Origin: Acinetobacter sp. 10FS3-1 | Lineage (GTDB): Bacteria; Pseudomonadota; Gammaproteobacteria; Pseudomonadales; Moraxellaceae | Direction of reading: 5' to 3' | Length of the DNA stretch: 64,000 nt | Assembly: GCF_013343215.1 (NCBI RefSeq) | Contig: NZ_CP039143.1 | Coordinates: 1,488,001 to 1,552,000 of the forward strand | The notes under the pieces: model-generated | The model's input: the letters and a program-made list of their open reading frames with translations, nothing else | Database searches by the model: none | What the model was told of the DNA's origin: nothing | Shown here: one piece after another, positions 1 through 64,000 of the stretch | How positions within the stretch are numbered: position 1 is the first letter of the stretch | Layout: every line of letters starts with the position of its first letter | Program-made: the position numbers and the translations under genes

Positions 1-941
1 GTGATGGTCTGGTGGACATTTGGAGTAAAGATCCGGTCGATATTTTTATTGGTATTGATGCGCCTGATTTTAACCTGCGTCTTTCTAAAAGCCTGAAGCA
101 GAAGCAGTTACCGATTAAAACCGTGCAATATGTCAGCCCCTCGGTGTGGGCATGGCGTCAGGGACGTGTGCATGGAATTAAAGCCAGTATTGATCTGGTC
201 TTGTGTTTATTTCCTTTTGAAAAAGTGTTCTTTAAAAAGTGGGATATTCCAGCGGCCTTTGTCGGCCATCCACTGGCAGGTCAGTTGCCGCTAAAAAATG
301 ATCTGACCGAAGCTCAGACAGAACTGGGGCTGGATCCGGCATTGAAATACATCGCCTTGCTGCCAGGAAGCCGTCGGGGAGAGATTGAGCGTTTAGGGCC
401 ATTGGTCCTGGATGCAGCCAACCTTTTACACCAGAAACATCCCGATTATATTTTCCTGGTTCCTGCCATTAATGAGGCGCGCAAACAGCAAATTGAAAGT
501 TTGTTGGTGCAATATCCGGCCAGTTTAACAGCGCGGGTACGACTCATAGAAAATAGCGGTCGCGAGTCAAAGATTGGCCGTCAAGTGATGAATGCCTCGA
601 ATATTATTGCCTTGGCTTCCGGGACCGCGACGCTGGAGGCGATGCTATTGCATCGACCAATGGTGACCTTCTATAAACTGCATTGGCTGACTTATCGAAT
701 TGCCAAACTGTTGGTGAAAATTCCTTATTTCTCATTGCCAAATATTATTGCGGGCAAAAAAGTCATTCAGGAACTCATCCAGTCTGAAGCAACCCCAGAA
801 AAGCTGGCGACCGAAATTGAAAAGCTGATGAGTATTGAAGTGGCTCAGATTCAGGTTATGCAGCACATCACTATGCACAAGCAGTTGCTATCCAGTAATA
901 GTGAAGATCCTGTTAAGGCAATACTAGACTTAGTCCAATAA
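1..941 (+). CDS. lpxB: Lipid-A-disaccharide synthase, 5' end cut by window
   Basis: The frame is open from base 3 to the stop at 939-941 and gives about 313 residues of a protein usually near 390, so roughly the first 80 residues lie outside the window. LpxB joins UDP-2,3-diacylglucosamine to lipid X to make the lipid A disaccharide at the inner face of the cytoplasmic membrane. Visible family features are the start of the segment near DIFIGIDAPDFN, the YVSPSVWAWR stretch, FVGHPL, LLPGSRRGEI and the acceptor region ASGTATLEAML. The GTG at 12 is only an in-frame internal codon. The tail overlaps the convergent AraC gene by 12 bp. Confidence 0.95.
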   Translation, partial: DGLVDIWSKDPVDIFIGIDAPDFNLRLSKSLKQKQLPIKTVQYVSPSVWAWRQGRVHGIKASIDLVLCLFPFEKVFFKKWDIPAAFVGHPLAGQLPLKNDLTEAQTELGLDPALKYIALLPGSRRGEIERLGPLVLDAANLLHQKHPDYIFLVPAINEARKQQIESLLVQYPASLTARVRLIENSGRESKIGRQVMNASNIIALASGTATLEAMLLHRPMVTFYKLHWLTYRIAKLLVKIPYFSLPNIIAGKKVIQELIQSEATPEKLATEIEKLMSIEVAQIQVMQHITMHKQLLSSNSEDPVKAILDLVQ

Positions 942-1880
942 TCGAACTTTAGTGCCCTGGCAATTGGAGCGATAGCGGGTTGGCGTTTGTTCAAACTGTT
1001 TTTTAAAGCTTTGACTAAACGCCGTCTCAGATGAATAGCCCACCAGATAGGCAATTCGCTGGATGCTAAATCCGCTATTTCTTAAATATTGGGCAGCTAG
1101 GCGCAGACGGTGCTGTTGCAGATAGGCCAGAGGCGGTTCACCCACGACCTGAGTAAATAGTTGGGCAAATTTGGATCTGGACATGTGACATTGTCCGGCC
1201 AGACTTTCAACGGTCCAAGGTAGTTCCGGTTTGCCATGAATAACTGCCAGTGCATTCGACAGTTCAGGATGTGAAAGGGCATTCAGCCAGCTTGAAGCAT
1301 CTTCCAGATTCAGAATATGATCACGGACACATTCAATCAGTAAGATACTGACCAGATGGTCCAAAATTTTATCACGTCCCGGACGCTGCTGCTGGGTTTC
1401 TTGGGCCAGAAACTGTAGGCCGATTTGTAGCCATTCCGGGGCCGTATCACCCAGAATATGCTGAATATGCAGATGCTTGGGTAAGGCACTGAGCAAAGGT
1501 TTAGCCATCTGAATATCCATACTTGAGCGAATGGCCAATATAAAACTGTGTTCTGCCGATTGATCCGGATTGAGATCTACACATTGCTGCGAATGGGTCG
1601 GAAAAAACGGATTAATCGGAAAGTATTCAGAGAAGTCGGTGGTATCCGGGCAAGACAGGCGGTGTGCAGTGCCCGCGGGTAATAACACCAGATCGCCTTG
1701 TTGCAGCTCAAGCAGACTGCCGTCCATGAATTTTAATTGTGCTTGGCCATGTAACAGTACATAAGCCAGCATGGATGGTTCATGCTGATAGGCAAAGCCA
1801 CCCGGATGAAAGACCTTAATATAAAGGTATTCTGATTTCTCCAAATGAATATCATCAAAAATTTTACTTAAAGCATCCAT
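930..1880 (-). CDS. AraC-family regulator with N-terminal cupin
   Basis: This 316-residue protein has an N-terminal cupin of the AraC_binding/Cupin_6 type (GQAQLKFMDGSLLELQQGD followed by LLPAGTAHRL) and two C-terminal helix-turn-helix units from about residue 215, including VESLAGQCHMSRSKFAQLF and IQRIAYLVGYSSETAFSQSF. It is divergent from the alkane hydroxylase gene with 184 bp between the starts, so I infer it may control that gene; AlkR of Acinetobacter baylyi ADP1 is also AraC-type, but I cannot show orthology. A small inverted repeat TGACT-ATTTT-AGTCA (1894-1908) lies just before its start. Confidence 0.88.
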   Translation of the reverse strand: MDALSKIFDDIHLEKSEYLYIKVFHPGGFAYQHEPSMLAYVLLHGQAQLKFMDGSLLELQQGDLVLLPAGTAHRLSCPDTTDFSEYFPINPFFPTHSQQCVDLNPDQSAEHSFILAIRSSMDIQMAKPLLSALPKHLHIQHILGDTAPEWLQIGLQFLAQETQQQRPGRDKILDHLVSILLIECVRDHILNLEDASSWLNALSHPELSNALAVIHGKPELPWTVESLAGQCHMSRSKFAQLFTQVVGEPPLAYLQQHRLRLAAQYLRNSGFSIQRIAYLVGYSSETAFSQSFKKQFEQTPTRYRSNCQGTKVRLLD

Positions 1881-1893
1881 GCCTAACTCGATG

Positions 1894-1908
1894 TGACTAT
1901 TTTAGTCA
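1894..1908. promoter_or_regulatory. Candidate operator in the AraC/alkB divergent region
   Basis: A perfect 5-bp inverted repeat, TGACT and AGTCA around ATTTT, sits 13 bp upstream of the AraC start codon in the divergent region shared with the alkane hydroxylase gene. The position suits a regulator site, but the arms are short and the assignment is inference only. Confidence 0.3.
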
Positions 1909-2064
1909 GTTTATTTCAAATGATCTGGTTTTTGTGATTGAGGGCCAAAATTTGGCCCATGGAGCCAAAGACGCTGACATAGTTTTTCTGGACTTTAAAT
2001 ACTGTTCGCCGATGCTGAAATATTGAACTATATGTGCAGAGTAACATAAAAAAGGAGGGTCGCA

Positions 2065-3282
2065 ATGAATGCCCCTGCACAAATTCAAACCGTTCAGTTC
2101 AAGCAGGATGCACCCGCACTCAAAGGGCGGCAACTGGATAAGAAACGTTTTGGCTGGCTACTCAGCCCCGGCTTGCCTGTAATTGGTATGGGAATTCTGG
2201 CTGGTTATCATTTTGGCCCCAAGGCAACTAAAAAATTTTTTGCCTTGGGTGGACCTTTACTACTGCATGTAATTATTCCGAGCTTGGATGCCCTGATTGG
2301 TGATGATGCCAATAATCCCGATGATATGCAGATTCAGGTACTGGTTAAAGATCCTTATTATGACCGTATTGTGAAACTGTTTATTCCCTTACAAATAGCA
2401 GCTAATGCCTTTGCAGGCTATGTGGTGACTCGTCCGGAAGTGTCTTTGCTGGACCAGATCCTGCTTGGTATGTCGATGGGTGCGATTAACGGCATCGGGG
2501 TGAACACAGCCCATGAGCTGAGTCATCGTCCTCATAAAAAAGACCATTACTGGTCACATGCCAGTCTGATGCCGTTGGTCTACAACCATTTTCGTATTGA
2601 ACATCCATATGGGCATCATAAGCGGGTAGCGACCCCGGAAGATCCGGCTTCTTCAAAAATGGGCGAATCTTTTTATCGTTTCTGGCCACGCACCGTAATA
2701 GGGGGGCTGAAATCCGCAGTTCAGATTGAAAAAAGACGCTTGGAGCGTAAAGGTTTAAAGTTCTTCAGTACGGAAAACGAGCTGTTTCATGGCTGGGCCA
2801 TGAGTGCCTCTTATCATGCCCTGATGTTCAAGGCGTATGGCAAGAAACTTATTCCTTATACTGTGACGCAGGCATTTTATGGCATCAGCCTGTTCGAAAT
2901 TGTGAATTATCTTGAACATTATGGTCTGAAGCGCGGACTAAAAGCCGATGGCAGTTATGAAAGAACATTGCCAGAACATAGCTGGAACAATAACAATATT
3001 GTGACCAACCTGTTTTTATATCAGTTACAGCGCCATTCGGATCATCATGCTTTTTCAAGCCGGCCATTCCAGGCACTACGCCATTTTGATGAAGCACCGG
3101 AATTGCCAGGTGGTTATGCCACGATGCTGATCCCAGCTTTAATTCCACCTTTATGGTATAAAATGATGGATCAGCGCGTGTATCAGCATTATCAAGGGGA
3201 TTTGACCAAGGCTAATATTCTGCCTTCCAAACGGGCTAAAATCTTTAAAAAATTTGGTGTGTTAGACAGGACAATGGCCTAA
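2065..3282 (+). CDS. alkB: Alkane 1-monooxygenase (AlkB/AlkM type)
   Basis: A membrane diiron hydroxylase of 405 residues that oxidises the terminal carbon of n-alkanes using rubredoxin-delivered electrons. The family histidine boxes are clear: HELSHRPHK (about 150-158), EHPYGHHKRVATPED (about 179-193), NYLEHYGLKRG (about 280) and LQRHSDHHAF (about 317). Hydrophobic segments near residues 30-75 and 105-150 fit the multi-pass topology. The start has a strong ribosome site AAAGGAGGG seven or so bases ahead. Length and motif spelling agree with Acinetobacter AlkM. No rubredoxin or rubredoxin reductase gene lies nearby, as is usual in Acinetobacter. Confidence 0.95.
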   Translation: MNAPAQIQTVQFKQDAPALKGRQLDKKRFGWLLSPGLPVIGMGILAGYHFGPKATKKFFALGGPLLLHVIIPSLDALIGDDANNPDDMQIQVLVKDPYYDRIVKLFIPLQIAANAFAGYVVTRPEVSLLDQILLGMSMGAINGIGVNTAHELSHRPHKKDHYWSHASLMPLVYNHFRIEHPYGHHKRVATPEDPASSKMGESFYRFWPRTVIGGLKSAVQIEKRRLERKGLKFFSTENELFHGWAMSASYHALMFKAYGKKLIPYTVTQAFYGISLFEIVNYLEHYGLKRGLKADGSYERTLPEHSWNNNNIVTNLFLYQLQRHSDHHAFSSRPFQALRHFDEAPELPGGYATMLIPALIPPLWYKMMDQRVYQHYQGDLTKANILPSKRAKIFKKFGVLDRTMA

Positions 3283-3405
3283 TTGAATTGGCTTTATTCT
3301 GTATGAGAAGTTTAGAGATACACGTTCTGATTTTGATTTGGCATTTTTTCATTCTGCATTAAATTTCAGCAATTATTTTGATTATTTGGGTTTGGTTCAT
3401 ATGCG

Positions 3406-3447
3406 CAGCATAGCTTCACAAGGCGGATATCTTGTGAAGCTATGCTG
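3406..3447 (+). terminator. Strong hairpin downstream of alkB
   Basis: A perfect 17-bp inverted repeat (arms 3406-3422 and 3431-3447, beginning CAGCATAGCTTCACAAG) with an 8-nt loop lies in the 347-bp spacer between alkB and the convergent acyl-CoA dehydrogenase gene. Only TTT follows it, so it is a weak Rho-independent terminator at best, or a stabilising 3' structure. The rest of the spacer shows no gene. Confidence 0.55.
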
Positions 3448-3629
3448 TTTAGCTTAAAACCCGTCAAATACTGCTCTTATTTGAGATCACAGAATACAGC
3501 GAGTTTCATGCAGTCTAACCTCCAACCAGTGCGGAAGAGGTTTTAGTGGATCGTATATCCATGAACTTAAACTTTAAAAGTAAAGCCATTTTATATGCGC
3601 TCAACAGCTAATTAAACATACAAAAGATC

Positions 3630-5417
3630 TTAGAACCAGTCAGCCTGCATCTTCAGGCAGGTGTCATCAAAGTTCATCAGTAACTTGGCCTGATGTTCAA
3701 TTTCAGGTAATTCCCATCGAATAAAATATTGAGCCGCCTGCATTTTTCCGGCCAAAAAATCCTGATCTTCCTGCTGAGGGGAAGAGGCGAATTTGTGTTG
3801 AGCTTGATGAGCCATCTCTAGCCAGAGCCAGGCAATGATGGTTTTGCCCATCATGTCCAGATATAAGCCTGAATTCGCCAAGGACTCACTGACCTGACCC
3901 TGCATTAAGGCCTGACCCAGTTTCTGTGTAGTTGCCTGTACCGTATTTAGATGCTGTTTAAATTGTTCTGCCAAGTCGATCAATGTTGGATACTGAATAT
4001 CAGACAGGGTTTTCTGCATTCGCTGCATCAGCAAACTCAGGCCCTTACCATTGTGCTGCCAGAGCTTGCGTCCAAGCAAATCCAGCGACTGAATCCCATA
4101 CGTGCCTTCATGAATCGGATTCAGGCGATTATCCCGATAACATTGTTCCACCGGATATTCGCGGGTATAGCCAGCGCCCCCCAAAACCTGGATTGCCAGA
4201 TCATTGGCTTTAACCCCATAAGCAGACGGGAATGATTTGACCACAGGTGTAATTAAATCTAGCAAGATAGCACTGTCTTCATTTTGTGCAGCCTGATGCT
4301 CATCAATCAATCGGGCTGCAAAAAGGCAAAGGGCCAGAGAGCCTTCTACATAAGACTTCTGTGCCAGCAGCATACGTTTTACATCCGTGTGCTCAATAAT
4401 ATTGACGGGTTTGATATCAGTGCCTTTTTCATGTACCGGACGGCCTTGTGGACGGTTCTTGGCATAATCCAGCGATTCCAGATAGCCGCGATAACCAATC
4501 ATGGCAGCGCCAAGGCCTACGCCGACACGTGCTTCATTCATCATCTTGAACATGTATTTTAAGCCCTGTCCTGGCTCACCAATTAAATAGCCTAAGCAAT
4601 TATCATTTTCACCAAAATTCAAGATAGTGGACGTGGTTCCACGATAACCCATCTTGTGCAGAAGACCCGCCAGTTGTACATCATTGGATTTACCGAGTAA
4701 ACCATCACTATTGGTTTGGAATTTCGGCACAATAAACAGGGAAATGCCTTTCACTCCTTGCGGAGCATCCTGAATACGGGCCAAAACAAGATGTACTATA
4801 TTTTCAGTAATATCCTGATCGCCGCCAGAAATAAACATTTTTTGACCTTTAATGCGATAGCTGCCATCTGCTTGAGGAGTAGCTCTCGTGGTCAGATCTC
4901 CTAGAGAAGAACCGACATTCGGTTCAGTCATTGCCATGGTGCCTGCAAAGCGGCCACTCAACATAGGTGGTAAAAACAGCTGTTTTTGTTCTGCCGAGGC
5001 AAAGGCCTGAATCAGATTGGCTGCGGCAGCAGTCAGAAAAGAATAGGCCACAGTTGAAGGGTTCGCTGACATGAAATAGGCATTACACGCCATATTCACC
5101 AGAACCGGTAATTGCATACCGCCATCTACATAATCATGTTGCGCACAGAGCAGTCCGGCATTGGCAAACTGTTGCCAGGCTACTTTGACTTCAGCAATGG
5201 TTTCTACCTTTGTACCGTCAAAGCTGGGCTCATGCTGATCGGCCTTGGCATTGTGCGGCGCAAAATAATCAGTTGCGATGCCTTTGGCTGTATCCAGGAT
5301 ACTATCAAAGGTGTTTTTATCATGATCCTGATAGCGCTCCAGTTCGGTTAGCGCGTCCAGTTTAAATACATCATAAAGCAGGAAATTAAGATCTTTATCA
5401 TTGATTAGTTGAGTCAT
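3630..5417 (-). CDS. Acyl-CoA dehydrogenase, large FadE-like form
   Basis: A flavin enzyme of 595 residues that introduces the alpha-beta double bond in acyl-CoA. Family features include the substrate/FAD loops MAMTEPNVGSSLGDL, the segment KMFISGGDQDI, GYRGTTSTILNFG and the C-terminal FAD-binding stretch IQVLGGAGYTREYPVEQ, followed by the extra C-terminal domain seen in the 590-residue bacterial subgroup. I chose the ATG at 5417 over one at 5438 because AGGA lies at a normal distance from it. Location beside alkB suggests a role in oxidising the fatty acids formed from alkanes, which is inference. It is divergent from a GlxA-type regulator. Confidence 0.9.
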   Translation of the reverse strand: MTQLINDKDLNFLLYDVFKLDALTELERYQDHDKNTFDSILDTAKGIATDYFAPHNAKADQHEPSFDGTKVETIAEVKVAWQQFANAGLLCAQHDYVDGGMQLPVLVNMACNAYFMSANPSTVAYSFLTAAAANLIQAFASAEQKQLFLPPMLSGRFAGTMAMTEPNVGSSLGDLTTRATPQADGSYRIKGQKMFISGGDQDITENIVHLVLARIQDAPQGVKGISLFIVPKFQTNSDGLLGKSNDVQLAGLLHKMGYRGTTSTILNFGENDNCLGYLIGEPGQGLKYMFKMMNEARVGVGLGAAMIGYRGYLESLDYAKNRPQGRPVHEKGTDIKPVNIIEHTDVKRMLLAQKSYVEGSLALCLFAARLIDEHQAAQNEDSAILLDLITPVVKSFPSAYGVKANDLAIQVLGGAGYTREYPVEQCYRDNRLNPIHEGTYGIQSLDLLGRKLWQHNGKGLSLLMQRMQKTLSDIQYPTLIDLAEQFKQHLNTVQATTQKLGQALMQGQVSESLANSGLYLDMMGKTIIAWLWLEMAHQAQHKFASSPQQEDQDFLAGKMQAAQYFIRWELPEIEHQAKLLMNFDDTCLKMQADWF

Positions 5418-5485
5418 GGTTCGGTCCTGAAAAAACATCCTTGAGATAGCTTTTCAGACTAGCAGTTGCTTTTATTTAAGAGGAT

Positions 5486-5499
5486 TGTCAATAATGACA
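5486..5499. promoter_or_regulatory. Candidate operator between acyl-CoA dehydrogenase and GlxA-type regulator
   Basis: TGTCA-ATAA-TGACA is a perfect short palindrome in the 113-bp divergent spacer, 31 bp upstream of the regulator start. AraC-type proteins more often bind direct repeats, so this is a weak candidate. Confidence 0.25.
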
Positions 5500-5530
5500 T
5501 GAAGTGGGTGAAAAGTGACAAAAAGCAAAG

Positions 5531-6511
5531 ATGCAACAGATAGTAATTTTAGGTTTTGATGGCGCTTTGGCTTCAGCAATTACTGGAGTGGCCGATTTAT
5601 TCGCTATGGCCGGTGTGAGCTGGAACCGGATTCAGCAGCAGCATGTGCAACGTCGGTTTACAGTTAAGGTTGCCAGTCCAGATGGGCAAGCTGTCCGCTG
5701 CATTAATGGTCTGGAATTGCAGGCCCATTGTGCCTATCACGAAATTAAGAATGCGGATATTCTGGTTGTGCCCACAATTGCTGCTCCGATTCTGGAAGTA
5801 CTGGAGCAGAATCGGAGTCTGATCGAGTTTCTTAAAACCGCTCATACGCAGGCAATTCTCATTGCTGGAAATTGTACCGGGAATTTCTTTCTTGCAGAGG
5901 CTGGAATTTTAGACGATCGTGTCGCCACCACACATTGGGGCTTTCAGGATATGTTTCGCTTACGCTATCCGCAGGTCAAACTGAATGCTGATTTGATGAT
6001 TAGCCGCGATCAACATATTTATTGTGCGGGTGGAGGTTTGGCCTGGTTTGATCTGGGATTGCATTTGATCGAGCGTTTCCATGGCTTTGAAGTTGCCATG
6101 CAATCCGCCAAGTCTTTTGTCATTGATTATCGGCGTGATAGCCAATTGTCTTATTCTTTATTGAAAATTGGCAAGCCGCATCAAGACGAACTGGTACAAA
6201 AGGTACAGGAGTGGCTGCAGCAGAACTTTGATCGGAATTTTGTTCTGGATGAGCTGGCGGGCCAGTTTAATGTCACTACTAGAACCCTGATCCGGCGCTT
6301 TAAGCAGGCATTAGATGTACCGCCAAACCAATATTTGCAAGCCATCCGTATTGAAGCAGCACGCAAACGGCTGGAAGAAACTGATCAGGCCGTCGATCTT
6401 ATTATGCAGTATGTGGGCTATCAAGATCCCAGCTCATTCCGGCGTTTGTTTCATAGAAAAACAGGACTAACTCCTTTAGAATATCGGCGCCGGTTTAGCC
6501 AGCGCTTTTAA
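5531..6511 (+). CDS. GlxA-family transcriptional regulator (DJ-1/PfpI plus AraC HTH)
   Basis: The 326-residue product starts with a DJ-1/PfpI-like domain (VILGFDGALASAITGVADLF, and AGNCTGNFFLAEAGILDDR with the nucleophile-elbow cysteine position in GNCTG) and ends with an AraC helix-turn-helix pair from about residue 215 (LDELAGQFNVTTRTLIRRF; VDLIMQYVGYQDPSSFRRLF). Such proteins sense small molecules through the non-enzymatic DJ-1 domain. It diverges from the acyl-CoA dehydrogenase gene, so that gene is its likely target; the ligand is unknown. Confidence 0.9.
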   Translation: MQQIVILGFDGALASAITGVADLFAMAGVSWNRIQQQHVQRRFTVKVASPDGQAVRCINGLELQAHCAYHEIKNADILVVPTIAAPILEVLEQNRSLIEFLKTAHTQAILIAGNCTGNFFLAEAGILDDRVATTHWGFQDMFRLRYPQVKLNADLMISRDQHIYCAGGGLAWFDLGLHLIERFHGFEVAMQSAKSFVIDYRRDSQLSYSLLKIGKPHQDELVQKVQEWLQQNFDRNFVLDELAGQFNVTTRTLIRRFKQALDVPPNQYLQAIRIEAARKRLEETDQAVDLIMQYVGYQDPSSFRRLFHRKTGLTPLEYRRRFSQRF

Positions 6512-6515
6512 AACG

Positions 6516-7716
6516 TTATTCACTTGAAGTTTGGATTTTGGCAGCAGTTCTGCCATGCAACAGATAATACCAGATTAACCCGCTGATACTGACTAAGGCC
6601 AAGACGAGATATAACTGACGATAGCCGATCTGATCCAGCAGCATTCCCAGAAAATAAGGTCCAAAACCTAGACCGGCATCCAAAGCAATAAAGAAGGTCG
6701 AAGTTGCCAGACCCATACGCTGCAAAGTGGTACTTTTTACAGCAATCGTCTGACAGACCGACAGGATATTGCCGAAACCAAAACCAAGCAGCGCAGCGCT
6801 TGTTAGTAACATGACTGAGTTTTGGGTCTGACTGAGCAAAAAAATACCCAATGCCATAAGGATAATCGCAGGATAAATAATGATATTTTCACCTTTACGA
6901 TCCATTAGTGGACCAGTAAAAGGGCGCGATAGCAAAATGGCAATGGCATACATCAGAAAGAAGAAAGAGGCTGTTTCGACCAGATCAATGTCTTGGGCAT
7001 AGAAATGGATAAAAGACAAAACGCCTGAATAACACGTCGTTAACAACAGGACAATGACTGCAATTGGTAGGGCTTTCGGCTCAATATATTGCGCCAGTTT
7101 ACTGGAAGCCTGTGAAGTCGCTTGAATTGATGTCCTTGATTTAATAGGGGGCGGCTGGATAAATACGCTACAGATAAGGCTGCTCAGTGCGATGACACTG
7201 CTCACCAAAAAAATCATCTGATAATCAAAATGTGACATCAACCAGATGCCCATAAAGGGACCAATTGCGGTGCCGACCGTATTGCTCATACTGAAGTAGC
7301 CAATTCCTTCACCGCGCCGTGTTACCGGAATAGTCTGGGCAATCACCGTACCCAGCACAGTTGATGCCACCCCCATCATAAAGCCATGGATCAGGCGAAT
7401 CCCCAACAGAAGTTCCAGCTGAACCGGAATCATATAAAGTCCGGAAAAGATCAAAAAAACCTGTTAAACCTGATAGAAGGGTAAGTTTGAGACCCAGACG
7501 GTTCAGTAATTTTCCAATAATAATACGGCCCAATAAGGTCCCGACAATAAACAGGCCGGAAACCAGACCGGCTTGCGCTGTACTGGCGCCCAATTCGGCC
7601 ACAGAGTAGCCGACAATCACAATCACCAACAAATAGAAAACCAGTACCAGTTGAAAATTCACCAAACTGATCAGGATGAAATTGGAAGTCCAAAGAGGAG
7701 CTTTATCTTGGCTCAT
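6516..7716 (-). pseudogene. MFS transporter interrupted by a frameshift
   Basis: Two frames together make one 12-helix drug-efflux-type MFS protein of about 400 residues. The N-terminal part (MSQDKAPLWTSNFILI through LTLLSGLTGFF) runs to the homopolymer at 7453-7459 and the C-terminal part resumes in the other frame (LIFSGLYMIPVQ onward). The tract has seven A on the plus strand (seven T in the coding strand); six would restore one continuous frame. The downstream part shows no other lesion, so this is a recent mutation, a phase-variable tract or a sequencing error. Start at 7716 is preferred because AAGGAG lies 6 nt ahead. It overlaps the end of marR, indicating translational coupling. The intact protein would resemble the MFS gene at 25.1-26.3 kb. 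Confidence 0.85.
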
Positions 7717-8158
7717 TGGCATCTCCTTGAGACGAAGTAGGCTGCAATTGCTGCATCAATTCCAATAAAACATGTCGGCTGGCAGCGATTTCTTTATCTG
7801 GAATTTGAGCCAGAAGCTGATCTTCAAAAGCATCGATCTGTGTGGAACAGACTGCAAAAGTCTCAAGACCTTTGGGGGTTAAAGTAAAAAGCTTCTGACG
7901 TCGGTCTGGGGTTTCAAGCTGAGAAATAAGGTCTAATTCGACCAGATACTGAATCCGTTTGGTAATACAGGGCTTAGATACATTCAGATAGCTGGAAATG
8001 TCGGCCAGCGTACATTGCTGCTGTGACTGAATCACATAGAGCACCTGCCACAAAGAATAATTAAGTTGTGATGACAGCAATATGATATTGATTTCATCAC
8101 TCATGAGCCGTGCACAGCGTAAAAGCAGAGCACGAAACCGGAGCATAGTAGGCTGCAT
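7703..8158 (-). CDS. MarR-family transcriptional regulator
   Basis: A 151-residue winged-helix regulator. The recognition region reads TLADISSYLNVSKPCITKRIQYLVELDLI and is followed by the wing ETPDRRQKLFTLTPKG, both typical of MarR. It lies immediately upstream of and overlapping the frameshifted MFS gene, the usual pairing of a local repressor with its efflux pump. A 19-bp palindrome covers the bases directly before its start codon, which suggests autorepression. No clear ribosome site precedes the ATG. Confidence 0.9.
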   Translation of the reverse strand: MQPTMLRFRALLLRCARLMSDEINIILLSSQLNYSLWQVLYVIQSQQQCTLADISSYLNVSKPCITKRIQYLVELDLISQLETPDRRQKLFTLTPKGLETFAVCSTQIDAFEDQLLAQIPDKEIAASRHVLLELMQQLQPTSSQGDANEPR

Positions 8159-8159
8159 A

Positions 8160-8178
8160 TAGTTAACATGGCTAACTA
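8160..8178. promoter_or_regulatory. Candidate MarR operator
   Basis: The palindrome TAGTTAacatggcTAACTA has 6-bp arms around 7 nt, with a further symmetric C/G pair inside. It begins two bases upstream of the marR start codon, so a bound dimer would block both promoter and translation start. MarR proteins bind sites of this size and symmetry; the assignment to this MarR is inference from position. Confidence 0.55.
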
Positions 8179-8490
8179 ATTTTTGTTCAATGTACGCTTA
8201 TTTTTTTATAGATACAAGATTGGGGAAATAAAAAGCTGCCGAGCGTTTTTACTGAGCTGAACAGATTTAGCTAAATGTTAAGCTGTGTAAAGAATGATCG
8301 ACAAATTGCTACATATTTAAGCAGGGCTTAGGTCTAAGCTAAATAGAATTAAAAGCTTAGTGTCTTAAAAATTAAGGGATATCGACTTAAGGTTTGTTGA
8401 GATTTCATAAATGGATTGCGCTGTAAGCTCACCTTGAGCAGATGAGGTATGAAACAAAGGGAAGAGCAAAACTATTGCCCGGTTTCATAA

Positions 8491-8608
8491 CAAAATCTGA
8501 GCTGGTTTGAGCTACTGCCTTTCAGGACGAGTATATTTTTTTGCTTCTATCTCGTTATGAGTCATTCATTGAGAGTGACTAAATTGCCTGTCTTATATCA
8601 GCTAAAAA
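8491..8608 (+). repeat. Dispersed intergenic element, copy A
   Basis: This segment aligns with the reverse complement of 22322-22444. The best core is 24 nt (8547-8570), identical except for one base, containing CTATCTCGT and ATGAGTCATTCATT; flanking blocks such as CTAAATT, TCTTATA and CAGCTAAAAA also match in order. It ends 80 bp upstream of the cydA start. It is not coding on either strand. The remainder of the 8159-8688 spacer shows no gene. Confidence 0.65.
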
Positions 8609-8688
8609 TTTTGCGAAATATATTCTTTACGTCGCAGACATATATGAACTGTCAACCAACCCTAATAACTTATTCATAGGTGAAACTT

Positions 8689-10134
8689 ATGAGCTTGGGT
8701 CTAACTGCATTAGAATTAGCGCGGATACAGTTTGCCTTTACTGTGTCCTTTCACATCATTTTTCCTGCCATTTCTATTGGGTTAGCCAGTTTCTTAGCCA
8801 TATTGGAATGGCGCTGGCTAAGAACCCGAAACCCGATTTATCAGGACCTGTTTAAATTCTGGGTCAAAATCTTTGCGGTTGCCTTTGGCATGGGCGTCGT
8901 TTCCGGCGTGGTCATGAGCTATCAGTTCGGTACCAACTGGAGTGAATTTTCCCGGATCGCGGGCAGTGTAACCGGTCCTTTACTGGCTTATGAAGTGCTT
9001 ACAGCCTTCTTTTTGGAAGCTGGTTTCTTGGGCATCATGTTGTTTGGCTGGGGGCGAGTGGGGCCGCGTGCTCACTTTTTCTCGACCCTGATGGTGGCCG
9101 TCGGTACCTGTATCTCGATGTTCTGGATTTTATCTTCAAACAGCTGGATGCAGACTCCACAAGGCTTTGCGATTGAAAATGGCATTATTGTGCCACAGGA
9201 CTGGCTCGCTATCGTATTTAATCCATCCTTTCCTTATCGGCTGGCCCATATGGCCATTGCTGCCTTTTTAGTCTCGGCCTTGCTGGTCGCGGGTACGGCA
9301 GCTTGGCATCTGATCAAAGGGCGGCGTGATGCTCTGGTAAAAACGTCATTTTCCATGGCAATGTGGCTGATTCTGGTGCTTTCGCCTTTACAGGTGTTCA
9401 TTGGAGATCTACACGGTCTGAATACCCTCAAACATCAGCCAGCCAAACTGGCTGCCATGGAAGGGCATTGGGAAACCAATCATGATGGTGGAATGCCACT
9501 TTACCTGTTCGGTATACCGGACATGCAAGCCGAAAAAACCAAATATGCGATCGGGATTCCAAATGTGGGCAGTCTGATTTTGACGCATTCGATGGATGGA
9601 AAAGTAACCGGCCTGAAAGATTTTGCGCCTGAAGACCGGCCGAATTCACTGATTGTATTCTGGAGCTTCCGGATTATGGTGGGGCTGGGCATATTGATGC
9701 TTTTACTGGCTGTATGGGGTGCCTGGGCGCGTCAACGAGGACGCTTTTATGAGTCTCGTAGCCTGCATCGATTTGCGCTGATTATGGGACCGTCCGGCTT
9801 TATCGCCTTGCTTGCAGGATGGTTTACCACTGAAGTCGGCCGTCAGCCATGGGTGGTCTATGGCGTGATGCGTACCCGTGATGCGCTATCTCCGGTGTCG
9901 GCAGAACAGGTCGGTTTGACCTTGATTATCTTTGTGCTGGTGTACTGTGTAGTTTTTGGGATTGGGATTTATTACATACTCCGTCTCATGCATAAAGGCC
10001 CGGAATTTATTCATTCCGCACCGGAAGATAAAACAGATAGTGCCGTCATTCAGGCTTCCCGTCGACCTCTCAGCAGTATTCGTGAACGCATTGAAGATGT
10101 GGCTGAAGACCCAAATCAGGGGGATAAAAAATGA
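8689..10134 (+). CDS. cydA: Cytochrome bd ubiquinol oxidase subunit I (CioA-like)
   Basis: This 481-residue membrane protein carries the haem b558, b595 and d sites of a bd oxidase that reduces oxygen with quinol electrons. Visible features are the early helix with the haem ligand histidine in FTVSFHIIFPAISIG, GMGVVSGVVMSYQFGTNW, the conserved quinol region after LSPLQVFIGDLHG, and GWFTTEVGRQPWVVYGVMRTRDA. The Q loop is short, as in the CioA (cyanide-insensitive) branch. The ATG at 8689 is preferred over the GTG at 8680 because AGGTGA sits 5 nt ahead. It overlaps cydB by 4 bp. Confidence 0.94.
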   Translation: MSLGLTALELARIQFAFTVSFHIIFPAISIGLASFLAILEWRWLRTRNPIYQDLFKFWVKIFAVAFGMGVVSGVVMSYQFGTNWSEFSRIAGSVTGPLLAYEVLTAFFLEAGFLGIMLFGWGRVGPRAHFFSTLMVAVGTCISMFWILSSNSWMQTPQGFAIENGIIVPQDWLAIVFNPSFPYRLAHMAIAAFLVSALLVAGTAAWHLIKGRRDALVKTSFSMAMWLILVLSPLQVFIGDLHGLNTLKHQPAKLAAMEGHWETNHDGGMPLYLFGIPDMQAEKTKYAIGIPNVGSLILTHSMDGKVTGLKDFAPEDRPNSLIVFWSFRIMVGLGILMLLLAVWGAWARQRGRFYESRSLHRFALIMGPSGFIALLAGWFTTEVGRQPWVVYGVMRTRDALSPVSAEQVGLTLIIFVLVYCVVFGIGIYYILRLMHKGPEFIHSAPEDKTDSAVIQASRRPLSSIRERIEDVAEDPNQGDKK

Positions 10135-11135
10135 TTGATTTATCACTAGTTTGGATTGTCATCATTGCTATTGGCGTATTTATTTATGTCATTATGGATG
10201 GCTTTGATTTGGGTATTGGTATCTTATTTCCTTTCTTTTCACATCAGGATGAGCGCGATGTGATGATGAATACCGTGGCACCTGTATGGGATGGAAATGA
10301 GACCTGGATGGTACTCGGTGGAGCAGGGCTGTTTGCAGCCTTTCCACTGGCCTATGCAACGGTATTATCTGCTTTATATATGCCGATTATTCTCATGGTT
10401 ATTGCCCTGATTTTTCGTGGGGTCGCGTTTGAATTCCGCTTTAAGGCCCAACATAGCAAACACTGGTGGGATAAAGCCTTTATTTGGGGCTCTACCTTGA
10501 CCAGCTTCCTGCAAGGCGTAATCCTGGGAGCCTATATTCAGGGAATAGAAACACGTAATGGCGTATATGTAGGTGGTGGATTAGATTGGTTGACGCCATT
10601 TAGTTTATTCACAGGCGTGGGTGTGGTTGTCATGTATGCTGCACTAGGGTGTGGATGGCTAATCTTTAAAACTGGTGACAGCCTGCAGGATCGTATGTAC
10701 CAGCTAATGCCAAAGCTGATTATTGCCTTGCTGATCATTCTGGGCGCAGTCAGTATTTATACGCCGTTGACCCATCCGGCAATTGCCGAGCGCTGGTTCA
10801 GTCAACCGCAGTTAACCTATTTTATGCCAGTACCGGTTCTAGTCTTGCTCTTTACCTGGTTGGCTTTACGCGCCTGTAAAAAACGCAGTGAATTAGGGCC
10901 ATTTTCCTATATGCTAATTCTGGTATTTCTGGCTTATAGTGGATTTTTAATCAGTTTATGGCCTTATATTATTCCGCCATCTGTGACCATCTGGCAGGCT
11001 GCAGCTCCTGAAAATAGCCAGTTATTTACTCTGATTGGTGCCTTACTGTTAATTCCAATCATTATTATTTATACCGGTATGTCGTATTGGGTGTTCCGTC
11101 ACAAAGTCCGTGTGGGTGATGATGGGTATCATTGA
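10131..11135 (+). CDS. cydB: Cytochrome bd ubiquinol oxidase subunit II
   Basis: The 334-residue CydB partner has the family N-terminus (VIMDGFDLGIGILFPF), then NTVAPVWDGNETWMVLGGAGLFAAFP and multiple hydrophobic helices. It pairs with subunit I in the membrane complex. Its ATG overlaps the cydA stop in an ATGA junction, so the two are translationally coupled. A short CydX-like gene follows 9 bp after the stop. Confidence 0.95.
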   Translation: MIDLSLVWIVIIAIGVFIYVIMDGFDLGIGILFPFFSHQDERDVMMNTVAPVWDGNETWMVLGGAGLFAAFPLAYATVLSALYMPIILMVIALIFRGVAFEFRFKAQHSKHWWDKAFIWGSTLTSFLQGVILGAYIQGIETRNGVYVGGGLDWLTPFSLFTGVGVVVMYAALGCGWLIFKTGDSLQDRMYQLMPKLIIALLIILGAVSIYTPLTHPAIAERWFSQPQLTYFMPVPVLVLLFTWLALRACKKRSELGPFSYMLILVFLAYSGFLISLWPYIIPPSVTIWQAAAPENSQLFTLIGALLLIPIIIIYTGMSYWVFRHKVRVGDDGYH

Positions 11136-11144
11136 GGAGCAATC

Positions 11145-11252
11145 ATGAAAGGCAAACAGTTATTATGGTTTGTCGGCTTGTGGCTGGCAGGATTTCTCAC
11201 TCTGGCACTAATTGCAGGCGCTTTTCGCTTTCTGGTGCATTTGGCTTATTAA
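11145..11252 (+). CDS. cydX: Small cytochrome bd subunit (CydX/DUF2474-like)
   Basis: A 35-residue single-pass membrane protein (starts MKGKQLLWFVGLWLAGF, ends FRFLVHLAY) encoded 9 bp after cydB with GAGGAG 5 nt before its ATG. Small one-helix subunits of this kind stabilise bd oxidases; the early Trp and the basic N-terminus fit that group, DUF2474 being the usual label beside CioAB. It completes a three-gene cydABX operon that ends at the hairpin 11259-11296. Sequence is too short for certainty, but position, ribosome site and hydrophobicity agree. Confidence 0.8.
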   Translation: MKGKQLLWFVGLWLAGFLTLALIAGAFRFLVHLAY

Positions 11253-11258
11253 ATTTCA

Positions 11259-11296
11259 CTAGCAAAGTGATCATGATGTATAGATCACTTTGCTAG
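11259..11296. terminator. Bidirectional hairpin between cydX and nuclease gene
   Basis: A perfect 14-bp stem, arms CTAGCAAAGTGATC (11259-11272) and its complement (11283-11296), with a 10-nt loop lies between the convergent cyd operon and the nuclease gene. Neither side has a long T tract, so it may work as a weak or Rho-assisted terminator or as 3'-end protection. Confidence 0.6.
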
Positions 11297-11312
11297 GTTG
11301 AGAATAGATAAA

Positions 11313-11873
11313 TCAGGATTTTTGCTGCTTTCGGTACACACTTGGGCGAATTGGGCGGCTACTTTTCCATAATCCTTTTTTCTGTTTTTTGGCCTTGTTT
11401 TGTAGCTGAAGCATATAAGTCAAATGATGCTTATCATGGATATATTCTTCGTAGACCCAAGCTGCACCACGTTTGATAATTTCTTCATTAATATTCTTGC
11501 GGTAACGGTAAACTATCCCAACACAGCGGCCATAGCGATCAATATCGGTAATTTTGACCCGTACGATCTTATTTTGCACCATACTTTTAACCAGACGTTG
11601 GGATTCTTTTCCATAGGCCTGCTTGGATTCGGGAGCATCAACATGGGCAAAGCGCAATTTGGTTTCAGAGCGTCTGACATTGAAGCGGTAGCAGGTTAGG
11701 GTATCGCCATCACTAACGCTTCGGACTCTGCACCAATATTTTTTATTTTTTTTAAACGGGCGAAAGAGATCCTTTAAATAAACCACAAATTTATAAAGCA
11801 GATAATAAGAAAAGCATAATAAAACCAGGCCCAGCATAATTTGCCAGGTGAGAGAAAGATGTAGCAAGAGCAA
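11313..11873 (-). CDS. Membrane-anchored thermonuclease-family protein (SNase-like)
   Basis: The 186-residue protein begins with a hydrophobic helix (about residues 5-30), followed by a staphylococcal-nuclease fold. The catalytic pattern is visible: VSDGDTLTCYRF, LRFAHVDAPE with the key Arg and Asp, YGKESQRLV with Glu, and DRYGRCVGIVY with Arg. It is probably tethered to the inner membrane with the nuclease domain in the periplasm; no cleavage site is evident. Substrate and role are unknown. It is convergent with the cyd operon and appears to be a single-gene unit. Confidence 0.85.
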   Translation of the reverse strand: MLLLHLSLTWQIMLGLVLLCFSYYLLYKFVVYLKDLFRPFKKNKKYWCRVRSVSDGDTLTCYRFNVRRSETKLRFAHVDAPESKQAYGKESQRLVKSMVQNKIVRVKITDIDRYGRCVGIVYRYRKNINEEIIKRGAAWVYEEYIHDKHHLTYMLQLQNKAKKQKKGLWKSSRPIRPSVYRKQQKS

Positions 11874-12088
11874 GATCCAAATCAGCAGAAATTAGTGCAA
11901 GAACAGCACTAAAAGTTTAGACATTTTAGATTAAAGCCTGCATGAGAGTAGCTTAAAAGCTAAGCAGTCAGTATTTAGATTTGTACTTAGAAATAGCCTA
12001 AGTCTAAATATAGAGCCAAAAATTGTTTTATAAATAATAAGATTTCCTAAATAGCCTAAGCCTCTTAATATTTAATAAATAAAATAGC

Positions 12089-12979
12089 CTAAGCAAAAAT
12101 TTTAGAAATTTCATTTCTCAAAAATTGATGTCTTTTATTCTCTTCCAGATCTTTATGCCAATACATCCCCATATTTATATGCGGTAGTTTAACAGGCACA
12201 TTAAAAATATGGAGTGTATGTTCAATCTGTAAATGACTCACAATATTCTGTGGCAGAGTCAGCATGGCAGTAGGATACTGCTGCAAAATTTGCAGAGCAG
12301 TTGAATAATGCTGACAGCGCAGGAAAATCTGCCGCGATAGTTGCTTGCGACTTAAATATAAATCCTCAATCAACACACCAGTACGACGTGAAGAAACGCC
12401 AATATGAGGTGAGGCCAGATAAATATGTTCAGACATCTCGGTTTGCTGCGTACACACCACAAACTGGTCTTGAATCAAACGTTCAAACTTGATTTTTTCA
12501 CCTAACACCTGTTCCAAGTCAATCACAAAATCAACTTGCTGGGCAGCCAGATCAGCAATGATATTTTTTCGGTCGAGCTTGATGCTACTGAACTGGATTT
12601 CTGGATTAAATTGCTGAAAATGTGCAACCAGTTTAGGAAAAACCATCGGTTCAATTTCATCATGTACCGCAATTTTTAAACTTTGCACTGCTTTAGGTTC
12701 AAACACCTGATGCGGTATTGAAATATTCTGTATCGTGATGAGTGCACGCTTAATTTCAGGATAAATCTGTTCAGACAAGGGCGTAGGTTGCATTTTGGCA
12801 CCAGTACGGACAAACAGGTCATCCTGTAGTTGCCGTCTTAAACGCTGCAAGGCATGACTGGCTGCTGATTGGGTAATTGAGAGAATATGAGCTGCCTTTG
12901 AAATACTCTTTTGCTCAAATACCGCAATAAAAAGCGGATATAAATTAATGTCTATACCATGAAAAGCACGTAAATCCAT
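12089..12979 (-). CDS. LysR-family transcriptional regulator
   Basis: A 296-residue LysR regulator. The N-terminal HTH reads LFIAVFEQKSISKAAHILSITQSAASHALQRLRRQL, followed by a periplasmic-binding-like effector domain. The start at 12979 (MDLRAFHGIDINL) matches the usual LysR N-terminus; an in-frame ATG at 13006 would add nine residues and neither start has a clear ribosome site. It is divergent from the acyl-CoA dehydrogenase/APH/phosphatase/SDR operon, and two palindromes sharing TGAAT/ATTCA lie between them, so it is the likely regulator of that operon. The inducer is unknown. Confidence 0.88.
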   Translation of the reverse strand: MDLRAFHGIDINLYPLFIAVFEQKSISKAAHILSITQSAASHALQRLRRQLQDDLFVRTGAKMQPTPLSEQIYPEIKRALITIQNISIPHQVFEPKAVQSLKIAVHDEIEPMVFPKLVAHFQQFNPEIQFSSIKLDRKNIIADLAAQQVDFVIDLEQVLGEKIKFERLIQDQFVVCTQQTEMSEHIYLASPHIGVSSRRTGVLIEDLYLSRKQLSRQIFLRCQHYSTALQILQQYPTAMLTLPQNIVSHLQIEHTLHIFNVPVKLPHINMGMYWHKDLEENKRHQFLRNEISKIFA

Positions 12980-12991
12980 GGTGGCTTTGTG

Positions 12992-13006
12992 ATGAATATA
13001 ATTCAT
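12992..13006. promoter_or_regulatory. Second, shorter palindrome of the LysR/acyl-CoA dehydrogenase spacer
   Basis: ATGAAT-ATA-ATTCAT, with 6-bp arms, repeats the TGAAT...ATTCA signature of the larger palindrome at 13017-13037, 10 bp away. If the LysR protein starts at 12979 it lies in its leader and could serve in autoregulation. Confidence 0.4.
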
Positions 13007-13016
13007 AATGTTGTAT

Positions 13017-13037
13017 TGAATAAAATCATTTTATTCA
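13017..13037. promoter_or_regulatory. Candidate LysR operator, perfect 21-bp palindrome
   Basis: Arms TGAATAAAAT (13017-13026) and its exact complement (13028-13037) surround a single C. It lies midway in the divergent spacer, 59 bp upstream of the acyl-CoA dehydrogenase start, the usual place for a LysR recognition site. The odd length and the AT-rich arms fit a T-N11-A type core. Confidence 0.6.
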
Positions 13038-13095
13038 TAATAGTTTTTGGGTTAAGGTCTTGTAAAGCAAAATAATCATATTCAGAGGAAGCAGC

Positions 13096-14340
13096 ATGTT
13101 TGAATTATCAGCACGTGCACAAGACTATATTGAGCGTACCAAACAATTTATTAAAAATGAAATCGAGCCGATTGAAACTGATTTCTGGCAAAAGCTGCAT
13201 GAACTCAATCAGGGCGGTGACTGGACCACCTGGCAATGGCCTGCTGAACTAGAAACCTTAAAAACCAAAGCCAAAACTGCCGGCCTATGGAATATGTTTT
13301 TGCCTTGCCCGGAGCTGGGCCAGGGTCTATCCGTTCAAGAATATGCGCATATTGCTGAGCTTTCCGGACGTAGTCTGATTGCGCCAACGGTATTTAACTG
13401 TAATGCACCAGATAGCGGCAATATGGAAGTCTTATGGCGTTATGGTTCAGAAGCCCAAAAACAGCAATGGCTAATGCCTTTGTTAGACGGAAAAATCCGT
13501 TCCGTATTCTGTATGACTGAACCTGCAGTAGCTTCGAGTGATGCGACCAATATGCAGGCTACAGCGGTGGTGGAGGGTGAGGAAATTGTATTGAATGGCC
13601 GCAAATGGTGGTCTTCAGGGCTGGGCGATCCTAATGCTAAAGTTATTATCTTTATGGCGCATACCCCAGATGCAAGCAAAGACCGTCATCATCAGCATTC
13701 AATGGTCTTGGTTCCGATAAATACGGCGGGTGTTAAAATTGAACGAATGCTGCCAGTATTCGGTGATTATGATGCACCGCATGGTCATGGCGAAATCAGT
13801 TTTGACAATGTACGTGTCCCGGTTTCAAACTTTATTGGCGGTGCAGGTCAAGGCTTTGAAATTGCGCAAGGTCGCTTGGGCCCGGGACGTATTCATCATT
13901 GCATGCGTTGTATTGGAGCCGCAGAAAAATCTCTGGAGCTGATGATTGATCGTGGTATGACGCGTACTGCGTTTGGCAAGGAAATCTTAAAACTGGGCGG
14001 TAATCTGGAGCGCGTTGCAGAAGCACGTGTGGCCATAGATCAGACACGACTTTTGACCTTGTATGCTGCCTATAAAATGGATACTTTAGGAAACATGGCT
14101 GCACTGACTGAAATCTCGGCAATTAAAGTGGTTGCACCAAGCGTGCTGGAAAAAGTGGTGGATATGGCAATCCAGATCCACGGCGGTGCCGGAGTGTCTC
14201 GTGATACGCCATTGACAGGATTTTTTGCCCAGGCACGTTCTTTACGTTTGGCCGATGGCCCAGATGAGGTGCATAAAGGCATGATTGCCAAACTGGAACT
14301 GGCAAAACGTGGATATAGTACGCGTCGTCAAAAAGATTAA
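13096..14340 (+). CDS. Acyl-CoA dehydrogenase (ACAD10/11- or LvaC-like)
   Basis: A 414-residue FAD enzyme with the standard motifs VFCMTEPAVASSDATNM, KWWSSGLGDPNAKVIIFM, a basic segment near GRIHHCMRCIGAAEKSLELM and the C-terminal IQIHGGAGVSRDTPLTGFFAQARSLRLADGPDEVH. This spelling belongs to the branch fused to or beside APH-type kinases (mammalian ACAD10/ACAD11, Pseudomonas LvaC), where a phosphorylated 4-hydroxyacyl-CoA loses phosphate. It is the first gene of a four-gene operon with kinase, phosphatase and SDR. Ribosome site AGAGGAAG precedes the ATG. Confidence 0.9.
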   Translation: MFELSARAQDYIERTKQFIKNEIEPIETDFWQKLHELNQGGDWTTWQWPAELETLKTKAKTAGLWNMFLPCPELGQGLSVQEYAHIAELSGRSLIAPTVFNCNAPDSGNMEVLWRYGSEAQKQQWLMPLLDGKIRSVFCMTEPAVASSDATNMQATAVVEGEEIVLNGRKWWSSGLGDPNAKVIIFMAHTPDASKDRHHQHSMVLVPINTAGVKIERMLPVFGDYDAPHGHGEISFDNVRVPVSNFIGGAGQGFEIAQGRLGPGRIHHCMRCIGAAEKSLELMIDRGMTRTAFGKEILKLGGNLERVAEARVAIDQTRLLTLYAAYKMDTLGNMAALTEISAIKVVAPSVLEKVVDMAIQIHGGAGVSRDTPLTGFFAQARSLRLADGPDEVHKGMIAKLELAKRGYSTRRQKD

Positions 14341-14359
14341 ATTAGAGAAATAGTTGTTG

Positions 14360-14437
14360 AGACTTCTTACAACTTGCCTAAAAAAGTTGCTGTGAATAGA
14401 AAATCAATTAGGTATAAATAAGTAAGTTAAGAAGTCT
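14360..14437 (+). other. Intercistronic nested inverted repeats
   Basis: Between the acyl-CoA dehydrogenase and kinase genes, outer arms AGACTTCTTA (14360-14369) and TAAGAAGTCT (14428-14437) enclose an inner hairpin CAACTT/AAGTTG (14370-14375, 14384-14389). TTTT follows the outer arm. The 126-bp gap is larger than elsewhere in the operon, so partial termination or mRNA processing is plausible. Confidence 0.45.
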
Positions 14438-14466
14438 TTTAAAATTGAAGATTTAGGGAAATAAAA

Positions 14467-15588
14467 ATGTCAGTTATTGATGTGGCTGGAAATGTCCGTA
14501 CAGGTGAAGAGCTAGACGTAATTGCGGTAGAGCATTGGCTGAAAACACAAGGTGTCGATTTACAAGGCCAGGTGGAAGTCACTCAATATTCTGGTGGCGC
14601 TTCAAACTGGACATATCGTCTGAAATATAGCAATGCCGATTTAATTCTGCGCCGTCCGCCTAAAGGCACCAAAGCCAAGTCTGCACATGATATGGCACGT
14701 GAATATCATGTACAAAAAGCATTGGCCGAGTATTATCCGGTTGTACCTGAAATGCTGGCACTTTGTCAGGATGAATCCATCATTGGTTGTGATTTCTATG
14801 TTATGAATCGCATTGAAGGGATTATTCCACGTGCCAATTTACCTAAAGAGCTGAACTTTGATGAATCTCAGGTTCGGGAATTATGTATCAATGTAATCGA
14901 CAAATTGATCGAGCTACATCAAGTGCCTTATGAAGGTACGGAACTGGAAAAATTAGGTAAGGGGGCAGGCTATTGCCGTCGTCAGGTCGAAGGTTGGGAT
15001 GGTCGCTATGAAAAGGCCAAAACCATCAATGTGCCTTCGTTTAAATATGTACGAAACTGGCTTAAAGACAATATTCCGGCGGATTCAAAAACCTGTGTGA
15101 TTCATAATGACTGGCGTTTTGACAATGTCATTTTAGATCCGAACAATGCGACTCAGGTAATTGGCGTACTGGATTGGGAAATGGCAACGCTGGGTGATCC
15201 GTTAATGGATTTAGGTTCAGCTTTGGCTTATTGGGTAGAAGATACAGACAACACACTTTTTAAGGCGACCCGCCGTCAGCCGACCAATCTAAAAGGCATG
15301 CTGAGCCGTAAAGAAGTCGTGGAATATTATCTGGAAAAAACAGGTTTACAGGCTGATAACTGGACATTTTATGAAGTGTTCGGCATTTTCCGTCTAGCTG
15401 TCATCGCCCAGCAGATTTATTACCGTTATTACCATAAACAAACCACTAATCCTGTATTTAAGGACTTCTGGGTGATCATTCATGCGTTGCATATTCGTGC
15501 TTTAAAACTGATTGGTTTACAGAAAATTGAAGCCAATGAATTGGCGCAAAAATATATCGCCAAATTTAAGGATTTGATGCCGTCATGA
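14467..15588 (+). CDS. APH-fold phosphotransferase, LvaA/ACAD11-kinase-like
   Basis: The 373-residue product has the aminoglycoside-phosphotransferase/choline-kinase fold. Visible are YSGGASNWTYRLKY, LILRRPP, the catalytic Brenner motif HNDWRFDNVILD and the metal-binding VLDWEMATLGDP. In ACAD10/11 and in the Pseudomonas putida levulinate pathway the homologous kinase phosphorylates the 4-hydroxyl of a hydroxyacyl-CoA, so this is the likely chemistry rather than antibiotic resistance. It overlaps the next gene by 4 bp (ATGA). Confidence 0.88.
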   Translation: MSVIDVAGNVRTGEELDVIAVEHWLKTQGVDLQGQVEVTQYSGGASNWTYRLKYSNADLILRRPPKGTKAKSAHDMAREYHVQKALAEYYPVVPEMLALCQDESIIGCDFYVMNRIEGIIPRANLPKELNFDESQVRELCINVIDKLIELHQVPYEGTELEKLGKGAGYCRRQVEGWDGRYEKAKTINVPSFKYVRNWLKDNIPADSKTCVIHNDWRFDNVILDPNNATQVIGVLDWEMATLGDPLMDLGSALAYWVEDTDNTLFKATRRQPTNLKGMLSRKEVVEYYLEKTGLQADNWTFYEVFGIFRLAVIAQQIYYRYYHKQTTNPVFKDFWVIIHALHIRALKLIGLQKIEANELAQKYIAKFKDLMPS

Positions 15589-16283
15589 CCACCATTTATA
15601 TGATTCGCCACGGTCAAGCTTCTTTTGGGGCAAAAAGTTATGATCAGCTTTCCCCAAATGGTGAATTACAAGCGAAATTATTGGGACAATATTTTGACCA
15701 GATTTTAAAAGAAGCGCCTTATGTAATAGCTGGCTCCATGCAACGCCATCAGCAAACGGCGCAGCTATGTCTGGATCAGTGCTTTCCGGAAAGTAAAATC
15801 ATAACGGATTCTGTCTGGAACGAGTTTAACCATCAGCAGGTTTTTGCCCAATACGAGCCGCGTTTCAATGAACCGGAACTACTTAAAGAGGATGTCGAAA
15901 AACATGCCAATCCGCGGGCATATTTGAGTAAAATCTTTGAAGGTGCGATTGAACGCTGGACCGGTGGTGACTATCACCATGAATATGAAGAAGCATGGCC
16001 GGACTTTAAGCAGCGAGTAGAAAGTGGATTACAGAATTTATGTGATCAACTGGCTGCCTCTCAACCGCGTTATGCAGTGGTGTTTACGTCAGGTGGGGTC
16101 ATTTCTGTTGCAGCAGGGAAAATTCTCGGTCTGAGTCCGACTAAAACCTTTGCCCTAAATTGGGCGATTGCCAATACCAGCATGACTACGCTGCGTTTGG
16201 TGGGCAATGAGCCTCAGCTTTTAAGCTTAAATGAGCATCACTATATCAAGGCAAAGCGTCCAGATTTGCTGACTTGGATTTAA
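15585..16283 (+). CDS. Histidine phosphatase family protein
   Basis: A 232-residue phosphoglycerate-mutase-fold protein with the catalytic MIRHGQASFG motif at the N-terminus and the second histidine region in VVFTSGGVISVAAGKILG, where the usual H is replaced by S-G (TSGG). The second catalytic histidine being absent in that motif is odd and may mean lower activity or a different use. It is translationally coupled to the kinase gene, so it may act on the same phosphorylated intermediate or protect against its build-up; this is inference. Confidence 0.82.
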   Translation: MTTIYMIRHGQASFGAKSYDQLSPNGELQAKLLGQYFDQILKEAPYVIAGSMQRHQQTAQLCLDQCFPESKIITDSVWNEFNHQQVFAQYEPRFNEPELLKEDVEKHANPRAYLSKIFEGAIERWTGGDYHHEYEEAWPDFKQRVESGLQNLCDQLAASQPRYAVVFTSGGVISVAAGKILGLSPTKTFALNWAIANTSMTTLRLVGNEPQLLSLNEHHYIKAKRPDLLTWI

Positions 16284-16313
16284 TCCATTAAAAATAAGGT
16301 AAAGGGTATACAC

Positions 16314-17057
16314 ATGACAAAAACAATTTTAATTACGGGTGCAAGTTCAGGGATTGGTGCCGGGATGGCACGTGAATTCGCACAAAAAGGCTATAATCTG
16401 GCAATCTGTGCGCGCCGTCTGGAGCGTCTGGAGGCATTAAAGCAGGAGCTTGAAAGCCAGTATGGCATCAAAGTGATTGCAAAAACTCTGGATGTCACCA
16501 ATTACGATCAGGTTTTTGAAGTCTTCCGTGCTTTTAAAGAAGAATTTGGCACCCTTGACCGGATTATTGTCAATGCTGGGGTTGGTGAAGGCCGCCGGAT
16601 TGGTAAAGGTAATTTTGCAATCAACAGGGCCACTGTTGAAACCAACTTCATATCCGCTTTGGCACAATGTGAAGCGGCGGTGGAGATTTTCCGTGCCCAA
16701 AATTCAGGTCATCTGGTGATGATTTCTTCCATGAGTGCAATGCGCGGTATGCCAAAACATTTGACGGCGTATGGAGCAAGCAAGGCTGGTGTTGCTCATC
16801 TGGCAGAAGGCATCCGTGCAGAGTTGATCGATACACCGATTAAAGTGACCACCATTTTCCCGGGTTATATTCGCACCGAGCTAAATGAAGGTGCAAAAAA
16901 ACTGCCTTTTGAAGTCGATGAAAAAACCGGTTCACATTTACTGGTCAAAGCTATTGAAAAAGCGCCAGTTAAGGCTTATGTACCTCAATGGCCTTGGTTG
17001 CCATTAGGTTTGGCGATGAAACTATTACCATTAAAACTGGTCAATAAACTGGGTTGA
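16314..17057 (+). CDS. SDR-family oxidoreductase
   Basis: The 247-residue Rossmann enzyme has TGASSGIGAGMAREF for cofactor binding, the NAG motif in IIVNAGVGEG, the catalytic Ser in MISSMSAMRG and Tyr-Lys in AYGASKAG. The arginine pair after beta-2 (CARRLERL) suggests NADP(H). It closes the acyl-CoA dehydrogenase/kinase/phosphatase operon and ends at a good terminator. By analogy with LvaD it could interconvert 4-oxo- and 4-hydroxyacyl-CoA, which I infer from context only. Confidence 0.88.
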   Translation: MTKTILITGASSGIGAGMAREFAQKGYNLAICARRLERLEALKQELESQYGIKVIAKTLDVTNYDQVFEVFRAFKEEFGTLDRIIVNAGVGEGRRIGKGNFAINRATVETNFISALAQCEAAVEIFRAQNSGHLVMISSMSAMRGMPKHLTAYGASKAGVAHLAEGIRAELIDTPIKVTTIFPGYIRTELNEGAKKLPFEVDEKTGSHLLVKAIEKAPVKAYVPQWPWLPLGLAMKLLPLKLVNKLG

Positions 17058-17073
17058 TTGCAAAGCAATATTT

Positions 17074-17102
17074 AAAAAGAGGCGAGAAGAGCCTCTTTTT
17101 TT
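17074..17102 (+). terminator. Rho-independent terminator after SDR gene
   Basis: Arms AAAAAGAGGC (17074-17083) and GCCTCTTTTT (17091-17100) with a 7-nt loop and a T tract. It ends the four-gene operon 16 bp after the SDR stop. Confidence 0.9.
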
Positions 17103-17257
17103 ATTTGAGATATTTTTGAGTTCTGGCCAAGCGTTCGACAGGATAAAAGCAGCATTGATTCCACAATCATATTTTTTATGAGTAGATGATTCAGTCCACC
17201 AGAAGCAATAAAATATATTAATATTCCAATAAAATCTGTGCCAAGAAAATAAATCAT

Positions 17258-17968
17258 ATGCTATTAAAAACCATTACTGTTATGTTAATTCCGGCACTGG
17301 TGCTTCAGGGCTGGCGTGTCAAAAAAAATACGCTCAAACTTTCCGAACCTTTAGGAGAACGTGAAGGAATTAGCGGAAAAGGGAAAAAGCTGTCCTTATT
17401 AATTCTGGGTGACTCTGCGGCAGCAGGTGTGGGGGTGGAGCATCAGGACGATGCCTTATTGGGGGCGATTTTAAAGCAATTAAAAAATGATTTTGAAATT
17501 GAATGGAAACTCCAGGCCAAAACTGGTGATACGACTTCTAAAGTCTTGCATGCCTTAGATCAGCTTGAAAAGCGTCATTATGATGTTGTTGTGACTTCAG
17601 TAGGAGTAAATGACGTCACTCAATTGATGTCGGCCAAAACCTGGATTGAAAAACAACACCAACTCTATGGAAAAATTCAGCAAAACTTTAGCCCCAAGCT
17701 GGTGATTGCAGCAGGTGTACCACCGATGCACTTATTTCCAGCCTTGCCTCATCCTTTGGCCTGGTTATTTGGACAATATGCTCAAAAGATGAATCAGCAA
17801 CTGGCCAAGTTTGTAGGGGAGCAAAATAATATGCAATGGATTGAATATGATCTTGAAAAATATCAGCAATTAAATTTACAGATGGCGCAGGATGGCTTTC
17901 ATCCGAGCAAGGAAGTTTATACACTTTGGGGACAAGAAGTAACTCACAGGATTCGCCAGGCATTTTAA
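17258..17968 (+). CDS. SGNH/GDSL-family hydrolase
   Basis: This 236-residue protein has an N-terminal hydrophobic segment (LLKTITVMLIPALVL) that could be a signal anchor, followed by a GDSL/SGNH fold: block I LLILGDSAAAGVGV, block III GVNDVTQL, and the catalytic Asp-His block DGFHPS. It is an esterase or lipase-like enzyme, possibly periplasmic; the substrate cannot be told. It stands alone behind the preceding terminator, with the UDG-like gene 32 bp downstream on the same strand. Confidence 0.88.
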   Translation: MLLKTITVMLIPALVLQGWRVKKNTLKLSEPLGEREGISGKGKKLSLLILGDSAAAGVGVEHQDDALLGAILKQLKNDFEIEWKLQAKTGDTTSKVLHALDQLEKRHYDVVVTSVGVNDVTQLMSAKTWIEKQHQLYGKIQQNFSPKLVIAAGVPPMHLFPALPHPLAWLFGQYAQKMNQQLAKFVGEQNNMQWIEYDLEKYQQLNLQMAQDGFHPSKEVYTLWGQEVTHRIRQAF

Positions 17969-18000
17969 ACTAACCGAAATGCCTGAATTTGGAATAGTTT

Positions 18001-18585
18001 ATGTCGGATATTGAAACCCATCCATTCCTACCATTTTTACCGCCGAATGCCGAATTATTGATGTTAGGCAGTTTTCCACCACCTCCTACACGCTGGAAAA
18101 TGGACTTTTATTATCCAAATTTTAATAATGATATGTGGCGAATTTTCGGATTAATCTTTTTTGACAATAAAGACTATTTTCTGGATTTACCGAATAAAAA
18201 ATTTCAGGAGGCTTTAATCCGGGAGTTTTTAACCGAAACAGGGATTGCGATTTTTGACAGTGGCTATCAGATTAGACGTCTGAAAGGCAATGCTTCAGAT
18301 AAGTTTCTGGAAATTATCGTACCGGCTAATTTACAGGAATTGTTGAAGAAAATACCTAAATGTAATCATATTATGACCACTGGTGATAAAGCGACTGACA
18401 CCTTGATGCTCTCCATGCCGGAAGGAACCTTGAAACCCAGTATTGGCCAACCCACCCAGGCTCACTTTTTAGGTCGTGATTTTTATTTATACCGAATGCC
18501 ATCTTCGTCCCGTGCTTATCCTTTGTCTGTAGAGAAAAAAGCTGAAAGCTACCGGATGATGTTTGAACATGTTGGCTTAATTTAA
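18001..18585 (+). CDS. Uracil-DNA glycosylase superfamily protein
   Basis: A 194-residue protein resembling the hypoxanthine/mismatch branch of the UDG superfamily. The N-terminal motif LLMLGSFPPPPTRWKMDFYYP with FNNDMWRIFG corresponds to the active-site loop, and MPSSSRAY near the C-terminus matches the second motif (usually PSxSxAN). It would act as a DNA base-excision repair enzyme. The proline-rich insertion PPPPTRW in motif 1 is unlike the standard pattern, so the exact substrate is open. Confidence 0.68.
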   Translation: MSDIETHPFLPFLPPNAELLMLGSFPPPPTRWKMDFYYPNFNNDMWRIFGLIFFDNKDYFLDLPNKKFQEALIREFLTETGIAIFDSGYQIRRLKGNASDKFLEIIVPANLQELLKKIPKCNHIMTTGDKATDTLMLSMPEGTLKPSIGQPTQAHFLGRDFYLYRMPSSSRAYPLSVEKKAESYRMMFEHVGLI

Positions 18586-18638
18586 ATTTACGATTTTAAA
18601 ATAATTGGTCATTCGTGTTCTTTCATAGTCGCAGAAGC

Positions 18639-18673
18639 TTAGGGAGAAGCTCTTATCACAAGCTCCTCATCCT
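18639..18673. repeat. Possible degenerate relative of the pcaF-pcaJ repeat
   Basis: TTAGGGAGA (18639-18647) and CCTCATCCT (18665-18673) occur in the same order and almost the same spacing as in the repeat at 52263-52346 (52290-52298 and 52315-52323). The flanks have diverged, so this is tentative. Confidence 0.3.
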
Positions 18674-18738
18674 CTCTTTTGGGGCATGTTCCTCCTACCA
18701 CCATCGGGAAAAAACTTTAAATACTCATGAACAACGCA

Positions 18739-19176
18739 CTAAGCATCATATTCCACATAATCCCACAAATTAAGTCGTGCTTTTATTTCCTTGCGTATAT
18801 GCGGCAGCATCGGTAACAGGCTGCCATCAAGCCATAGGCTTAAGGCTTGTGCAGAAAGTAATTGCTGCTGTTCATCAATCAGCTGGGCGCCTTTTACCAC
18901 GACTAGAGTTTCTTCTGAAGCTTCGGTTTCTATCCCCTTAAAGAGTACCTGCAACTCATAACCGGTATCCTGAATCAGCCATTCCAGCTCTAGCTGAATA
19001 TTTTCACTAGATTTTAGGACGACTTGACCTTCTATTAGGTCCGAATTAGATAAACAGTCATGTTCGACTCGAATTTTGCTCAGGAACCATTCCTGTTGCG
19101 ATAGATCCTGAAGAGTTTTTACGGGTGTAAGAATATCACTGAGCTTAAACTGACGGCTTAAATCAAAAAATTGCAT
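18739..19176 (-). CDS. Protein of unknown function (145 aa)
   Basis: I do not recognise the family. The protein (MQFFDLSRQFKLSDIL start) is soluble, acidic and beta-rich, with a regular pattern in VVLKSSENIQLELEWLIQDTGYELQVLF and a C-terminal helix LLPMLPHIRKEIKARLNLWDYVEYDA. The frame also opens at a TTG at 19191, but the ATG at 19176 is preferred. It is downstream of the phospholipase-D-like gene on the same strand with a 173-bp gap. Codon use looks genuine, so I treat it as a real lineage-specific gene. Confidence 0.65.
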   Translation of the reverse strand: MQFFDLSRQFKLSDILTPVKTLQDLSQQEWFLSKIRVEHDCLSNSDLIEGQVVLKSSENIQLELEWLIQDTGYELQVLFKGIETEASEETLVVVKGAQLIDEQQQLLSAQALSLWLDGSLLPMLPHIRKEIKARLNLWDYVEYDA

Positions 19177-19349
19177 GGGAGAAAATGGCAAAAATTCGCA
19201 AAATACTAAAAACCAAGATTTTAAAGCACCGCCTCGCTACTGTACAATATTTTGGTGCAGTTTCTTTCTTTTGCTTGATTTATATTCAGCTGTTTAAAGT
19301 CAGTTTTATTTTTCAATGCATCTTTTCATCAATTGTGCTGATAATGTCA

Positions 19350-20903
19350 TTACATCATCCATTCAATAGGAAGATAAGACACTGCTTTCATCGCAAAACG
19401 CTGGAATTTAGTAGATTCCGGATCGTATGAATATTCTGTACTTGAACCATCTTTATGATGGTCGAGCCAAATGACTTCACCTTGTGAATTGAGTTTGAGC
19501 TCATAGGCGATTTGCGGTAAATATGTATTTAAAGCCGTAGAAATCTGATTTTGTAAAAGATCAGATTCGACCACCAATCCCACTTCGGTGTTTAAATTGG
19601 CTGAGCGTGGATCAAAATTAAAAGAACCAATAAATACCATGCCGTCAATATCAAAAAATTTGGCATGCAAACTGGATGCATTTTTACCCTTAGCGGGAAT
19701 TACATTACCGGTCACTATCTCGTACCAGGTTCTTTTGGTGCGCTCTATATAGGGTTTAAACTCATACAGTTTTACGCCATTTTTCAGTAAATCTTGGCGA
19801 TATTGCTGATAGAAAGCATGAACCAAAGGCACATCATTGGCTAAAAATGAATTGGTCAATACCCGAACATTGACCCCATTTTGAACTAAAGTCGCCAAAT
19901 AGTCTGCGCCTTTACGGGTAGGCACAAAATAAGCCGAAACCAGTTCCAGGTGCTGTTTGGGTTCTCCCATAATATTGATCATCTGCCTGTAAATCAGCTG
20001 GTCTGGGGAAGCTTGACCACGAATTTTATCGGGGGCATCGGCCACAAAATATGCTTTTGCCCAGTTCATTTTACGGGCTTTTAAATGCTCATTGATCTGT
20101 TGTGCGGCAAGTTCAATGCGGCTCTTTAATTGGTCTTTTTGTAAGGCCGTCAATTCATAATACTTGCGTAATCTAACCAGTTGTTCAGGGTGGCCTTCAC
20201 CTAATAGTTGCGGAACCGGATAGCTTAAATCGTCATGCCAAAACTGGTGGAAAACTGTATTGGCATGCTTGACCGCAGTACCATAAAACAAAATATCCAT
20301 ATCGGTAAATTGGAAGTTGTCACTGGCTTCGAAATACTCACGGCTGATGTTGCGACCACCAGTAACGGCAATAGCGCCATCTGCAATGATCAGTTTATTG
20401 TGCATACGATGATTGATATTTTTGAATCGAAATGCGTAGTCAATCACCCGTAGTTTTCTAAATTTATAGGGATTAAAAATTTTAATTTCAAAGTTGGGAT
20501 GCTGGGCTAATTGTTTGAGGCTGGAGTCCAGCTGAGTTCCATTTTGGTCATCAATCAATAAACGGACCTTGACACCACGATCTGCTGCCTTGAGCAGTTC
20601 AGCCAGCATGAGCTGTCCAATCGAATCATCTTCCCAAATATAATATTGTAAATCGAGATTGTACTGTGCTTTGTTAATCAGATGCAGTCGCGATGCGATG
20701 CTAATAAAGGCATCATCCAAAGCCAAATAGGCACTTAAACCCTGGGCGAGTTGTTCATCCACCTTTGCACCATTTAACCAATGCTCAGCATGCGCCTGAA
20801 TAGGCAATTGCTTTTGTGATTCATTCATAGGCAAACTGCATCCTGTCAAAGTAATGACTACAGATGAAAGTAAAGCAGCTTGAGTGCGTGGTTTAATCTG
20901 CAT
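19350..20903 (-). CDS. Phospholipase D family lipoprotein (cardiolipin synthase-like)
   Basis: The 517-residue protein starts with a lipoprotein signal peptide (VVITLTGC, lipidated Cys22), then two PLD domains. The HKD motifs are H168-N-K170 in HNKLIIADG and H413-A-K415 in HAKFFDIDG, each followed by the G-N/S-x-N pattern (TGGRNIS; GSFNFDPRSANLNTE). The arrangement fits the ClsC/YmdC group, which uses phosphatidyl transfer to make cardiolipin, here probably on the periplasmic side of a membrane. It is divergent from the formaldehyde dehydrogenase gene. Confidence 0.88.
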   Translation of the reverse strand: MQIKPRTQAALLSSVVITLTGCSLPMNESQKQLPIQAHAEHWLNGAKVDEQLAQGLSAYLALDDAFISIASRLHLINKAQYNLDLQYYIWEDDSIGQLMLAELLKAADRGVKVRLLIDDQNGTQLDSSLKQLAQHPNFEIKIFNPYKFRKLRVIDYAFRFKNINHRMHNKLIIADGAIAVTGGRNISREYFEASDNFQFTDMDILFYGTAVKHANTVFHQFWHDDLSYPVPQLLGEGHPEQLVRLRKYYELTALQKDQLKSRIELAAQQINEHLKARKMNWAKAYFVADAPDKIRGQASPDQLIYRQMINIMGEPKQHLELVSAYFVPTRKGADYLATLVQNGVNVRVLTNSFLANDVPLVHAFYQQYRQDLLKNGVKLYEFKPYIERTKRTWYEIVTGNVIPAKGKNASSLHAKFFDIDGMVFIGSFNFDPRSANLNTEVGLVVESDLLQNQISTALNTYLPQIAYELKLNSQGEVIWLDHHKDGSSTEYSYDPESTKFQRFAMKAVSYLPIEWMM

Positions 20904-20934
20904 ATTTATTATGAAGTCATTAAGTTATCAATAT

Positions 20935-20951
20935 ATTAACATCATGTTAAT
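20935..20951. promoter_or_regulatory. Perfect 17-bp palindrome in the pld/frmA spacer
   Basis: ATTAACAT-C-ATGTTAAT lies in the 120-bp divergent spacer, 32 bp from the phospholipase-like start and 73 bp from the dehydrogenase start. The size and symmetry suit a dimeric repressor; no regulator gene is adjacent. Confidence 0.45.
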
Positions 20952-21005
20952 GGTTGAATCCGATAATAAAAAGAGGTTACTGTAGCTCAACTGTTAAAGA
21001 ACTAA

Positions 21006-22136
<1,131 letters not shown>

Positions 22137-22148
22137 GTCATTTGACTC

Positions 22149-22179
22149 AAAAAAGACCGGCTTTGACCGGTCTTTTTTT
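22149..22179 (+). terminator. Rho-independent terminator after frmA
   Basis: Arms AAAAAAGACCGG (22149-22160) and CCGGTCTTTTTT (22167-22178) around a 6-nt loop, with the 3' arm itself supplying the T tract. Confidence 0.93.
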
Positions 22180-22321
22180 ATATTTTTGCTTCCGGATACA
22201 TTTGCCTATTAAAGCCGCACATAGATTAACTGAAAAAACACAAGCCTTCTAAGGTGATTACATGACATATGTTTATATTAGGAACTGTTGACACTTCTTC
22301 TATGCTTGCGACAACGCATGT

Positions 22322-22444
22322 TTTTTTAGCTGGTATAAGACATGAGACAGTAAATTTAGCCCTTTTAAATGAATGACTCATCACGAGATAGCAGCAACAA
22401 ATATGCTGGTTCTAAAAGGCTGCAGCTAAAACTCTTTCAGTTTG
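22322..22444 (-). repeat. Dispersed intergenic element, copy B
   Basis: The reverse complement aligns with 8491-8608 over nearly the whole length; the 24-nt core is 22368-22391 with one mismatch. Here the element lies in the 404-bp spacer between the frmA terminator and the glycine-zipper gene, in opposite orientation to copy A. No other gene is visible in the spacer. Confidence 0.65.
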
Positions 22445-22540
22445 CGCTGCACCACAATCCATTTATGAAATGTCAATAGTTTCTGATAAGAACGTATTTA
22501 TACGTGATTAAAACCATTTTAAAAAATAAGGATAAGCACT

Positions 22541-23071
22541 ATGTCGAATGATAATTTTGATCGTGATGAAATAAAGAACTCTCCAAAGGAAGTCCGGGAT
22601 GATTTAAATGCCGATCCAATTACCGGTGAACCCGGTGCTCATCCGGTGGGGACAGGTGTCGGTGCTGCCGGTGGTGCAGCAGCAGGTGCAGCTGTTGGCG
22701 CTGCAGGTGGACCTGTCGGAGCAGTCGTCGGCGGCGTAGTGGGGGCAGTCGTCGGAGGTCTTGCTGGTAAAGAAGTCGGTGAAGCGATAAATCCGACTGA
22801 AGAAGCCGCTTACTGGCGTGAAAATTCAGTACATACCCCTTATTATTCAGAAGCACGTAGCACTTATAGTGATCTGGATTATGACCGTGACTATGACATA
22901 GCTTATCGTGTGGGTTATGAAAATCGCGGGGCTTATGATGCCAATACCCGTTTTGAAGATGCCGAGTCTGATCTGAAGCTCAAATGGGAACAAATGAAAG
23001 GTGAATCACGTCTGACCTGGGAACAGGCAAAATATGCAGTACGTGATGCATGGAACCGCGTGACACGCTAA
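22541..23071 (+). CDS. Glycine-zipper protein of unknown function
   Basis: This 176-residue protein has a polar N-terminus, a long Gly/Ala/Val-rich glycine-zipper stretch at about residues 37-80 (GAAGGAAAGAAVGAAGG, VVGGVVGAVVGG), and a charged, aromatic C-terminal half (DLDYDRDYDIAYRVGYE). The last 35 residues (LKWEQMKGESRLTWEQAKYA) recall the CsbD-like stress-protein pattern. There is no signal peptide. A general stress or envelope-associated role is possible, but the function is not known. A good spacing from AATAAGGATAAG supports the start. Confidence 0.8.
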   Translation: MSNDNFDRDEIKNSPKEVRDDLNADPITGEPGAHPVGTGVGAAGGAAAGAAVGAAGGPVGAVVGGVVGAVVGGLAGKEVGEAINPTEEAAYWRENSVHTPYYSEARSTYSDLDYDRDYDIAYRVGYENRGAYDANTRFEDAESDLKLKWEQMKGESRLTWEQAKYAVRDAWNRVTR

Positions 23072-23096
23072 TTCTGCTTGTTTAGCAACGAAATGC

Positions 23097-23144
23097 TGCA
23101 AAATTGACAAGACCTGCTTGGATTCAGTGCTTGTCAATTTTGCA
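23097..23144. other. Perfect 15-bp stem-loop after the glycine-zipper gene
   Basis: Arms TGCAAAATTGACAAG (23097-23111) and its exact complement (23130-23144) flank an 18-nt loop, 25 bp after the stop codon. No T tract follows on either strand, so it is not a classic terminator; it may be a Rho-assisted end, an mRNA stabiliser or a mobile-repeat remnant. Confidence 0.5.
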
Positions 23145-23215
23145 CTGAGTTGACCAATAATCGGATTAATAAGTAAAAATCATCTAACTCATAAAGATTT
23201 TTTTGTATTTTAGGC

Positions 23216-23244
23216 TTGTCAAACCGGTTCAGAGCGCGTATTTT
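23216..23244 (+). promoter_or_regulatory. Sigma-70 promoter of the aroG leader
   Basis: TTGTCA (23216-23221) and TATTTT (23239-23244) are separated by 17 bp. Transcription would start near 23251 and give a leader of about 340 nt before the DAHP synthase start codon. Confidence 0.6.
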
Positions 23245-23263
23245 AAGTTAAGAACCACATTTT

Positions 23264-23332
23264 ATGAACAGACATAAACATGTTAAAGCAACCTATCATT
23301 TCAAACGTTTATTTTTATTTTTGGCAGTTTAG
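23264..23332 (+). CDS. Candidate first leader peptide (22 aa) upstream of aroG
   Basis: A short ORF begins about 13 nt after the predicted transcription start. Its 22 residues start MNRHKHVKATYHF and end in FLFLAV, with three Phe and several Leu codons near the end. It precedes a Rho-independent terminator by 50 nt, the layout of an attenuator leader. It lacks a good ribosome site, so translation is uncertain. Confidence 0.4.
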   Translation: MNRHKHVKATYHFKRLFLFLAV

Positions 23333-23364
23333 ATAATTGCCTGAATGCGTTTGGGCGATGAAAA

Positions 23365-23413
23365 GGTTGCCCACCAGTTGATACCTGATCGGCAACCCTG
23401 ATCAGGTTTTTTT
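23365..23413 (+). terminator. Rho-independent terminator with competing helix in the aroG leader
   Basis: The terminator stem is ACCTGATC (23383-23390) with GATCAGGT (23400-23407) followed by TTTTTTT. GGTTGCC (23365-23371) can instead pair with GGCAACC (23391-23397), which forms the terminator loop. The order of the four strands makes the two helices mutually hindering, as in attenuators. It lies about 180 bp upstream of the structural gene. Confidence 0.7.
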
Positions 23414-23448
23414 ATGCATGTAATTTAACAATTTTTTCGGAGACAGCC

Positions 23449-23553
23449 ATGACCAACTTTAACTATTCATACTTTAGCAACTTTTATTGGTCTTATTTTA
23501 GCCAGTTAGTAACTCTTTCGATTTCTTCGATCAGACCCATAACGCTCAAATAA
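23449..23553 (+). CDS. Aromatic-rich leader peptide of the DAHP synthase gene (34 aa)
   Basis: A 34-codon ORF with ribosome site CGGAG 7 nt ahead of its ATG. Its first 17 codons include four Phe, four Tyr and one Trp (MTNFNYSYFSNFYWSYF), a density expected only of a regulatory leader that senses charged aromatic tRNAs. It ends 37 bp before the DAHP synthase start. Part of its coding sequence (CAACTTTTATT, 23478-23488) is exactly complementary to 23549-23559 at its stop codon, and a TGGGACTG/CAGTCCCA hairpin (23558-23578) abuts the downstream ribosome site. Confidence 0.82.
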   Translation: MTNFNYSYFSNFYWSYFSQLVTLSISSIRPITLK

Positions 23554-23557
23554 AAGT

Positions 23558-23578
23558 TGGGACTGAGTAGCAGTCCCA
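23558..23578 (+). promoter_or_regulatory. Hairpin next to the aroG ribosome-binding site
   Basis: TGGGACTG and CAGTCCCA form a perfect 8-bp stem with a 5-nt loop whose last base is the first of AGGA, the ribosome site of the DAHP synthase gene. It has no T tract and so should not terminate transcription; translational control is more likely. Confidence 0.55.
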
Positions 23579-23590
23579 GGATGAAAAGTC

Positions 23591-24640
23591 ATGAATACCG
23601 CAAATACATTAGTAAAAAATCAAACTGAAACAATTCTAAGCTTACCCCAGCAGCTTAAGCAGCACTTGCCACTGTCTCCTCAATTGACTGCTCAGGTGGC
23701 TGAACATCGCCAAGTTATTCAAAATATTCTAACAGGTAAGGATCAGCGCTTGCTGGTGATTACCGGACCCTGTTCCATTCATGACGAAGCTTCTGCACTG
23801 GATTATGCAAAAAAATTAAAACAGCTCCAGACTCAAGTTGCCGATCAGATTTTTCTGGTCATGCGGGCCTATATTGAAAAACCACGTACCACCGTTGGCT
23901 GGAAGGGCTTTCTCTACGATCCAAATCTGGATGGCTCTTCTGATATGCAGCTTGGCTTGGAAAGATCACGTGCACTTTACTTAAATATCCTTGAGCTGGG
24001 TTTGCCGATTGCCTCAGAGGTCTTGAGTCCTATGGCAACGGTATATTTCGATGATCTTTTGGCTTGGGGTGCGATTGGGGCTCGCACCAGTGAATCCCAG
24101 ATTCATCGTGAAATTTCCAGCTATATGCCTTATAGCATTGGTTTCAAAAATGGTACCGATGGTTCTATTCAGATTGCACTGGATGCCATCCAGTCCGCGT
24201 CTAAGCCACATCAGTTCTTAGGCATGAGCCAGTCGGGGCTGCCTTGCATGATTCACTCAGCGGGTAATCCTCAGGCTCATCTTATTCTGCGTGGTTCAAA
24301 TAATGGACCAAATTACCAGTTGGCCGACATTGAAAAGATCAAGGTCCAGCATGCAGCAGAGTTGCCCGCTTTGGTAATTGATTGCAGTCATGGAAACAGC
24401 TCGAAAAATCCATTACTACAGCCGCAAGTGCTGCATACGATTGTGACAGAACGTCTGAAAACCAATGTGCGCGGAGTGATGCTGGAAAGCCATTTAATAG
24501 ATGGTAACCAGAAAATTTCTACGGAGATGCAATATGGCCAGTCGGTGACTGATGGCTGTCTGGGCTGGGAGAAAACCGAGCAGCTTTTACTGGAAGTGGC
24601 TCATACTCTGGCATCGACTTGTTTAAAACGTAGCGCTTAA
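23591..24640 (+). CDS. aroG: 3-deoxy-7-phosphoheptulonate (DAHP) synthase, class I
   Basis: The 349-residue enzyme condenses phosphoenolpyruvate and erythrose-4-phosphate in the first step of aromatic amino acid synthesis. Signatures are VITGPCSIHDEASALDYA, RAYIEKPRTTVGWKGFLYDPNLDGS, GARTSESQIHRE, SGLPCMIHSAGNP, LVIDCSHGNSSK and the metal site near GVMLESHLIDGNQ. The isozyme (Phe-, Tyr- or Trp-type) cannot be told from sequence alone; the leader has codons for all three. It is expressed from the long leader described above and ends at a Rho-independent terminator. Confidence 0.93.
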   Translation: MNTANTLVKNQTETILSLPQQLKQHLPLSPQLTAQVAEHRQVIQNILTGKDQRLLVITGPCSIHDEASALDYAKKLKQLQTQVADQIFLVMRAYIEKPRTTVGWKGFLYDPNLDGSSDMQLGLERSRALYLNILELGLPIASEVLSPMATVYFDDLLAWGAIGARTSESQIHREISSYMPYSIGFKNGTDGSIQIALDAIQSASKPHQFLGMSQSGLPCMIHSAGNPQAHLILRGSNNGPNYQLADIEKIKVQHAAELPALVIDCSHGNSSKNPLLQPQVLHTIVTERLKTNVRGVMLESHLIDGNQKISTEMQYGQSVTDGCLGWEKTEQLLLEVAHTLASTCLKRSA

Positions 24641-24648
24641 ATTCAGAG

Positions 24649-24678
24649 AAAAGGACTTTCCCGAGGAAAGTCCTTTTT
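24649..24678 (+). terminator. Rho-independent terminator after aroG
   Basis: AAAAGGACTTTC (24649-24660) pairs with GAAAGTCCTTTT (24666-24677) around a 5-nt loop, followed by T. The rest of the 453-bp spacer to 25093 is AT-rich without a visible gene. Confidence 0.92.
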
Positions 24679-25041
24679 CGTTTAGCGCTTGATCGGCTTT
24701 ATAAAAACAAGATAAATATGACATCTATCACCCCTTTAAAATAATATTTTTATTGTCAGTAAATTGTTTTGCCTTCTGGCACAAAGCATTGCACAATTCG
24801 TAAAAAATCATTGATTCAAATTTTTTATTGATTTATTACCGCAGATTTTCCGCCAAGTATTAAGTATCAAGGCCTGATAAAGCCGTTTAATCAGTAGGAT
24901 TTAACTGGTAAAAAAACCAAGCTAGCAGACAGTTATTCTCAAGAAGAGCAAAAATCATTGTAAGTGCTGATCTAAGTAAAACTTCTCCTATAAGGTGTCC
25001 TGCCATTTATGTACACCCTTAAAATCCCGGCCTAAACTTCT

Positions 25042-25072
25042 AAAAAAAACAGGCAGATTGATCTGCCTGTTT
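25042..25072 (-). terminator. Rho-independent terminator of the MFS gene
   Basis: AAACAGGCAGAT (25047-25058) pairs with ATCTGCCTGTTT (25061-25072). Read on the minus strand the stem is followed by eight T, placing it 22 bp after the MFS stop. Confidence 0.9.
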
Positions 25073-25093
25073 GTATTTTTAATATGGAGCCTG

Positions 25094-26266
25094 TTAGGTT
25101 GATTTACGCTGAATGACCAGCTTAAAGTACACAATGCTGCTTAGAGTCAACAAGCTACACAGGATAAAGGCGAACTGGTAACTGTAGGCTGCAATAATGG
25201 CGCCAATCAACAGGGAACCAATGGCAATGCCCAGATCATAAAAGGTATAAAAAGTAGAAGTTGCATAGCCAATACGGTGTTTAGGTGCACGTTGAATGGC
25301 CAGCGTTTGCATACAGGGCTGTACGCTCCCAAAACCTACCCCCACCATCACCGCAGCCAGCATAAACCCCCATAAAGTTTGAATCTGGCTCAGTAGAAAC
25401 AAGCCCAGACTAAAGGCCACCAGTGCAGGATAAATCACATATTGCGGCCCCTTACGATCATAAATTTTTCCGGTAATGGGGCGTAAACTCATCATGGAAA
25501 TTGCAAAAACCACGAAGAATAAGCCGGCATAGGCCATTAAGTTTTTGCTTTCAGCAAAGGGGGCGATAAAGGACATGATACTGGCATAAGAAAATGAAAT
25601 TAGCATCGCCAGTACGGCAATTGGCAGAACTTTCTTTTCCACCAAATCTGTCAGAGCAATAGACTTTTGATTGGAATGACCAGCGAATTTTTCAGGTTCT
25701 TTGACCGGAATCAGAAAACAGAAACCGAAACCGATAAAGACCAGAGCGATCAGCAGGGTACTCACCTCAACATAAGACCAGTATTCAATTAGGCTAAGCC
25801 CCAGCAATGGACCAAGCACAATGCCCAGATTGACCGACATGACGAAATAGCCCATACCTTCGCCTTTACGCTGTTCTGGAATAAACTGATTGACTACAGG
25901 GACACAAACCGTGGTCAATATACTGAACCAGATCCCATGTAAAAATCGGATGATGAACAGGAGAGTCAGCTGATCTGCCAGCAGATAAGCCAAAGAAAAC
26001 AGGCTAAAGAATACTTCTGAAACAATCAGAGTTTTACGCACCCCAAATTTTTCAATAATCAGGCCACTAAAAGGGCGAACTGCAATTGCTGAAACCATAA
26101 ACAAAGTCATGGCCAGACCTGCTTGGGTCAAGTTGCCACCAAGTTCATTTAAGATATAAATAGGCAAAATTGTCGTTTGCGCAAAATAGAAAATAAATAA
26201 AAACAGGTTGTTGGCCAGACAAAGTACAAAGGACTTGGTCCATAACGGCGATGGAGCAGTATTCAT
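25094..26266 (-). CDS. MFS transporter (drug-efflux type)
   Basis: A 390-residue, 12-helix major facilitator protein. It has the loop 2-3 motif region SGLIIEKFGVRKTLIVSE, a motif-C-like GYFVMSVNLGIVLGPLLGL, and the second-half repeat RPITGKIYDRKGPQYVIYP. It resembles the frameshifted MFS protein at 6.5-7.7 kb in the same signature stretches (RKGEGMGYF against RRGEGIGYF; HRIGYATSTFY against QRMGLATSTFF), so the two are paralogues. The substrate is unknown; no regulator is adjacent. Confidence 0.9.
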   Translation of the reverse strand: MNTAPSPLWTKSFVLCLANNLFLFIFYFAQTTILPIYILNELGGNLTQAGLAMTLFMVSAIAVRPFSGLIIEKFGVRKTLIVSEVFFSLFSLAYLLADQLTLLFIIRFLHGIWFSILTTVCVPVVNQFIPEQRKGEGMGYFVMSVNLGIVLGPLLGLSLIEYWSYVEVSTLLIALVFIGFGFCFLIPVKEPEKFAGHSNQKSIALTDLVEKKVLPIAVLAMLISFSYASIMSFIAPFAESKNLMAYAGLFFVVFAISMMSLRPITGKIYDRKGPQYVIYPALVAFSLGLFLLSQIQTLWGFMLAAVMVGVGFGSVQPCMQTLAIQRAPKHRIGYATSTFYTFYDLGIAIGSLLIGAIIAAYSYQFAFILCSLLTLSSIVYFKLVIQRKST

Positions 26267-26462
26267 GATTTTCCTAAAATGATGTGCTGCGAGATGCGGG
26301 GCTTAATATGAAAAAATTATTGTGATAAATAAGCACGACATATCTAGGAGCGAAGCAAGATGTATAGGAACTTTAAGAAAAATACGTGAAAATTACAATA
26401 ATATTTTAATACGATCCATTAAATTGAATACTCACAGGACTTTTATACCATTGAACTGATAT

Positions 26463-26492
26463 AAAAAAATCAGCCCTTAAGCTGATTTTTTT
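26463..26492. terminator. Bidirectional terminator after gcvH
   Basis: AAAAAAATCAGC (26463-26474) pairs with GCTGATTTTTTT (26481-26492) around a 6-nt loop, with A and T tracts on both sides so that it can work in either direction. It is 28 bp after the gcvH stop. Confidence 0.9.
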
Positions 26493-26520
26493 ATGGACCA
26501 CTATTTTATAAAAAGTGGAA

Positions 26521-26895
26521 TTATAAGCCTGCTTCATATTCTGTATTGGCGAGCAGCTTGCTCACATCATCCATATTGTCCGGTTTGATTTTATAGATCC
26601 AGCCTTTGCCATAAGGGTCGTCATTAATAAAATCTGGATCATCTTCAAGATCAGCATTAACTTCAACTACCACGCCCGATACAGGAGCATGAATATCAGA
26701 GGCGGTTTTAACCGATTCAACTACGCCGGCCTGCTGACCTGCGGTAAGCTGTGCATTCAGTTCAGGTGCTTCGACATAGACCAAATCACCTAGTGCATCC
26801 TGTGCATGGTCGGAAATACCGGTCACAACAAGATCACCTTCAATGCGTACCCATTCATGTGTACTTGCGTACTTTAGTTCTGAAGGATGATTCAT
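26521..26895 (-). CDS. gcvH: Glycine cleavage system H protein
   Basis: The 124-residue lipoyl carrier shuttles the aminomethyl group between the P and T proteins of the glycine cleavage complex. The lipoylated lysine is K63 in [18 protein letters not shown], and the rest of the fold ([43 protein letters not shown]) matches family length. There is no gcvP or gcvT beside it, so it is a lone copy; it may serve a system encoded elsewhere or lipoate relay. Ribosome site AAGGAG precedes the start. Confidence 0.95.
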
Positions 26896-26976
26896 TGATA
26901 ACTCCTTAAATATCTTAAGATCATTTTCAACATGTTTTATACATTCTTTTTGGTCAAAACAAAAGGCTATGATCCT

Positions 26977-28005
26977 TTATAAATAAGGATCTTTACGCCA
27001 GCTGCTTGGGCTACGACCACTCCAGCGTTTAAATGCCCGGCTAAAATTGGCCACATCGCTATAACCGAGCTCATCGGCAATCTGTTCTAAAGTAAAGTCG
27101 GTCCGCGACAGCAGTGAGGTCGCATGCCGGTAGCGTACTTCATCGACCAGGGTTGAAAAAGAAGTGCCTTCAGCCGCCAACTGGCGTTTTAAGGTGCGGT
27201 CGGACATATGCAGACGATCTGCCACACTTTCAATACTCAGATAGTGCTGCTCCGAATGTGTCAGAATATCCCGAACCCGCATCGCAATCCGGTGCCGTTC
27301 GCCCAGTGCAGACAGTTCTGCTTCACACTGGTTAATGGCGATCTGGCTGGCAATTGGATCGGCGTGGACCAGCTTGTTCATTAAGTAGCTTTTATCAAAG
27401 CTTAAAATTAAATGTGGCTGTTCAAAACGGAACTGGTGATTTGGAAATTTCGCCATGAAACGTTCAAAGCCGTCGGGCTTTTTAAAGTCAAAATCAATTT
27501 CACCGGAGACATGATCAATGCCCGTAATGGCTTTGGCCATGCTGATCATGCCGATAATCAGCGCAATGGAAATTTCGGTACGCAGGGGTTCCAACTGAAT
27601 ATCTGTTTGTAACTGTACTGTGGCCTTGCTGCCAAAGGTTGAAAAAAATAGTTGCAGAAAGGGCATACGCAACTGGATAAAACGGTTCGCAAGTACCAGT
27701 GCATCCGTAATATCGTGAGCTGTCATGATGGCATAGCCGATAAAGCCATGAATCGAAATCCGCATTTGCGTACCCAGATGATAACCCAGTGTTGGTTCAC
27801 CAGTCAGTTTAAGGGCATGCTTAACCAGCTCATTGGCCACAGGAGTCGGGATCCGAAAATCAGGATCGGCCAATTGTTCAGCGGTTAGGCCAAATGGTGT
27901 AAATAATGATTCACTGTTATATCCCCAGCGAGAAATCACATCGAGGAGTAAAAGACCGTATACACCAGGAATACCCTGGTCTTGGCGTGAGGCTATTATT
28001 TTCAT
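26977..28005 (-). CDS. AraC-family regulator with arabinose-binding-type N-terminal domain
   Basis: A 342-residue regulator with the Arabinose_bd domain found in OruR/ArgR-like proteins (GVYGLLLLDVISRWGYNSESLF; LGYHLGTQMRISIHGFIGYAIM) and a C-terminal HTH pair (IESVADRLHMSDRTLKRQLAAEG; LEQIADELGYSDVANFSRAFKRWSG). I chose the ATG at 28005; the frame also opens at a TTG at 28029. No obvious target is adjacent: gcvH is downstream, 81 bp away on the same strand. Confidence 0.88.
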   Translation of the reverse strand: MKIIASRQDQGIPGVYGLLLLDVISRWGYNSESLFTPFGLTAEQLADPDFRIPTPVANELVKHALKLTGEPTLGYHLGTQMRISIHGFIGYAIMTAHDITDALVLANRFIQLRMPFLQLFFSTFGSKATVQLQTDIQLEPLRTEISIALIIGMISMAKAITGIDHVSGEIDFDFKKPDGFERFMAKFPNHQFRFEQPHLILSFDKSYLMNKLVHADPIASQIAINQCEAELSALGERHRIAMRVRDILTHSEQHYLSIESVADRLHMSDRTLKRQLAAEGTSFSTLVDEVRYRHATSLLSRTDFTLEQIADELGYSDVANFSRAFKRWSGRSPSSWRKDPYL

Positions 28006-28290
28006 GCGCGATCCGTTGCACTCATACAAGTTTTTCTACTTATGCCCTGATATTGGCATGAAACAGTCATTTTTTCATTCATATTGTTGGACAAAGGCTG
28101 GCTAAATTGTCCTGCTTAAATTAGAGAATGAGCCTGATTATAGCCAAAAAATGATCTAAAAGTTATATAATTCATGTATCTAAGAGAAAAATTTATTCTT
28201 TCAGAATAATCAAAACCGTTTTATTAAAAGGCAATCATGTCAACAGACCGCTTAATGAATGAAAAAAAGAGACATCACAATCAGTCTTAA

Positions 28291-28347
28291 CCAAAGCCGC
28301 AGGCCTGATCCGAAAGATGTACATTTGGATCAGGCCTGCGGCTTTGG
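28291..28347. repeat. Long perfect inverted repeat
   Basis: Arms of 21 bp (28291-28311 and 28327-28347), GC-rich and starting CCAAAGCCGCAGGCCTGATC, enclose a 15-nt loop. It lies in the 380-bp spacer upstream of the AraC gene and 38 bp beyond the end of the ABC exporter gene. There is no T tract on either side. It may end the ABC transcript by a Rho-assisted route or be a mobile repeat; nothing else was seen in the spacer. Confidence 0.6.
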
Positions 28348-28385
28348 AAGCAGTATTTCTTTTAAATCAAAGCTATTTGAAAAAA

Positions 28386-30242
28386 TTATAGATCGGTCGA
28401 TGGCGCTTTGTGAGCCTGCTGTTCGATCAGGAAACCGCCTGTTTGTCGCTGCCAGAGATGAGCATAAATACCGTTTAACGCGACCAGCTCCTCATGCGTG
28501 CCTTGCTCTGCAATGCGGCCCTGATCCATGACAATCAGGCGATCCATCTGGGCAATGGTCGAGAGGCGATGTGCAATCGCAATCACTGTTTTATCCTGCA
28601 TCAGGTCATCCAGACTGCTCTGAATTGCCGCTTCTACTTCAGAATCGAGCGCACTTGTCGCTTCATCCAGAATCAGAATAGGGGCATCTTTCAAAAAGAC
28701 CCGGGCAATTGCAATACGTTGACGCTGGCCACCAGAAAGTTTCACGCCGCGTTCACCCACATAAGCCTCATAACCTTTACGTCCACGTAAGTCGCTCAAG
28801 TTCGGAATAAATTCTTCTGCCTTGGCTTTGCGCACAGCATCATACATTTCTTCATCGGTCGCATCCGGACGGCCATACTTGATATTTTCTGCGACTGTAC
28901 GATGCAATAAAGAGGTGTCTTGGGTTACCAGGGCAATATTTTTACGCAAGCTGTCCTCAGTGACATGATCAATATCCTGACCATCAATCAGGATTCGGCC
29001 CTGATCCAGCTGGTAGAAATGTAATAATAATTGAATCAGGGTGGATTTTCCTGCACCTGAACGACCAACGATGCCGATTTTTTCACCCGGACGAATCGTT
29101 AGATCAAACTGGTCAATGACCGGTTTTTCATTATAGGCAAAGGTGATATTTTCAAACCTGATTTCTCCTTGCTTGAGCTGTAACTCTTTCGCATCCGGAC
29201 GGTCTTCAATAGAAATTTTACGTCCCAGCGTACGCATTCCGTCCTGAATGGTGCCGACATTTTCAAACAGAGCAGAGGTTTGCCACATCATAAATTCGGC
29301 AATACTGTTCAATTTCAGCACCATGGCGGTGGTAGCTGCAATAATGCCGAGTTCAGCCTGTCCCTGCATCCAGAGCCAGACCGCCGTCCCCAAGACACCT
29401 CCATACAGAATCACGCTCAGAAATAAAATGCTGATTTCATATTGGGCGCCCAGACGCATTTGTTTATAAACAGTCTGCATAAACTCCTGCATGGAGGACT
29501 TGGCGTACTGACTTTCGCGTCCGGCATGAGCAAAGAGCTTGACCGTTTGGATATTGGTATAAGCATCGGTGACCCGTCCGGTCATCACTGCACGGGCATC
29601 AGCCTGTTGCGAGGAAATTTTACTCAGTTTTGGAATAAAGTAACAGGCAGCACAAATAAACAGCAGCAGCCATAATAACAGGGGCAGAACCAGTAAAGGA
29701 GAAATGGCGCCTAGTACGATATTGATCGTAATGAAGTAAATCAGGACATAGGCCAGCATATCGCCCAGAATCACCCAGAATTCACGAATCGCTAGAGAGG
29801 TTTGCATCACTTTGGCAGATAAGCGTCCGGCAAAATCATTATGGAAAAAATCCAGACTTTGCTTAAGTAACAGATTATGAAAGCGCCAGCGCAAGCGCAT
29901 CGGAAAGTTACTGTATAGAATCTGATGCTTGATAAGCGACTGGGCACTGGCAAATAAAATATTGGCCAGCAGAATAAAGCTTAACCAGATAAGATTACGG
30001 GCATGTTCTTCTAAAAAAGTCTCTGGCTGGCTGCGGCTGAGCCAGTTGACCAGTTCGCCAATCTGGGAATAGAGCACGGCTTCAAAGCTGGCAGCACCTG
30101 CGGTACATAGCACCAGAATCAGTAAATAACGGCGCACTCCATAGGCCGCCTGCCAGACAAAAGGAAAAAACTGGGTAGGCAAGGGCTGATTCAGATGTTT
30201 GGTGGGATAAGGGTCCACCAGCCGTTCAAGCCATCGAAACAT
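28386..30242 (-). CDS. ABC exporter, fused permease and ATPase
   Basis: A 618-residue half-transporter with six N-terminal membrane helices (about residues 35-330) and a C-terminal ATPase. The ATPase has Walker A GRSGAGKST, Q loop LVTQDTSLLHRTVAENI, signature LSGGQRQRIAIAR, Walker B ILILDEATSALD and the switch histidine in IAIAHRLSTI. It works as a dimer to export a lipid, peptide or drug; the substrate cannot be told from the sequence. It appears to be a single-gene unit. Confidence 0.9.
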   Translation of the reverse strand: MFRWLERLVDPYPTKHLNQPLPTQFFPFVWQAAYGVRRYLLILVLCTAGAASFEAVLYSQIGELVNWLSRSQPETFLEEHARNLIWLSFILLANILFASAQSLIKHQILYSNFPMRLRWRFHNLLLKQSLDFFHNDFAGRLSAKVMQTSLAIREFWVILGDMLAYVLIYFITINIVLGAISPLLVLPLLLWLLLFICAACYFIPKLSKISSQQADARAVMTGRVTDAYTNIQTVKLFAHAGRESQYAKSSMQEFMQTVYKQMRLGAQYEISILFLSVILYGGVLGTAVWLWMQGQAELGIIAATTAMVLKLNSIAEFMMWQTSALFENVGTIQDGMRTLGRKISIEDRPDAKELQLKQGEIRFENITFAYNEKPVIDQFDLTIRPGEKIGIVGRSGAGKSTLIQLLLHFYQLDQGRILIDGQDIDHVTEDSLRKNIALVTQDTSLLHRTVAENIKYGRPDATDEEMYDAVRKAKAEEFIPNLSDLRGRKGYEAYVGERGVKLSGGQRQRIAIARVFLKDAPILILDEATSALDSEVEAAIQSSLDDLMQDKTVIAIAHRLSTIAQMDRLIVMDQGRIAEQGTHEELVALNGIYAHLWQRQTGGFLIEQQAHKAPSTDL

Positions 30243-30452
30243 TGTCGTACTCTTTGCTCATGCATGCTGCTTTTCAGGAAGTATAAAGGATTCTATTTTT
30301 TAAAGTCTGCAATTGGGTGAAATTGCCACACAATGATTAACGAAATCAAACTTTAGATTGCAGGTTGAACGCTTAGATGAGTTGTATGTCTATTGCTGTA
30401 TTTAAAAGAAATACTTGATGGCATTGGGTAAAGCAGCAGACAATACGCATAT

Positions 30453-30485
30453 AAAAAGCCTGAAATGACGCATCATTTCAGGCTT
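30453..30485 (-). terminator. Rho-independent terminator of the MscS-like gene
   Basis: AAGCCTGAAATGA (30456-30468) pairs with TCATTTCAGGCTT (30473-30485) around a 4-nt loop; on the minus strand it is followed by TTTTTATAT. It is 32 bp after the stop. Confidence 0.88.
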
Positions 30486-30516
30486 GCATTTAGGCTTGCG
30501 CTATTCAGCGAAACGT

Positions 30517-31773
30517 TTAGTGAATAATCGGCGAAGGTGGTGGAGTAAAAGCTTCTTTTAGATCATGACCTGAAGGAGCCTGATACACTTTCAGTTCAAA
30601 CTCGGGAATAATCGCCAAGATATGATCCATGATATCGGATTGGATATTCTCATATTCAGTCCAGGCAGTGGTATTGGTAAAGGCATAAATTTCAAGCGGT
30701 AAGCCTTCACTGGTCGGTTGTAACTGACGCACCATTAAAGAAAAATCTTTGGCAATCCCGGGATGCTGCTGTAAATAAAACTCCAGATAGGCACGGAACG
30801 TTCCTAGATTGGTCAGACGGCGCTGGTTATATTGGGAATGATGCTGTAACTGTTGGTTGAATTTTTCTATTTCTTCACTTTTACTATTCAAATACTGATC
30901 CAGCAGGATAAAATTTTTCAGCTTGGTCTGTTCTTCGGCACTCATGAAATGCACACTGCTTTGGTCAATGTGGATTGAACGCTTGATCCGGCGTGCACCC
31001 GCTTCCTGCATACCGCGCCAGTTTTTAAAGGTATCCGTGACCAGTTTGTTGGTGGGAATGGTCGTTATGGTCTTGTCAAAGTTTTGCACTGTCACGGTAT
31101 GTAATGACATATCAATGACATCACCATCGGCATTCAGTGAAGGCATTTCAATCCAGTCACCAATACGTACCATGTCATACGAGGAAATCTGGACTGAAGC
31201 CACCAGCGATAAAATCGTGTTCTGGAAAACCAGCATCAGCACCGCGGCCATCGCACCAAAACCGGCGAGCAGGGTGAATACATCCTTTCTCAGGAAAGTG
31301 CCCAGAATCATCAAGCCGCAAACGATAAAAATAATCAGCTTTACCAATTGTAAATAACCTTTAATCGGTTTATTACGTGATTTTGGATTACGCTGGTAAA
31401 TCAGGTTGAAAATATTGAGCAGCTCGCCGAGTGCCAGTGCAATGGTCAGGAAAATAAAGGCTTGTGCGCCCATTTCGATAAGGGCTTGAGCCTTATCTGA
31501 TAAATGCGGTACGGTACTGATACCATTCATGATCACGATGGCCGGCACAATATTGGCAATCCGGCGAATCACGCTATGCTGAGCAAAAATCGTGTTATTG
31601 GCAAAAGGCATTTTGGAAATGAGTTTACGAATTCCACGAACAACCACTTTTTTAGCAAATAAATTGGTAATAAGGGCAAATAGAATCAGGATGCTTAATG
31701 AAGACAGCATTTCCAGCCAGGGATACTGATCTGTCCAATCCTGAATGTTCTGAATAAAATTAAACTGTTCCAA
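30517..31773 (-). CDS. Mechanosensitive ion channel, YbdG/MscM-like
   Basis: A 418-residue MscS-superfamily protein with five predicted helices (about 20-40, 70-85, 100-120, 140-160, 165-195). The pore helix and start of the beta domain read LLAGFGAMAAVLMLVFQNTILSLVASVQI, followed by RIGDWIEMPSLNADGDVIDMSLHTVTVQNFDKTITTIPTNKLV. The length and architecture match YbdG, a small-conductance channel that protects against osmotic downshock. The gene is preceded by a 196-bp spacer and ends at its own terminator. Confidence 0.88.
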   Translation of the reverse strand: MEQFNFIQNIQDWTDQYPWLEMLSSLSILILFALITNLFAKKVVVRGIRKLISKMPFANNTIFAQHSVIRRIANIVPAIVIMNGISTVPHLSDKAQALIEMGAQAFIFLTIALALGELLNIFNLIYQRNPKSRNKPIKGYLQLVKLIIFIVCGLMILGTFLRKDVFTLLAGFGAMAAVLMLVFQNTILSLVASVQISSYDMVRIGDWIEMPSLNADGDVIDMSLHTVTVQNFDKTITTIPTNKLVTDTFKNWRGMQEAGARRIKRSIHIDQSSVHFMSAEEQTKLKNFILLDQYLNSKSEEIEKFNQQLQHHSQYNQRRLTNLGTFRAYLEFYLQQHPGIAKDFSLMVRQLQPTSEGLPLEIYAFTNTTAWTEYENIQSDIMDHILAIIPEFELKVYQAPSGHDLKEAFTPPPSPIIH

Positions 31774-31905
31774 CTGATCTTTCTCTTAGATTAAAAAATT
31801 TGATAGAGTTTATAGCTTTGAAGCTGACTTTTTAATCCTGGATAACTTTTTAAAACATATCCCTCTAGGTCTTATACTTTTTTAGCTTCATCGTTTCATT
31901 GAATA

Positions 31906-31931
31906 TAAAAAACCGGCAGGTTTGCCGGTTT
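31906..31931 (-). terminator. Rho-independent terminator after DUF2058 gene
   Basis: AAACCGGCA (31910-31918) pairs with TGCCGGTTT (31923-31931) with a 4-nt loop; TTTTATATTC follows on the minus strand. It ends the two-gene DUF1275-DUF2058 unit. Confidence 0.87.
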
Positions 31932-31969
31932 ATATTTCCAGATGTTTTCTGGCGAGGTGGCAGAGCAAA

Positions 31970-32506
31970 CTACCACATCAGGTCATCTGGAATGACATAG
32001 GCTGCATACGGATCTTCTTCATCAGTAATTTTTTCATTTTTCTCTGAATTGTTAACCAGAATAAAACCTTCCATTTTGGCATTGATACGCTCTGCCAATG
32101 CTTTAGGCAGGAAAGCATACTGGGTATTGTCACGTGCAATCACCAGACTGCCAGCCACCAAGGCATTATAAATCTGTTGATTGATATAGACTTTTTTGAT
32201 TTTATCATTGTCAATGAACTGGTAGCTGATTTCGCCATCGGTATCGCGGATTTTATGCTGATTGATCATCTGTATGATGGCAGCTTGCAGTTCTTTTTCC
32301 TGTAACTGGGCTTTTTTTGCTCGCTCAATGGCCTGATCTTTGGCCAGCTTTTCCTGTTGGTCCTGTGCAATCTTCGCCTTGATTTCAGCTTCACTGCTGT
32401 CACCCGTACGTTTTTCATGTACTGCCTGTTTAGACAGTTTTTTTGCTTTTTTATTATCGACCAGGCCAGCTTTTAACAATTGTGCCTGTAATGCATTTTT
32501 AACCAT
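31970..32506 (-). CDS. DUF2058 (YaiL-like) protein
   Basis: The 178-residue protein has the DUF2058 layout: a highly charged N-terminal coil (KNALQAQLLKAGLVDNKKAKKL, QDQQEKLAKDQAIERAKKAQLQEKE) and a C-terminal compact domain (ISYQFIDNDKIKKVYINQQIYNALVAGSLVIAR). It is cytoplasmic with no signal. The family's function is not established; nucleic acid or polysaccharide association has been suggested for YaiL. It starts 15 bp after the DUF1275 gene stop, so the two are probably cotranscribed. Confidence 0.87.
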   Translation of the reverse strand: MVKNALQAQLLKAGLVDNKKAKKLSKQAVHEKRTGDSSEAEIKAKIAQDQQEKLAKDQAIERAKKAQLQEKELQAAIIQMINQHKIRDTDGEISYQFIDNDKIKKVYINQQIYNALVAGSLVIARDNTQYAFLPKALAERINAKMEGFILVNNSEKNEKITDEEDPYAAYVIPDDLMW

Positions 32507-32521
32507 GAGAATTTCCAGAAA

Positions 32522-33196
32522 TTAGTCGTGTTGATGCCGATAACGCAAATAGATGATCCAGTAACTCAGGCTTAACAGAAAGCTGAGCGCCGTAGGAATC
32601 AGGAATGCATTCAATTTTAAATAAGGATAGGTCCAACTGGCAAGGATACCACCAATCAGAAAACCAAGAAAAATCAGCCCATGCAGAATGACGCGGCGAG
32701 ATTCCACTTCCAGCCTTCGCAGGCGATAGCCCAAAGCCAGACCTAAGTCCGTGAGAACACCGGATAAATGAGTGGTCCTGATAATCGTACCTTTATAATG
32801 GCTGACCATGGCATTTTGCAGACCCATCGCGACACAGGCCCAAAGCAAGGCATACCGTGGAAAATAGGGCAGTAATAACCAGCACAGAAAAATAAAAAAA
32901 GCCACCAGACTGAGAGGGTAGCCATACAGGCGCCCCAGGCGAAAGTGGCTGTTTCCAAGAATCAGGCCACTATACATAGAACCCATTACATAACACAGGA
33001 TGATCAATACCAGATATAGCATCATTTCTGGCTGCCATTCTAGTAAAGCCATAGTCAGCATGCTGACATTACCGGTCATATGGGAAACAGACTGATTCAA
33101 TACGGTCAGCAGTCCCAGCACGTTAATCATACCTGCATTCAGGGCAAGTAAAAACGCACCCAACTGTACCCACACTGGCAAACGCTGTAACGGCAT
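32522..33196 (-). CDS. DUF1275 (YoaK-family) membrane protein
   Basis: A 224-residue protein with six hydrophobic helices. The family signature is visible: LNAGMINVLGLLTVLNQSVSHMTGNVSMLTMALLEW near the N-terminus and RTTHLSGVLTDLGLALG in the second half. The function is unknown; transport is commonly assumed. It heads a two-gene unit with the DUF2058 gene and lies 44 bp downstream of sstT on the same strand. Confidence 0.88.
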   Translation of the reverse strand: MPLQRLPVWVQLGAFLLALNAGMINVLGLLTVLNQSVSHMTGNVSMLTMALLEWQPEMMLYLVLIILCYVMGSMYSGLILGNSHFRLGRLYGYPLSLVAFFIFLCWLLLPYFPRYALLWACVAMGLQNAMVSHYKGTIIRTTHLSGVLTDLGLALGYRLRRLEVESRRVILHGLIFLGFLIGGILASWTYPYLKLNAFLIPTALSFLLSLSYWIIYLRYRHQHD

Positions 33197-33240
33197 AACA
33201 ACATCATTAACAAAAAAATTATTGATTAATCAATATAAAA

Positions 33241-34437
33241 TCAATTTAAAGCGCGGTCTACTGCTACCGTAAATAAAACATCGGTAGAGGAGTTTAAGGC
33301 AGTTTCAGTCGAGTCTTGCAAGACACTAATCACCATACCAATCGCAACCACCTGTATGGCAATATCCGAAGAAATTCCAAACAGGCCACATGCTACTGGA
33401 ATGAGCAACAGGGAGCCACCGGCTACACCTGAGGCCCCACATGCAGATACCGCCGCAACAACAGACAGAATCAGCATGGTGCTAAAGTCTACGCTGATGC
33501 CCAGCGTATGAACTGCGGCTAAAGTAAGTACTGTAATGGTGACTGAAGCACCGCCCATATTGATGGTCGCACCTAGGGGAATTGCTACACTTGAGGTTGA
33601 CTCACTCACTCCTAAACGCTTGGCCAGATCCAGATTAACAGGGATATTCGCTGCGGAACTGCGGGTAAAAAAGGCGGTAATGCCACTTTCCCGTAAGCAG
33701 GTAAAGACCAGAGGATAAGGATTACGGCGTGTGACCAGCGCCACCATTAAGGGGTTAATCACCAGAGCAACAAAAAGCATGGTGCCCAGAAGAACCGTGA
33801 GCAATTGGGCGTAGTTGGACAAGGTTTCAAGACCTGCTTCAGCAAAGGTCACTGCCACCAGACCAAAAATACCGACAGGCGCGAAACTAATCACCAGACG
33901 AATCACATGATTCACGGCAGAAGCAGTGTCATTCAGCAAGGTTTTGCTGCTGTCCGAAGCATGGCGAAATGCCATTCCCAAAGCCACTGCCCAAGCCAGA
34001 ATGCCAATAAAGTTGGCTTCCGAAATTGCCACTATCGGGTTTGCCACAAAGCTCAGCACTAAATTCTGCAAAATTTCACCCAGGCTCCCCGGTGGTTGCA
34101 AGTCAGCCTGGGCTGCAATGTCCAGAAATAACGTGCTTGGAAACAGCATGCTCGCCACAACGGCACTGAGTGCAGCCAAGAACATGCCGGCACCATACAT
34201 CAGCATGATGGGACGAATCGCGACATTGGTCTGACCAACTTTAAAATTCGCGATTGAAGCTAAGACCAGAACGAATACCAGAATCGGCGCAACAGATTTT
34301 AGTGCTTTAATAAACAGATCACCCAACAGACGGAGTGACGGCGCAGCTTCGGGAAAAACCACAGCTACGGCTACACCTAAAATAATGGCGATAATGATTC
34401 GAGAGACTAAACTTATACGCGAAAGGGCAGAAAACAT
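33241..34437 (-). CDS. sstT: Serine/threonine:sodium symporter SstT
   Basis: A 398-residue dicarboxylate/amino acid:cation symporter family member. Typical features are the serine-rich re-entrant loop [55 protein letters not shown] and the second loop [24 protein letters not shown]. These spellings are diagnostic of SstT, which imports serine and threonine with sodium. It is probably the first gene of a leftward unit including the DUF1275 and DUF2058 genes, though the 44-bp gap leaves room for a promoter. Confidence 0.95.
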
Positions 34438-34713
34438 AAGGTTGCCTTGTGAAAATTACGAGGGCGAAATTTAAAAAAAATTGGCACTATTTTATACTTA
34501 AATTTCAAAGGGATTGAAAATATTTTCAGATAAAAAATAAACCCTTGATATGAAATGGAAATTATAGTTAAAACCTTTTTTAAAATAATCGATTCTGTCC
34601 GTAAAATATCTATTTTGGGGCTTATTTTACCTAGAATTCCAGATTTTCATTTATCAAATAAATAGCAATTAAATATTAATCACCTAAAATTATGATTGAA
34701 TGCAAGATAAAAT

Positions 34714-34748
34714 AACTCATGGTTGAAAGTCCATTTTAACCATGAGTT
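34714..34748 (-). terminator. Terminator of the SulP gene
   Basis: AACTCATGGTT (34714-34724) pairs with AACCATGAGTT (34738-34748) around a 13-nt loop; on the minus strand it is followed by ATTTTATCTT. It is 16 bp after the SulP stop. The remainder of the 326-bp spacer to sstT shows only AT-rich sequence. Confidence 0.8.
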
Positions 34749-34763
34749 TGAGCAGGATTGGAC

Positions 34764-36512
34764 TTAAAGATTATCCTCCTGAGGCGCTTCAAAAATTTCT
34801 GGGGCCAAGTCCTGAATAGCTTGAAAATGGGTCAAATAGATCTGACCACTTAAATAGGTCAACAGTTTGGAGGTATGTAAACGATCCATCACCGGGCCTT
34901 TGACTTCAGCAAAATGCAGGCGAATATTGAGCTTGGCCAATTCAGCATTCAGCTCTTCAAGCATTTCTAGTGCACTCAGATCAATCGCACTGATACTGGA
35001 GCAGTTCAGAATAACATGCTGCAACTGATCATTATGGCTCAGCTGATTAATCAGATACCCTTTAAAACTATTGGCATTTAAAAAGGTCAGGTTTTCATCA
35101 ATCCTTAAGGATAAGACACGTTCAGAAGTCCGGGTTTGATGGCGCTGAATATTACGAAAATGCTGCGTACCTTCTACCAGTCCCAGCACGGCAATATGCG
35201 GCCGGCTGATTCTCCATAACATCAGGGCAAAAGTCGACACAATACCAATCAGCAGGCCTGCACTAATATCAATCAGCACCACGCTGAAGAAGGTAATCCA
35301 CATCGCAATCCCGTCGGCTTTGGAATAACGCCACGCATCTACAAAAGGCTGAAAATCAACCAGCTTCCAGATGGAAACGATAATCGTAGCGGCCAGAATG
35401 GTCAGCGGCAAATCTTCGAAAAAACTGGTAAAGAACAGGCTGACAATAATCAGGGACAATGAAGACAGCACACCTGCCATAGGACTTTTGGCACCCGCAT
35501 CGGCATTCACCACAGTACGTGACAAACTGCCAGTTACAGGAAATGCCGAACTGATTCCGGCACTGATATTGGCCACCCCAAGTGCAATCAGTTCCTGATT
35601 ACTGTTTAAATTACTGCGTTGCTGTAAGGCTGTGGCTTGAGCAATGGAAAGTGATTCGACAAAGCTGATCATGGCAATCATGGCGGCACCCGGTAACAGG
35701 CTGATCACCAGATCCCCGTTCCAGTGTGGAAAAGACAACGGTGGAAAGCCAGATGGAATTTCTCCCACCGTCTGAATACCTTGAAGTTTAAGATCCAGAA
35801 AAACCACAGCAGTAATCCCGAGACAGACCAAGATCAGCGGTACGGCGCGCACCAGAAAGTCAGTTGACCCGATCAGGCTCTGAATGCGTTGCGATTTTAA
35901 AATCTTGGGAAGATAAATCAGTATCAGCAGGGCACAAATGCCGAAAATCAGGCTGGGCAGATGCAGACGCGGCAGATATTCCCATAAGCTTAGCGCCAGT
36001 TCCGGAATATTATTGGCTTTTAAGGGTAAATCCACCAGAAACTTGAACTGGCCCAAGGCTATCAGTAAAGCGGAAGCTATAATAAAACTGTGAATGACCG
36101 GATGACTGATCAGCTGAATTAAGAAGCCAAACCTGAGCAGACCCAAAAGTAGGGAAATGATACCGACCAGCAGAGCCAGCAATGTGGCTGCTTCAATATA
36201 CGCCGCTGAACCGACCTCAAACAGGGGATTCAAGGTGGCAAAAGTCATCATTGAAATGATGGCGACGGGACCAATAGACAAAGTAGAACTGCCACCGAGC
36301 AAGGCATAAATGATCATCGGCAGAATACTGGCATATAAACCCATCATGGGTGGTAATCCTGCCAGCATTGCATAAGCCATCCCTTGCGGAACCAGCATAG
36401 CCACCACAATAAATGCAGCCAGTGCATCAGACTTAAATTTGATTGAATTATATTGGCTTAACCAAGCCCAAGCAGGGATTTTATGCAGCAGTTTGGACTT
36501 GGAATTGGGCAT
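34764..36512 (-). CDS. SulP-family inorganic anion transporter with STAS domain
   Basis: This 582-residue permease has the SulP N-terminal core (DALAAFIVVAMLVPQGMAYAMLAGLPPMMGLYASILPMIIYALLGGS), about 12 membrane helices, and a C-terminal STAS domain (about 450-560) with HVILNCSSISAIDLSALEML. It probably imports sulfate or another oxyanion. Position beside a BigR/SqrR-like repressor and cysK favours sulfate or thiosulfate, but bicarbonate cannot be excluded. Confidence 0.92.
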   Translation of the reverse strand: MPNSKSKLLHKIPAWAWLSQYNSIKFKSDALAAFIVVAMLVPQGMAYAMLAGLPPMMGLYASILPMIIYALLGGSSTLSIGPVAIISMMTFATLNPLFEVGSAAYIEAATLLALLVGIISLLLGLLRFGFLIQLISHPVIHSFIIASALLIALGQFKFLVDLPLKANNIPELALSLWEYLPRLHLPSLIFGICALLILIYLPKILKSQRIQSLIGSTDFLVRAVPLILVCLGITAVVFLDLKLQGIQTVGEIPSGFPPLSFPHWNGDLVISLLPGAAMIAMISFVESLSIAQATALQQRSNLNSNQELIALGVANISAGISSAFPVTGSLSRTVVNADAGAKSPMAGVLSSLSLIIVSLFFTSFFEDLPLTILAATIIVSIWKLVDFQPFVDAWRYSKADGIAMWITFFSVVLIDISAGLLIGIVSTFALMLWRISRPHIAVLGLVEGTQHFRNIQRHQTRTSERVLSLRIDENLTFLNANSFKGYLINQLSHNDQLQHVILNCSSISAIDLSALEMLEELNAELAKLNIRLHFAEVKGPVMDRLHTSKLLTYLSGQIYLTHFQAIQDLAPEIFEAPQEDNL

Positions 36513-36722
36513 ATCAAGGTCTAAATCACAAATATAGATATATTATGCACAAATTCTGCTAAGAAGTCTTAAAAATAAAATGCAGCTGATAAATTTTACG
36601 CAGCATGAGTAAAAAAGCCTAGATGAAACCTGATCGTCTAAAACTGTTTGATTAAACCTCCATTTAAAATGGTTTCATCTATAACTTAATGTATTTTAGG
36701 AATTTAAATTAGAGTCCATTCT

Positions 36723-37043
36723 TTAACCCAAGAGTTCCTGGGGGCAATAAAGCCGGTATAAGGTATTCAGCATTTCCACCAAGTGAGGATCTTTAATAGA
36801 ATAATAAATCTGTTTACCATCGCGGCGTGTACTGACCATATCGTTCCTGCGTAGCATCATGAGCTGCTGGGAAAGGGTGGGTTGTCTAATCTCGGTCATT
36901 TCTTCAATTTGAGAGACGTTCATTTCTGATTGAGAAAGATGACATAAGATAAGCAGACGGTCCGTATTAGCCAGAGACTTTAAAATAGCGACGACCTGTT
37001 GTGCTGAATCCCGCATGATGTCAATTTCGAGATCGGTTTTCAT
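36723..37043 (-). CDS. ArsR-family repressor, BigR/SqrR-like
   Basis: A 106-residue winged-helix repressor (VVAILKSLANTDRLLILCHL; QIEEMTEIRQPTLSQQLMMLRRNDMVSTRRDGKQIYYSI). It lacks metal-site ELCVC motifs. Its only two cysteines are C34 and C100, 66 residues apart, the same spacing as the redox pair of SqrR (C41/C107) and BigR (C42/C108), which form a polysulfide bridge on reactive sulfur. The gene is followed by the SulP transporter gene on the same strand and is divergent from cysK, so sulfur-responsive control of either is plausible. Confidence 0.82.
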   Translation of the reverse strand: MKTDLEIDIMRDSAQQVVAILKSLANTDRLLILCHLSQSEMNVSQIEEMTEIRQPTLSQQLMMLRRNDMVSTRRDGKQIYYSIKDPHLVEMLNTLYRLYCPQELLG

Positions 37044-37325
37044 TCAGAATGTCCATTTATAAAATTACAGCGCCCCTGATTATATGAACTCATACAGGGG
37101 ATTACATTGCTCAAAAAGATTAAGTTTTATTATTTTTAATGCATCCAGTTATTAAAAAAAGTTATGTATTTGATGTTAATATATAAGCAGACTTTAATGC
37201 ATAGTAAAAATGTTATTTCAGCAAAGTCTCGCCATTTTGTGTAGAAGTCATCGGGCATCTACAAACAGAAAAAATGCTTGTATGATGGTGCCAACACTTG
37301 AACTTATAACATTAGGGATATACTC

Positions 37326-38324
37326 ATGAGTACAGATCCAGCTTTTCCAACTCCTTCAAATCTCGGTATCGCCGTATATAGTAATAATGCAGACGCGATT
37401 GGAAATACACCACTAGTTCGTATTAACCGTGTAATTTCGACTGCGGCAACGGTACTTGCAAAAGTTGAAAGCCGTAATCCTGCTTTTTCAGTGAAATGCC
37501 GTATTGGTGCCGCGCTGATTGCCGATGCAGAAAAGTCGGGCAAGTTAAAGCCGGGCATGCATATTGTTGAGCCAACCAGTGGTAATACTGGTATTGCGCT
37601 GGCGTTTGTGGCTGCCGCCAAGGGCTATGATATTACTTTAACCATGCCTGCCAGCATGAGTATTGAGCGCCGTAAAGTGGTCAAAGCTTTGGGGGCGAAT
37701 CTGGTACTGACAGATCCGGCCAAAGGAATGAAAGGTGCAGTCGACGAAGCCACACGTCTTCTCAATGAGAATCCGGATCTGTATTTCCTGCCACAACAGT
37801 TTGAAAACCCGGCCAACCCGAAAATTCATGAAGAAACCACCGGACCGGAAATCTGGGAAGCTACTGGTGGTAAGGTGGATATTCTGGTTGCAGGTGTCGG
37901 TACGGGGGGCACGATTACGGGTATTTCGCGTTATTTTAAACAGGTTAAAAACCAGCCTTTATATACCGTGGCAGTGGAGCCTGCTGAATCGCCAATTATC
38001 GGTCAGGCAAAGCGTGGCGAAACCCTGACACCAGGGCCACACAAAATTCAGGGAATTGGGGCGAACTTTATTCCAGCTAATCTGGATCTGGACCTGGTCG
38101 ATGAAGTCATTGCCATCAACAGTACTGATGCCGTTGAATGGGCACGTAAGACAGCAACCCAGGAAGGAATTCTGGTGGGTATTTCCTGTGGCGCGGCAAT
38201 GGCGGCGGCGGCACAACTGGCTGCACGACCTGAAAACGCGGGTAAAAATATTGTGGTCATTTTACCAGACGGTGGTGAGCGTTATCTATCTTCCATTCTG
38301 TTTGAAGACATCTCTGCTGAATAA
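37326..38324 (+). CDS. cysK: Cysteine synthase A
   Basis: The 332-residue PLP enzyme makes cysteine from O-acetylserine and sulfide. Signatures are [12 protein letters not shown], the PLP lysine in [19 protein letters not shown], substrate loop [13 protein letters not shown], phosphate-binding [11 protein letters not shown], and [15 protein letters not shown]. The [11 protein letters not shown] spelling is that of CysK rather than CysM. It is divergent from the BigR/SqrR-like repressor gene with 282 bp between starts, and ends at a terminator. Confidence 0.94.
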
Positions 38325-38366
38325 GCTGATTTCGCCATCGTACTTGCAATAGACCACACAAAATGT

Positions 38367-38400
38367 AAAAGACCCGGAGCAGCTTCCGGGTCTTTTATTT
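38367..38400 (+). terminator. Rho-independent terminator after cysK
   Basis: AAAAGACCCGGA (38367-38378) pairs with TCCGGGTCTTTT (38385-38396) around a 6-nt loop, then ATTT. Confidence 0.92.
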
Positions 38401-38445
38401 TAAAAATCAGGTTTTAATTTTTATAGTCACCAGATAGAGAAATAC

Positions 38446-38476
38446 TTGACCTTCCCATAGTGGGAATGTTTAAGCT
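38446..38476 (+). promoter_or_regulatory. CueR-type promoter of copA, 19-bp spacer
   Basis: TTGACC (38446-38451) and TAAGCT (38471-38476) are 19 bp apart, the over-long spacing that MerR-family activators correct by twisting DNA. The spacer holds the dyad TTCCCatagtGGGAA (38452-38466), and ACCTTCCC at its left resembles the CueR consensus half-site. It lies 45 bp upstream of copA. Confidence 0.8.
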
Positions 38477-38520
38477 ATAGACTCATAAAAGTAAATATAT
38501 TCCATGAGCCAGTGGAGAGC

Positions 38521-41211
38521 ATGATGAGCAAAGTCGATAGCCCCCAACTGTATGAACAACAATTGCAGATTTCAGGAATGACCTGTGCTTCATGCGTAGC
38601 GCGGGTAGAGAAGGCTTTAAAAAAGGTGGAAGGCGTGACGGATGCACAGGTCAACCTGGCTACAGAAAAGGCCTGGGTAAAAAGCCAGCAGCCCGTTGCA
38701 GCCGCTACCTTGCTACAGGCCATTGAAAAAACCGGCTTTGCTGTGGCGACCCAGCAATTGAATCTGGGCATTGAAGGCATGACCTGTGCCTCGTGTGTGG
38801 CACGGGTAGAAAAGGCCTTGAAAAAGGTGGAAGGTGTGACGGATGCGCGAGTTAATCTGGCGACTGAACAGGCACAGGTCATTGCTCTTTCCTCACTGCA
38901 GACCTCCACTCTGGTTCAGGCGATTGAAAAGGCAGGATTTCATGTCCGTGCGGAACACATTGAGTTAAATATTGAAGGGATGACCTGTGCCTCGTGTGTG
39001 GCACGGGTAGAAAAGGCTTTGCTTAAAGTCGAAGGTGTTCAAGGAGCACAGGTCAATCTGGCGACTGAAACCGCGTGTGTACAGGCATCACGCAGCCTGC
39101 TCCCCCAACTGATTGCTGCGGTCGAAAAGGCGGGTTTTCAGGCCAGGGAGCTGAGTCATGCAACCATGGATACTCATGCCGCGTTTCAGGAGAAAAAAGC
39201 CGAGGAAACCGCAGAACTCAAGCGTGACCTGTGGATGGCGCTGGCTTTGGCGATTCCGGTATTTATTTTGGAAATGGGTTCGCATCTAATTCCTGCATTT
39301 CATCATTTTATTTTGCAGACTCTGGGGACCCAGAATAGCTGGTATTTACAGTTTGTATTGACCACCCTGATTCTGGTCTTTCCGGGAAGACGTTTTTATC
39401 AGCATGGAATTCCTGCCTTATTGCGTCTGGCACCGGACATGAATTCGCTGGTGGCAGTAGGTACACTTGCTGCCTATAGCTTTTCCTGTATTGCAACCTT
39501 CCTGCCTGAGCTTTTACCACAGGCAACCGTACATGTGTATTTTGAAGCAGCTGCCGTTATTGTGGCGTTAATTCTACTGGGACGGTATCTGGAAGCTCGG
39601 GCGAAAGGCAAAACCTCGCAGGCTATTCAGTATCTCATTGGTCTGCAGCCTAAAACGGCGCGTATCCAGCAAAATGGAGTCTGGATTGATCTGGATATTG
39701 CAGAAGTCCAGCAAGGTATGCTGATTGAAATCCGCCCGGGTGAAAAAGTGGCCGTCGATGGGGAAGTTGTCTCTGGTCAAAGCTATATTGATGAAGCCAT
39801 GATCAGTGGTGAACCGCTACCGGTCATTAAACAGTCAGGTGATCAGGTCATTGGCGGTACCGTCAACCAGAATGGAACCTTGCAGATCAAGGCCACTGCG
39901 GTTGGACAGGATTCGGTACTGGCCCAGATCATTCAGATGGTGGAACAGGCACAGGGCGCCAAACTGCCTATTCAGGCGCTGGTAGACAAGGTCACTTTAT
40001 GGTTTGTACCTGCGGTGATGGGGCTGGCAGCACTGACCTTTATTATCTGGTTCCTGTTCGGACCGGAGCCGAATCTAACCTATGCACTGGTCAATGCGGT
40101 TGCTGTATTGATTATTGCCTGCCCATGTGCCATGGGCCTGGCGACCCCGACTTCCATTATGGTAGGTACAGGCCGGGCCGCCGAGTTAGGGGTTTTATTC
40201 CGTAAAGGGGAAGCTTTGCAGCTTTTGCAACGTACGCAAGTGGTTGCTGTCGATAAGACCGGTACGCTGACAGAGGGTAAACCGGCTTTAACCGATTTTG
40301 AGGTTACGGAGGGTTTTGAACCTCAACGAGTTTTACAAATTGTGGCCTCAGTAGAAGCCAAGTCTGAACACCCGATAGCCCACGCAATTGTAGAGGCGGC
40401 ACAGCAACAGAAGCTTGAGTTACTGGACGTGAGTGAGTTCGACTCGATTACAGGGGCAGGCGTCAAGGCGCAGGTGGCAGGACATCAGGTACATATAGGT
40501 GCCGAACGGTTGATGCTGGAACTGGGACTGGATCTTGCCCTGTTTAAACACATGGCTCAGCAATTGGGTGATCAGGGCAGAACGCCGTTATATGTCGCAC
40601 TTGACCAGCAACTGGCTGCAATTATTGCGGTGGCCGATCCAATCAAGCCGACGACCTATAGCGCAATTCAGGCTCTGCATGATCAGGGGCTAAAAGTGGC
40701 CATGATCACTGGAGATAATGCCTATACTGCACAAGCCATTGCCAGAGAGTTAAAGATTGATCAGGTGATTGCAGAAGTGCTGCCGCATGAAAAAGTTGAA
40801 GCTGTACAACAATTACAGCAGCAACATGGCGTTGTGACTTTTGTGGGAGATGGGATTAATGATGCACCGGCTTTGGCTCAGGCTGATGTAGGTATGGCGA
40901 TTGGCACTGGAACAGATGTCGCAATTGAAGCTGCAGATGTGGTGTTGATGTCAGGAAATTTACAGCATGTGGCGACTGGTATTGGCTTAAGTCAGGCCAC
41001 AATGCGTAATATCCGCCAGAACCTGTTTTGGGCCTTTATTTATAATATCGCCTTGATTCCGATTGCAGCTGGTGTACTGTATCCATTTTTTGGCATTCTG
41101 CTTTCTCCGATGTTTGCCGCCGGTGCGATGGCTTTGTCTTCGGTATTCGTAGTGTCGAATGCGTTAAGATTAAAGACCTATCAGGCCGTCCAGTTTAAGG
41201 AACAGTCATGA
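38521..41211 (+). CDS. copA: Copper-exporting P1B-type ATPase with three HMA domains
   Basis: This 896-residue pump exports Cu(I) from the cytoplasm. Three N-terminal heavy-metal-associated domains each carry [15 protein letters not shown]. The core has the membrane CPC motif ([13 protein letters not shown]), the phosphorylated Asp in DKTGTLTEG, the SEHPIAHAI nucleotide-site motif and [16 protein letters not shown]. The ATG at 38521 (or 38524) is preferred over a GTG at 38512 because GGAG lies just before it. The HMA repeats have an exact 201-nt period (ATG of the motif at 38578, 38779 and 38980). It overlaps cueR by 4 bp. Confidence 0.95.
38578..39050 (+). repeat. Tandem HMA-coding repeats inside copA
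   Basis: Three copies of the HMA-coding unit start their GMTCASC motif codons at 38578, 38779 and 38980, exactly 201 nt apart. Copies 2 and 3 share 38 consecutive identical bases from the ATG, and copy 1 differs mostly at synonymous positions, pointing to recent duplication or gene conversion. Confidence 0.85.
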
Positions 41212-41633
41212 ATATTGGCCAGGCCGCCAGACGCTCGGGGATCTCGGCAAAAATGATCCGCTATTATGAGGAGATCGGATTATTGCCCGAACCGAAGCGC
41301 AGCACCTCAGGTTATCGCCTCTATACCGAGCAAGATATTAAAACTCTCAGCTTTATACAGCATGCGCGCGAACTGGGGTTTTCATCGACCCAGATGAAAG
41401 AACTGCTGGATTTAAGGCTGAACAGTGCCAGACATAGTGCGGATGTCAAACAGCTGGCGGAACAGCATATACAGCGTTTACAACAGAAAATTGCCGATAT
41501 GCAGAAAATGATTCATATTTTGCAGCAGTCGGTAGATCAGTGTGCTGGCAATGAAGAATCGGATTGCCAGATTTTAAAACAGATCGAGCAGGGTAGCTTG
41601 CCCGAATGTTCCGGTTCAGACTGTCAAAAATAG
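41208..41633 (+). CDS. cueR: Copper-responsive MerR-family activator CueR
   Basis: The 141-residue activator begins with the MerR HTH ([26 protein letters not shown]) and wing ([14 protein letters not shown]), then a dimerisation helix. The metal site is C112 and C120 with seven residues between, and S77 is present, all as in Escherichia coli CueR for monovalent ions. It is coupled to copA by an ATGA overlap, so it is made with the pump it activates through the 19-bp-spacer promoter. Confidence 0.93.
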
Positions 41634-41687
41634 TCCGGTATTTAAAGCATACACTCAATGAATTTACTTAATGCAATGGAGAAAGAA

Positions 41688-41885
41688 ATGAAATTCCGTA
41701 TTAACAATATGACCTGTGGTGGCTGTGCGCGCAGTGTGACAGCGACCATTAAAGATCTGGATGACCATGCAACAGTGGCGATTGATGTGGAAAGTAAACT
41801 GGTCGAAGTGCAAAGCAGCCGTAGCGAAGCTGAAATTGTCGCGGCCCTGACTGAAGATGGTTTTCCACCGGTCCCAGCAACTTAA
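41688..41885 (+). CDS. copZ: Copper chaperone, HMA-domain (CopZ-like)
   Basis: A 65-residue single HMA domain (MKFRINNMTCGGCARSV) with the CxxC copper site at residues 10-13. It would carry Cu(I) to CopA. I chose the ATG at 41688 because GGAG lies 8 nt ahead; the frame also opens at 41658. It is the third gene of copA-cueR-copZ and ends at a bidirectional terminator. Confidence 0.9.
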   Translation: MKFRINNMTCGGCARSVTATIKDLDDHATVAIDVESKLVEVQSSRSEAEIVAALTEDGFPPVPAT

Positions 41886-41894
41886 AATAAGATC

Positions 41895-41922
41895 AAATGC
41901 CTAACTCAAGTTAGGCATTTTT
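41895..41922. terminator. Bidirectional terminator between copZ and TetR gene
   Basis: AAATGCCTAACT (41895-41906) pairs with AGTTAGGCATTT (41909-41920) followed by TT; the minus-strand side carries the last codons of the TetR gene. It serves both convergent units. Confidence 0.85.
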
Positions 41923-42530
41923 GATTCCATGGAAGAAATTTTATCTGGCGTCATCAGCGCCTGATTAATATACAGCTTGATCAGCCGCTCACGTGAGCCG
42001 ATTGATTTTTGATAGTGGGTCGAATTGAGCAGCAGTGAAGCTCCATAGGTGACTGTCCAGATATAAGATAGATAATCCCGTATTGACATGGCACTGTCTA
42101 AAGACAATAGATAATCATGCGTCATGTCTTTGATCCGGATAATTCGTTCTTCTCGAATCTGATACAGCTCCTGAAAAAGCTCTTTCAGGTTTTTTTCATT
42201 ATTAGTCAGACGTTCCTCAATCACATGCAATAAAATGGTGCGATTAGAATTCAGCATGTGATACAGCATATATTGGGATACATAGTGCTTGATATCGTTA
42301 TTATGATTTTTCGAAATTTCCAGAATTCTTTTTTCGTTGCGAATAATCAATTCCAGATAAAGCTGATTCTTGCTTTTAAAATGTTTATAAATTGTTCCCT
42401 TCGCGATATCCAGCTCACTAGCCAATTCACTCAAGGTAATATCCTGATGATTGTCCAGTAACAGGCATTCAGCCATGTTTAATATCTTCTCTTTACGAAG
42501 AAGAAAGTTCTGCTGTCTTACAGTCGTCAT
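41901..42530 (-). CDS. TetR-family transcriptional regulator
   Basis: The 209-residue repressor has the TetR HTH (ILNMAECLLLDNHQDITLSELASELDIAKGTIYKHFKSKNQLYLELI) and an all-helical ligand domain. It is divergent from the acyl-CoA dehydrogenase/thiolase/CoA-transferase genes and probably controls them in response to an acyl-CoA, as FadR/PsrA-type TetR proteins do; the ligand is inferred from the neighbours only. Confidence 0.88.
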   Translation of the reverse strand: MTTVRQQNFLLRKEKILNMAECLLLDNHQDITLSELASELDIAKGTIYKHFKSKNQLYLELIIRNEKRILEISKNHNNDIKHYVSQYMLYHMLNSNRTILLHVIEERLTNNEKNLKELFQELYQIREERIIRIKDMTHDYLLSLDSAMSIRDYLSYIWTVTYGASLLLNSTHYQKSIGSRERLIKLYINQALMTPDKISSMESKMPNLS

Positions 42531-42784
42531 CTTCTTGGTCCATACGTCTCGAAAAAGAACAGACCCAGATTATGCAATATTTTTGCCAGTGAATATAAAA
42601 CTAAGGTCGTTATTTTGCTTCAAAGCTGTATGTTTATTCATCAGTTAGCGTATTTGACTTATATAGAGCGCATCCTTCCTCAAGGATTGTCAAGAAAAAT
42701 GAACCCTAAAGGTCAGTTTGCTTAAATAAAATTCCCTTTTTACCCTAATTATTCTATTTTCTGCCAAGTAAAGTCATACAGTCA

Positions 42785-42810
42785 TGTAGCTATCACAATA
42801 TTCAGCTACA
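42785..42810. promoter_or_regulatory. Candidate TetR operator upstream of acyl-CoA dehydrogenase
   Basis: TGTAGCT and AGCTACA (42785-42791, 42804-42810) form an inverted repeat with a 12-nt centre, 33 bp before the start codon. It could be the TetR site or a leader hairpin. The rest of the 312-bp spacer shows no gene. Confidence 0.35.
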
Positions 42811-42842
42811 GATTTGGGTATCACCATTTAAGGAAGTTGAAC

Positions 42843-44624
42843 ATGCCAATTTATAGTGCGCCTCTCAAAGACATGGAATTTATTTTAAAGGATGTGTTTC
42901 AGGCTGAAAAATTCTGGCAAGACAATGAAAAGCTGGCTCATCTTGACCTGGCCACAGCCCATGCGATTCTGGAAGAAATGGCCAAGTTTTCAAAAAACGT
43001 CATTCTGGATCTGAACCGTCCGGCCGATGAAAGCGGTGGCGCTCAATTTCATCAGGGTGAAGTGACCACCCCGGCAGGTTTTAAAGAGGCATTTCGCCAG
43101 TTTGCCGAAGGTGGCTGGGTTGGTCTGGGCGCACCCGAAGAATGGGGCGGCCAGAACATGCCTAAAATGCTCACCGTGCTGGCAGACGAGATGATCTGGA
43201 GTACCAATCCTTCCTTTATGCTTTATCCGCTATTGACGGTAGGTGCCGGCATGGCGATCAATGACCGGGCTTCTCAGGCGCAAAAAGAAACCTATCTGCC
43301 AAAATTTTATACAGGTGAATGGTCTGGCACCATGTGTCTGACTGAGCCACACTCAGGAACCGATTTAGGCATTATTAAAACCAAAGCCGAACCGAATGCT
43401 GATGGCAGCTACAATATTACCGGCACCAAAATCTTTATTACCAGTGGTGAGCATGACCTGTGCGACAACATCATTCACCTGGTTCTGGCCAAAACGCCAG
43501 ATGCGCCAGCCGGTTCGCGCGGAATTTCTCTGTTTATTGTGCCGAAGTTTCTGGTCAATGCTGACGGTTCTCTGGGTGAGCGAAATGCCGTATCGGCCGG
43601 TTCTATCGAACATAAAATGGGGATTAAAGGCTCTGCAACCTGTGTAATGAACTTTGACGGCGCCAAAGGCTATCTGGTGGGCAATGAAAATGAAGGTCTG
43701 GCCGGCATGTTCGTAATGATGAATTATGAACGTCTGTCGATGGGCATTCAGGGAATTGGTGCTGCGGAGTTTGCCTATCAGAATGCCGCCCAATATACGA
43801 CCGACCGTTTACAGGGACGTGCCTCAACAGGTGCAAAATCACCTGAAAAACCGGCAGACTCAATTCTGGTTCATGGTGATGTACGCCGTATGTTATTGAA
43901 TGTCCGTGCTAATAATGAGGCTTCACGGGCATTTGCGGTATATGTGGGACAACAGCTCGACATTACCAAATATTCTAATGACCCGGAAGCAATACGTAAA
44001 GCCACAGACCGTGTCGCGCTACTTACCCCAATTGCCAAAGCCTATCTGACCGATAAAGCACTGGATTCTGCACTGGAAGCGCAAATGTGCTTCGGTGGTC
44101 ATGGTTATATCCGTGAATGGGGAATGGAGCAATGTATTCGCGACCTGCGTATTGCACAGATTTATGAGGGCACCAACGGGGTCCAGGCAATTGACCTGAT
44201 TGGCCGTAAGACTACCAAATGCAAAGGAGCGTATTTAGCTGAATATCTAAGTGAAATTCGTGAGTTTGCCCAAGGCTTGGATGACAGTCTAACGATTAAA
44301 GCAGTGACTCTGGATGTGTGTCAAAAACTGGAAGATATTACCGCCTATATCATTACCCAGTCTCAGACTGATTCTAATTTCTCCAATGCCGTTGCAGTAG
44401 ACTATCTGCATGCCGTGGGACTGCTCAGCTTTGTGTATATGTATGCACGTATCAGTCAGGCAGCCAGCTTAAAAGCGGAAAGTTTTTATCAGCATAAACT
44501 GGTTCTGGCCGACTATTATATTGCCAAAGTTCTGCCGGATCTGGATGCACGTTTGCAACGCATTCAGGCAGGTGCCGATCTGGTCATGCAGTTGCCGGAA
44601 GATTATTTTACTGCTCAGGCCTAA
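42843..44624 (+). CDS. Acyl-CoA dehydrogenase, large FadE-like form
   Basis: A 593-residue flavoenzyme of beta-oxidation. Motifs are MCLTEPHSGTDLGIIKTKAEP, KIFITSGEHDLCDNIIHLVLA, KMGIKGSATCVMNFDGAKG and the C-terminal MCFGGHGYIREWGMEQCIRDLRIAQIYEGTNGVQAIDLIGRK with the catalytic Glu region. Its N-terminus (MPIYSAPLKDMEFIL) is the normal start of this subgroup; the ATG at 42843 follows AGGAAG by 6 nt, so the upstream TTG is not used. It resembles the enzyme at 3.6-5.4 kb. It is followed by a thiolase and a CoA-transferase, suggesting a short fatty-acid module. Confidence 0.92.
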   Translation: MPIYSAPLKDMEFILKDVFQAEKFWQDNEKLAHLDLATAHAILEEMAKFSKNVILDLNRPADESGGAQFHQGEVTTPAGFKEAFRQFAEGGWVGLGAPEEWGGQNMPKMLTVLADEMIWSTNPSFMLYPLLTVGAGMAINDRASQAQKETYLPKFYTGEWSGTMCLTEPHSGTDLGIIKTKAEPNADGSYNITGTKIFITSGEHDLCDNIIHLVLAKTPDAPAGSRGISLFIVPKFLVNADGSLGERNAVSAGSIEHKMGIKGSATCVMNFDGAKGYLVGNENEGLAGMFVMMNYERLSMGIQGIGAAEFAYQNAAQYTTDRLQGRASTGAKSPEKPADSILVHGDVRRMLLNVRANNEASRAFAVYVGQQLDITKYSNDPEAIRKATDRVALLTPIAKAYLTDKALDSALEAQMCFGGHGYIREWGMEQCIRDLRIAQIYEGTNGVQAIDLIGRKTTKCKGAYLAEYLSEIREFAQGLDDSLTIKAVTLDVCQKLEDITAYIITQSQTDSNFSNAVAVDYLHAVGLLSFVYMYARISQAASLKAESFYQHKLVLADYYIAKVLPDLDARLQRIQAGADLVMQLPEDYFTAQA

Positions 44625-44722
44625 TGATTAAAAAAGATCAAAAAACTGGTCACCAGAGAGACATTGCAGTCTATATGCACTGCAATGTCTGATTACTGAA
44701 AAAGAATAGAAGGATGAATATC

Positions 44723-45892
44723 ATGATCGTAATCGTAGAAGCTGTACGTACCGCCATGGGCGGTTTCCAAGGTTCACTCTCTAGCTACACAGCACCAGAT
44801 TTGGGGGCGGCTGCAATTAAAGAAGTGGTGGCACGTTCGGGTTTACAGCCCAATGAAATTGATGAAGTGATCATGGGCTGTGTACTGCCAGCAGGGCTTA
44901 AACAGGGACCGGCACGTCAGGCGATGCGTCAGGCAGGCTTACCTGATGCTACGGGTGCAACCACCATCAATAAAATCTGCGGCTCAGGCATGAAAGCCGT
45001 GATACAGGCCGCAGATGCAATCAAAGCGGGTTCGGCTGAAATTGTGGTAGCAGGTGGCATGGAGTCTATGTCAAATGCGCCCTATTTGATGGATAAGGCG
45101 CGTGCCGGTTTTCGCATGGGGCATGGCAAAGTCACTGATCATATGTTTCAAGAAGGGCTGGAAGATGCTGAGACAGGCCTGTCAATGGGAATTCTAGCGC
45201 AGGACATGGCAGACAAAAAAGGCTATACCCGTGAACAGCAGGATCAATATGCGATTGCTTCACTAAACAAGGCGGTTGCAGCGATTGAGGGCGGGTTCTT
45301 TAAAGATGAAATTGTACCGGTGGTGGTCAGCAGTCGCAAAGGCCAGGTCACAGTTGATCAGGATGAACAGCCTTTAAATGCCAAGGTAGACAAGATTCCA
45401 AGCTTGCGCCCGGCCTTCAAGAAAGACGGCACCATTACTGCGGCAAATGCCAGTTCAATTTCAGATGGTGCCTCTGCATTGTTAGTAACTTCAAGCGAGA
45501 TTGCAGCAGAGCGGGGCTTAACACCGCTTGCCAATATTGTGGCTTATGCCAGCCATTCACAACATCCAAGTGAATTTACCATTGCACCGGTTGGCGCCAT
45601 TGAAAAAGTATTAAAGCAAACCGGTTGGAATGCCAAAGAAGTCGATCTGTGGGAAATTAATGAAGCATTTGCCATGGTGACGATGGCTGCAATAGATGCC
45701 TTTGATCTGGATACAGCCAAAGTCAACATCAATGGCGGTGCCTGCGCTTTAGGTCATCCACTCGGTTCTTCAGGCTCGCGTATTATTGTGACCTTGATTC
45801 ATGCCTTAAAACGTACCGGCGGCAAGAAGGGCATTGCCGCACTCTGTATCGGCGGCGGTGAAGCAACTGCGATTGCAGTAGAACTGGTTTAA
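44723..45892 (+). CDS. Acetyl-CoA C-acyltransferase (thiolase)
   Basis: A 389-residue thiolase. The nucleophilic Cys lies in NKICGSGMKAVIQAADAI, the acid/base His in VNINGGACALGHPLGSSGSRI and the second Cys in ALCIGGGEATAIAVE. It would cleave 3-oxoacyl-CoA or condense acetyl-CoA. I place the start at 44723 (MIVIVEAVRTAMGG) with AGGA 8 nt ahead; an ATG at 44714 is also possible. It follows the acyl-CoA dehydrogenase gene by about 100 bp. Confidence 0.9.
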   Translation: MIVIVEAVRTAMGGFQGSLSSYTAPDLGAAAIKEVVARSGLQPNEIDEVIMGCVLPAGLKQGPARQAMRQAGLPDATGATTINKICGSGMKAVIQAADAIKAGSAEIVVAGGMESMSNAPYLMDKARAGFRMGHGKVTDHMFQEGLEDAETGLSMGILAQDMADKKGYTREQQDQYAIASLNKAVAAIEGGFFKDEIVPVVVSSRKGQVTVDQDEQPLNAKVDKIPSLRPAFKKDGTITAANASSISDGASALLVTSSEIAAERGLTPLANIVAYASHSQHPSEFTIAPVGAIEKVLKQTGWNAKEVDLWEINEAFAMVTMAAIDAFDLDTAKVNINGGACALGHPLGSSGSRIIVTLIHALKRTGGKKGIAALCIGGGEATAIAVELV

Positions 45893-46006
45893 GTCCGTCC
45901 AGAACTCAATGCTCGAATGAGCAAAATTAACTATTGATTCAGAGAGTTATGCTTTTGGTTCGCCAGAAGCAAACATTTGTTTATTTTATATTTTTTGAGA
46001 TTTTTT

Positions 46007-47503
46007 ATGAACGGTTTAGAGCGCATTCGTTTGCTCCCATTACAAGATAAAGTGGTATCTGTAGAACAAGCACTACAACTCATTCAAGAGGGCGATGTAA
46101 TTGGTTTAAGCGGTTTTGGTGGAGCAGGTGAGGCGAAAACTGTGCCTTTGGCATTGGCTGAGTATGCACAGAAGCATCCAATCCATATTACCTTGGCGAC
46201 AGGTGCAAGTCTGGGGAACCAGATTGATGGCAAACTTAATGAAGCGCACGTTATAACCCGCCGTTATCCTTATCAGGCCGATCCTTCTTTACGTAAAGCG
46301 ATTAATGCGGGCGAAGTCATGTATGTCGATCAGCATCTCTCTGAGCTGGCCGACAATATCCGTCATAAAAACCTGCCCGCAATTAATGTAGCTATCATTG
46401 CAGCCACCGCCATCACCGAAGATGGTCAGATTATTCCAACAGGCTCTTGCGGAAATTCTGCAAATTTCATCGAAATGGCAGACCGGGTCATCATTGAAAT
46501 TGACATGACGATTAACCCTGTGCTTGAAGGGGTTCACGATATTTATTTGCCACAAGCTCGTCCAAACCGCGGGCCAATTCCGCTGATACAAGCCAGTGAC
46601 AAGATTGGAACGATCGGGATTCATGTGGCGCCTGAAAAAATTGCTGCGATTGTGATGAACGAGATTCCAGATACTTCCTTTGGTATGGACCAACCAGATG
46701 AAGAAACGCTGGCAATTGCAAGTCACCTGATTGATTTTTTTGAGCAGGAGGTCGCAGCAGGGCGTTTACCGGAAAATCTGGGGCCACTGCAATCAGGTGT
46801 GGGCTCAGTGGCTAATGCGGTATTTGCCGGCTTTGAACACTCCAGTTTTAATAACTTGGAAATGTATTCTGAAGTTTTGCAGGACTGCACTTTCCAGCTT
46901 ATCGACTCCGGCAAGATGACCTTTGCTTCTGGCTGTTCCATGACCCTGAGCGATGGCTGGGCCGCACGGGTGATGAAGAATTTTGATCAGTATAAAGATA
47001 AAATTGTTTTGCGCCCGCAGGAAATTTCCAATAATCCCGAACTGATTCGCCGCCTCGGTATTATTGCGATTAATACGGTACTGGAGTTTGATATTTACGG
47101 AAATGTGAACTCCACTCATGTCGCGGGGACCAAGATGATGAATGGTATTGGTGGCTCGGGAGATTTTACCCGCCATGCGCATCTTGCCATCTTTGTGACC
47201 AAATCCTATGCCAAAGGTGGGGCAATTTCTTCGGTAGTTCCTCTGGTGAGCCACATTGACCATACCGACCATGACGTAGATATTTTGGTGACTGAGCAAG
47301 GTTTGGCAGATCTGCGCGGCCTGGCGCCGCGTGAACGTGCCCGCAAGATTATTGATATCTGTGCTCATCCGGATTATCGCGAAAGTTTGAATGATTATTT
47401 TGAGCGTGCTTGTGCACGTGGTGGCCATACACCGCACTTATTAAATGAAGCATTGTCCTGGCATGCTCAATTTGAAGAAACCGGTTCAATGAAAATCGCT
47501 TAA
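46007..47503 (+). CDS. Acetyl-CoA hydrolase/transferase (succinate CoA-transferase-like)
   Basis: The 498-residue class I CoA-transferase family protein shows GDVIGLSGFGGAGEAKTVPLALAEYA at the N-terminus and LEFDIYGNVNSTHVAGTKMMNGIGGSGDFTRHAHLAIF around the catalytic Glu and CoA-binding loop. The spelling fits succinyl-CoA:acetate CoA-transferase/acetyl-CoA hydrolase (AarC, Cat1). The ATG at 46007 is used; the frame opens upstream at TTG 45977. It is probably the last gene of the acyl-CoA dehydrogenase/thiolase group and ends at a terminator. Confidence 0.9.
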   Translation: MNGLERIRLLPLQDKVVSVEQALQLIQEGDVIGLSGFGGAGEAKTVPLALAEYAQKHPIHITLATGASLGNQIDGKLNEAHVITRRYPYQADPSLRKAINAGEVMYVDQHLSELADNIRHKNLPAINVAIIAATAITEDGQIIPTGSCGNSANFIEMADRVIIEIDMTINPVLEGVHDIYLPQARPNRGPIPLIQASDKIGTIGIHVAPEKIAAIVMNEIPDTSFGMDQPDEETLAIASHLIDFFEQEVAAGRLPENLGPLQSGVGSVANAVFAGFEHSSFNNLEMYSEVLQDCTFQLIDSGKMTFASGCSMTLSDGWAARVMKNFDQYKDKIVLRPQEISNNPELIRRLGIIAINTVLEFDIYGNVNSTHVAGTKMMNGIGGSGDFTRHAHLAIFVTKSYAKGGAISSVVPLVSHIDHTDHDVDILVTEQGLADLRGLAPRERARKIIDICAHPDYRESLNDYFERACARGGHTPHLLNEALSWHAQFEETGSMKIA

Positions 47504-47527
47504 AATTCTGAATTGCATTGATTGTAA

Positions 47528-47556
47528 AATAAAGCCCGTCTAAGACGGGCTTTATT
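47528..47556. terminator. Bidirectional terminator after CoA-transferase gene
   Basis: AATAAAGCCCGTC (47528-47540) pairs with GACGGGCTTTATT (47544-47556) with a 3-nt loop. It sits between convergent genes. Confidence 0.88.
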
Positions 47557-47585
47557 CAGTTTTTGTCGTTTCAACATTCTTTGAA

Positions 47586-48653
47586 CTATTTAAAAACTTT
47601 TTCCAGTACATGGCGGTGAATGAAACGCAGTTTATCTTTGACGCTTTCTGAGAGCTTGAAAGGATAGGCATCTTCTAGCCCCATACTGCGGTTCAACGCA
47701 TTCAGATTGAAAGTCAGCGTAATCCAGTTTTCTAAAATATGTTCAAAATCCTGTCCGCCAATCGGGCATTCCTTAAAATTCATACTGGCCAGGTCTCGAT
47801 TATTTCCTTGCACACGCAGGCCCGCATAATAGGCAGTTTCGAGAGTTTCCATCATGTGCAGATAATGCGCCCAGGTTTCGGCCCAGTCTTCCCACGGGTG
47901 AGCCGACGCATAGCTGCTGATATAGTTCTCCTGCCAGTTGATGGGTGCGCCTTTGTTATAGTGACGTTCCAGAGATTGACTATAATCTTGCTGTTCATTA
48001 CCAAAATACAGGCGAAACTCATCCAGCAGTTCAGGATGTAAATGCTGCATGACATTAAAATAGTAATGACCGCTTTCATGGCGAAAGTGCCCCAATAAAG
48101 TCCGGTAATTTTCACCCATATTTACCCGTGTTGTTTCTCGATAAACCACATCTGCCTCAATGGCATTCAGGGTAATGACGCCATTGGAGTGTCCTGTCAG
48201 CACTGGTTTATCTTCTTCGGGCAGAATAAAGTCAAAGCGTATTCCAAAGGGATCATTCTCTGAATATTTCGGACGCGGCATCATATTCATGCCCAGGGCC
48301 AGATATAGAAAACGGCGCTTGGCTTCTTCCAGACGGAACCAGTAAATCAGGTTTTCTGTATTCTCCAGATTGGGAATTACATGGGTCAGCTGGCAGGATT
48401 CACAGAAATCTTCTTCATCACTGCTGGGAATCATCCAGTTACAAACCTGATAGTGGGTATAGTTATGACAGGGCTTGTAACTGGTATGCCGATATTGCTT
48501 GGCCACCGGAATCCATTCCGTCGGGCTTTGTTTCTTGAATGTACACAGCTCTTTTTCAGAAGCGACATAACCGATGGGAAGCAGGCAATGATCACATACT
48601 GATTTATAAAAAAAGATCTGTCGGTGGCAAATTGCACATTCAAAATATTTCAT
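47586..48653 (-). CDS. Putative zinc-binding peptidase with zinc-ribbon (Peptidase_Mx/DUF2248)
   Basis: A 355-residue cytoplasmic protein. The N-terminus has a zinc ribbon (C6-C9 and C20-C23) and further Cys pairs (C84-C87). The metallopeptidase motif is H192-E-S-G-H196 in HFRHESGHYYF, with HPWEDWAETWAHYLHMMETL downstream giving the likely third ligand and helix. This matches the putative zinc-binding peptidase family; no substrate is known. It is convergent with the CoA-transferase gene and has no obvious partners. Confidence 0.85.
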   Translation of the reverse strand: MKYFECAICHRQIFFYKSVCDHCLLPIGYVASEKELCTFKKQSPTEWIPVAKQYRHTSYKPCHNYTHYQVCNWMIPSSDEEDFCESCQLTHVIPNLENTENLIYWFRLEEAKRRFLYLALGMNMMPRPKYSENDPFGIRFDFILPEEDKPVLTGHSNGVITLNAIEADVVYRETTRVNMGENYRTLLGHFRHESGHYYFNVMQHLHPELLDEFRLYFGNEQQDYSQSLERHYNKGAPINWQENYISSYASAHPWEDWAETWAHYLHMMETLETAYYAGLRVQGNNRDLASMNFKECPIGGQDFEHILENWITLTFNLNALNRSMGLEDAYPFKLSESVKDKLRFIHRHVLEKVFK

Positions 48654-49249
48654 TTCTGCTCCCTTGCAGTTTTATCTTCTTTACTTACCTCTTTATAAAA
48701 TAGAGAGGTGATTCCAGAAACCAAACTGCATCACGGCATATGTGTTTTAATAAGAATAATAAAAACTTCAGCAAAAACCTGATACTTATAATTTGTAAAG
48801 ACAAGCATAAAAGTCATATCTGCTATGTTTTTCAGATTTTTTAATTTAAAAATCAAAAGGATAGATAGGTGATGAAATTAATTTTACGGTTTTAAATTTA
48901 GGCAGCCTCTAAGTTATTACCCAATTCGATTGAAAGTGAATGCTTTATTTCGATGCACAAAGATTATTCTGCCGGGTTTGAGCCTCAACTTCTTAGAGTT
49001 CAATAAAGCAGCTATTAAAGAGTAAGGTTTTATTGATCGCCCATTTATCCATACTTTATTTTTCTTCGGCAACTCAGACTTCAACTTAGATGCTTATGTG
49101 TCGCTGCTATTTGCGTATTGATAAATTTAAATTATTTTTTAAACCATAAAATTAAACTTTCAGCTATTAGATCTCATCCCATTTTTAATTAGTCATACGA
49201 TGGGCTAAGGCATAGAATTAATTTACTTTTGTGGTCGTGGCATAGGGCA

Positions 49250-50131
49250 ATGAGCTGGATTTTCTTTACTTTAATGGCGGCATTTATGCAAGCCTGGCGT
49301 AATGCCTTCCAAAAACAGCTAAGTACAACGGTAGATGTTTGGGGAGTTACCCTTGCACGCTTTATCTTTGGATTGCCATTTGCCGCGCTTTATCTCAGTA
49401 GTTTGTATGATCTGAAACCGGCTGAAAATATCGTGCATTTTAGCCCAAAATTCTGGATCTATATTGTGATTGCCGGCTCAAGTCAGATTTTAGCGACTGC
49501 GCTGATGGTGCAGCTCTTTAAGCAGAAAAATTACGCCATTGGCGTAGGACTCGCTAAAAGTGAAGCCATACTGGCTGCCATGATTGGGGTTGCCTTTTTA
49601 TCCGACCAGTTGTCTGTTTTGGCCTGGACAGGCGTGGCGCTGGGTGCTTATGCCGTTTTTCTCTTGAGTAAAGGTCGGGAGGTGACTGGATTTTCTCCCA
49701 AAACTCTGGTTATTGGAATCGGAAGTGGTTTAAGTTTTGCAATTACCTCACTTCTGGTACGCGAAGCCAGTCTGGAGCTGAATACCTTGCCGACTTTACA
49801 TCGGGCGGCCTGGGTCTTGATGATGGTCATCAGCTTTCAGTGCCTGAGCATGCTGATATATCTGAGCATTTTTAGTCGCCAGACTTTAGTAGAAATGTGG
49901 CAGCGTCTGGGGTTGGTCTTTAAAGTTAGTATCTGCAGTTTTATGGCATCACTTGGTTGGTTTACCGCCATGAGCATGATGAGCGTACCGGTAGTCAAAA
50001 CCTTGGGACAAATCGAGATTTTGTTTAGTATGCTGATTTCTGCTTATTTCTTTAAAGAAAAACTGGCCCGTACTGAACACTGGGGCTTGGTTCTGGTGGT
50101 GATGGGGGCGGTTTTGGTGATCTGGGCCTAG
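49250..50131 (+). CDS. EamA-family (DMT) transporter
   Basis: A 293-residue, ten-helix drug/metabolite transporter with two EamA repeats (WIFFTLMAAFMQAWRNAFQK; LVLVVMGAVLVIWA at the end). It is an exporter or importer of an unknown small metabolite. I use the ATG at 49250; a TTG at 49229 is in frame upstream. The 596-bp spacer before it (48654-49249) is very AT-rich and shows no gene, apart from a weak ACCTCT/AGAGGT repeat (48687-48709) near the peptidase start. Confidence 0.85.
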   Translation: MSWIFFTLMAAFMQAWRNAFQKQLSTTVDVWGVTLARFIFGLPFAALYLSSLYDLKPAENIVHFSPKFWIYIVIAGSSQILATALMVQLFKQKNYAIGVGLAKSEAILAAMIGVAFLSDQLSVLAWTGVALGAYAVFLLSKGREVTGFSPKTLVIGIGSGLSFAITSLLVREASLELNTLPTLHRAAWVLMMVISFQCLSMLIYLSIFSRQTLVEMWQRLGLVFKVSICSFMASLGWFTAMSMMSVPVVKTLGQIEILFSMLISAYFFKEKLARTEHWGLVLVVMGAVLVIWA

Positions 50132-50144
50132 AGTCTGTATATAA

Positions 50145-50174
50145 AAAAGCCACTGTTGAGCAGTGGCTTTTCCT
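50145..50174. terminator. Bidirectional terminator between EamA gene and pcaD
   Basis: AAAAGCCACTG (50145-50155) pairs with CAGTGGCTTTT (50161-50171) around a 5-nt loop. It ends both the rightward EamA gene and the leftward catabolic supercluster. Confidence 0.9.
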
Positions 50175-50190
50175 TGATTCAATAATGCGT

Positions 50191-50967
50191 TTAAGCAGCA
50201 AGAAATGCCTGAACTGCCTGATTAAAGGCTTCAGCTTGCTCTACACTGGAAATATGTGAGGCATTGATTTCACAGAGCTGGCTATTGACGATACTGTGTT
50301 GCATGGCCTGAGCGTCTGCCACTGTGGTAACCGGATCTTGCTGACCTGCCACAATCAGTACCGGTACCAAAACTGATTTGATTTGCTCACGTAAATCCGC
50401 TTTAGCCAAAGCTTCACAGCAGCTTGCATAACCTTCCGGGCTGCCAGCTCCAAGGTCGTTTGAAAGTTCTGCCACAATTGCTGCGTTGCTTTGGATAAAG
50501 GGTTCAGTAAACCAGCGTGATGCGGCAGTGGATGCGATCGGTGCCAGACCTTGTGCACGAACCAAGGCCGCACGTTCCAGCCAGGCTTGCTCCTGACCGA
50601 TCTTCGCGGCTGTATTGGCCACAATCACGTGATTAAAACGTTCAGGGTGATTAATTGCCAACCATTGCCCGGTTAGCCCACCCATAGAAATACCGCAAAA
50701 AGCGGCTTTCTGGATATTCAGATGATCCAGTAAATGGATGACGTCTTGACCTAACTGATCAAGTTGATAGGGGCCTTGTGGTGCTGTTGAGCCTCCATGA
50801 CCGCGAGTGTCATAACACACCACAAAATAATCTTTTTGAAAAAATTCAATTTGTGGCTGCCACATACTGAATTTAGTACCCAACGAATTGGAAAAAACCA
50901 GCGCAGGCTTGGTGGCATCGCCAAAAGTCTGATAATTGATCTGTGCATCATTTGATGTAAATGTTGG
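50191..50967 (-). CDS. pcaD: 3-oxoadipate enol-lactonase
   Basis: A 258-residue alpha/beta hydrolase that opens beta-ketoadipate enol-lactone to beta-ketoadipate. It has PALVFSNSLGTKFSMWQPQ, YDTRGHGGS, the nucleophile elbow GISMGGLTGQW, and the catalytic Asp and His in VAGQQDPVTT and NASHISSVEQ. The ATG at 50967 is chosen because AAAGGA lies 7 nt ahead; the frame extends to 51012. It is the last gene of the leftward cluster, 26 bp from the frame of pcaF. In ADP1 nomenclature the copy in the cat cluster would be catD. Confidence 0.92.
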   Translation of the reverse strand, partial: PTFTSNDAQINYQTFGDATKPALVFSNSLGTKFSMWQPQIEFFQKDYFVVCYDTRGHGGSTAPQGPYQLDQLGQDVIHLLDHLNIQKAAFCGISMGGLTGQWLAINHPERFNHVIVANTAAKIGQEQAWLERAALVRAQGLAPIASTAASRWFTEPFIQSNAAIVAELSNDLGAGSPEGYASCCEALAKADLREQIKSVLVPVLIVAGQQDPVTTVADAQAMQHSIVNSQLCEINASHISSVEQAEAFNQAVQAFLAA

Positions 50968-51037
50968 CATGAAATATTCCTTTGTAGGTCCTAAACCCTC
51001 TTGTTTTATCAAAGGGAGCTGAGGAAGAATTCTTTAT

Positions 51038-52243
51038 TTAAACACGCTCAATAATTAAAGCGATACCTTGACCCACCCCAATACACATGGCGCAGAGGGC
51101 ATATTGTCCACCGCTCTGTTCCAGCTGATTTAAGGCCGTAGTAACCAGACGCGCACCGGATGCACCGAGTGGATGACCCAAGGCAATCGCACCACCATTC
51201 GGGTTAACTTTCTCCGAGCCATCTGCAAGGCCCAGGTCACGGGTGCAGGCCAGAGCCTGAGCTGCAAAAGCTTCGTTTAACTCAATCACATCCATCTGCT
51301 CTAGAGTCAGACCGGTTTGAGTGAGCAGCTTTTTGATCGCAGGTGCAGGACCAAACCCCATGATGCGCGGTTCAACCCCTACGACAGTTGAGCCAATAAT
51401 TTTGGCCCGTGCTTTTAAGCCGTGTTGTGCCATTGCTTCATCCGAGGCAATTAACAGTGCAGCCGCACCATCATTAATCCCTGAGGCATTACCGGCGGTG
51501 ATGGTTCCGTCTGCTTTGACCACAGGTTTCAGTTTGGCCAACGCCTCTGCCGTGGTTGAAGCACGTGGGTGTTCATCCTGATTCACGACAACCGGATCGC
51601 CTTTACGCTGTGGAATGACCACCGGAATAATTTCATGAGTAAAGAAGCCTTTGGCTTGTGCTGCCGCTGTGCGCTGCTGACTGGTCAGGGCAAAACGGTC
51701 CTGATCTTCACGGTTAATGTTGAACTGTTGCGCGACGTTTTCCGCCGTTTGCGGCATGGTTTCAACACCATATAATGCTTTGAGTTTTGGATTGATAAAA
51801 CGCCAGCCCATGGTGGTATCTTCAATGTTCTGGCTACGGCCATAGGCGGTTTCAGATTTGCCCATTACAAAGGGCGCGCGCGACATAGATTCTACCCCAC
51901 CAGCAACTATCAGGTTGGCTTCACCGGCTTTAATTGCACGTGCTGCCAGGGCGACTGCATCCAGCGACGAGCCACACAGACGGTTGACAGTGGTGGCAGG
52001 GACTTGATAAGGCAAACCGGCCAGCAAGGCTGACATACGGCCCACGTTACGGTTATCTTCACCCGCCTGGTTGGCGCAGCCATAGATGACATCATCTAGC
52101 TGTTCCCAGTTGACGGATGGATTACGTTCCATGAGGGCTTTGATCGGTAATGCGCCCAAGTCATCTGCACGAACAGGCGCGAGACCACCAGCATAACGGC
52201 CAAATGGGGTACGAATGGCATCGATAATATATGCGTTTTTCAT
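51038..52243 (-). CDS. pcaF: 3-oxoadipyl-CoA thiolase
   Basis: This 401-residue thiolase cleaves 3-oxoadipyl-CoA to succinyl-CoA and acetyl-CoA. It has the N-terminus MKNAYIIDAIRTPFGRYAGGL, the nucleophile NRLCGSSLDAVALAARAI, the conserved PRIMGFGPAPA typical of PcaF, VNPNGGAIALGHPLGASGARL and the C-terminal CAMCIGVGQGIALIIERV. The spelling distinguishes it from the thiolase at 44.7 kb. It is separated from pcaJ by a repeat-bearing 148-bp gap. Confidence 0.95.
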   Translation of the reverse strand: MKNAYIIDAIRTPFGRYAGGLAPVRADDLGALPIKALMERNPSVNWEQLDDVIYGCANQAGEDNRNVGRMSALLAGLPYQVPATTVNRLCGSSLDAVALAARAIKAGEANLIVAGGVESMSRAPFVMGKSETAYGRSQNIEDTTMGWRFINPKLKALYGVETMPQTAENVAQQFNINREDQDRFALTSQQRTAAAQAKGFFTHEIIPVVIPQRKGDPVVVNQDEHPRASTTAEALAKLKPVVKADGTITAGNASGINDGAAALLIASDEAMAQHGLKARAKIIGSTVVGVEPRIMGFGPAPAIKKLLTQTGLTLEQMDVIELNEAFAAQALACTRDLGLADGSEKVNPNGGAIALGHPLGASGARLVTTALNQLEQSGGQYALCAMCIGVGQGIALIIERV

Positions 52244-52262
52244 ATCTAATCTCTTCTTTATA

Positions 52263-52346
52263 AAGTTCCCTCTACTTTATTGGAGAGGGTTAGGGAGAGG
52301 TTTGTTAAATTTTCCCTCATCCTAGCCTTCTCCCAGAGGGAGAAGG
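52263..52346. repeat. REP/MITE-like repeat between pcaF and pcaJ
   Basis: The gap holds GTTCCCTCT near 52265, TGGAGAGGGTTAGGGAGAGG, then CCCTCATCCTAG and a 9-bp hairpin CCTTCTCCC/GGGAGAAGG (52326-52346) ending GAACC, complementary to the start. This style of palindromic repeat is common between genes in many proteobacteria. In an operon it could affect processing or dampen expression of the downstream pcaF and pcaD. Confidence 0.6.
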
Positions 52347-52391
52347 AACCTCAGGTATCTTTTAGAATGGGGTTTGAATTTGCTAAAGTTC

Positions 52392-53045
52392 TTAACCCCG
52401 AGTCGCATCAATCAGCGTTGCACCCGTCATCGACTGTAATTCTGCAAATGACAAACCTTCTACTTTTTCGACCACTTTCATGCCATCCGCAGTTATATCA
52501 ATGATGCAGAGGTCAGTATAAATGCGGTCTACACATTTCAGACCGGTTGCCGGATAGCTCAGCTCAGCCACAATCTTAGCTTCCCCATTTTTGGTGACAT
52601 GATCAGTAGTGATAAAGACTTTTTTGGCGCCCACAGCCAAATCCATTGCACCGCCAACGGCTGGAATCGCATCTGGTGCGCCGGTATGCCAGTTGGCCAA
52701 ATCTCCATTTTCAGCCACTTGGAAAGCTCCAAGTACTGCAATATCCAGATGACCGCCCCGCATCATGGCGAATGAATCACCGTGATGGAAAAAGCTGCCT
52801 CCGGTGAGCATGGTGACGTATTCTTTACCGGCATTAATCAGCTCCGGATCACGGTCTTTTTCCGCAGGAGGCGGGCCGAACGCCAGCAGGCCATTTTCCG
52901 AATGCAGAAAGACGTCTTTATCGTCAGGCAGGTAGCTGGCAATTTTAGTCGGCAGGCCAATGCCCAGATTGACATAGGCGCCATCTGGAATGTCTTGTGC
53001 CACACGCTCGGCAATCTGGTCACGGGTCAGTTTGATATAGCTCAT
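52392..53045 (-). CDS. pcaJ: 3-oxoadipate CoA-transferase subunit B
   Basis: The 217-residue beta subunit of succinyl-CoA:3-oxoadipate CoA-transferase. It has YVNLGIGLPTKIASYLP, the catalytic Glu in LHSENGLLAFGP, GGSFFHHGDSFAMMRGGHLDIAVLGAFQV and CVDRIYTDLCII. It pairs with PcaI to activate beta-ketoadipate. Ribosome site AAGGAG precedes the ATG, and pcaI ends 23 bp upstream. Confidence 0.94.
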   Translation of the reverse strand: MSYIKLTRDQIAERVAQDIPDGAYVNLGIGLPTKIASYLPDDKDVFLHSENGLLAFGPPPAEKDRDPELINAGKEYVTMLTGGSFFHHGDSFAMMRGGHLDIAVLGAFQVAENGDLANWHTGAPDAIPAVGGAMDLAVGAKKVFITTDHVTKNGEAKIVAELSYPATGLKCVDRIYTDLCIIDITADGMKVVEKVEGLSFAELQSMTGATLIDATRG

Positions 53046-53068
53046 GAATCCTCTCTCCTTAGCTGCAA

Positions 53069-53737
53069 TTACTGTGCAGGTTGAACCTGAACCACGTGTT
53101 GAACAAAAATCCCCGGGGTAATAATGTGCTCCGGGTCCAGGGCACCGAGTTCAACCACTTCAGAAACCTGGGCGATGGTGACATCGGCTGCCATCGCCAT
53201 GATCGGGCCAAAGTTACGGGCAGATTTACGGTATACCAGATTGCCCCAGCGATCGCCTTGAGACGCTTTGATCAGGGCAAAATCTGCCTTGATCGGATTT
53301 TCCAGTACATAGTCTTTGCCTTCATAGTTGAGGGTCGGTTTGCCTTCAGCCAGCAAAGTACCGAAACCGGTGGGGGTATAAATAGGTCCTAAGCCCATGC
53401 CAGCCGCCTGAATACGGCAAGCCAGATTGCCCTGCGGTACCAGTTCCAGTTCAATCTTTCCGGCACGGTACAGCTCATCAAAGACCCAGGAGTCGGATTG
53501 ACGCGGGAAAGAACAGATAATTTTACGAACAGCACCAGATTTGAGCAGCTTAGCCAAACCATAATCACCATTTCCGGCATTGTTATTGACAATAATCAGG
53601 TCCTTGATGCCCAATTCGATCAGACCATCAATCAGTTCAGCAGGCTGACCTGCTGTACCAAAGCCACCGATCATGACGGTTGAGCCATCCTTAATTTGTG
53701 CAAGTGCTTCGGTTAAAGCAGATGATTTATCAATCAT
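53069..53737 (-). CDS. pcaI: 3-oxoadipate CoA-transferase subunit A
   Basis: The 222-residue alpha subunit of the CoA-transferase, with GSTVMIGGFGTAGQPAELIDGL, IVNNNAGNGDYGLAKLL, GKDYVLENPIKADFALIKASQGDRWGNLVYR and the C-terminal PEHIITPGIFVQHVVQV. It forms the enzyme with PcaJ. It lies 27 bp after benE in the same leftward unit, joining the benzoate genes to the beta-ketoadipate genes. Confidence 0.94.
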   Translation of the reverse strand: MIDKSSALTEALAQIKDGSTVMIGGFGTAGQPAELIDGLIELGIKDLIIVNNNAGNGDYGLAKLLKSGAVRKIICSFPRQSDSWVFDELYRAGKIELELVPQGNLACRIQAAGMGLGPIYTPTGFGTLLAEGKPTLNYEGKDYVLENPIKADFALIKASQGDRWGNLVYRKSARNFGPIMAMAADVTIAQVSEVVELGALDPEHIITPGIFVQHVVQVQPAQ

Positions 53738-53764
53738 AATATTTCCTAATTCAACAAATGGTCA

Positions 53765-54982
53765 TTAACGCTGGGTTTGAGTGCCCGTCACAGCAACAGT
53801 CTGGCCAGTGCGTTTGGTTAAAATCACATGTGCCACAATACCGATACAAATGCCCCAGAAGACGGAACTGAGCCCTAAAAAACTCATGCCTGATGCGGTG
53901 GCCATAAAGGTAATTAATGCCGAATCACGTTGTGATTCATTGTGCATTGCTGTGGAAATATTAGTGGCAATCGCGCCAAGTAGAGCCAGTCCTGCAAGAG
54001 CCGCAACCAGTTCTTTGGGCAAGATGCTGAACAGCATGACAATACTGCCTGCAAACAAACCGCCTAAAATGTAAAAAATGCCGTTGGCAATACCGGCGAT
54101 ATAACGCTTTTCCTTGAGTTCGTGGGCATCTTTACCGGTACACAGCGCGGCGGTAATCGCAGCGAGTACAATCGTAATCCCGCCCACAATCGCCACGCCT
54201 ACAGAAACAATACTGGCCAGACTCAGGATCGGTTTGGCCGGCATGTCATATCCACTGAGCTTTAAAATGGCCATCCCCGGTAAAAACTGTCCTGTCAGAC
54301 TGACAATGGTCAAAGGCAGGGCTAGGTTTAAAGTGGATGACCAGGTCCATTGCGGCATGATCAGCTCCGGAATAGCCAATGAAAAACTCATGGCAACCGG
54401 ATTGATCTTCCCAAAGATAAAACTGAGGCTAATGCCTGCAATCAGAACCCAAATAATGGCATAGCGGGGAGAAAAGCGTTTGGCCAGTAAAAAGCACAGC
54501 AGCATGCCAAAGACCACATAAGGCATGCTGTCGGTTGCTTTAAATAATCCGATCCCGAATTGAAAGAGAATACCGGCCATCATGCCGGCAGCCAGTCCTT
54601 GAGGAATGGCTTTTAAAAGCCGGTCAAATGATCCGGTGACCCCAATGATAAAAATAATGATGGCTGAGCTAATATAAGCCGCCACCATTTCATTGAGAGT
54701 AATCCCTGGAAACAGGGCAACCAGTAAAGCTGTACCCGGAGCGGACCAGGCGGTAATCACCGGGACTTTAAATTTGATGGATAAAATAATACCGGTGATG
54801 GCTGCCCCAATTGAACTGCCCCAGATCCATGAGGCCATCATGCTGGATGAAACGTCAGCCTGTTGGGCGGCCTGAAAGAAGATAATCATGGGGCCGGCAT
54901 AGGAAATCAGCACTGCTAAAAATCCTGCAACAGTGGCTGAAATAGACCAGTCATTTTTTAATGTTTTAACTAGGGTTCCCAT
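53765..54982 (-). CDS. benE: Benzoate:H+ symporter BenE
   Basis: A 405-residue, 12-helix membrane transporter of the BenE family. It shows SISATVAGFLAVLISYAGPMIIFFQAA, the SAPGTALLVALFPG stretch and LPLTIVSLTGQFLPGMAILKLSGYDMPAKP. It brings in benzoate for the adjacent pathway. The ATG at 54982 is used because AAGGAGG lies upstream inside a longer TTG-started frame (to 55006). It sits between benD and pcaI. Confidence 0.93.
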   Translation of the reverse strand: MGTLVKTLKNDWSISATVAGFLAVLISYAGPMIIFFQAAQQADVSSSMMASWIWGSSIGAAITGIILSIKFKVPVITAWSAPGTALLVALFPGITLNEMVAAYISSAIIIFIIGVTGSFDRLLKAIPQGLAAGMMAGILFQFGIGLFKATDSMPYVVFGMLLCFLLAKRFSPRYAIIWVLIAGISLSFIFGKINPVAMSFSLAIPELIMPQWTWSSTLNLALPLTIVSLTGQFLPGMAILKLSGYDMPAKPILSLASIVSVGVAIVGGITIVLAAITAALCTGKDAHELKEKRYIAGIANGIFYILGGLFAGSIVMLFSILPKELVAALAGLALLGAIATNISTAMHNESQRDSALITFMATASGMSFLGLSSVFWGICIGIVAHVILTKRTGQTVAVTGTQTQR

Positions 54983-55034
54983 TGCGATTTGCCTCCTTGC
55001 ATTCAATGATCCCGTAAACGTTCAGATAATCTGG

Positions 55035-55820
55035 TTAACCCAGATCGCCACCGCCTACAGGCACAACCGTTCCAGTAATATATGAAGCATCATCAGAGGC
55101 CAGAAATAAAATGGCATTGACCTGCTCCAGAATCGTTCCGTAACGCCCCATAAAAGTGCGGTCAATCGTCTGGTCGACTACTTCCTGCATCCAGAATTTT
55201 TCCTGCTCTGATAACGCCTTACTGTTACGAGGGATTTTGCGTGGTGGTGCTTCAGTTCCACCGGTTGCAACGGCATTCACACGAATACCATCTTTGGAAT
55301 GGCAAAATGCCAGTGATCGGGTTAGTGCATTGACTCCACCTTTGGAGGCCGAGTAAGGAATACGATTGATACCGCAGGTTGCAATGGAAGAGACATTCAC
55401 AATCACGCCCTCCTTATGTTTCAGCATCTCAGGTAATACTGCATGGCAGCACCATAGCGTCGGAAATAATGAGCGGCTGACTTCTTTTTCAATTTCTTCA
55501 GGTGAGAACTCAACGAAGGGCTTCATCCAGATGGCACCCCCCACATTGTTAATGAGCACATCTACACGGCCATAGACTTCGATGGCTTTGGCCACAACGG
55601 CCTGAGCGCCGGCATAGGTTTCCAGGTCGGCTTTGACAACAATGGCATCACCCTGAAAAGCTTCGATTTCAGCCAGTGTTTCTTCGACATAATCGGAAAA
55701 ATCAGCCAAGACTACTTGTGCACCTTCGCGGGCTGCTTGCAAAGCCACCCCATGACCAATACCCTGGGCGGCGCCTGTGACAATCACAACTCTGTTTAAA
55801 AATCTTTGACGTGCTGACAT
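55035..55820 (-). CDS. benD: Benzoate cis-diol dehydrogenase BenD
   Basis: A 261-residue SDR enzyme that oxidises and decarboxylates 1,6-dihydroxycyclohexa-2,4-diene-1-carboxylate to catechol with NAD. It has VIVTGAAQGIGHGVALQAA, the NNVGG motif in VLINNVGGAIWMKPF, catalytic Ser in VNVSSIATCG and Tyr-Lys in PYSASKGGVNAL. The ATG at 55820 follows AAGGAAG by about 7 nt; an upstream start at 55859 would overlap benC. It follows benC by 16 bp. Confidence 0.94.
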   Translation of the reverse strand: MSARQRFLNRVVIVTGAAQGIGHGVALQAAREGAQVVLADFSDYVEETLAEIEAFQGDAIVVKADLETYAGAQAVVAKAIEVYGRVDVLINNVGGAIWMKPFVEFSPEEIEKEVSRSLFPTLWCCHAVLPEMLKHKEGVIVNVSSIATCGINRIPYSASKGGVNALTRSLAFCHSKDGIRVNAVATGGTEAPPRKIPRNSKALSEQEKFWMQEVVDQTIDRTFMGRYGTILEQVNAILFLASDDASYITGTVVPVGGGDLG

Positions 55821-55836
55821 GGAAAACTTCCTTTTA

Positions 55837-56943
<1,107 letters not shown>

Positions 56944-57435
56944 TTACAGGTGATAAATGTCGACGACCTGGTTGATGTAGTCGTTTTTCAGTACCACGTA
57001 TTTGCTTAAAATTTTTGGTTGTTCACCCGAAAAATCGATCACATAACGTGACATGCCGAAGTAGCTATAATTGGTCTTGTAGCGGAAGCTCAAGGTATTC
57101 CAGTTAAAACGTACAGTAACCTTGTCACCGTCGCGTTCCACAACTTCAATATTGTTGATGTTATGGCTGGTCCGGGTGTCCGGTATGGTGGCCGATGAAC
57201 GTTCCGTCTTGATACGGAAGACCCGGTCTTCCAGACCTTGACGGTCCGGATAGTAGATCAAGGAAATTTCAGACTGTGGATCTACAGTCAAGCTGTCATC
57301 GTCATCCCATGCCGGCATCCAGAAAGATGCAGTAGGTGCATAACAGTTCAGCCAGTCATCCCATTGCTTGTCATCTAAAAAGCGGGCTTCCTGATAAAGA
57401 AACTGGGCAATATTTTCTAAACTGATGTCGCTCAT
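56944..57435 (-). CDS. benB: Benzoate 1,2-dioxygenase small subunit BenB
   Basis: The 163-residue beta subunit of the ring-hydroxylating oxygenase ([39 protein letters not shown]). It has a structural role in the hexameric enzyme. Its ATG overlaps the benA stop by 4 bp and GGAG lies 7 nt ahead. Confidence 0.94.
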
Positions 57436-58820
57436 ACGGTTTCTCCTTCAGTCTGCGCTGCCAGTTCTTTTTCAGCTGCAATGCCTTTTTTCATCAACTC
57501 TAACCAGTACTGGTGCTGGGCCAGATACAGACCTTCATCTTCAGTCTTGATTCCGGACAGTTTTGGTTTTAAGCCAATTTCATTGGCTGCATCATCTGGG
57601 CCTTGAATCCAGTGTTTGGAACCACGGCACATGTCGTTCCATTCCAGCGCGATACCGGCATAACCCGCCTGACAGGCGCGGAATTCTTCCAGGTCATCTG
57701 GAGTCGCCATGCCGGATGCGTTAAAAAAGTCTTCATATTGACGGATACGGCGAGTACGGGCTTCCGGCGCTTCGCCGATAGGGCCGATACAGTAAATGGT
57801 GACTTCGGTCTTATTGACAGAGATCGGGCGCAATACACGAATTTGTGAGCCAAACTGGTCCATGAAATAAACGTTCGGATAAATACACAGGTTACGTGAA
57901 CGCTCGATCATCCATTTCGCCATCGCTTCACCGTATTTCTCGGTATATTCATCCTGCTTGGCAAAGTTTGGACGGTCTTCTGGGTTGGCCCATTGTGTCC
58001 ACAGCAGCATATGGCCATGTTCAAAGCCATAACAACCGCCACCTTGTTTGCCCCATGCACCGGCGCTCATGGCACGAATGTTATCACCGGCTTCTTTTTC
58101 TTTACGCTGCTGGGTAGTGGCCGCATAGTTCCAGTGCACTGCAGATACATGATAACCATCCGCACCATTTTCAGCAGTCAGCTTCCAGTTACCATCATAG
58201 GTATAGGTCGAAGAGCCGCGTAAAACTTCTAAGCCTTGATCTGACTGGTCTACAATCATGTCAATAATTTTGGTGGTTTCACCCAAGAATTCTTCCAGAC
58301 TTGGCACATCCGGGTTTAAGCTGCCAAACAGAAAGCCTTTGTAACTTTCAAAACGGGCTACTTTTTTCAGGTCATGTGAGCCGTCCTGGTTGAAGCAGTC
58401 TGAATAGCCGGCATCTGTCGGATCTTTTACTTTTAAAAGTTTGCCAGAGTTGTTAAATGTCCAGCCGTGGAAAGGGCAGCTGTAAGTCGCCTTGTTGCCT
58501 TTTTTATGACGACACAGCTGTGCACCACGGTGTGAACAGGCATTAATCATGGCATTCAGCTCACCCTGGCGGTTACGCGCAATAATAATCGGCTGACGAC
58601 CAATATAGGTGGTGTAATAGTCATTGTTGTTCGGAATCTGGCTTTCATGTGCCAGATAGACCCAGTTGCCTTCAAAGATGTATTTCATCTCCAGGTCAAA
58701 CATGGCTTGGTCTGTAAAGACCGAACGGTGGAGTTTAAATTCACCGGATTCAAAATCATCGACCAGTAATTCATCAATACGGTCTAAATGGCTGGTGTTA
58801 ATTACAGGAATACGAGGCAT
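57432..58820 (-). CDS. benA: Benzoate 1,2-dioxygenase large subunit BenA
   Basis: The 462-residue catalytic subunit converts benzoate to its cis-diol. The Rieske centre is [28 protein letters not shown] (two Cys, two His), and the mononuclear iron site follows [19 protein letters not shown]. The ATG at 58820 has GGAG 7 nt ahead, giving the usual family length; the frame extends to 58841. It lies 77 bp after catA, separated by a small hairpin. Confidence 0.95.
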
Positions 58821-58853
58821 GTCCAGTCTCCGACTTTCCAAACAGGGTAAGTC

Positions 58854-58886
58854 ATCGGGATGTCGTTCTTAGACTCTCATCCCGAT
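58854..58886. other. Intercistronic hairpin between catA and benA
   Basis: ATCGGGATG (58854-58862) pairs with CATCCCGAT (58878-58886) around 15 nt. There is no T tract on the minus strand. It may mark mRNA processing or partial termination between the cat and ben halves of the cluster. Confidence 0.4.
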
Positions 58887-58897
58887 TCCATAGGGAA

Positions 58898-59818
58898 TTA
58901 TGCGCTTGCGCGGCGACGTTCAACGTCAGTGCTAGGCGCAGCAGCTTGATCTTTCACAAGTTCAATATTGAATTGAATGTGTTTGAAAGGGCCGTTTAAA
59001 CCACGACGTGCGATTTCAGCTTCATCGGTAACATCAACTGCTGTAGCGACCAGGCCATCACGTGTTGCAAAGGCAAAGTCATCCCACAGGTATTGATCAC
59101 CTTCGATGTTGAACTGCGTGGTTAACTTGCGATAGCCCGGTGCAGATACAAAATAATGTACGTGTGAAGGGCGGTTACCGTGACGGCCTAATTTGTTCAG
59201 TACAAACTGGGTCGTACCTTCTGGGGGACAGCCATAACCGACCGGCATGGTGGTAAGTGCCACATATTTACCGTCCTGATCCGTGAAAATAGAACGGCGC
59301 AGGTTAAAGTCAGATTGTGACTTATCAAAGAAAGAGTAATTGCCTAAGCTGTTGGCATGCCAGATTTCAACCTTGGCACCTTCAATCAGGTTGCCTTGCG
59401 TGTCGGTGACCGTACCTTCAATGATCAGCGTTGGAATTTTGCCTTCCTCGGAGCCATCATCCATGCGGGCAAAACCAACTGATTCTGGCGCACCTGCCAC
59501 ATATAAAGGACCTTCGATGGTACGTGGCGTCCCCCCTGTAATGCCTGCTTTTGCATCTGCAGCATCAGCACGAAGATCTAAATAATGTTCCAGCCCCAAT
59601 CCTGCAGCCAGTAAGCCTAATTCATTGGCCTGTCCTGCATCGGTAAAATATTCAAGACCTTTCCAGAGTTCTGACTGGGAAATGTCCAGATCTTCAATTG
59701 CCTGGAAAAGGTCCCCCAATAAACGCACAACAATTTGCTGTACACGCTCATCTACTGGACCTGTCGCTGTATCGACATTCATTTTCTTTACTAGCGCATC
59801 AATTTCTTGGCGGTTCAT
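58898..59818 (-). CDS. catA: Catechol 1,2-dioxygenase
   Basis: A 306-residue intradiol dioxygenase that cleaves catechol to cis,cis-muconate with non-haem Fe(III). The Tyr and His ligands are in IEGPLYVAGAPE, MPVGYGCPPEGTT and NRPSHVHYFVSAPGYRKLTTQFN. A helical N-terminal dimerisation domain precedes the core. AAGGAG lies 7 nt before the start. It follows catC by 157 bp, a gap with a CCACAA/TTGTGG hairpin (59899-59913) but no gene. Confidence 0.95.
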   Translation of the reverse strand: MNRQEIDALVKKMNVDTATGPVDERVQQIVVRLLGDLFQAIEDLDISQSELWKGLEYFTDAGQANELGLLAAGLGLEHYLDLRADAADAKAGITGGTPRTIEGPLYVAGAPESVGFARMDDGSEEGKIPTLIIEGTVTDTQGNLIEGAKVEIWHANSLGNYSFFDKSQSDFNLRRSIFTDQDGKYVALTTMPVGYGCPPEGTTQFVLNKLGRHGNRPSHVHYFVSAPGYRKLTTQFNIEGDQYLWDDFAFATRDGLVATAVDVTDEAEIARRGLNGPFKHIQFNIELVKDQAAAPSTDVERRRASA

Positions 59819-59975
59819 ACTAGTGCTCCTTAAGTATGTTTTTTATATTTGGGTGGCCCATGTTTTTAGCTTGCGTTCGGCTGGCTAAATCTTGCTGGCC
59901 ACAATCCTTGTGGGGTCGCTCTCTATTGTGTGGATTAGAGGCAAAATCCGGTAACTCCCGTGTTAAAAGGTCTGC

Positions 59976-60266
59976 TCAGCGGTCATCATCACGAACCGAA
60001 GACGGATGACGGTTCAAGGGCATCACTTCAATCTTCATATAGGGATAAAGGGGCAAACCTTGTAACAGGTTGTGCAGCTCTTCATTGTTCTCTACATCAA
60101 AAATACTGATATTTGAATATTGGCCACTAATACGCCAGATATGACGCCATTTCCCTTGACGCTGTAAGTCCTGAGAATAGGCTTTTTCTACCGCTTTAAT
60201 TTCATTGGCCTGTTCCACTGGCATATCTTGTGGAATATTCACGTCCATCCGTACATGGAAAAGCAT
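59976..60266 (-). CDS. catC: Muconolactone delta-isomerase
   Basis: The 96-residue enzyme (LFHVRMDVNIPQDMPVEQANEIKAVEKAYSQDLQ; WRISGQYSNISIFDVENNEELHNLL; PYMKIEVMPLNRHPSS) isomerises muconolactone to 3-oxoadipate enol-lactone and has the full family length. It follows catB by 15 bp with AAGGAG before its ATG. Confidence 0.95.
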   Translation of the reverse strand: MLFHVRMDVNIPQDMPVEQANEIKAVEKAYSQDLQRQGKWRHIWRISGQYSNISIFDVENNEELHNLLQGLPLYPYMKIEVMPLNRHPSSVRDDDR

Positions 60267-60281
60267 GGGTTTCTCCTTGAA

Positions 60282-61391
60282 TTATTGACGACGTAAGTTG
60301 TCAATCTTGTTGTCATCCAGCTCAATTCCCAGACCTGGGCCTTTGGGAAGCTGAAGTTCAAAGTTTTGATAATTGAGTGGGGTTTTTAAAATGTCTTCGG
60401 TCAGTAAGAGCGGGCCAAACAGCTCAGTTGCATAGGCCAGATTCTTAAAGGTAGAGAACACATGTGCAGAGGCAATGGTTCCCACCGGACCTTCCAGCAT
60501 GGTACCGCCGTACAGATCAATACCTGCAAGCTGTGCAATGGTGCCGACCTCACAACCTTCAATCAGACCACCTGACTGGGCGATCTTGACGGCAAAAACT
60601 GAAGCGCCATTCTGCGTGGCAATCTGATAGGCAGATTGCGGCCCCATCAGCGACTCGTCTGCCATGATGGCGATGTCAAAACGGCGGGTCAGGCGTTGCA
60701 TTGCCCCCAGATTAGCAATTGCACAAGGCTGTTCGATAAGGTCTACGCCACCATCCTGAAGCAGCTGAATACCTTTAATGGCCTCCAGTTCGGACCAGGC
60801 GCGGTTCACATCCACACGGACCGAGATGTCTTTGCCTAAGGCGCGTTTAATGGCCAGCACATGCTCAACATCTTCTTCAACCGGGCGTGAACCAATTTTT
60901 AGCTTGAAAATATTGTGGCGTTTTGCCGCAATCATTTTTTTTGCTTCTGTAATATCTTTTTCGGTATCGCCAGAAGCCAATACCCACAGTACCGGCACAC
61001 TGTCGCGTAAACGGCCCCCTAAAACTTCTGAAAGCGGTAAGCCTAAACGCTGCGCCTGAATATCCAGCAGGGCAGTTTGAATGGCACATTTCGCAAAACG
61101 GTTGCCATTAATATTCTTTTTAATTGCTTGTAAGGTCTGAGCAACATTTAAACCGGATAGCGCTTTTAAAAGCGGGGTGAAATAAGTATCAATATTCACT
61201 TTGACACTTTCCGGACTTTCATCCCCATAACCCAATCCACCAATGGTCGTTGCTTCGCCCCAACCCACATAACCGTCTTCTGTGGTAATTTTGACAAGTA
61301 CCAAAGTCTGGGTTTGCATGGTGGCCACCGCCATCTTATGTGGGCGGATGGTGGGAATTTGCAACAGCAAGGTTTCAACTGATTTATACAT
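60282..61391 (-). CDS. catB: Muconate cycloisomerase
   Basis: A 369-residue enolase-superfamily enzyme that lactonises cis,cis-muconate. The active-site lysine pair is in NIFKLKIGSRP and the Mn ligands lie in VRVDVNRAW, DLIEQPC and AIMADESLMG. It is the first gene of the leftward supercluster and is divergent from the BenM/CatM-type activator gene. No strong ribosome site was seen before the ATG. Two activator boxes lie in the 116-bp divergent spacer. Confidence 0.95.
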   Translation of the reverse strand: MYKSVETLLLQIPTIRPHKMAVATMQTQTLVLVKITTEDGYVGWGEATTIGGLGYGDESPESVKVNIDTYFTPLLKALSGLNVAQTLQAIKKNINGNRFAKCAIQTALLDIQAQRLGLPLSEVLGGRLRDSVPVLWVLASGDTEKDITEAKKMIAAKRHNIFKLKIGSRPVEEDVEHVLAIKRALGKDISVRVDVNRAWSELEAIKGIQLLQDGGVDLIEQPCAIANLGAMQRLTRRFDIAIMADESLMGPQSAYQIATQNGASVFAVKIAQSGGLIEGCEVGTIAQLAGIDLYGGTMLEGPVGTIASAHVFSTFKNLAYATELFGPLLLTEDILKTPLNYQNFELQLPKGPGLGIELDDNKIDNLRRQ

Positions 61392-61431
61392 AATTACGGT
61401 TCACATTCTTGCTTTCATGCATTAACTTAAT

Positions 61432-61446
61432 ATACCTTAAAGGAAT
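61432..61446. promoter_or_regulatory. Imperfect BenM/CatM box (site 2)
   Basis: ATAC-N7-GAAT departs by one base from the ATAC-N7-GTAT consensus. It lies 52 bp from the perfect box and nearer the catB start, where a LysR tetramer typically contacts its weaker, inducer-dependent site near the -35 region. Confidence 0.6.
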
Positions 61447-61483
61447 AGTTTCGATCAGTCGAAGATCGATTTGGCATTTTCTT

Positions 61484-61498
61484 ATACTTTAAAGGTAT
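61484..61498. promoter_or_regulatory. Perfect BenM/CatM box (site 1)
   Basis: ATACtttaaagGTAT is an exact ATAC-N7-GTAT dyad, the established recognition sequence of Acinetobacter BenM and CatM. It ends 9 bp before the regulator's own start codon, consistent with autorepression as well as catB activation. Confidence 0.85.
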
Positions 61499-61507
61499 TG
61501 TTTTGGG

Positions 61508-62419
61508 ATGGAACTTAGACATTTACGCTACTTTGTTGCGGTAGTAGAAGAGCAAAGCTTTACCAAAGCGGCAGAGAAACTATTTATTGCTCAGCCACCT
61601 TTAAGCCGGCAAATCCAGAACTTAGAGCAAGAGCTTGATATTCAGCTATTTGAGCGCGGTAGCCGTCCACTCAAGACCACGGAAGCCGGCCAGTTTTTCT
61701 ATCAGCATGCCGTTAAACTTTTGTCTAATGCAGAAGAAATCAAGTCCATGACGCGACGCATTGGAATTGCAGACCGCAGCATTACTATTGGTTTTGTCGG
61801 TTCTTTATTATTCGGTTTGCTATCACGAATTCTGTTTTTATTTAAACAGCAGCATCCTTATCTCAAGATTGAGATGATGGAAATGAATACCTATGAACAG
61901 ATTCAGGCGCTGAAAGAAGGGCGTATTGATGTAGGATTCGGACGGTTGAGAATTTCCGATCCTGCGGTTAAACGAATGTTACTGCGTGAAGAACGTCTGG
62001 TGATGGCAGCACATACCAGTCACCCCTTGGCACAGCAAGAAGGGGTGTATTTATCTGAACTGGTAGAACAGCCTCTGTTTTTATATCCCAATAGCGGTAA
62101 AGCCAACTTTGCCAGCCAGACTCTGGGGATCTTCTCTGAATATGGATTAGAGCCTAAAAACATACGGACTGTACGTGAACTACAGCTTGCCCTGGGTTTT
62201 GTGGCAGCAGGGGAAGGAATATGCATTACACCAGAAAGTGCCAAGAATATTAAACTGGCTCATCTGAACTTTATACCCATACTCGACCATTTGGCCGTCA
62301 GTCCAGTATTTATGGCAATCCGCAATATGGATGAAAGTGAATATATCCGTCATCTATTCGATTCGGTTTATCAGGTCTATGACCTTGAGGCTATCTCCTA
62401 TGACCGTTCAGTATTTTGA
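61508..62419 (+). CDS. BenM/CatM-type LysR activator
   Basis: A 303-residue LysR protein with the BenM/CatM N-terminus (MELRHLRYFVAVVEEQSFTKAAEKL). By position it is catM (divergent from catB), but the sequence leans to BenM: VGSLLFGLLSR, and residue 160 is Arg, while Tyr291 aligns with BenM Tyr293 after a two-residue gap. In BenM Arg160 and Tyr293 form the secondary benzoate site, which CatM (His160, Phe293) lacks. It should therefore respond to muconate and perhaps benzoate. No second LysR gene lies at benA. Confidence 0.92.
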   Translation: MELRHLRYFVAVVEEQSFTKAAEKLFIAQPPLSRQIQNLEQELDIQLFERGSRPLKTTEAGQFFYQHAVKLLSNAEEIKSMTRRIGIADRSITIGFVGSLLFGLLSRILFLFKQQHPYLKIEMMEMNTYEQIQALKEGRIDVGFGRLRISDPAVKRMLLREERLVMAAHTSHPLAQQEGVYLSELVEQPLFLYPNSGKANFASQTLGIFSEYGLEPKNIRTVRELQLALGFVAAGEGICITPESAKNIKLAHLNFIPILDHLAVSPVFMAIRNMDESEYIRHLFDSVYQVYDLEAISYDRSVF

Positions 62420-62643
62420 AAATATGCAGCCTGAGTTGTTTATGATAAAGGATTGCAAATGAAACCTGTCTGCTCACAGAGACTTATGTTTTTCTTTTTT
62501 AAATATATTCTTTAATAAAATAAACCACTTGGATAACAGTAGACTTTATAGGTATGGAAGCATGCCTATTCAGTTTTGGACATTTTTTCCTATCTTCTGC
62601 ATTGTGAGCCTCATTCATTGAACTTCACAGTTAGGAGGTGGAG

Positions 62644-64000
62644 ATGTCTACGAATAAAGTGAATATAAATACACTCATCGATGAAGCGAAGTTTACGCCT
62701 TTTCACTGGGGAGTACTGATCTGGTGTTTGCTGATCATTATTTTTGATGGTTATGACTTGGTCATTTATGGGGTCGCATTACCACTTTTAATGCAGGAAT
62801 GGGCATTGACCGCAGTGCAGGCAGGAATGCTGGCCAGTACCGCACTGTTCGGGATGATGTTTGGTGCCATGACTTTTGGAACCCTGTCAGATAAGCTCGG
62901 CCGTAAAAAGACCATTATGATCTGTGTGGCAATTTTTAGTGGTTTTACCTTTATGGGCGCTTTTGCCACCACACCGGTTGAATTTGGTATTTTACGTTTT
63001 ATTGCAGGTCTCGGGATTGGTGGAGTCATGCCCAACGTAGTGGCATTGATGACAGAATACGCACCAAAACGTATCCGTAGCACGCTGGTTGCTTTAATGT
63101 TTAGTGGCTATGCCATTGGTGGTATGACATCAGCTCTGTTAGGTGCCTGGCTGGTTCCTCAGTTTGGCTGGAAAATCATGTTCTATCTTGCGGGTATTCC
63201 ACTGCTGATTTTGCCAGTGTTATGGCGGTATCTACCAGAATCCTTGATGTATCTGACCAACAAAAAGCAAACTGCTGAGGCACACAGTATTATTCAGAAA
63301 ATCTCTCCAACCCAAGTGATTGGCCAAGATACTGAATTTGTATTGAGTGAAGTACAAAAAGGCGATGAAGCCCCATTAAAAGCACTGTTCCAGCACGGTC
63401 GCAGTTTCAGTACCTTTATGTTCTGGCTGGCTTTTTTCATGTGTTTATTGATGGTTTATGCCCTAGGCAGCTGGTTGCCGAAACTCATGATTCAGGCAGG
63501 TTATTCGCTAGGCGCGAGTATGATCTTCCTGTTTGCCCTGAATATTGGGGGAATGATCGGTGCAATTGGCGGTGGCTATCTGGCTGACCGTTTCCATATC
63601 AAGACAGTACTGACCATTATGTTCCTCGGTGGTGCAACAGCCCTGATCCTGCTAGGTTATAACAGTCCACAATTTGTTTTATATACCTTGATTGCCGTGG
63701 CAGGTGCCGCCACCATCGGTGCACAAATCCTGCTTTATACTTTCGTCGCACAGTACTATCCGTCTACTGTACGCTCTACAGGAATGGGCTGGGCATCGGG
63801 TATAGGCCGCATCGGTGCTATCGTTGGACCGGTTTTAACAGGTGCTTTATTGACCATGAACCTGCCTCACCAAATGAACTTCTTTGCAATTGCGATTCCT
63901 GGCCTAATCGCTGCGATGGCAATTTTCCTGGTCAATTTAAAATACTCCGTCGATGGTAAAAGCCTTGCAGCATCTGGGCTAGAAGCGGATTCAACATCGA
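62644..64000 (+). CDS. benK: MFS aromatic acid permease, BenK-like, 3' end cut by window
   Basis: The frame is open from the ATG at 62644 to the window edge, giving 452 residues. AGGAGGTG lies a few bases ahead of the start. It has the aromatic acid:H+ symporter hallmarks: IIFDGYDLVIYGVALP in helix 1, GTLSDKLGRKKTIMI in loop 2-3, GLGIGGVMPNVVALMTEYAPKRIRST and GGGYLADRFHIKTV. ADP1 BenK is 466 residues, so only a short tail is missing. It lies 224 bp after the regulator on the same strand, making it the second benzoate importer of the locus beside BenE. The specific substrate is inferred from context. Confidence 0.85.
   Translation, partial: MSTNKVNINTLIDEAKFTPFHWGVLIWCLLIIIFDGYDLVIYGVALPLLMQEWALTAVQAGMLASTALFGMMFGAMTFGTLSDKLGRKKTIMICVAIFSGFTFMGAFATTPVEFGILRFIAGLGIGGVMPNVVALMTEYAPKRIRSTLVALMFSGYAIGGMTSALLGAWLVPQFGWKIMFYLAGIPLLILPVLWRYLPESLMYLTNKKQTAEAHSIIQKISPTQVIGQDTEFVLSEVQKGDEAPLKALFQHGRSFSTFMFWLAFFMCLLMVYALGSWLPKLMIQAGYSLGASMIFLFALNIGGMIGAIGGGYLADRFHIKTVLTIMFLGGATALILLGYNSPQFVLYTLIAVAGAATIGAQILLYTFVAQYYPSTVRSTGMGWASGIGRIGAIVGPVLTGALLTMNLPHQMNFFAIAIPGLIAAMAIFLVNLKYSVDGKSLAASGLEADSTS

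Follow-up and report, generated by a model that had tools for sequence, protein, structure and literature searches.

What does a short reading frame crowded with aromatic codons do directly ahead of a DAHP synthase gene? An earlier note on this Acinetobacter locus had described such a leader upstream of aroG, with a hairpin behind it, and had favoured control by translation or by Rho over the classical mechanism of attenuation. We analysed the locus within a stretch of 64,000 nucleotides from Acinetobacter sp. 10FS3-1 (the window, whose positions are used throughout; the leader features and aroG itself lie on its + strand) and compared it with the corresponding loci across the genus. The gene occupies 23591-24640 behind a directly read ribosome site, AGGA (23578-23581), and encodes a class I DAHP synthase of 349 aa (NF009395, 477.9 bits; TIGR00034, 405.4 bits; both above cut-off). 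The PDB chains nearest to the product by sequence, 6agl and 6agm, are Tyr-sensitive, a relation of sequence likeness only. aroG looks monocistronic. Just past its stop a hairpin with a T-run can be read by eye (AAAGGACTTTCCCGAGGAAAGTCCTTTTT, 24650-24678), and the gene upstream of the locus (22541-23071) contains a glycine-zipper-like stretch and has only sub-threshold NCBIfam matches.

Two aromatic leaders upstream of aroG

The reading frame described in the earlier note, here termed LP2 (MTNFNYSYFSNFYWSYFSQLVTLSISSIRPITLK), has the dimensions that were claimed for it. Read directly and present in the ORF list, it comprises 34 codons at 23449-23553 behind a ribosome site, GGAG (23439-23442, likewise read directly); codons 1-17 include four Phe, four Tyr and one Trp, and 37 nt separate its end from the aroG start at 23591. 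The two strands of the window contain 1,076 ATG-initiated ORFs of 12-60 codons, and of these LP2 alone has at least nine aromatics in its first 17 codons; it is still unique among 2,913 ORFs once GTG and TTG starts are allowed.

Farther upstream, beyond the stretch that the earlier note covered, lies another leader, LP1 (MLKQPIISNVYFYFWQFR, 23280-23336), which has a weak ribosome site. It is the sole ORF of the same 1,076 with at least six aromatics in seven codons, and one of two among the 2,913 that include GTG and TTG starts. A putative promoter, TTGTCA-17-TATTTT (23216-23244), precedes it. The promoter scan found 5 such sites in the region where shuffles predict 3.4, a number not clearly above expectation; of 129 distinct upstream regions, 61 have the TTGTCA/TATTTT pair as their best, and 120 have some loose sigma-70-like pair.

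Both leaders are conserved throughout the genus. Our sample comprised 149 genomes, 143 with this aroG and the other six with only its paralogue; 143 loci were analysed after removal of one duplicate record, and related genomes are counted separately unless clusters are stated. The LP1 motif [FY][FY]W[QHY][FY] is present in 143/143 loci. LP2 is present in 142/143 with its aromatic positions kept as amino acids. Six extra genomes outside all alignments (L180-L185) contain LP1, the terminator described below and LP2 in 6/6.

Across 109 distinct LP1 genes, the Trp and the Tyr two residues before it are invariant (109 each; the Tyr codon is TAT in 87 and TAC in 22), and between these two 107 genes have Phe and 2 have Tyr; at the last aromatic, two residues after Trp, 89 have Phe and 20 have Tyr. 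The use of both Tyr codons and the exchange of Phe and Tyr at these positions indicate that conservation is of amino acids, not of letters. The first 26 residues of LP2 contain 5-11 aromatics (median 9), with Trp, Tyr and Phe at fixed places; the Trp column is Trp in 105 of 114 distinct genes. The claim that this leader reads all three aromatics holds for most of the genus, since LP2 is conserved with Phe and Tyr, plus Trp in 136/142 loci, the other six being without Trp.

The ribosome sites of the two leaders differ. A Shine-Dalgarno (SD) match is poor at LP1, where 14 of 129 distinct upstream regions pass a 3-base criterion, and strong at LP2, where 139 of 143 entries (one record counted twice) match at least four bases, a count favoured by the script that picked LP2 starts because it preferred those with an SD-like triplet. 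Weak initiation on LP1 may set a low basal readthrough.

The 3′ end of LP2 varies in its own ways. Its final codons (23545-23553 in the window) are conserved by letter, with CTC in 90/114 and AAA in 102/114 distinct genes and then mostly TAA; CTC is kept although Leu has six codons, and we found no partner or role for these codons. In 129/142 loci 31-45 nt separate the LP2 stop from aroG. In five divergent loci (L146-L150), which retain LP1 and the terminator, LP2 runs 25 nt past the aroG start; because of this overlap, the spacer and its hairpin are absent there. In one draft genome (L098) LP2 is broken by a frameshift, with LP1, the terminator and a hairpin in the spacer all present.

A probable attenuator between LP1 and LP2

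Classical proteobacterial attenuators, such as the trp, phe, his and ilv leaders, combine runs of the regulating codons with alternating hairpins and, ahead of the structural gene, a T-tract terminator. Scanning identified an intrinsic terminator between LP1 and LP2, ACCTGATC-ggcaaccct-GATCAGGT followed by seven T residues (23383-23413), and a series of alternately complementary GGCA/TGCC blocks extends into it from the LP1 Trp codon: segments A, B, C, D and E′ and the arms E and F. Segment A, the GGCAG of the Trp-Gln codons (23323-23327), pairs with B (TTGCCTGAA, 23337-23345); B pairs alternatively with C (TTTGGGCGA, 23350-23358), C with D (GGTTGCCC, 23365-23372), and D with E′ (GGCAACC, 23391-23397), the candidate antiterminator partner of D, which lies in the terminator loop. 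The region 23330-23420 folds with z = -3.7. A leader of pathway codons and a T-tract terminator between leader and gene, both marks of a classical attenuator, are present at LP1, and folding alone predicts an antiterminator that depends on ribosome position and excludes the terminator. For the system as a whole, the earlier preference for translation or Rho over the classical mechanism therefore gives way to LP1, its alternative hairpins and the T-tract terminator directly upstream. An Rfam scan of 22500-24800 returned two chance-level matches to unrelated families, far below gathering scores, and no leader or T-box family.

In the mechanism that we propose for this stage, transcription would begin upstream of LP1. 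When Tyr, Phe or Trp tRNA is uncharged, a ribosome would halt on the Tyr-Phe-Tyr-Phe-Trp codons and mask segment A; B:C and D:E′ could then form, the terminator would be blocked and RNA polymerase would continue. A ribosome at the LP1 stop would mask B, leaving C:D and the terminator to form, and an untranslated LP1 would form A:B, again with the terminator.

We followed these states by folding the free RNA before the last terminator arm exists, assuming a ribosome footprint that extends 15 nt beyond the A-site codon's first base. For the window's own sequence, D:E′ has a probability of 1.0 when the A site holds any of the codons Tyr, Phe, Tyr and Phe and 0.99 when it holds Trp, compared with 0.24-0.65 at the six codons before the aromatics, 0.53, 0.31 and 0.36 at the next three codons after them, and 0.02 once the stop is reached. 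Placing a 14-nt footprint at the LP1 stop gives 0.95 for C:D and 0.05 for D:E′, and without a ribosome A:B reaches 1.0 and D:E′ 0.12. Averaged over the genus (up to 105 leaders), the antiterminator probability stands at 0.95-0.96 on the aromatic codons, 0.89-0.91 on the six that precede them, and 0.87, 0.76, 0.74 and 0.70 after them, the last value being that of the usual stop position. In a separate test of 104 leaders, which left out 21 loci where strict string motifs were not found, it is 0.65 at the stop and 0.61 without a ribosome. In these folding models the contrast of the switch is smaller on genus average, and the sharp range of responsive codons belongs to the window's own sequence. 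Once the full-length terminator is present it wins in every ribosome state (0.98-1.00), so that stage 1 would rest on co-transcriptional order as a kinetic switch. Kinetic switching is normal for attenuators.

The pairings are conserved. The terminator motif occurs in 142/143 loci, the remaining one (L052) being a G-U variant. In an alignment of 62 representative LP1 attenuators (A1), A:B is paired in 96.1% of cells, C:D in 96.5%, B:C in 93.2%, the 5-pair and 2-pair parts of D:E′ in 91.4% and 99.2%, and the terminator in 99.6%. The terminator helix shows compensatory changes, C-G having become U-A in 9 rows and, in 2, U-A having become G-C, and two pairs of B:C are changed on both sides (G-C to A-U in 9, A-U to U-A or U-G in 5). 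Counted by cells changed on both sides, both structures exceed all 500 shuffles (terminated, 11 versus 1.7; antiterminated, 16 versus 7.5). Counted by pairs changed on both sides, neither stands above shuffles: the terminated structure has 2 versus 1.2, with 138/500 shuffles reaching 2, and the antiterminated one 3 versus 2.5, with 243/500 reaching 3. Further pair types show no excess in the terminated structure (9 versus 9.2 in shuffles) and number 15 versus 12.7 in the antiterminated one (15/500 shuffles). The core GGCA/UGCC pairs of the attenuator are nearly invariant. RNAalifold recovers B:C and the terminator from A1 unaided, and adds a pairing of A with D that is absent from the proposed model.

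A covariance model of the LP1 attenuator only, built on the RNAalifold structure including A:D (R1), delimits its distribution. Under stricter filters R1 matches 39/149 genomes of the family, all of them Acinetobacter and once each; these are 39 of the 41 sampled genus genomes, the two without a match (G029 and G076) having only the paralogue. None of 108 genomes from 15 other genera of the family matches, and within the order the window's genome is the only match of 145 (92 genera). That genome has one R1 match, and another at E = 8.8 was taken as chance. The paralogue, a second DAHP synthase 47% identical to aroG and 26 kb away, lies just outside the window (G000:C1:1485133-1486134), and an ORF scan found no leader like LP1 or LP2 in front of it. 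Among 33 loci of paralogues and other DAHP synthases (9 from the genus, 19 from 12 other family genera and 5 named records from outside the family), a loosely aromatic-rich ORF occurs in 7, none by eye like LP1 or LP2. In 15 other family genera we found at most one DAHP synthase match per genome, always of the paralogue type, indicating that the leader-controlled copy is peculiar to Acinetobacter in this sample.

LP2, the spacer hairpin and access to the aroG start

LP2 and its spacer hairpin are the second half of this larger device. The perfect hairpin claimed for the spacer is there: TGGGACTG (23558-23565) is fully complementary to CAGTCCCA (23571-23578) across the loop AGTAG, and it touches the aroG ribosome site as described, the last A of the 3′ arm being the first A of AGGA. 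Of the 142 loci, 6 with a spacer shorter than 15 nt or an overlap were set aside and 136 scored for stems; the hairpin ends 11-17 nt upstream of the aroG start in 130 of these. GGACTG/CAGTCC, at times shortened or lengthened, is the usual stem, and stems changed on both sides include AGACGC/GCGTCT (L063), GGGCTG/CAGCCC (L061), GGGCAG/TTGCCC (L133), GAGCA/TGCTC (L145) and GGGT/ACCC in three loci. Judged from these sequences, compensatory changes maintain the hairpin genus-wide. In 113/136 loci no more than 5 of 100 letter shuffles reach its best stem, and 23 miss this mark; five loci (L136, L137 and L139-L141) have no real hairpin.

Several roles for this hairpin were considered and set aside. 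It is not a terminator, as the terminator scan found no + strand T-run behind it, in agreement with the earlier note. An anti-hairpin between AGACCC at the 3′ end of LP2 and the 5′ arm was rejected, since in L063 the arms changed together to AGACGC/GCGTCT and AGACCC stayed. Control by hiding the aroG ribosome site, which its position had suggested, found no support either: in the folds, SD access stays about the same wherever the ribosome stands on LP2 (0.55 free, 0.58 stalled and 0.57 at the LP2 stop). In our proposal the hairpin would probably shorten the loop and hold the aroG ribosome site single-stranded.

The start codon behaves differently from the SD in these folds, which covered LP2 to position +45 of aroG in 128 distinct leaders (identical leaders merged; 11 loci with a spacer below 20 nt or an overlap omitted). 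Mean access of the start-codon region is 0.27 in ribosome-free RNA, 0.60 when a ribosome stands midway along the aromatic run and 0.65 when one stands at the LP2 stop. It climbs from about 0.4 to 0.6 as the ribosome reaches codons 5-6 before the LP2 Trp and is constant thereafter. In 95/128 leaders the free RNA pairs the aroG start codon with codons 1-20 of LP2 at a mean probability above 0.5; the start codon is paired elsewhere in 19 and open in 14. In the six extra genomes (L180-L185) a stalled ribosome raises start-codon access in 6/6. Access is higher with the ribosome at the LP2 stop than with it stalled in 87/128, so that dwell time must make the difference between the two.

The predicted partners of the start differ between lineages. 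Among the matches listed, sister species pair TATTCATACTTT, the Tyr-Ser-Tyr-Phe codons, with AAAGtCATGAATA (probability about 0.86 in L009), other lineages pair Tyr-Trp-Ser or Tyr-Trp-Phe codons with AAAGACCAATG (about 1.0 in L027), and L146 and L147, where LP2 overlaps aroG, pair Tyr-Trp-Thr-Leu-Thr codons with the first aroG codons. In the window the candidate anti-start strand is the Tyr-Ser-Tyr-Phe stretch at 23464-23475, a choice that follows mainly the folding of sister species, and its candidate partner is the aroG start region AAAGTCATGAATA (23585-23597). Pairing is weak there: the top fold is a weak local hairpin (about 0.25) competing with the LP2-start pairing, and start access is 0.38 free versus 0.58 stalled.

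Shuffle controls argue for this pairing. Access rises to 0.45 when the first 20 LP2 codons are dinucleotide-shuffled (real lower in 104/128) and to 0.36 when synonymous codons are permuted (real lower in 102/128). Tested by cluster, the real value is lower than shuffled in 47/61 clusters (p = 8.6e-6), 24/37 (p = 0.024) and 9/12 (p = 0.09). Exchanging LP2 between clusters gives a modest effect with 61 clusters (p = 0.0125 by fold, 0.008 by duplex), a non-significant one with 37 (p = 0.14 and 0.07) and a failure with 12 (p = 0.69, own duplexes weaker than swapped ones); the 12-cluster set had placed 113/128 leaders in a single cluster and was replaced by the greedy sets of 61 and 37. RNAalifold on the LP2-aroG alignment (A2) found no pairs and no consensus structure, probably because loop length varies, and stems are therefore listed per sequence. 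With the shuffle controls set against swap tests that range from negative to modest, LP2-start pairing is, on these models, probable for several clades and not established for the genus as a whole.

Readings of the tandem leader

Taken together, the locus probably carries two ribosome-stall sensors in series on one mRNA upstream of aroG. We are highly confident that stage 1 is a classical type of aromatic attenuator, one without an Rfam match, and consider it likely that LP2 is a second ribosome sensor; on the folding models, the chance that LP2 works at the level of translation is about even. RNA that reads through the first terminator would present this second aromatic leader. Unoccupied, its aromatic codons would in many species base-pair with the region of the aroG start, and a ribosome held on them would leave the aroG start codon open, so that scarcity would raise translation as well. 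A more tentative proposal, which we put somewhat below even chances, is that the same three aromatics are read twice per mRNA, by LP1 in transcription and by LP2 in translation, with the LP2 sensor codons serving as antisense of the aroG start. The codon on which the ribosome starves might then, as an equally tentative point, be the very sequence that it must cover to open aroG. Possibly, though we would not lean towards it, lineages use different LP2 codons as anti-start: Tyr-Ser-Tyr-Phe, Tyr-Trp-Phe or Tyr-Trp-Ser, and Tyr-Trp-Thr-Leu-Thr in L146 and L147.

Other accounts of LP2 divide over how it would act. From LP2 to aroG the + strand shows no intrinsic terminator, so for this stage control by translation or by Rho is sensible, and here the preference of the earlier note stands. 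On the Rho account, which that note suggested, ribosome position would set the loading of Rho on a rut-like, C-rich and G-poor 3′ half of LP2, stopping transcription before or within aroG. Averaged over 137 entries, C makes up 26.0% of this half and G 10.8%, the window as a whole having 21.5% and 23.0%; yet the C minus G excess of the window's LP2 is reached by 5.5% of equal-length + strand stretches and is not extreme, and a ribosome stalled on the early aromatic codons would expose the stretch, giving most Rho action in starvation, the opposite of the need, unless structure masks it. We regard Rho control as unlikely. On a plain coupling account, ribosomes that complete LP2 would open the spacer hairpin and initiate again on aroG, so that LP2 would boost aroG translation and its own aromatic codons would not be sensed. 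The short distance from the LP2 stop to aroG with a hairpin in between, the 25-nt overlap in five loci, and a start region that opens as much or more with a ribosome at the LP2 stop as with a stalled one would all suit it, but it leaves unexplained why LP2 is so rich in aromatics and keeps Trp, Tyr and Phe at fixed places, and we judge it unlikely.

Alternatively, LP1 might be the sole regulator and LP2 a duplicated leader that lost its terminator and is conserved as a passive remnant. Tandem aromatic leaders could, as a conjecture, come from duplication, LP2 lacks a terminator, and its frame is broken in one genome; against this, LP2 persists in 142/143 loci with conserved aromatic positions, its hairpin is kept by compensation, and by eye the two peptides are unlike outside the aromatic run, which makes a remnant very improbable. 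Chance origin of the short ORFs and hairpins is a negligible prospect: AT-rich spacers yield Phe/Tyr-rich ORFs, and the promoter-like sites are not clearly above shuffles, but the aromatic density is unique in the window and the genus-wide presence with covariation refutes it.

If both stages of the serial arrangement work, entry into the aromatic pathway is controlled, genus-wide, by two serial ribosome sensors, which would give a steeper or wider response than a single attenuator. A short leader RNA upstream of aroG would then be predicted in transcriptomes, and serial codon reading would be open to direct test; the genus includes the model Acinetobacter baylyi. In the open-licence PMC papers searched we found no description of the leader; older comparative-genomics work on attenuators of proteobacteria (Panina 2001 and Vitreschak 2004, both in the reference list of PMC1262725) lies outside that search. 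The main text of an A. baumannii RNA interactome study (PMC11472050) does not mention aroG, leader or premature.

Set beside known systems, LP1 fits the plan of the classical attenuators; it differs from them in having no Rfam leader match, in reading all three aromatics before a DAHP synthase, and in having a further leader stage downstream of it on one mRNA. The tna and corL leaders are Rho-dependent systems. Like LP2, they have a leader ORF without an intrinsic terminator and a C-rich stretch downstream of the codons; for LP2, however, the expected direction of Rho action is opposite to the need, and such action is a candidate only. In ermB (PMC8274638), two leader peptides act by translational attenuation, and the likeness to LP1 and LP2 lies in two leader ORFs before one gene, with stalling on a leader controlling the next ORF. 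The erm leaders sense macrolides, whereas in the present system a transcription terminator follows LP1 and ribosomes would stall for want of charged aromatic tRNA. Bacillus subtilis vmlR is reported to combine transcription and translation attenuation on one gene (PMC9226507), as in our proposal; vmlR is an antibiotic-induced ABC-F resistance factor of a Gram-positive bacterium, unlike aroG, a biosynthesis gene with two codon-specific leaders.
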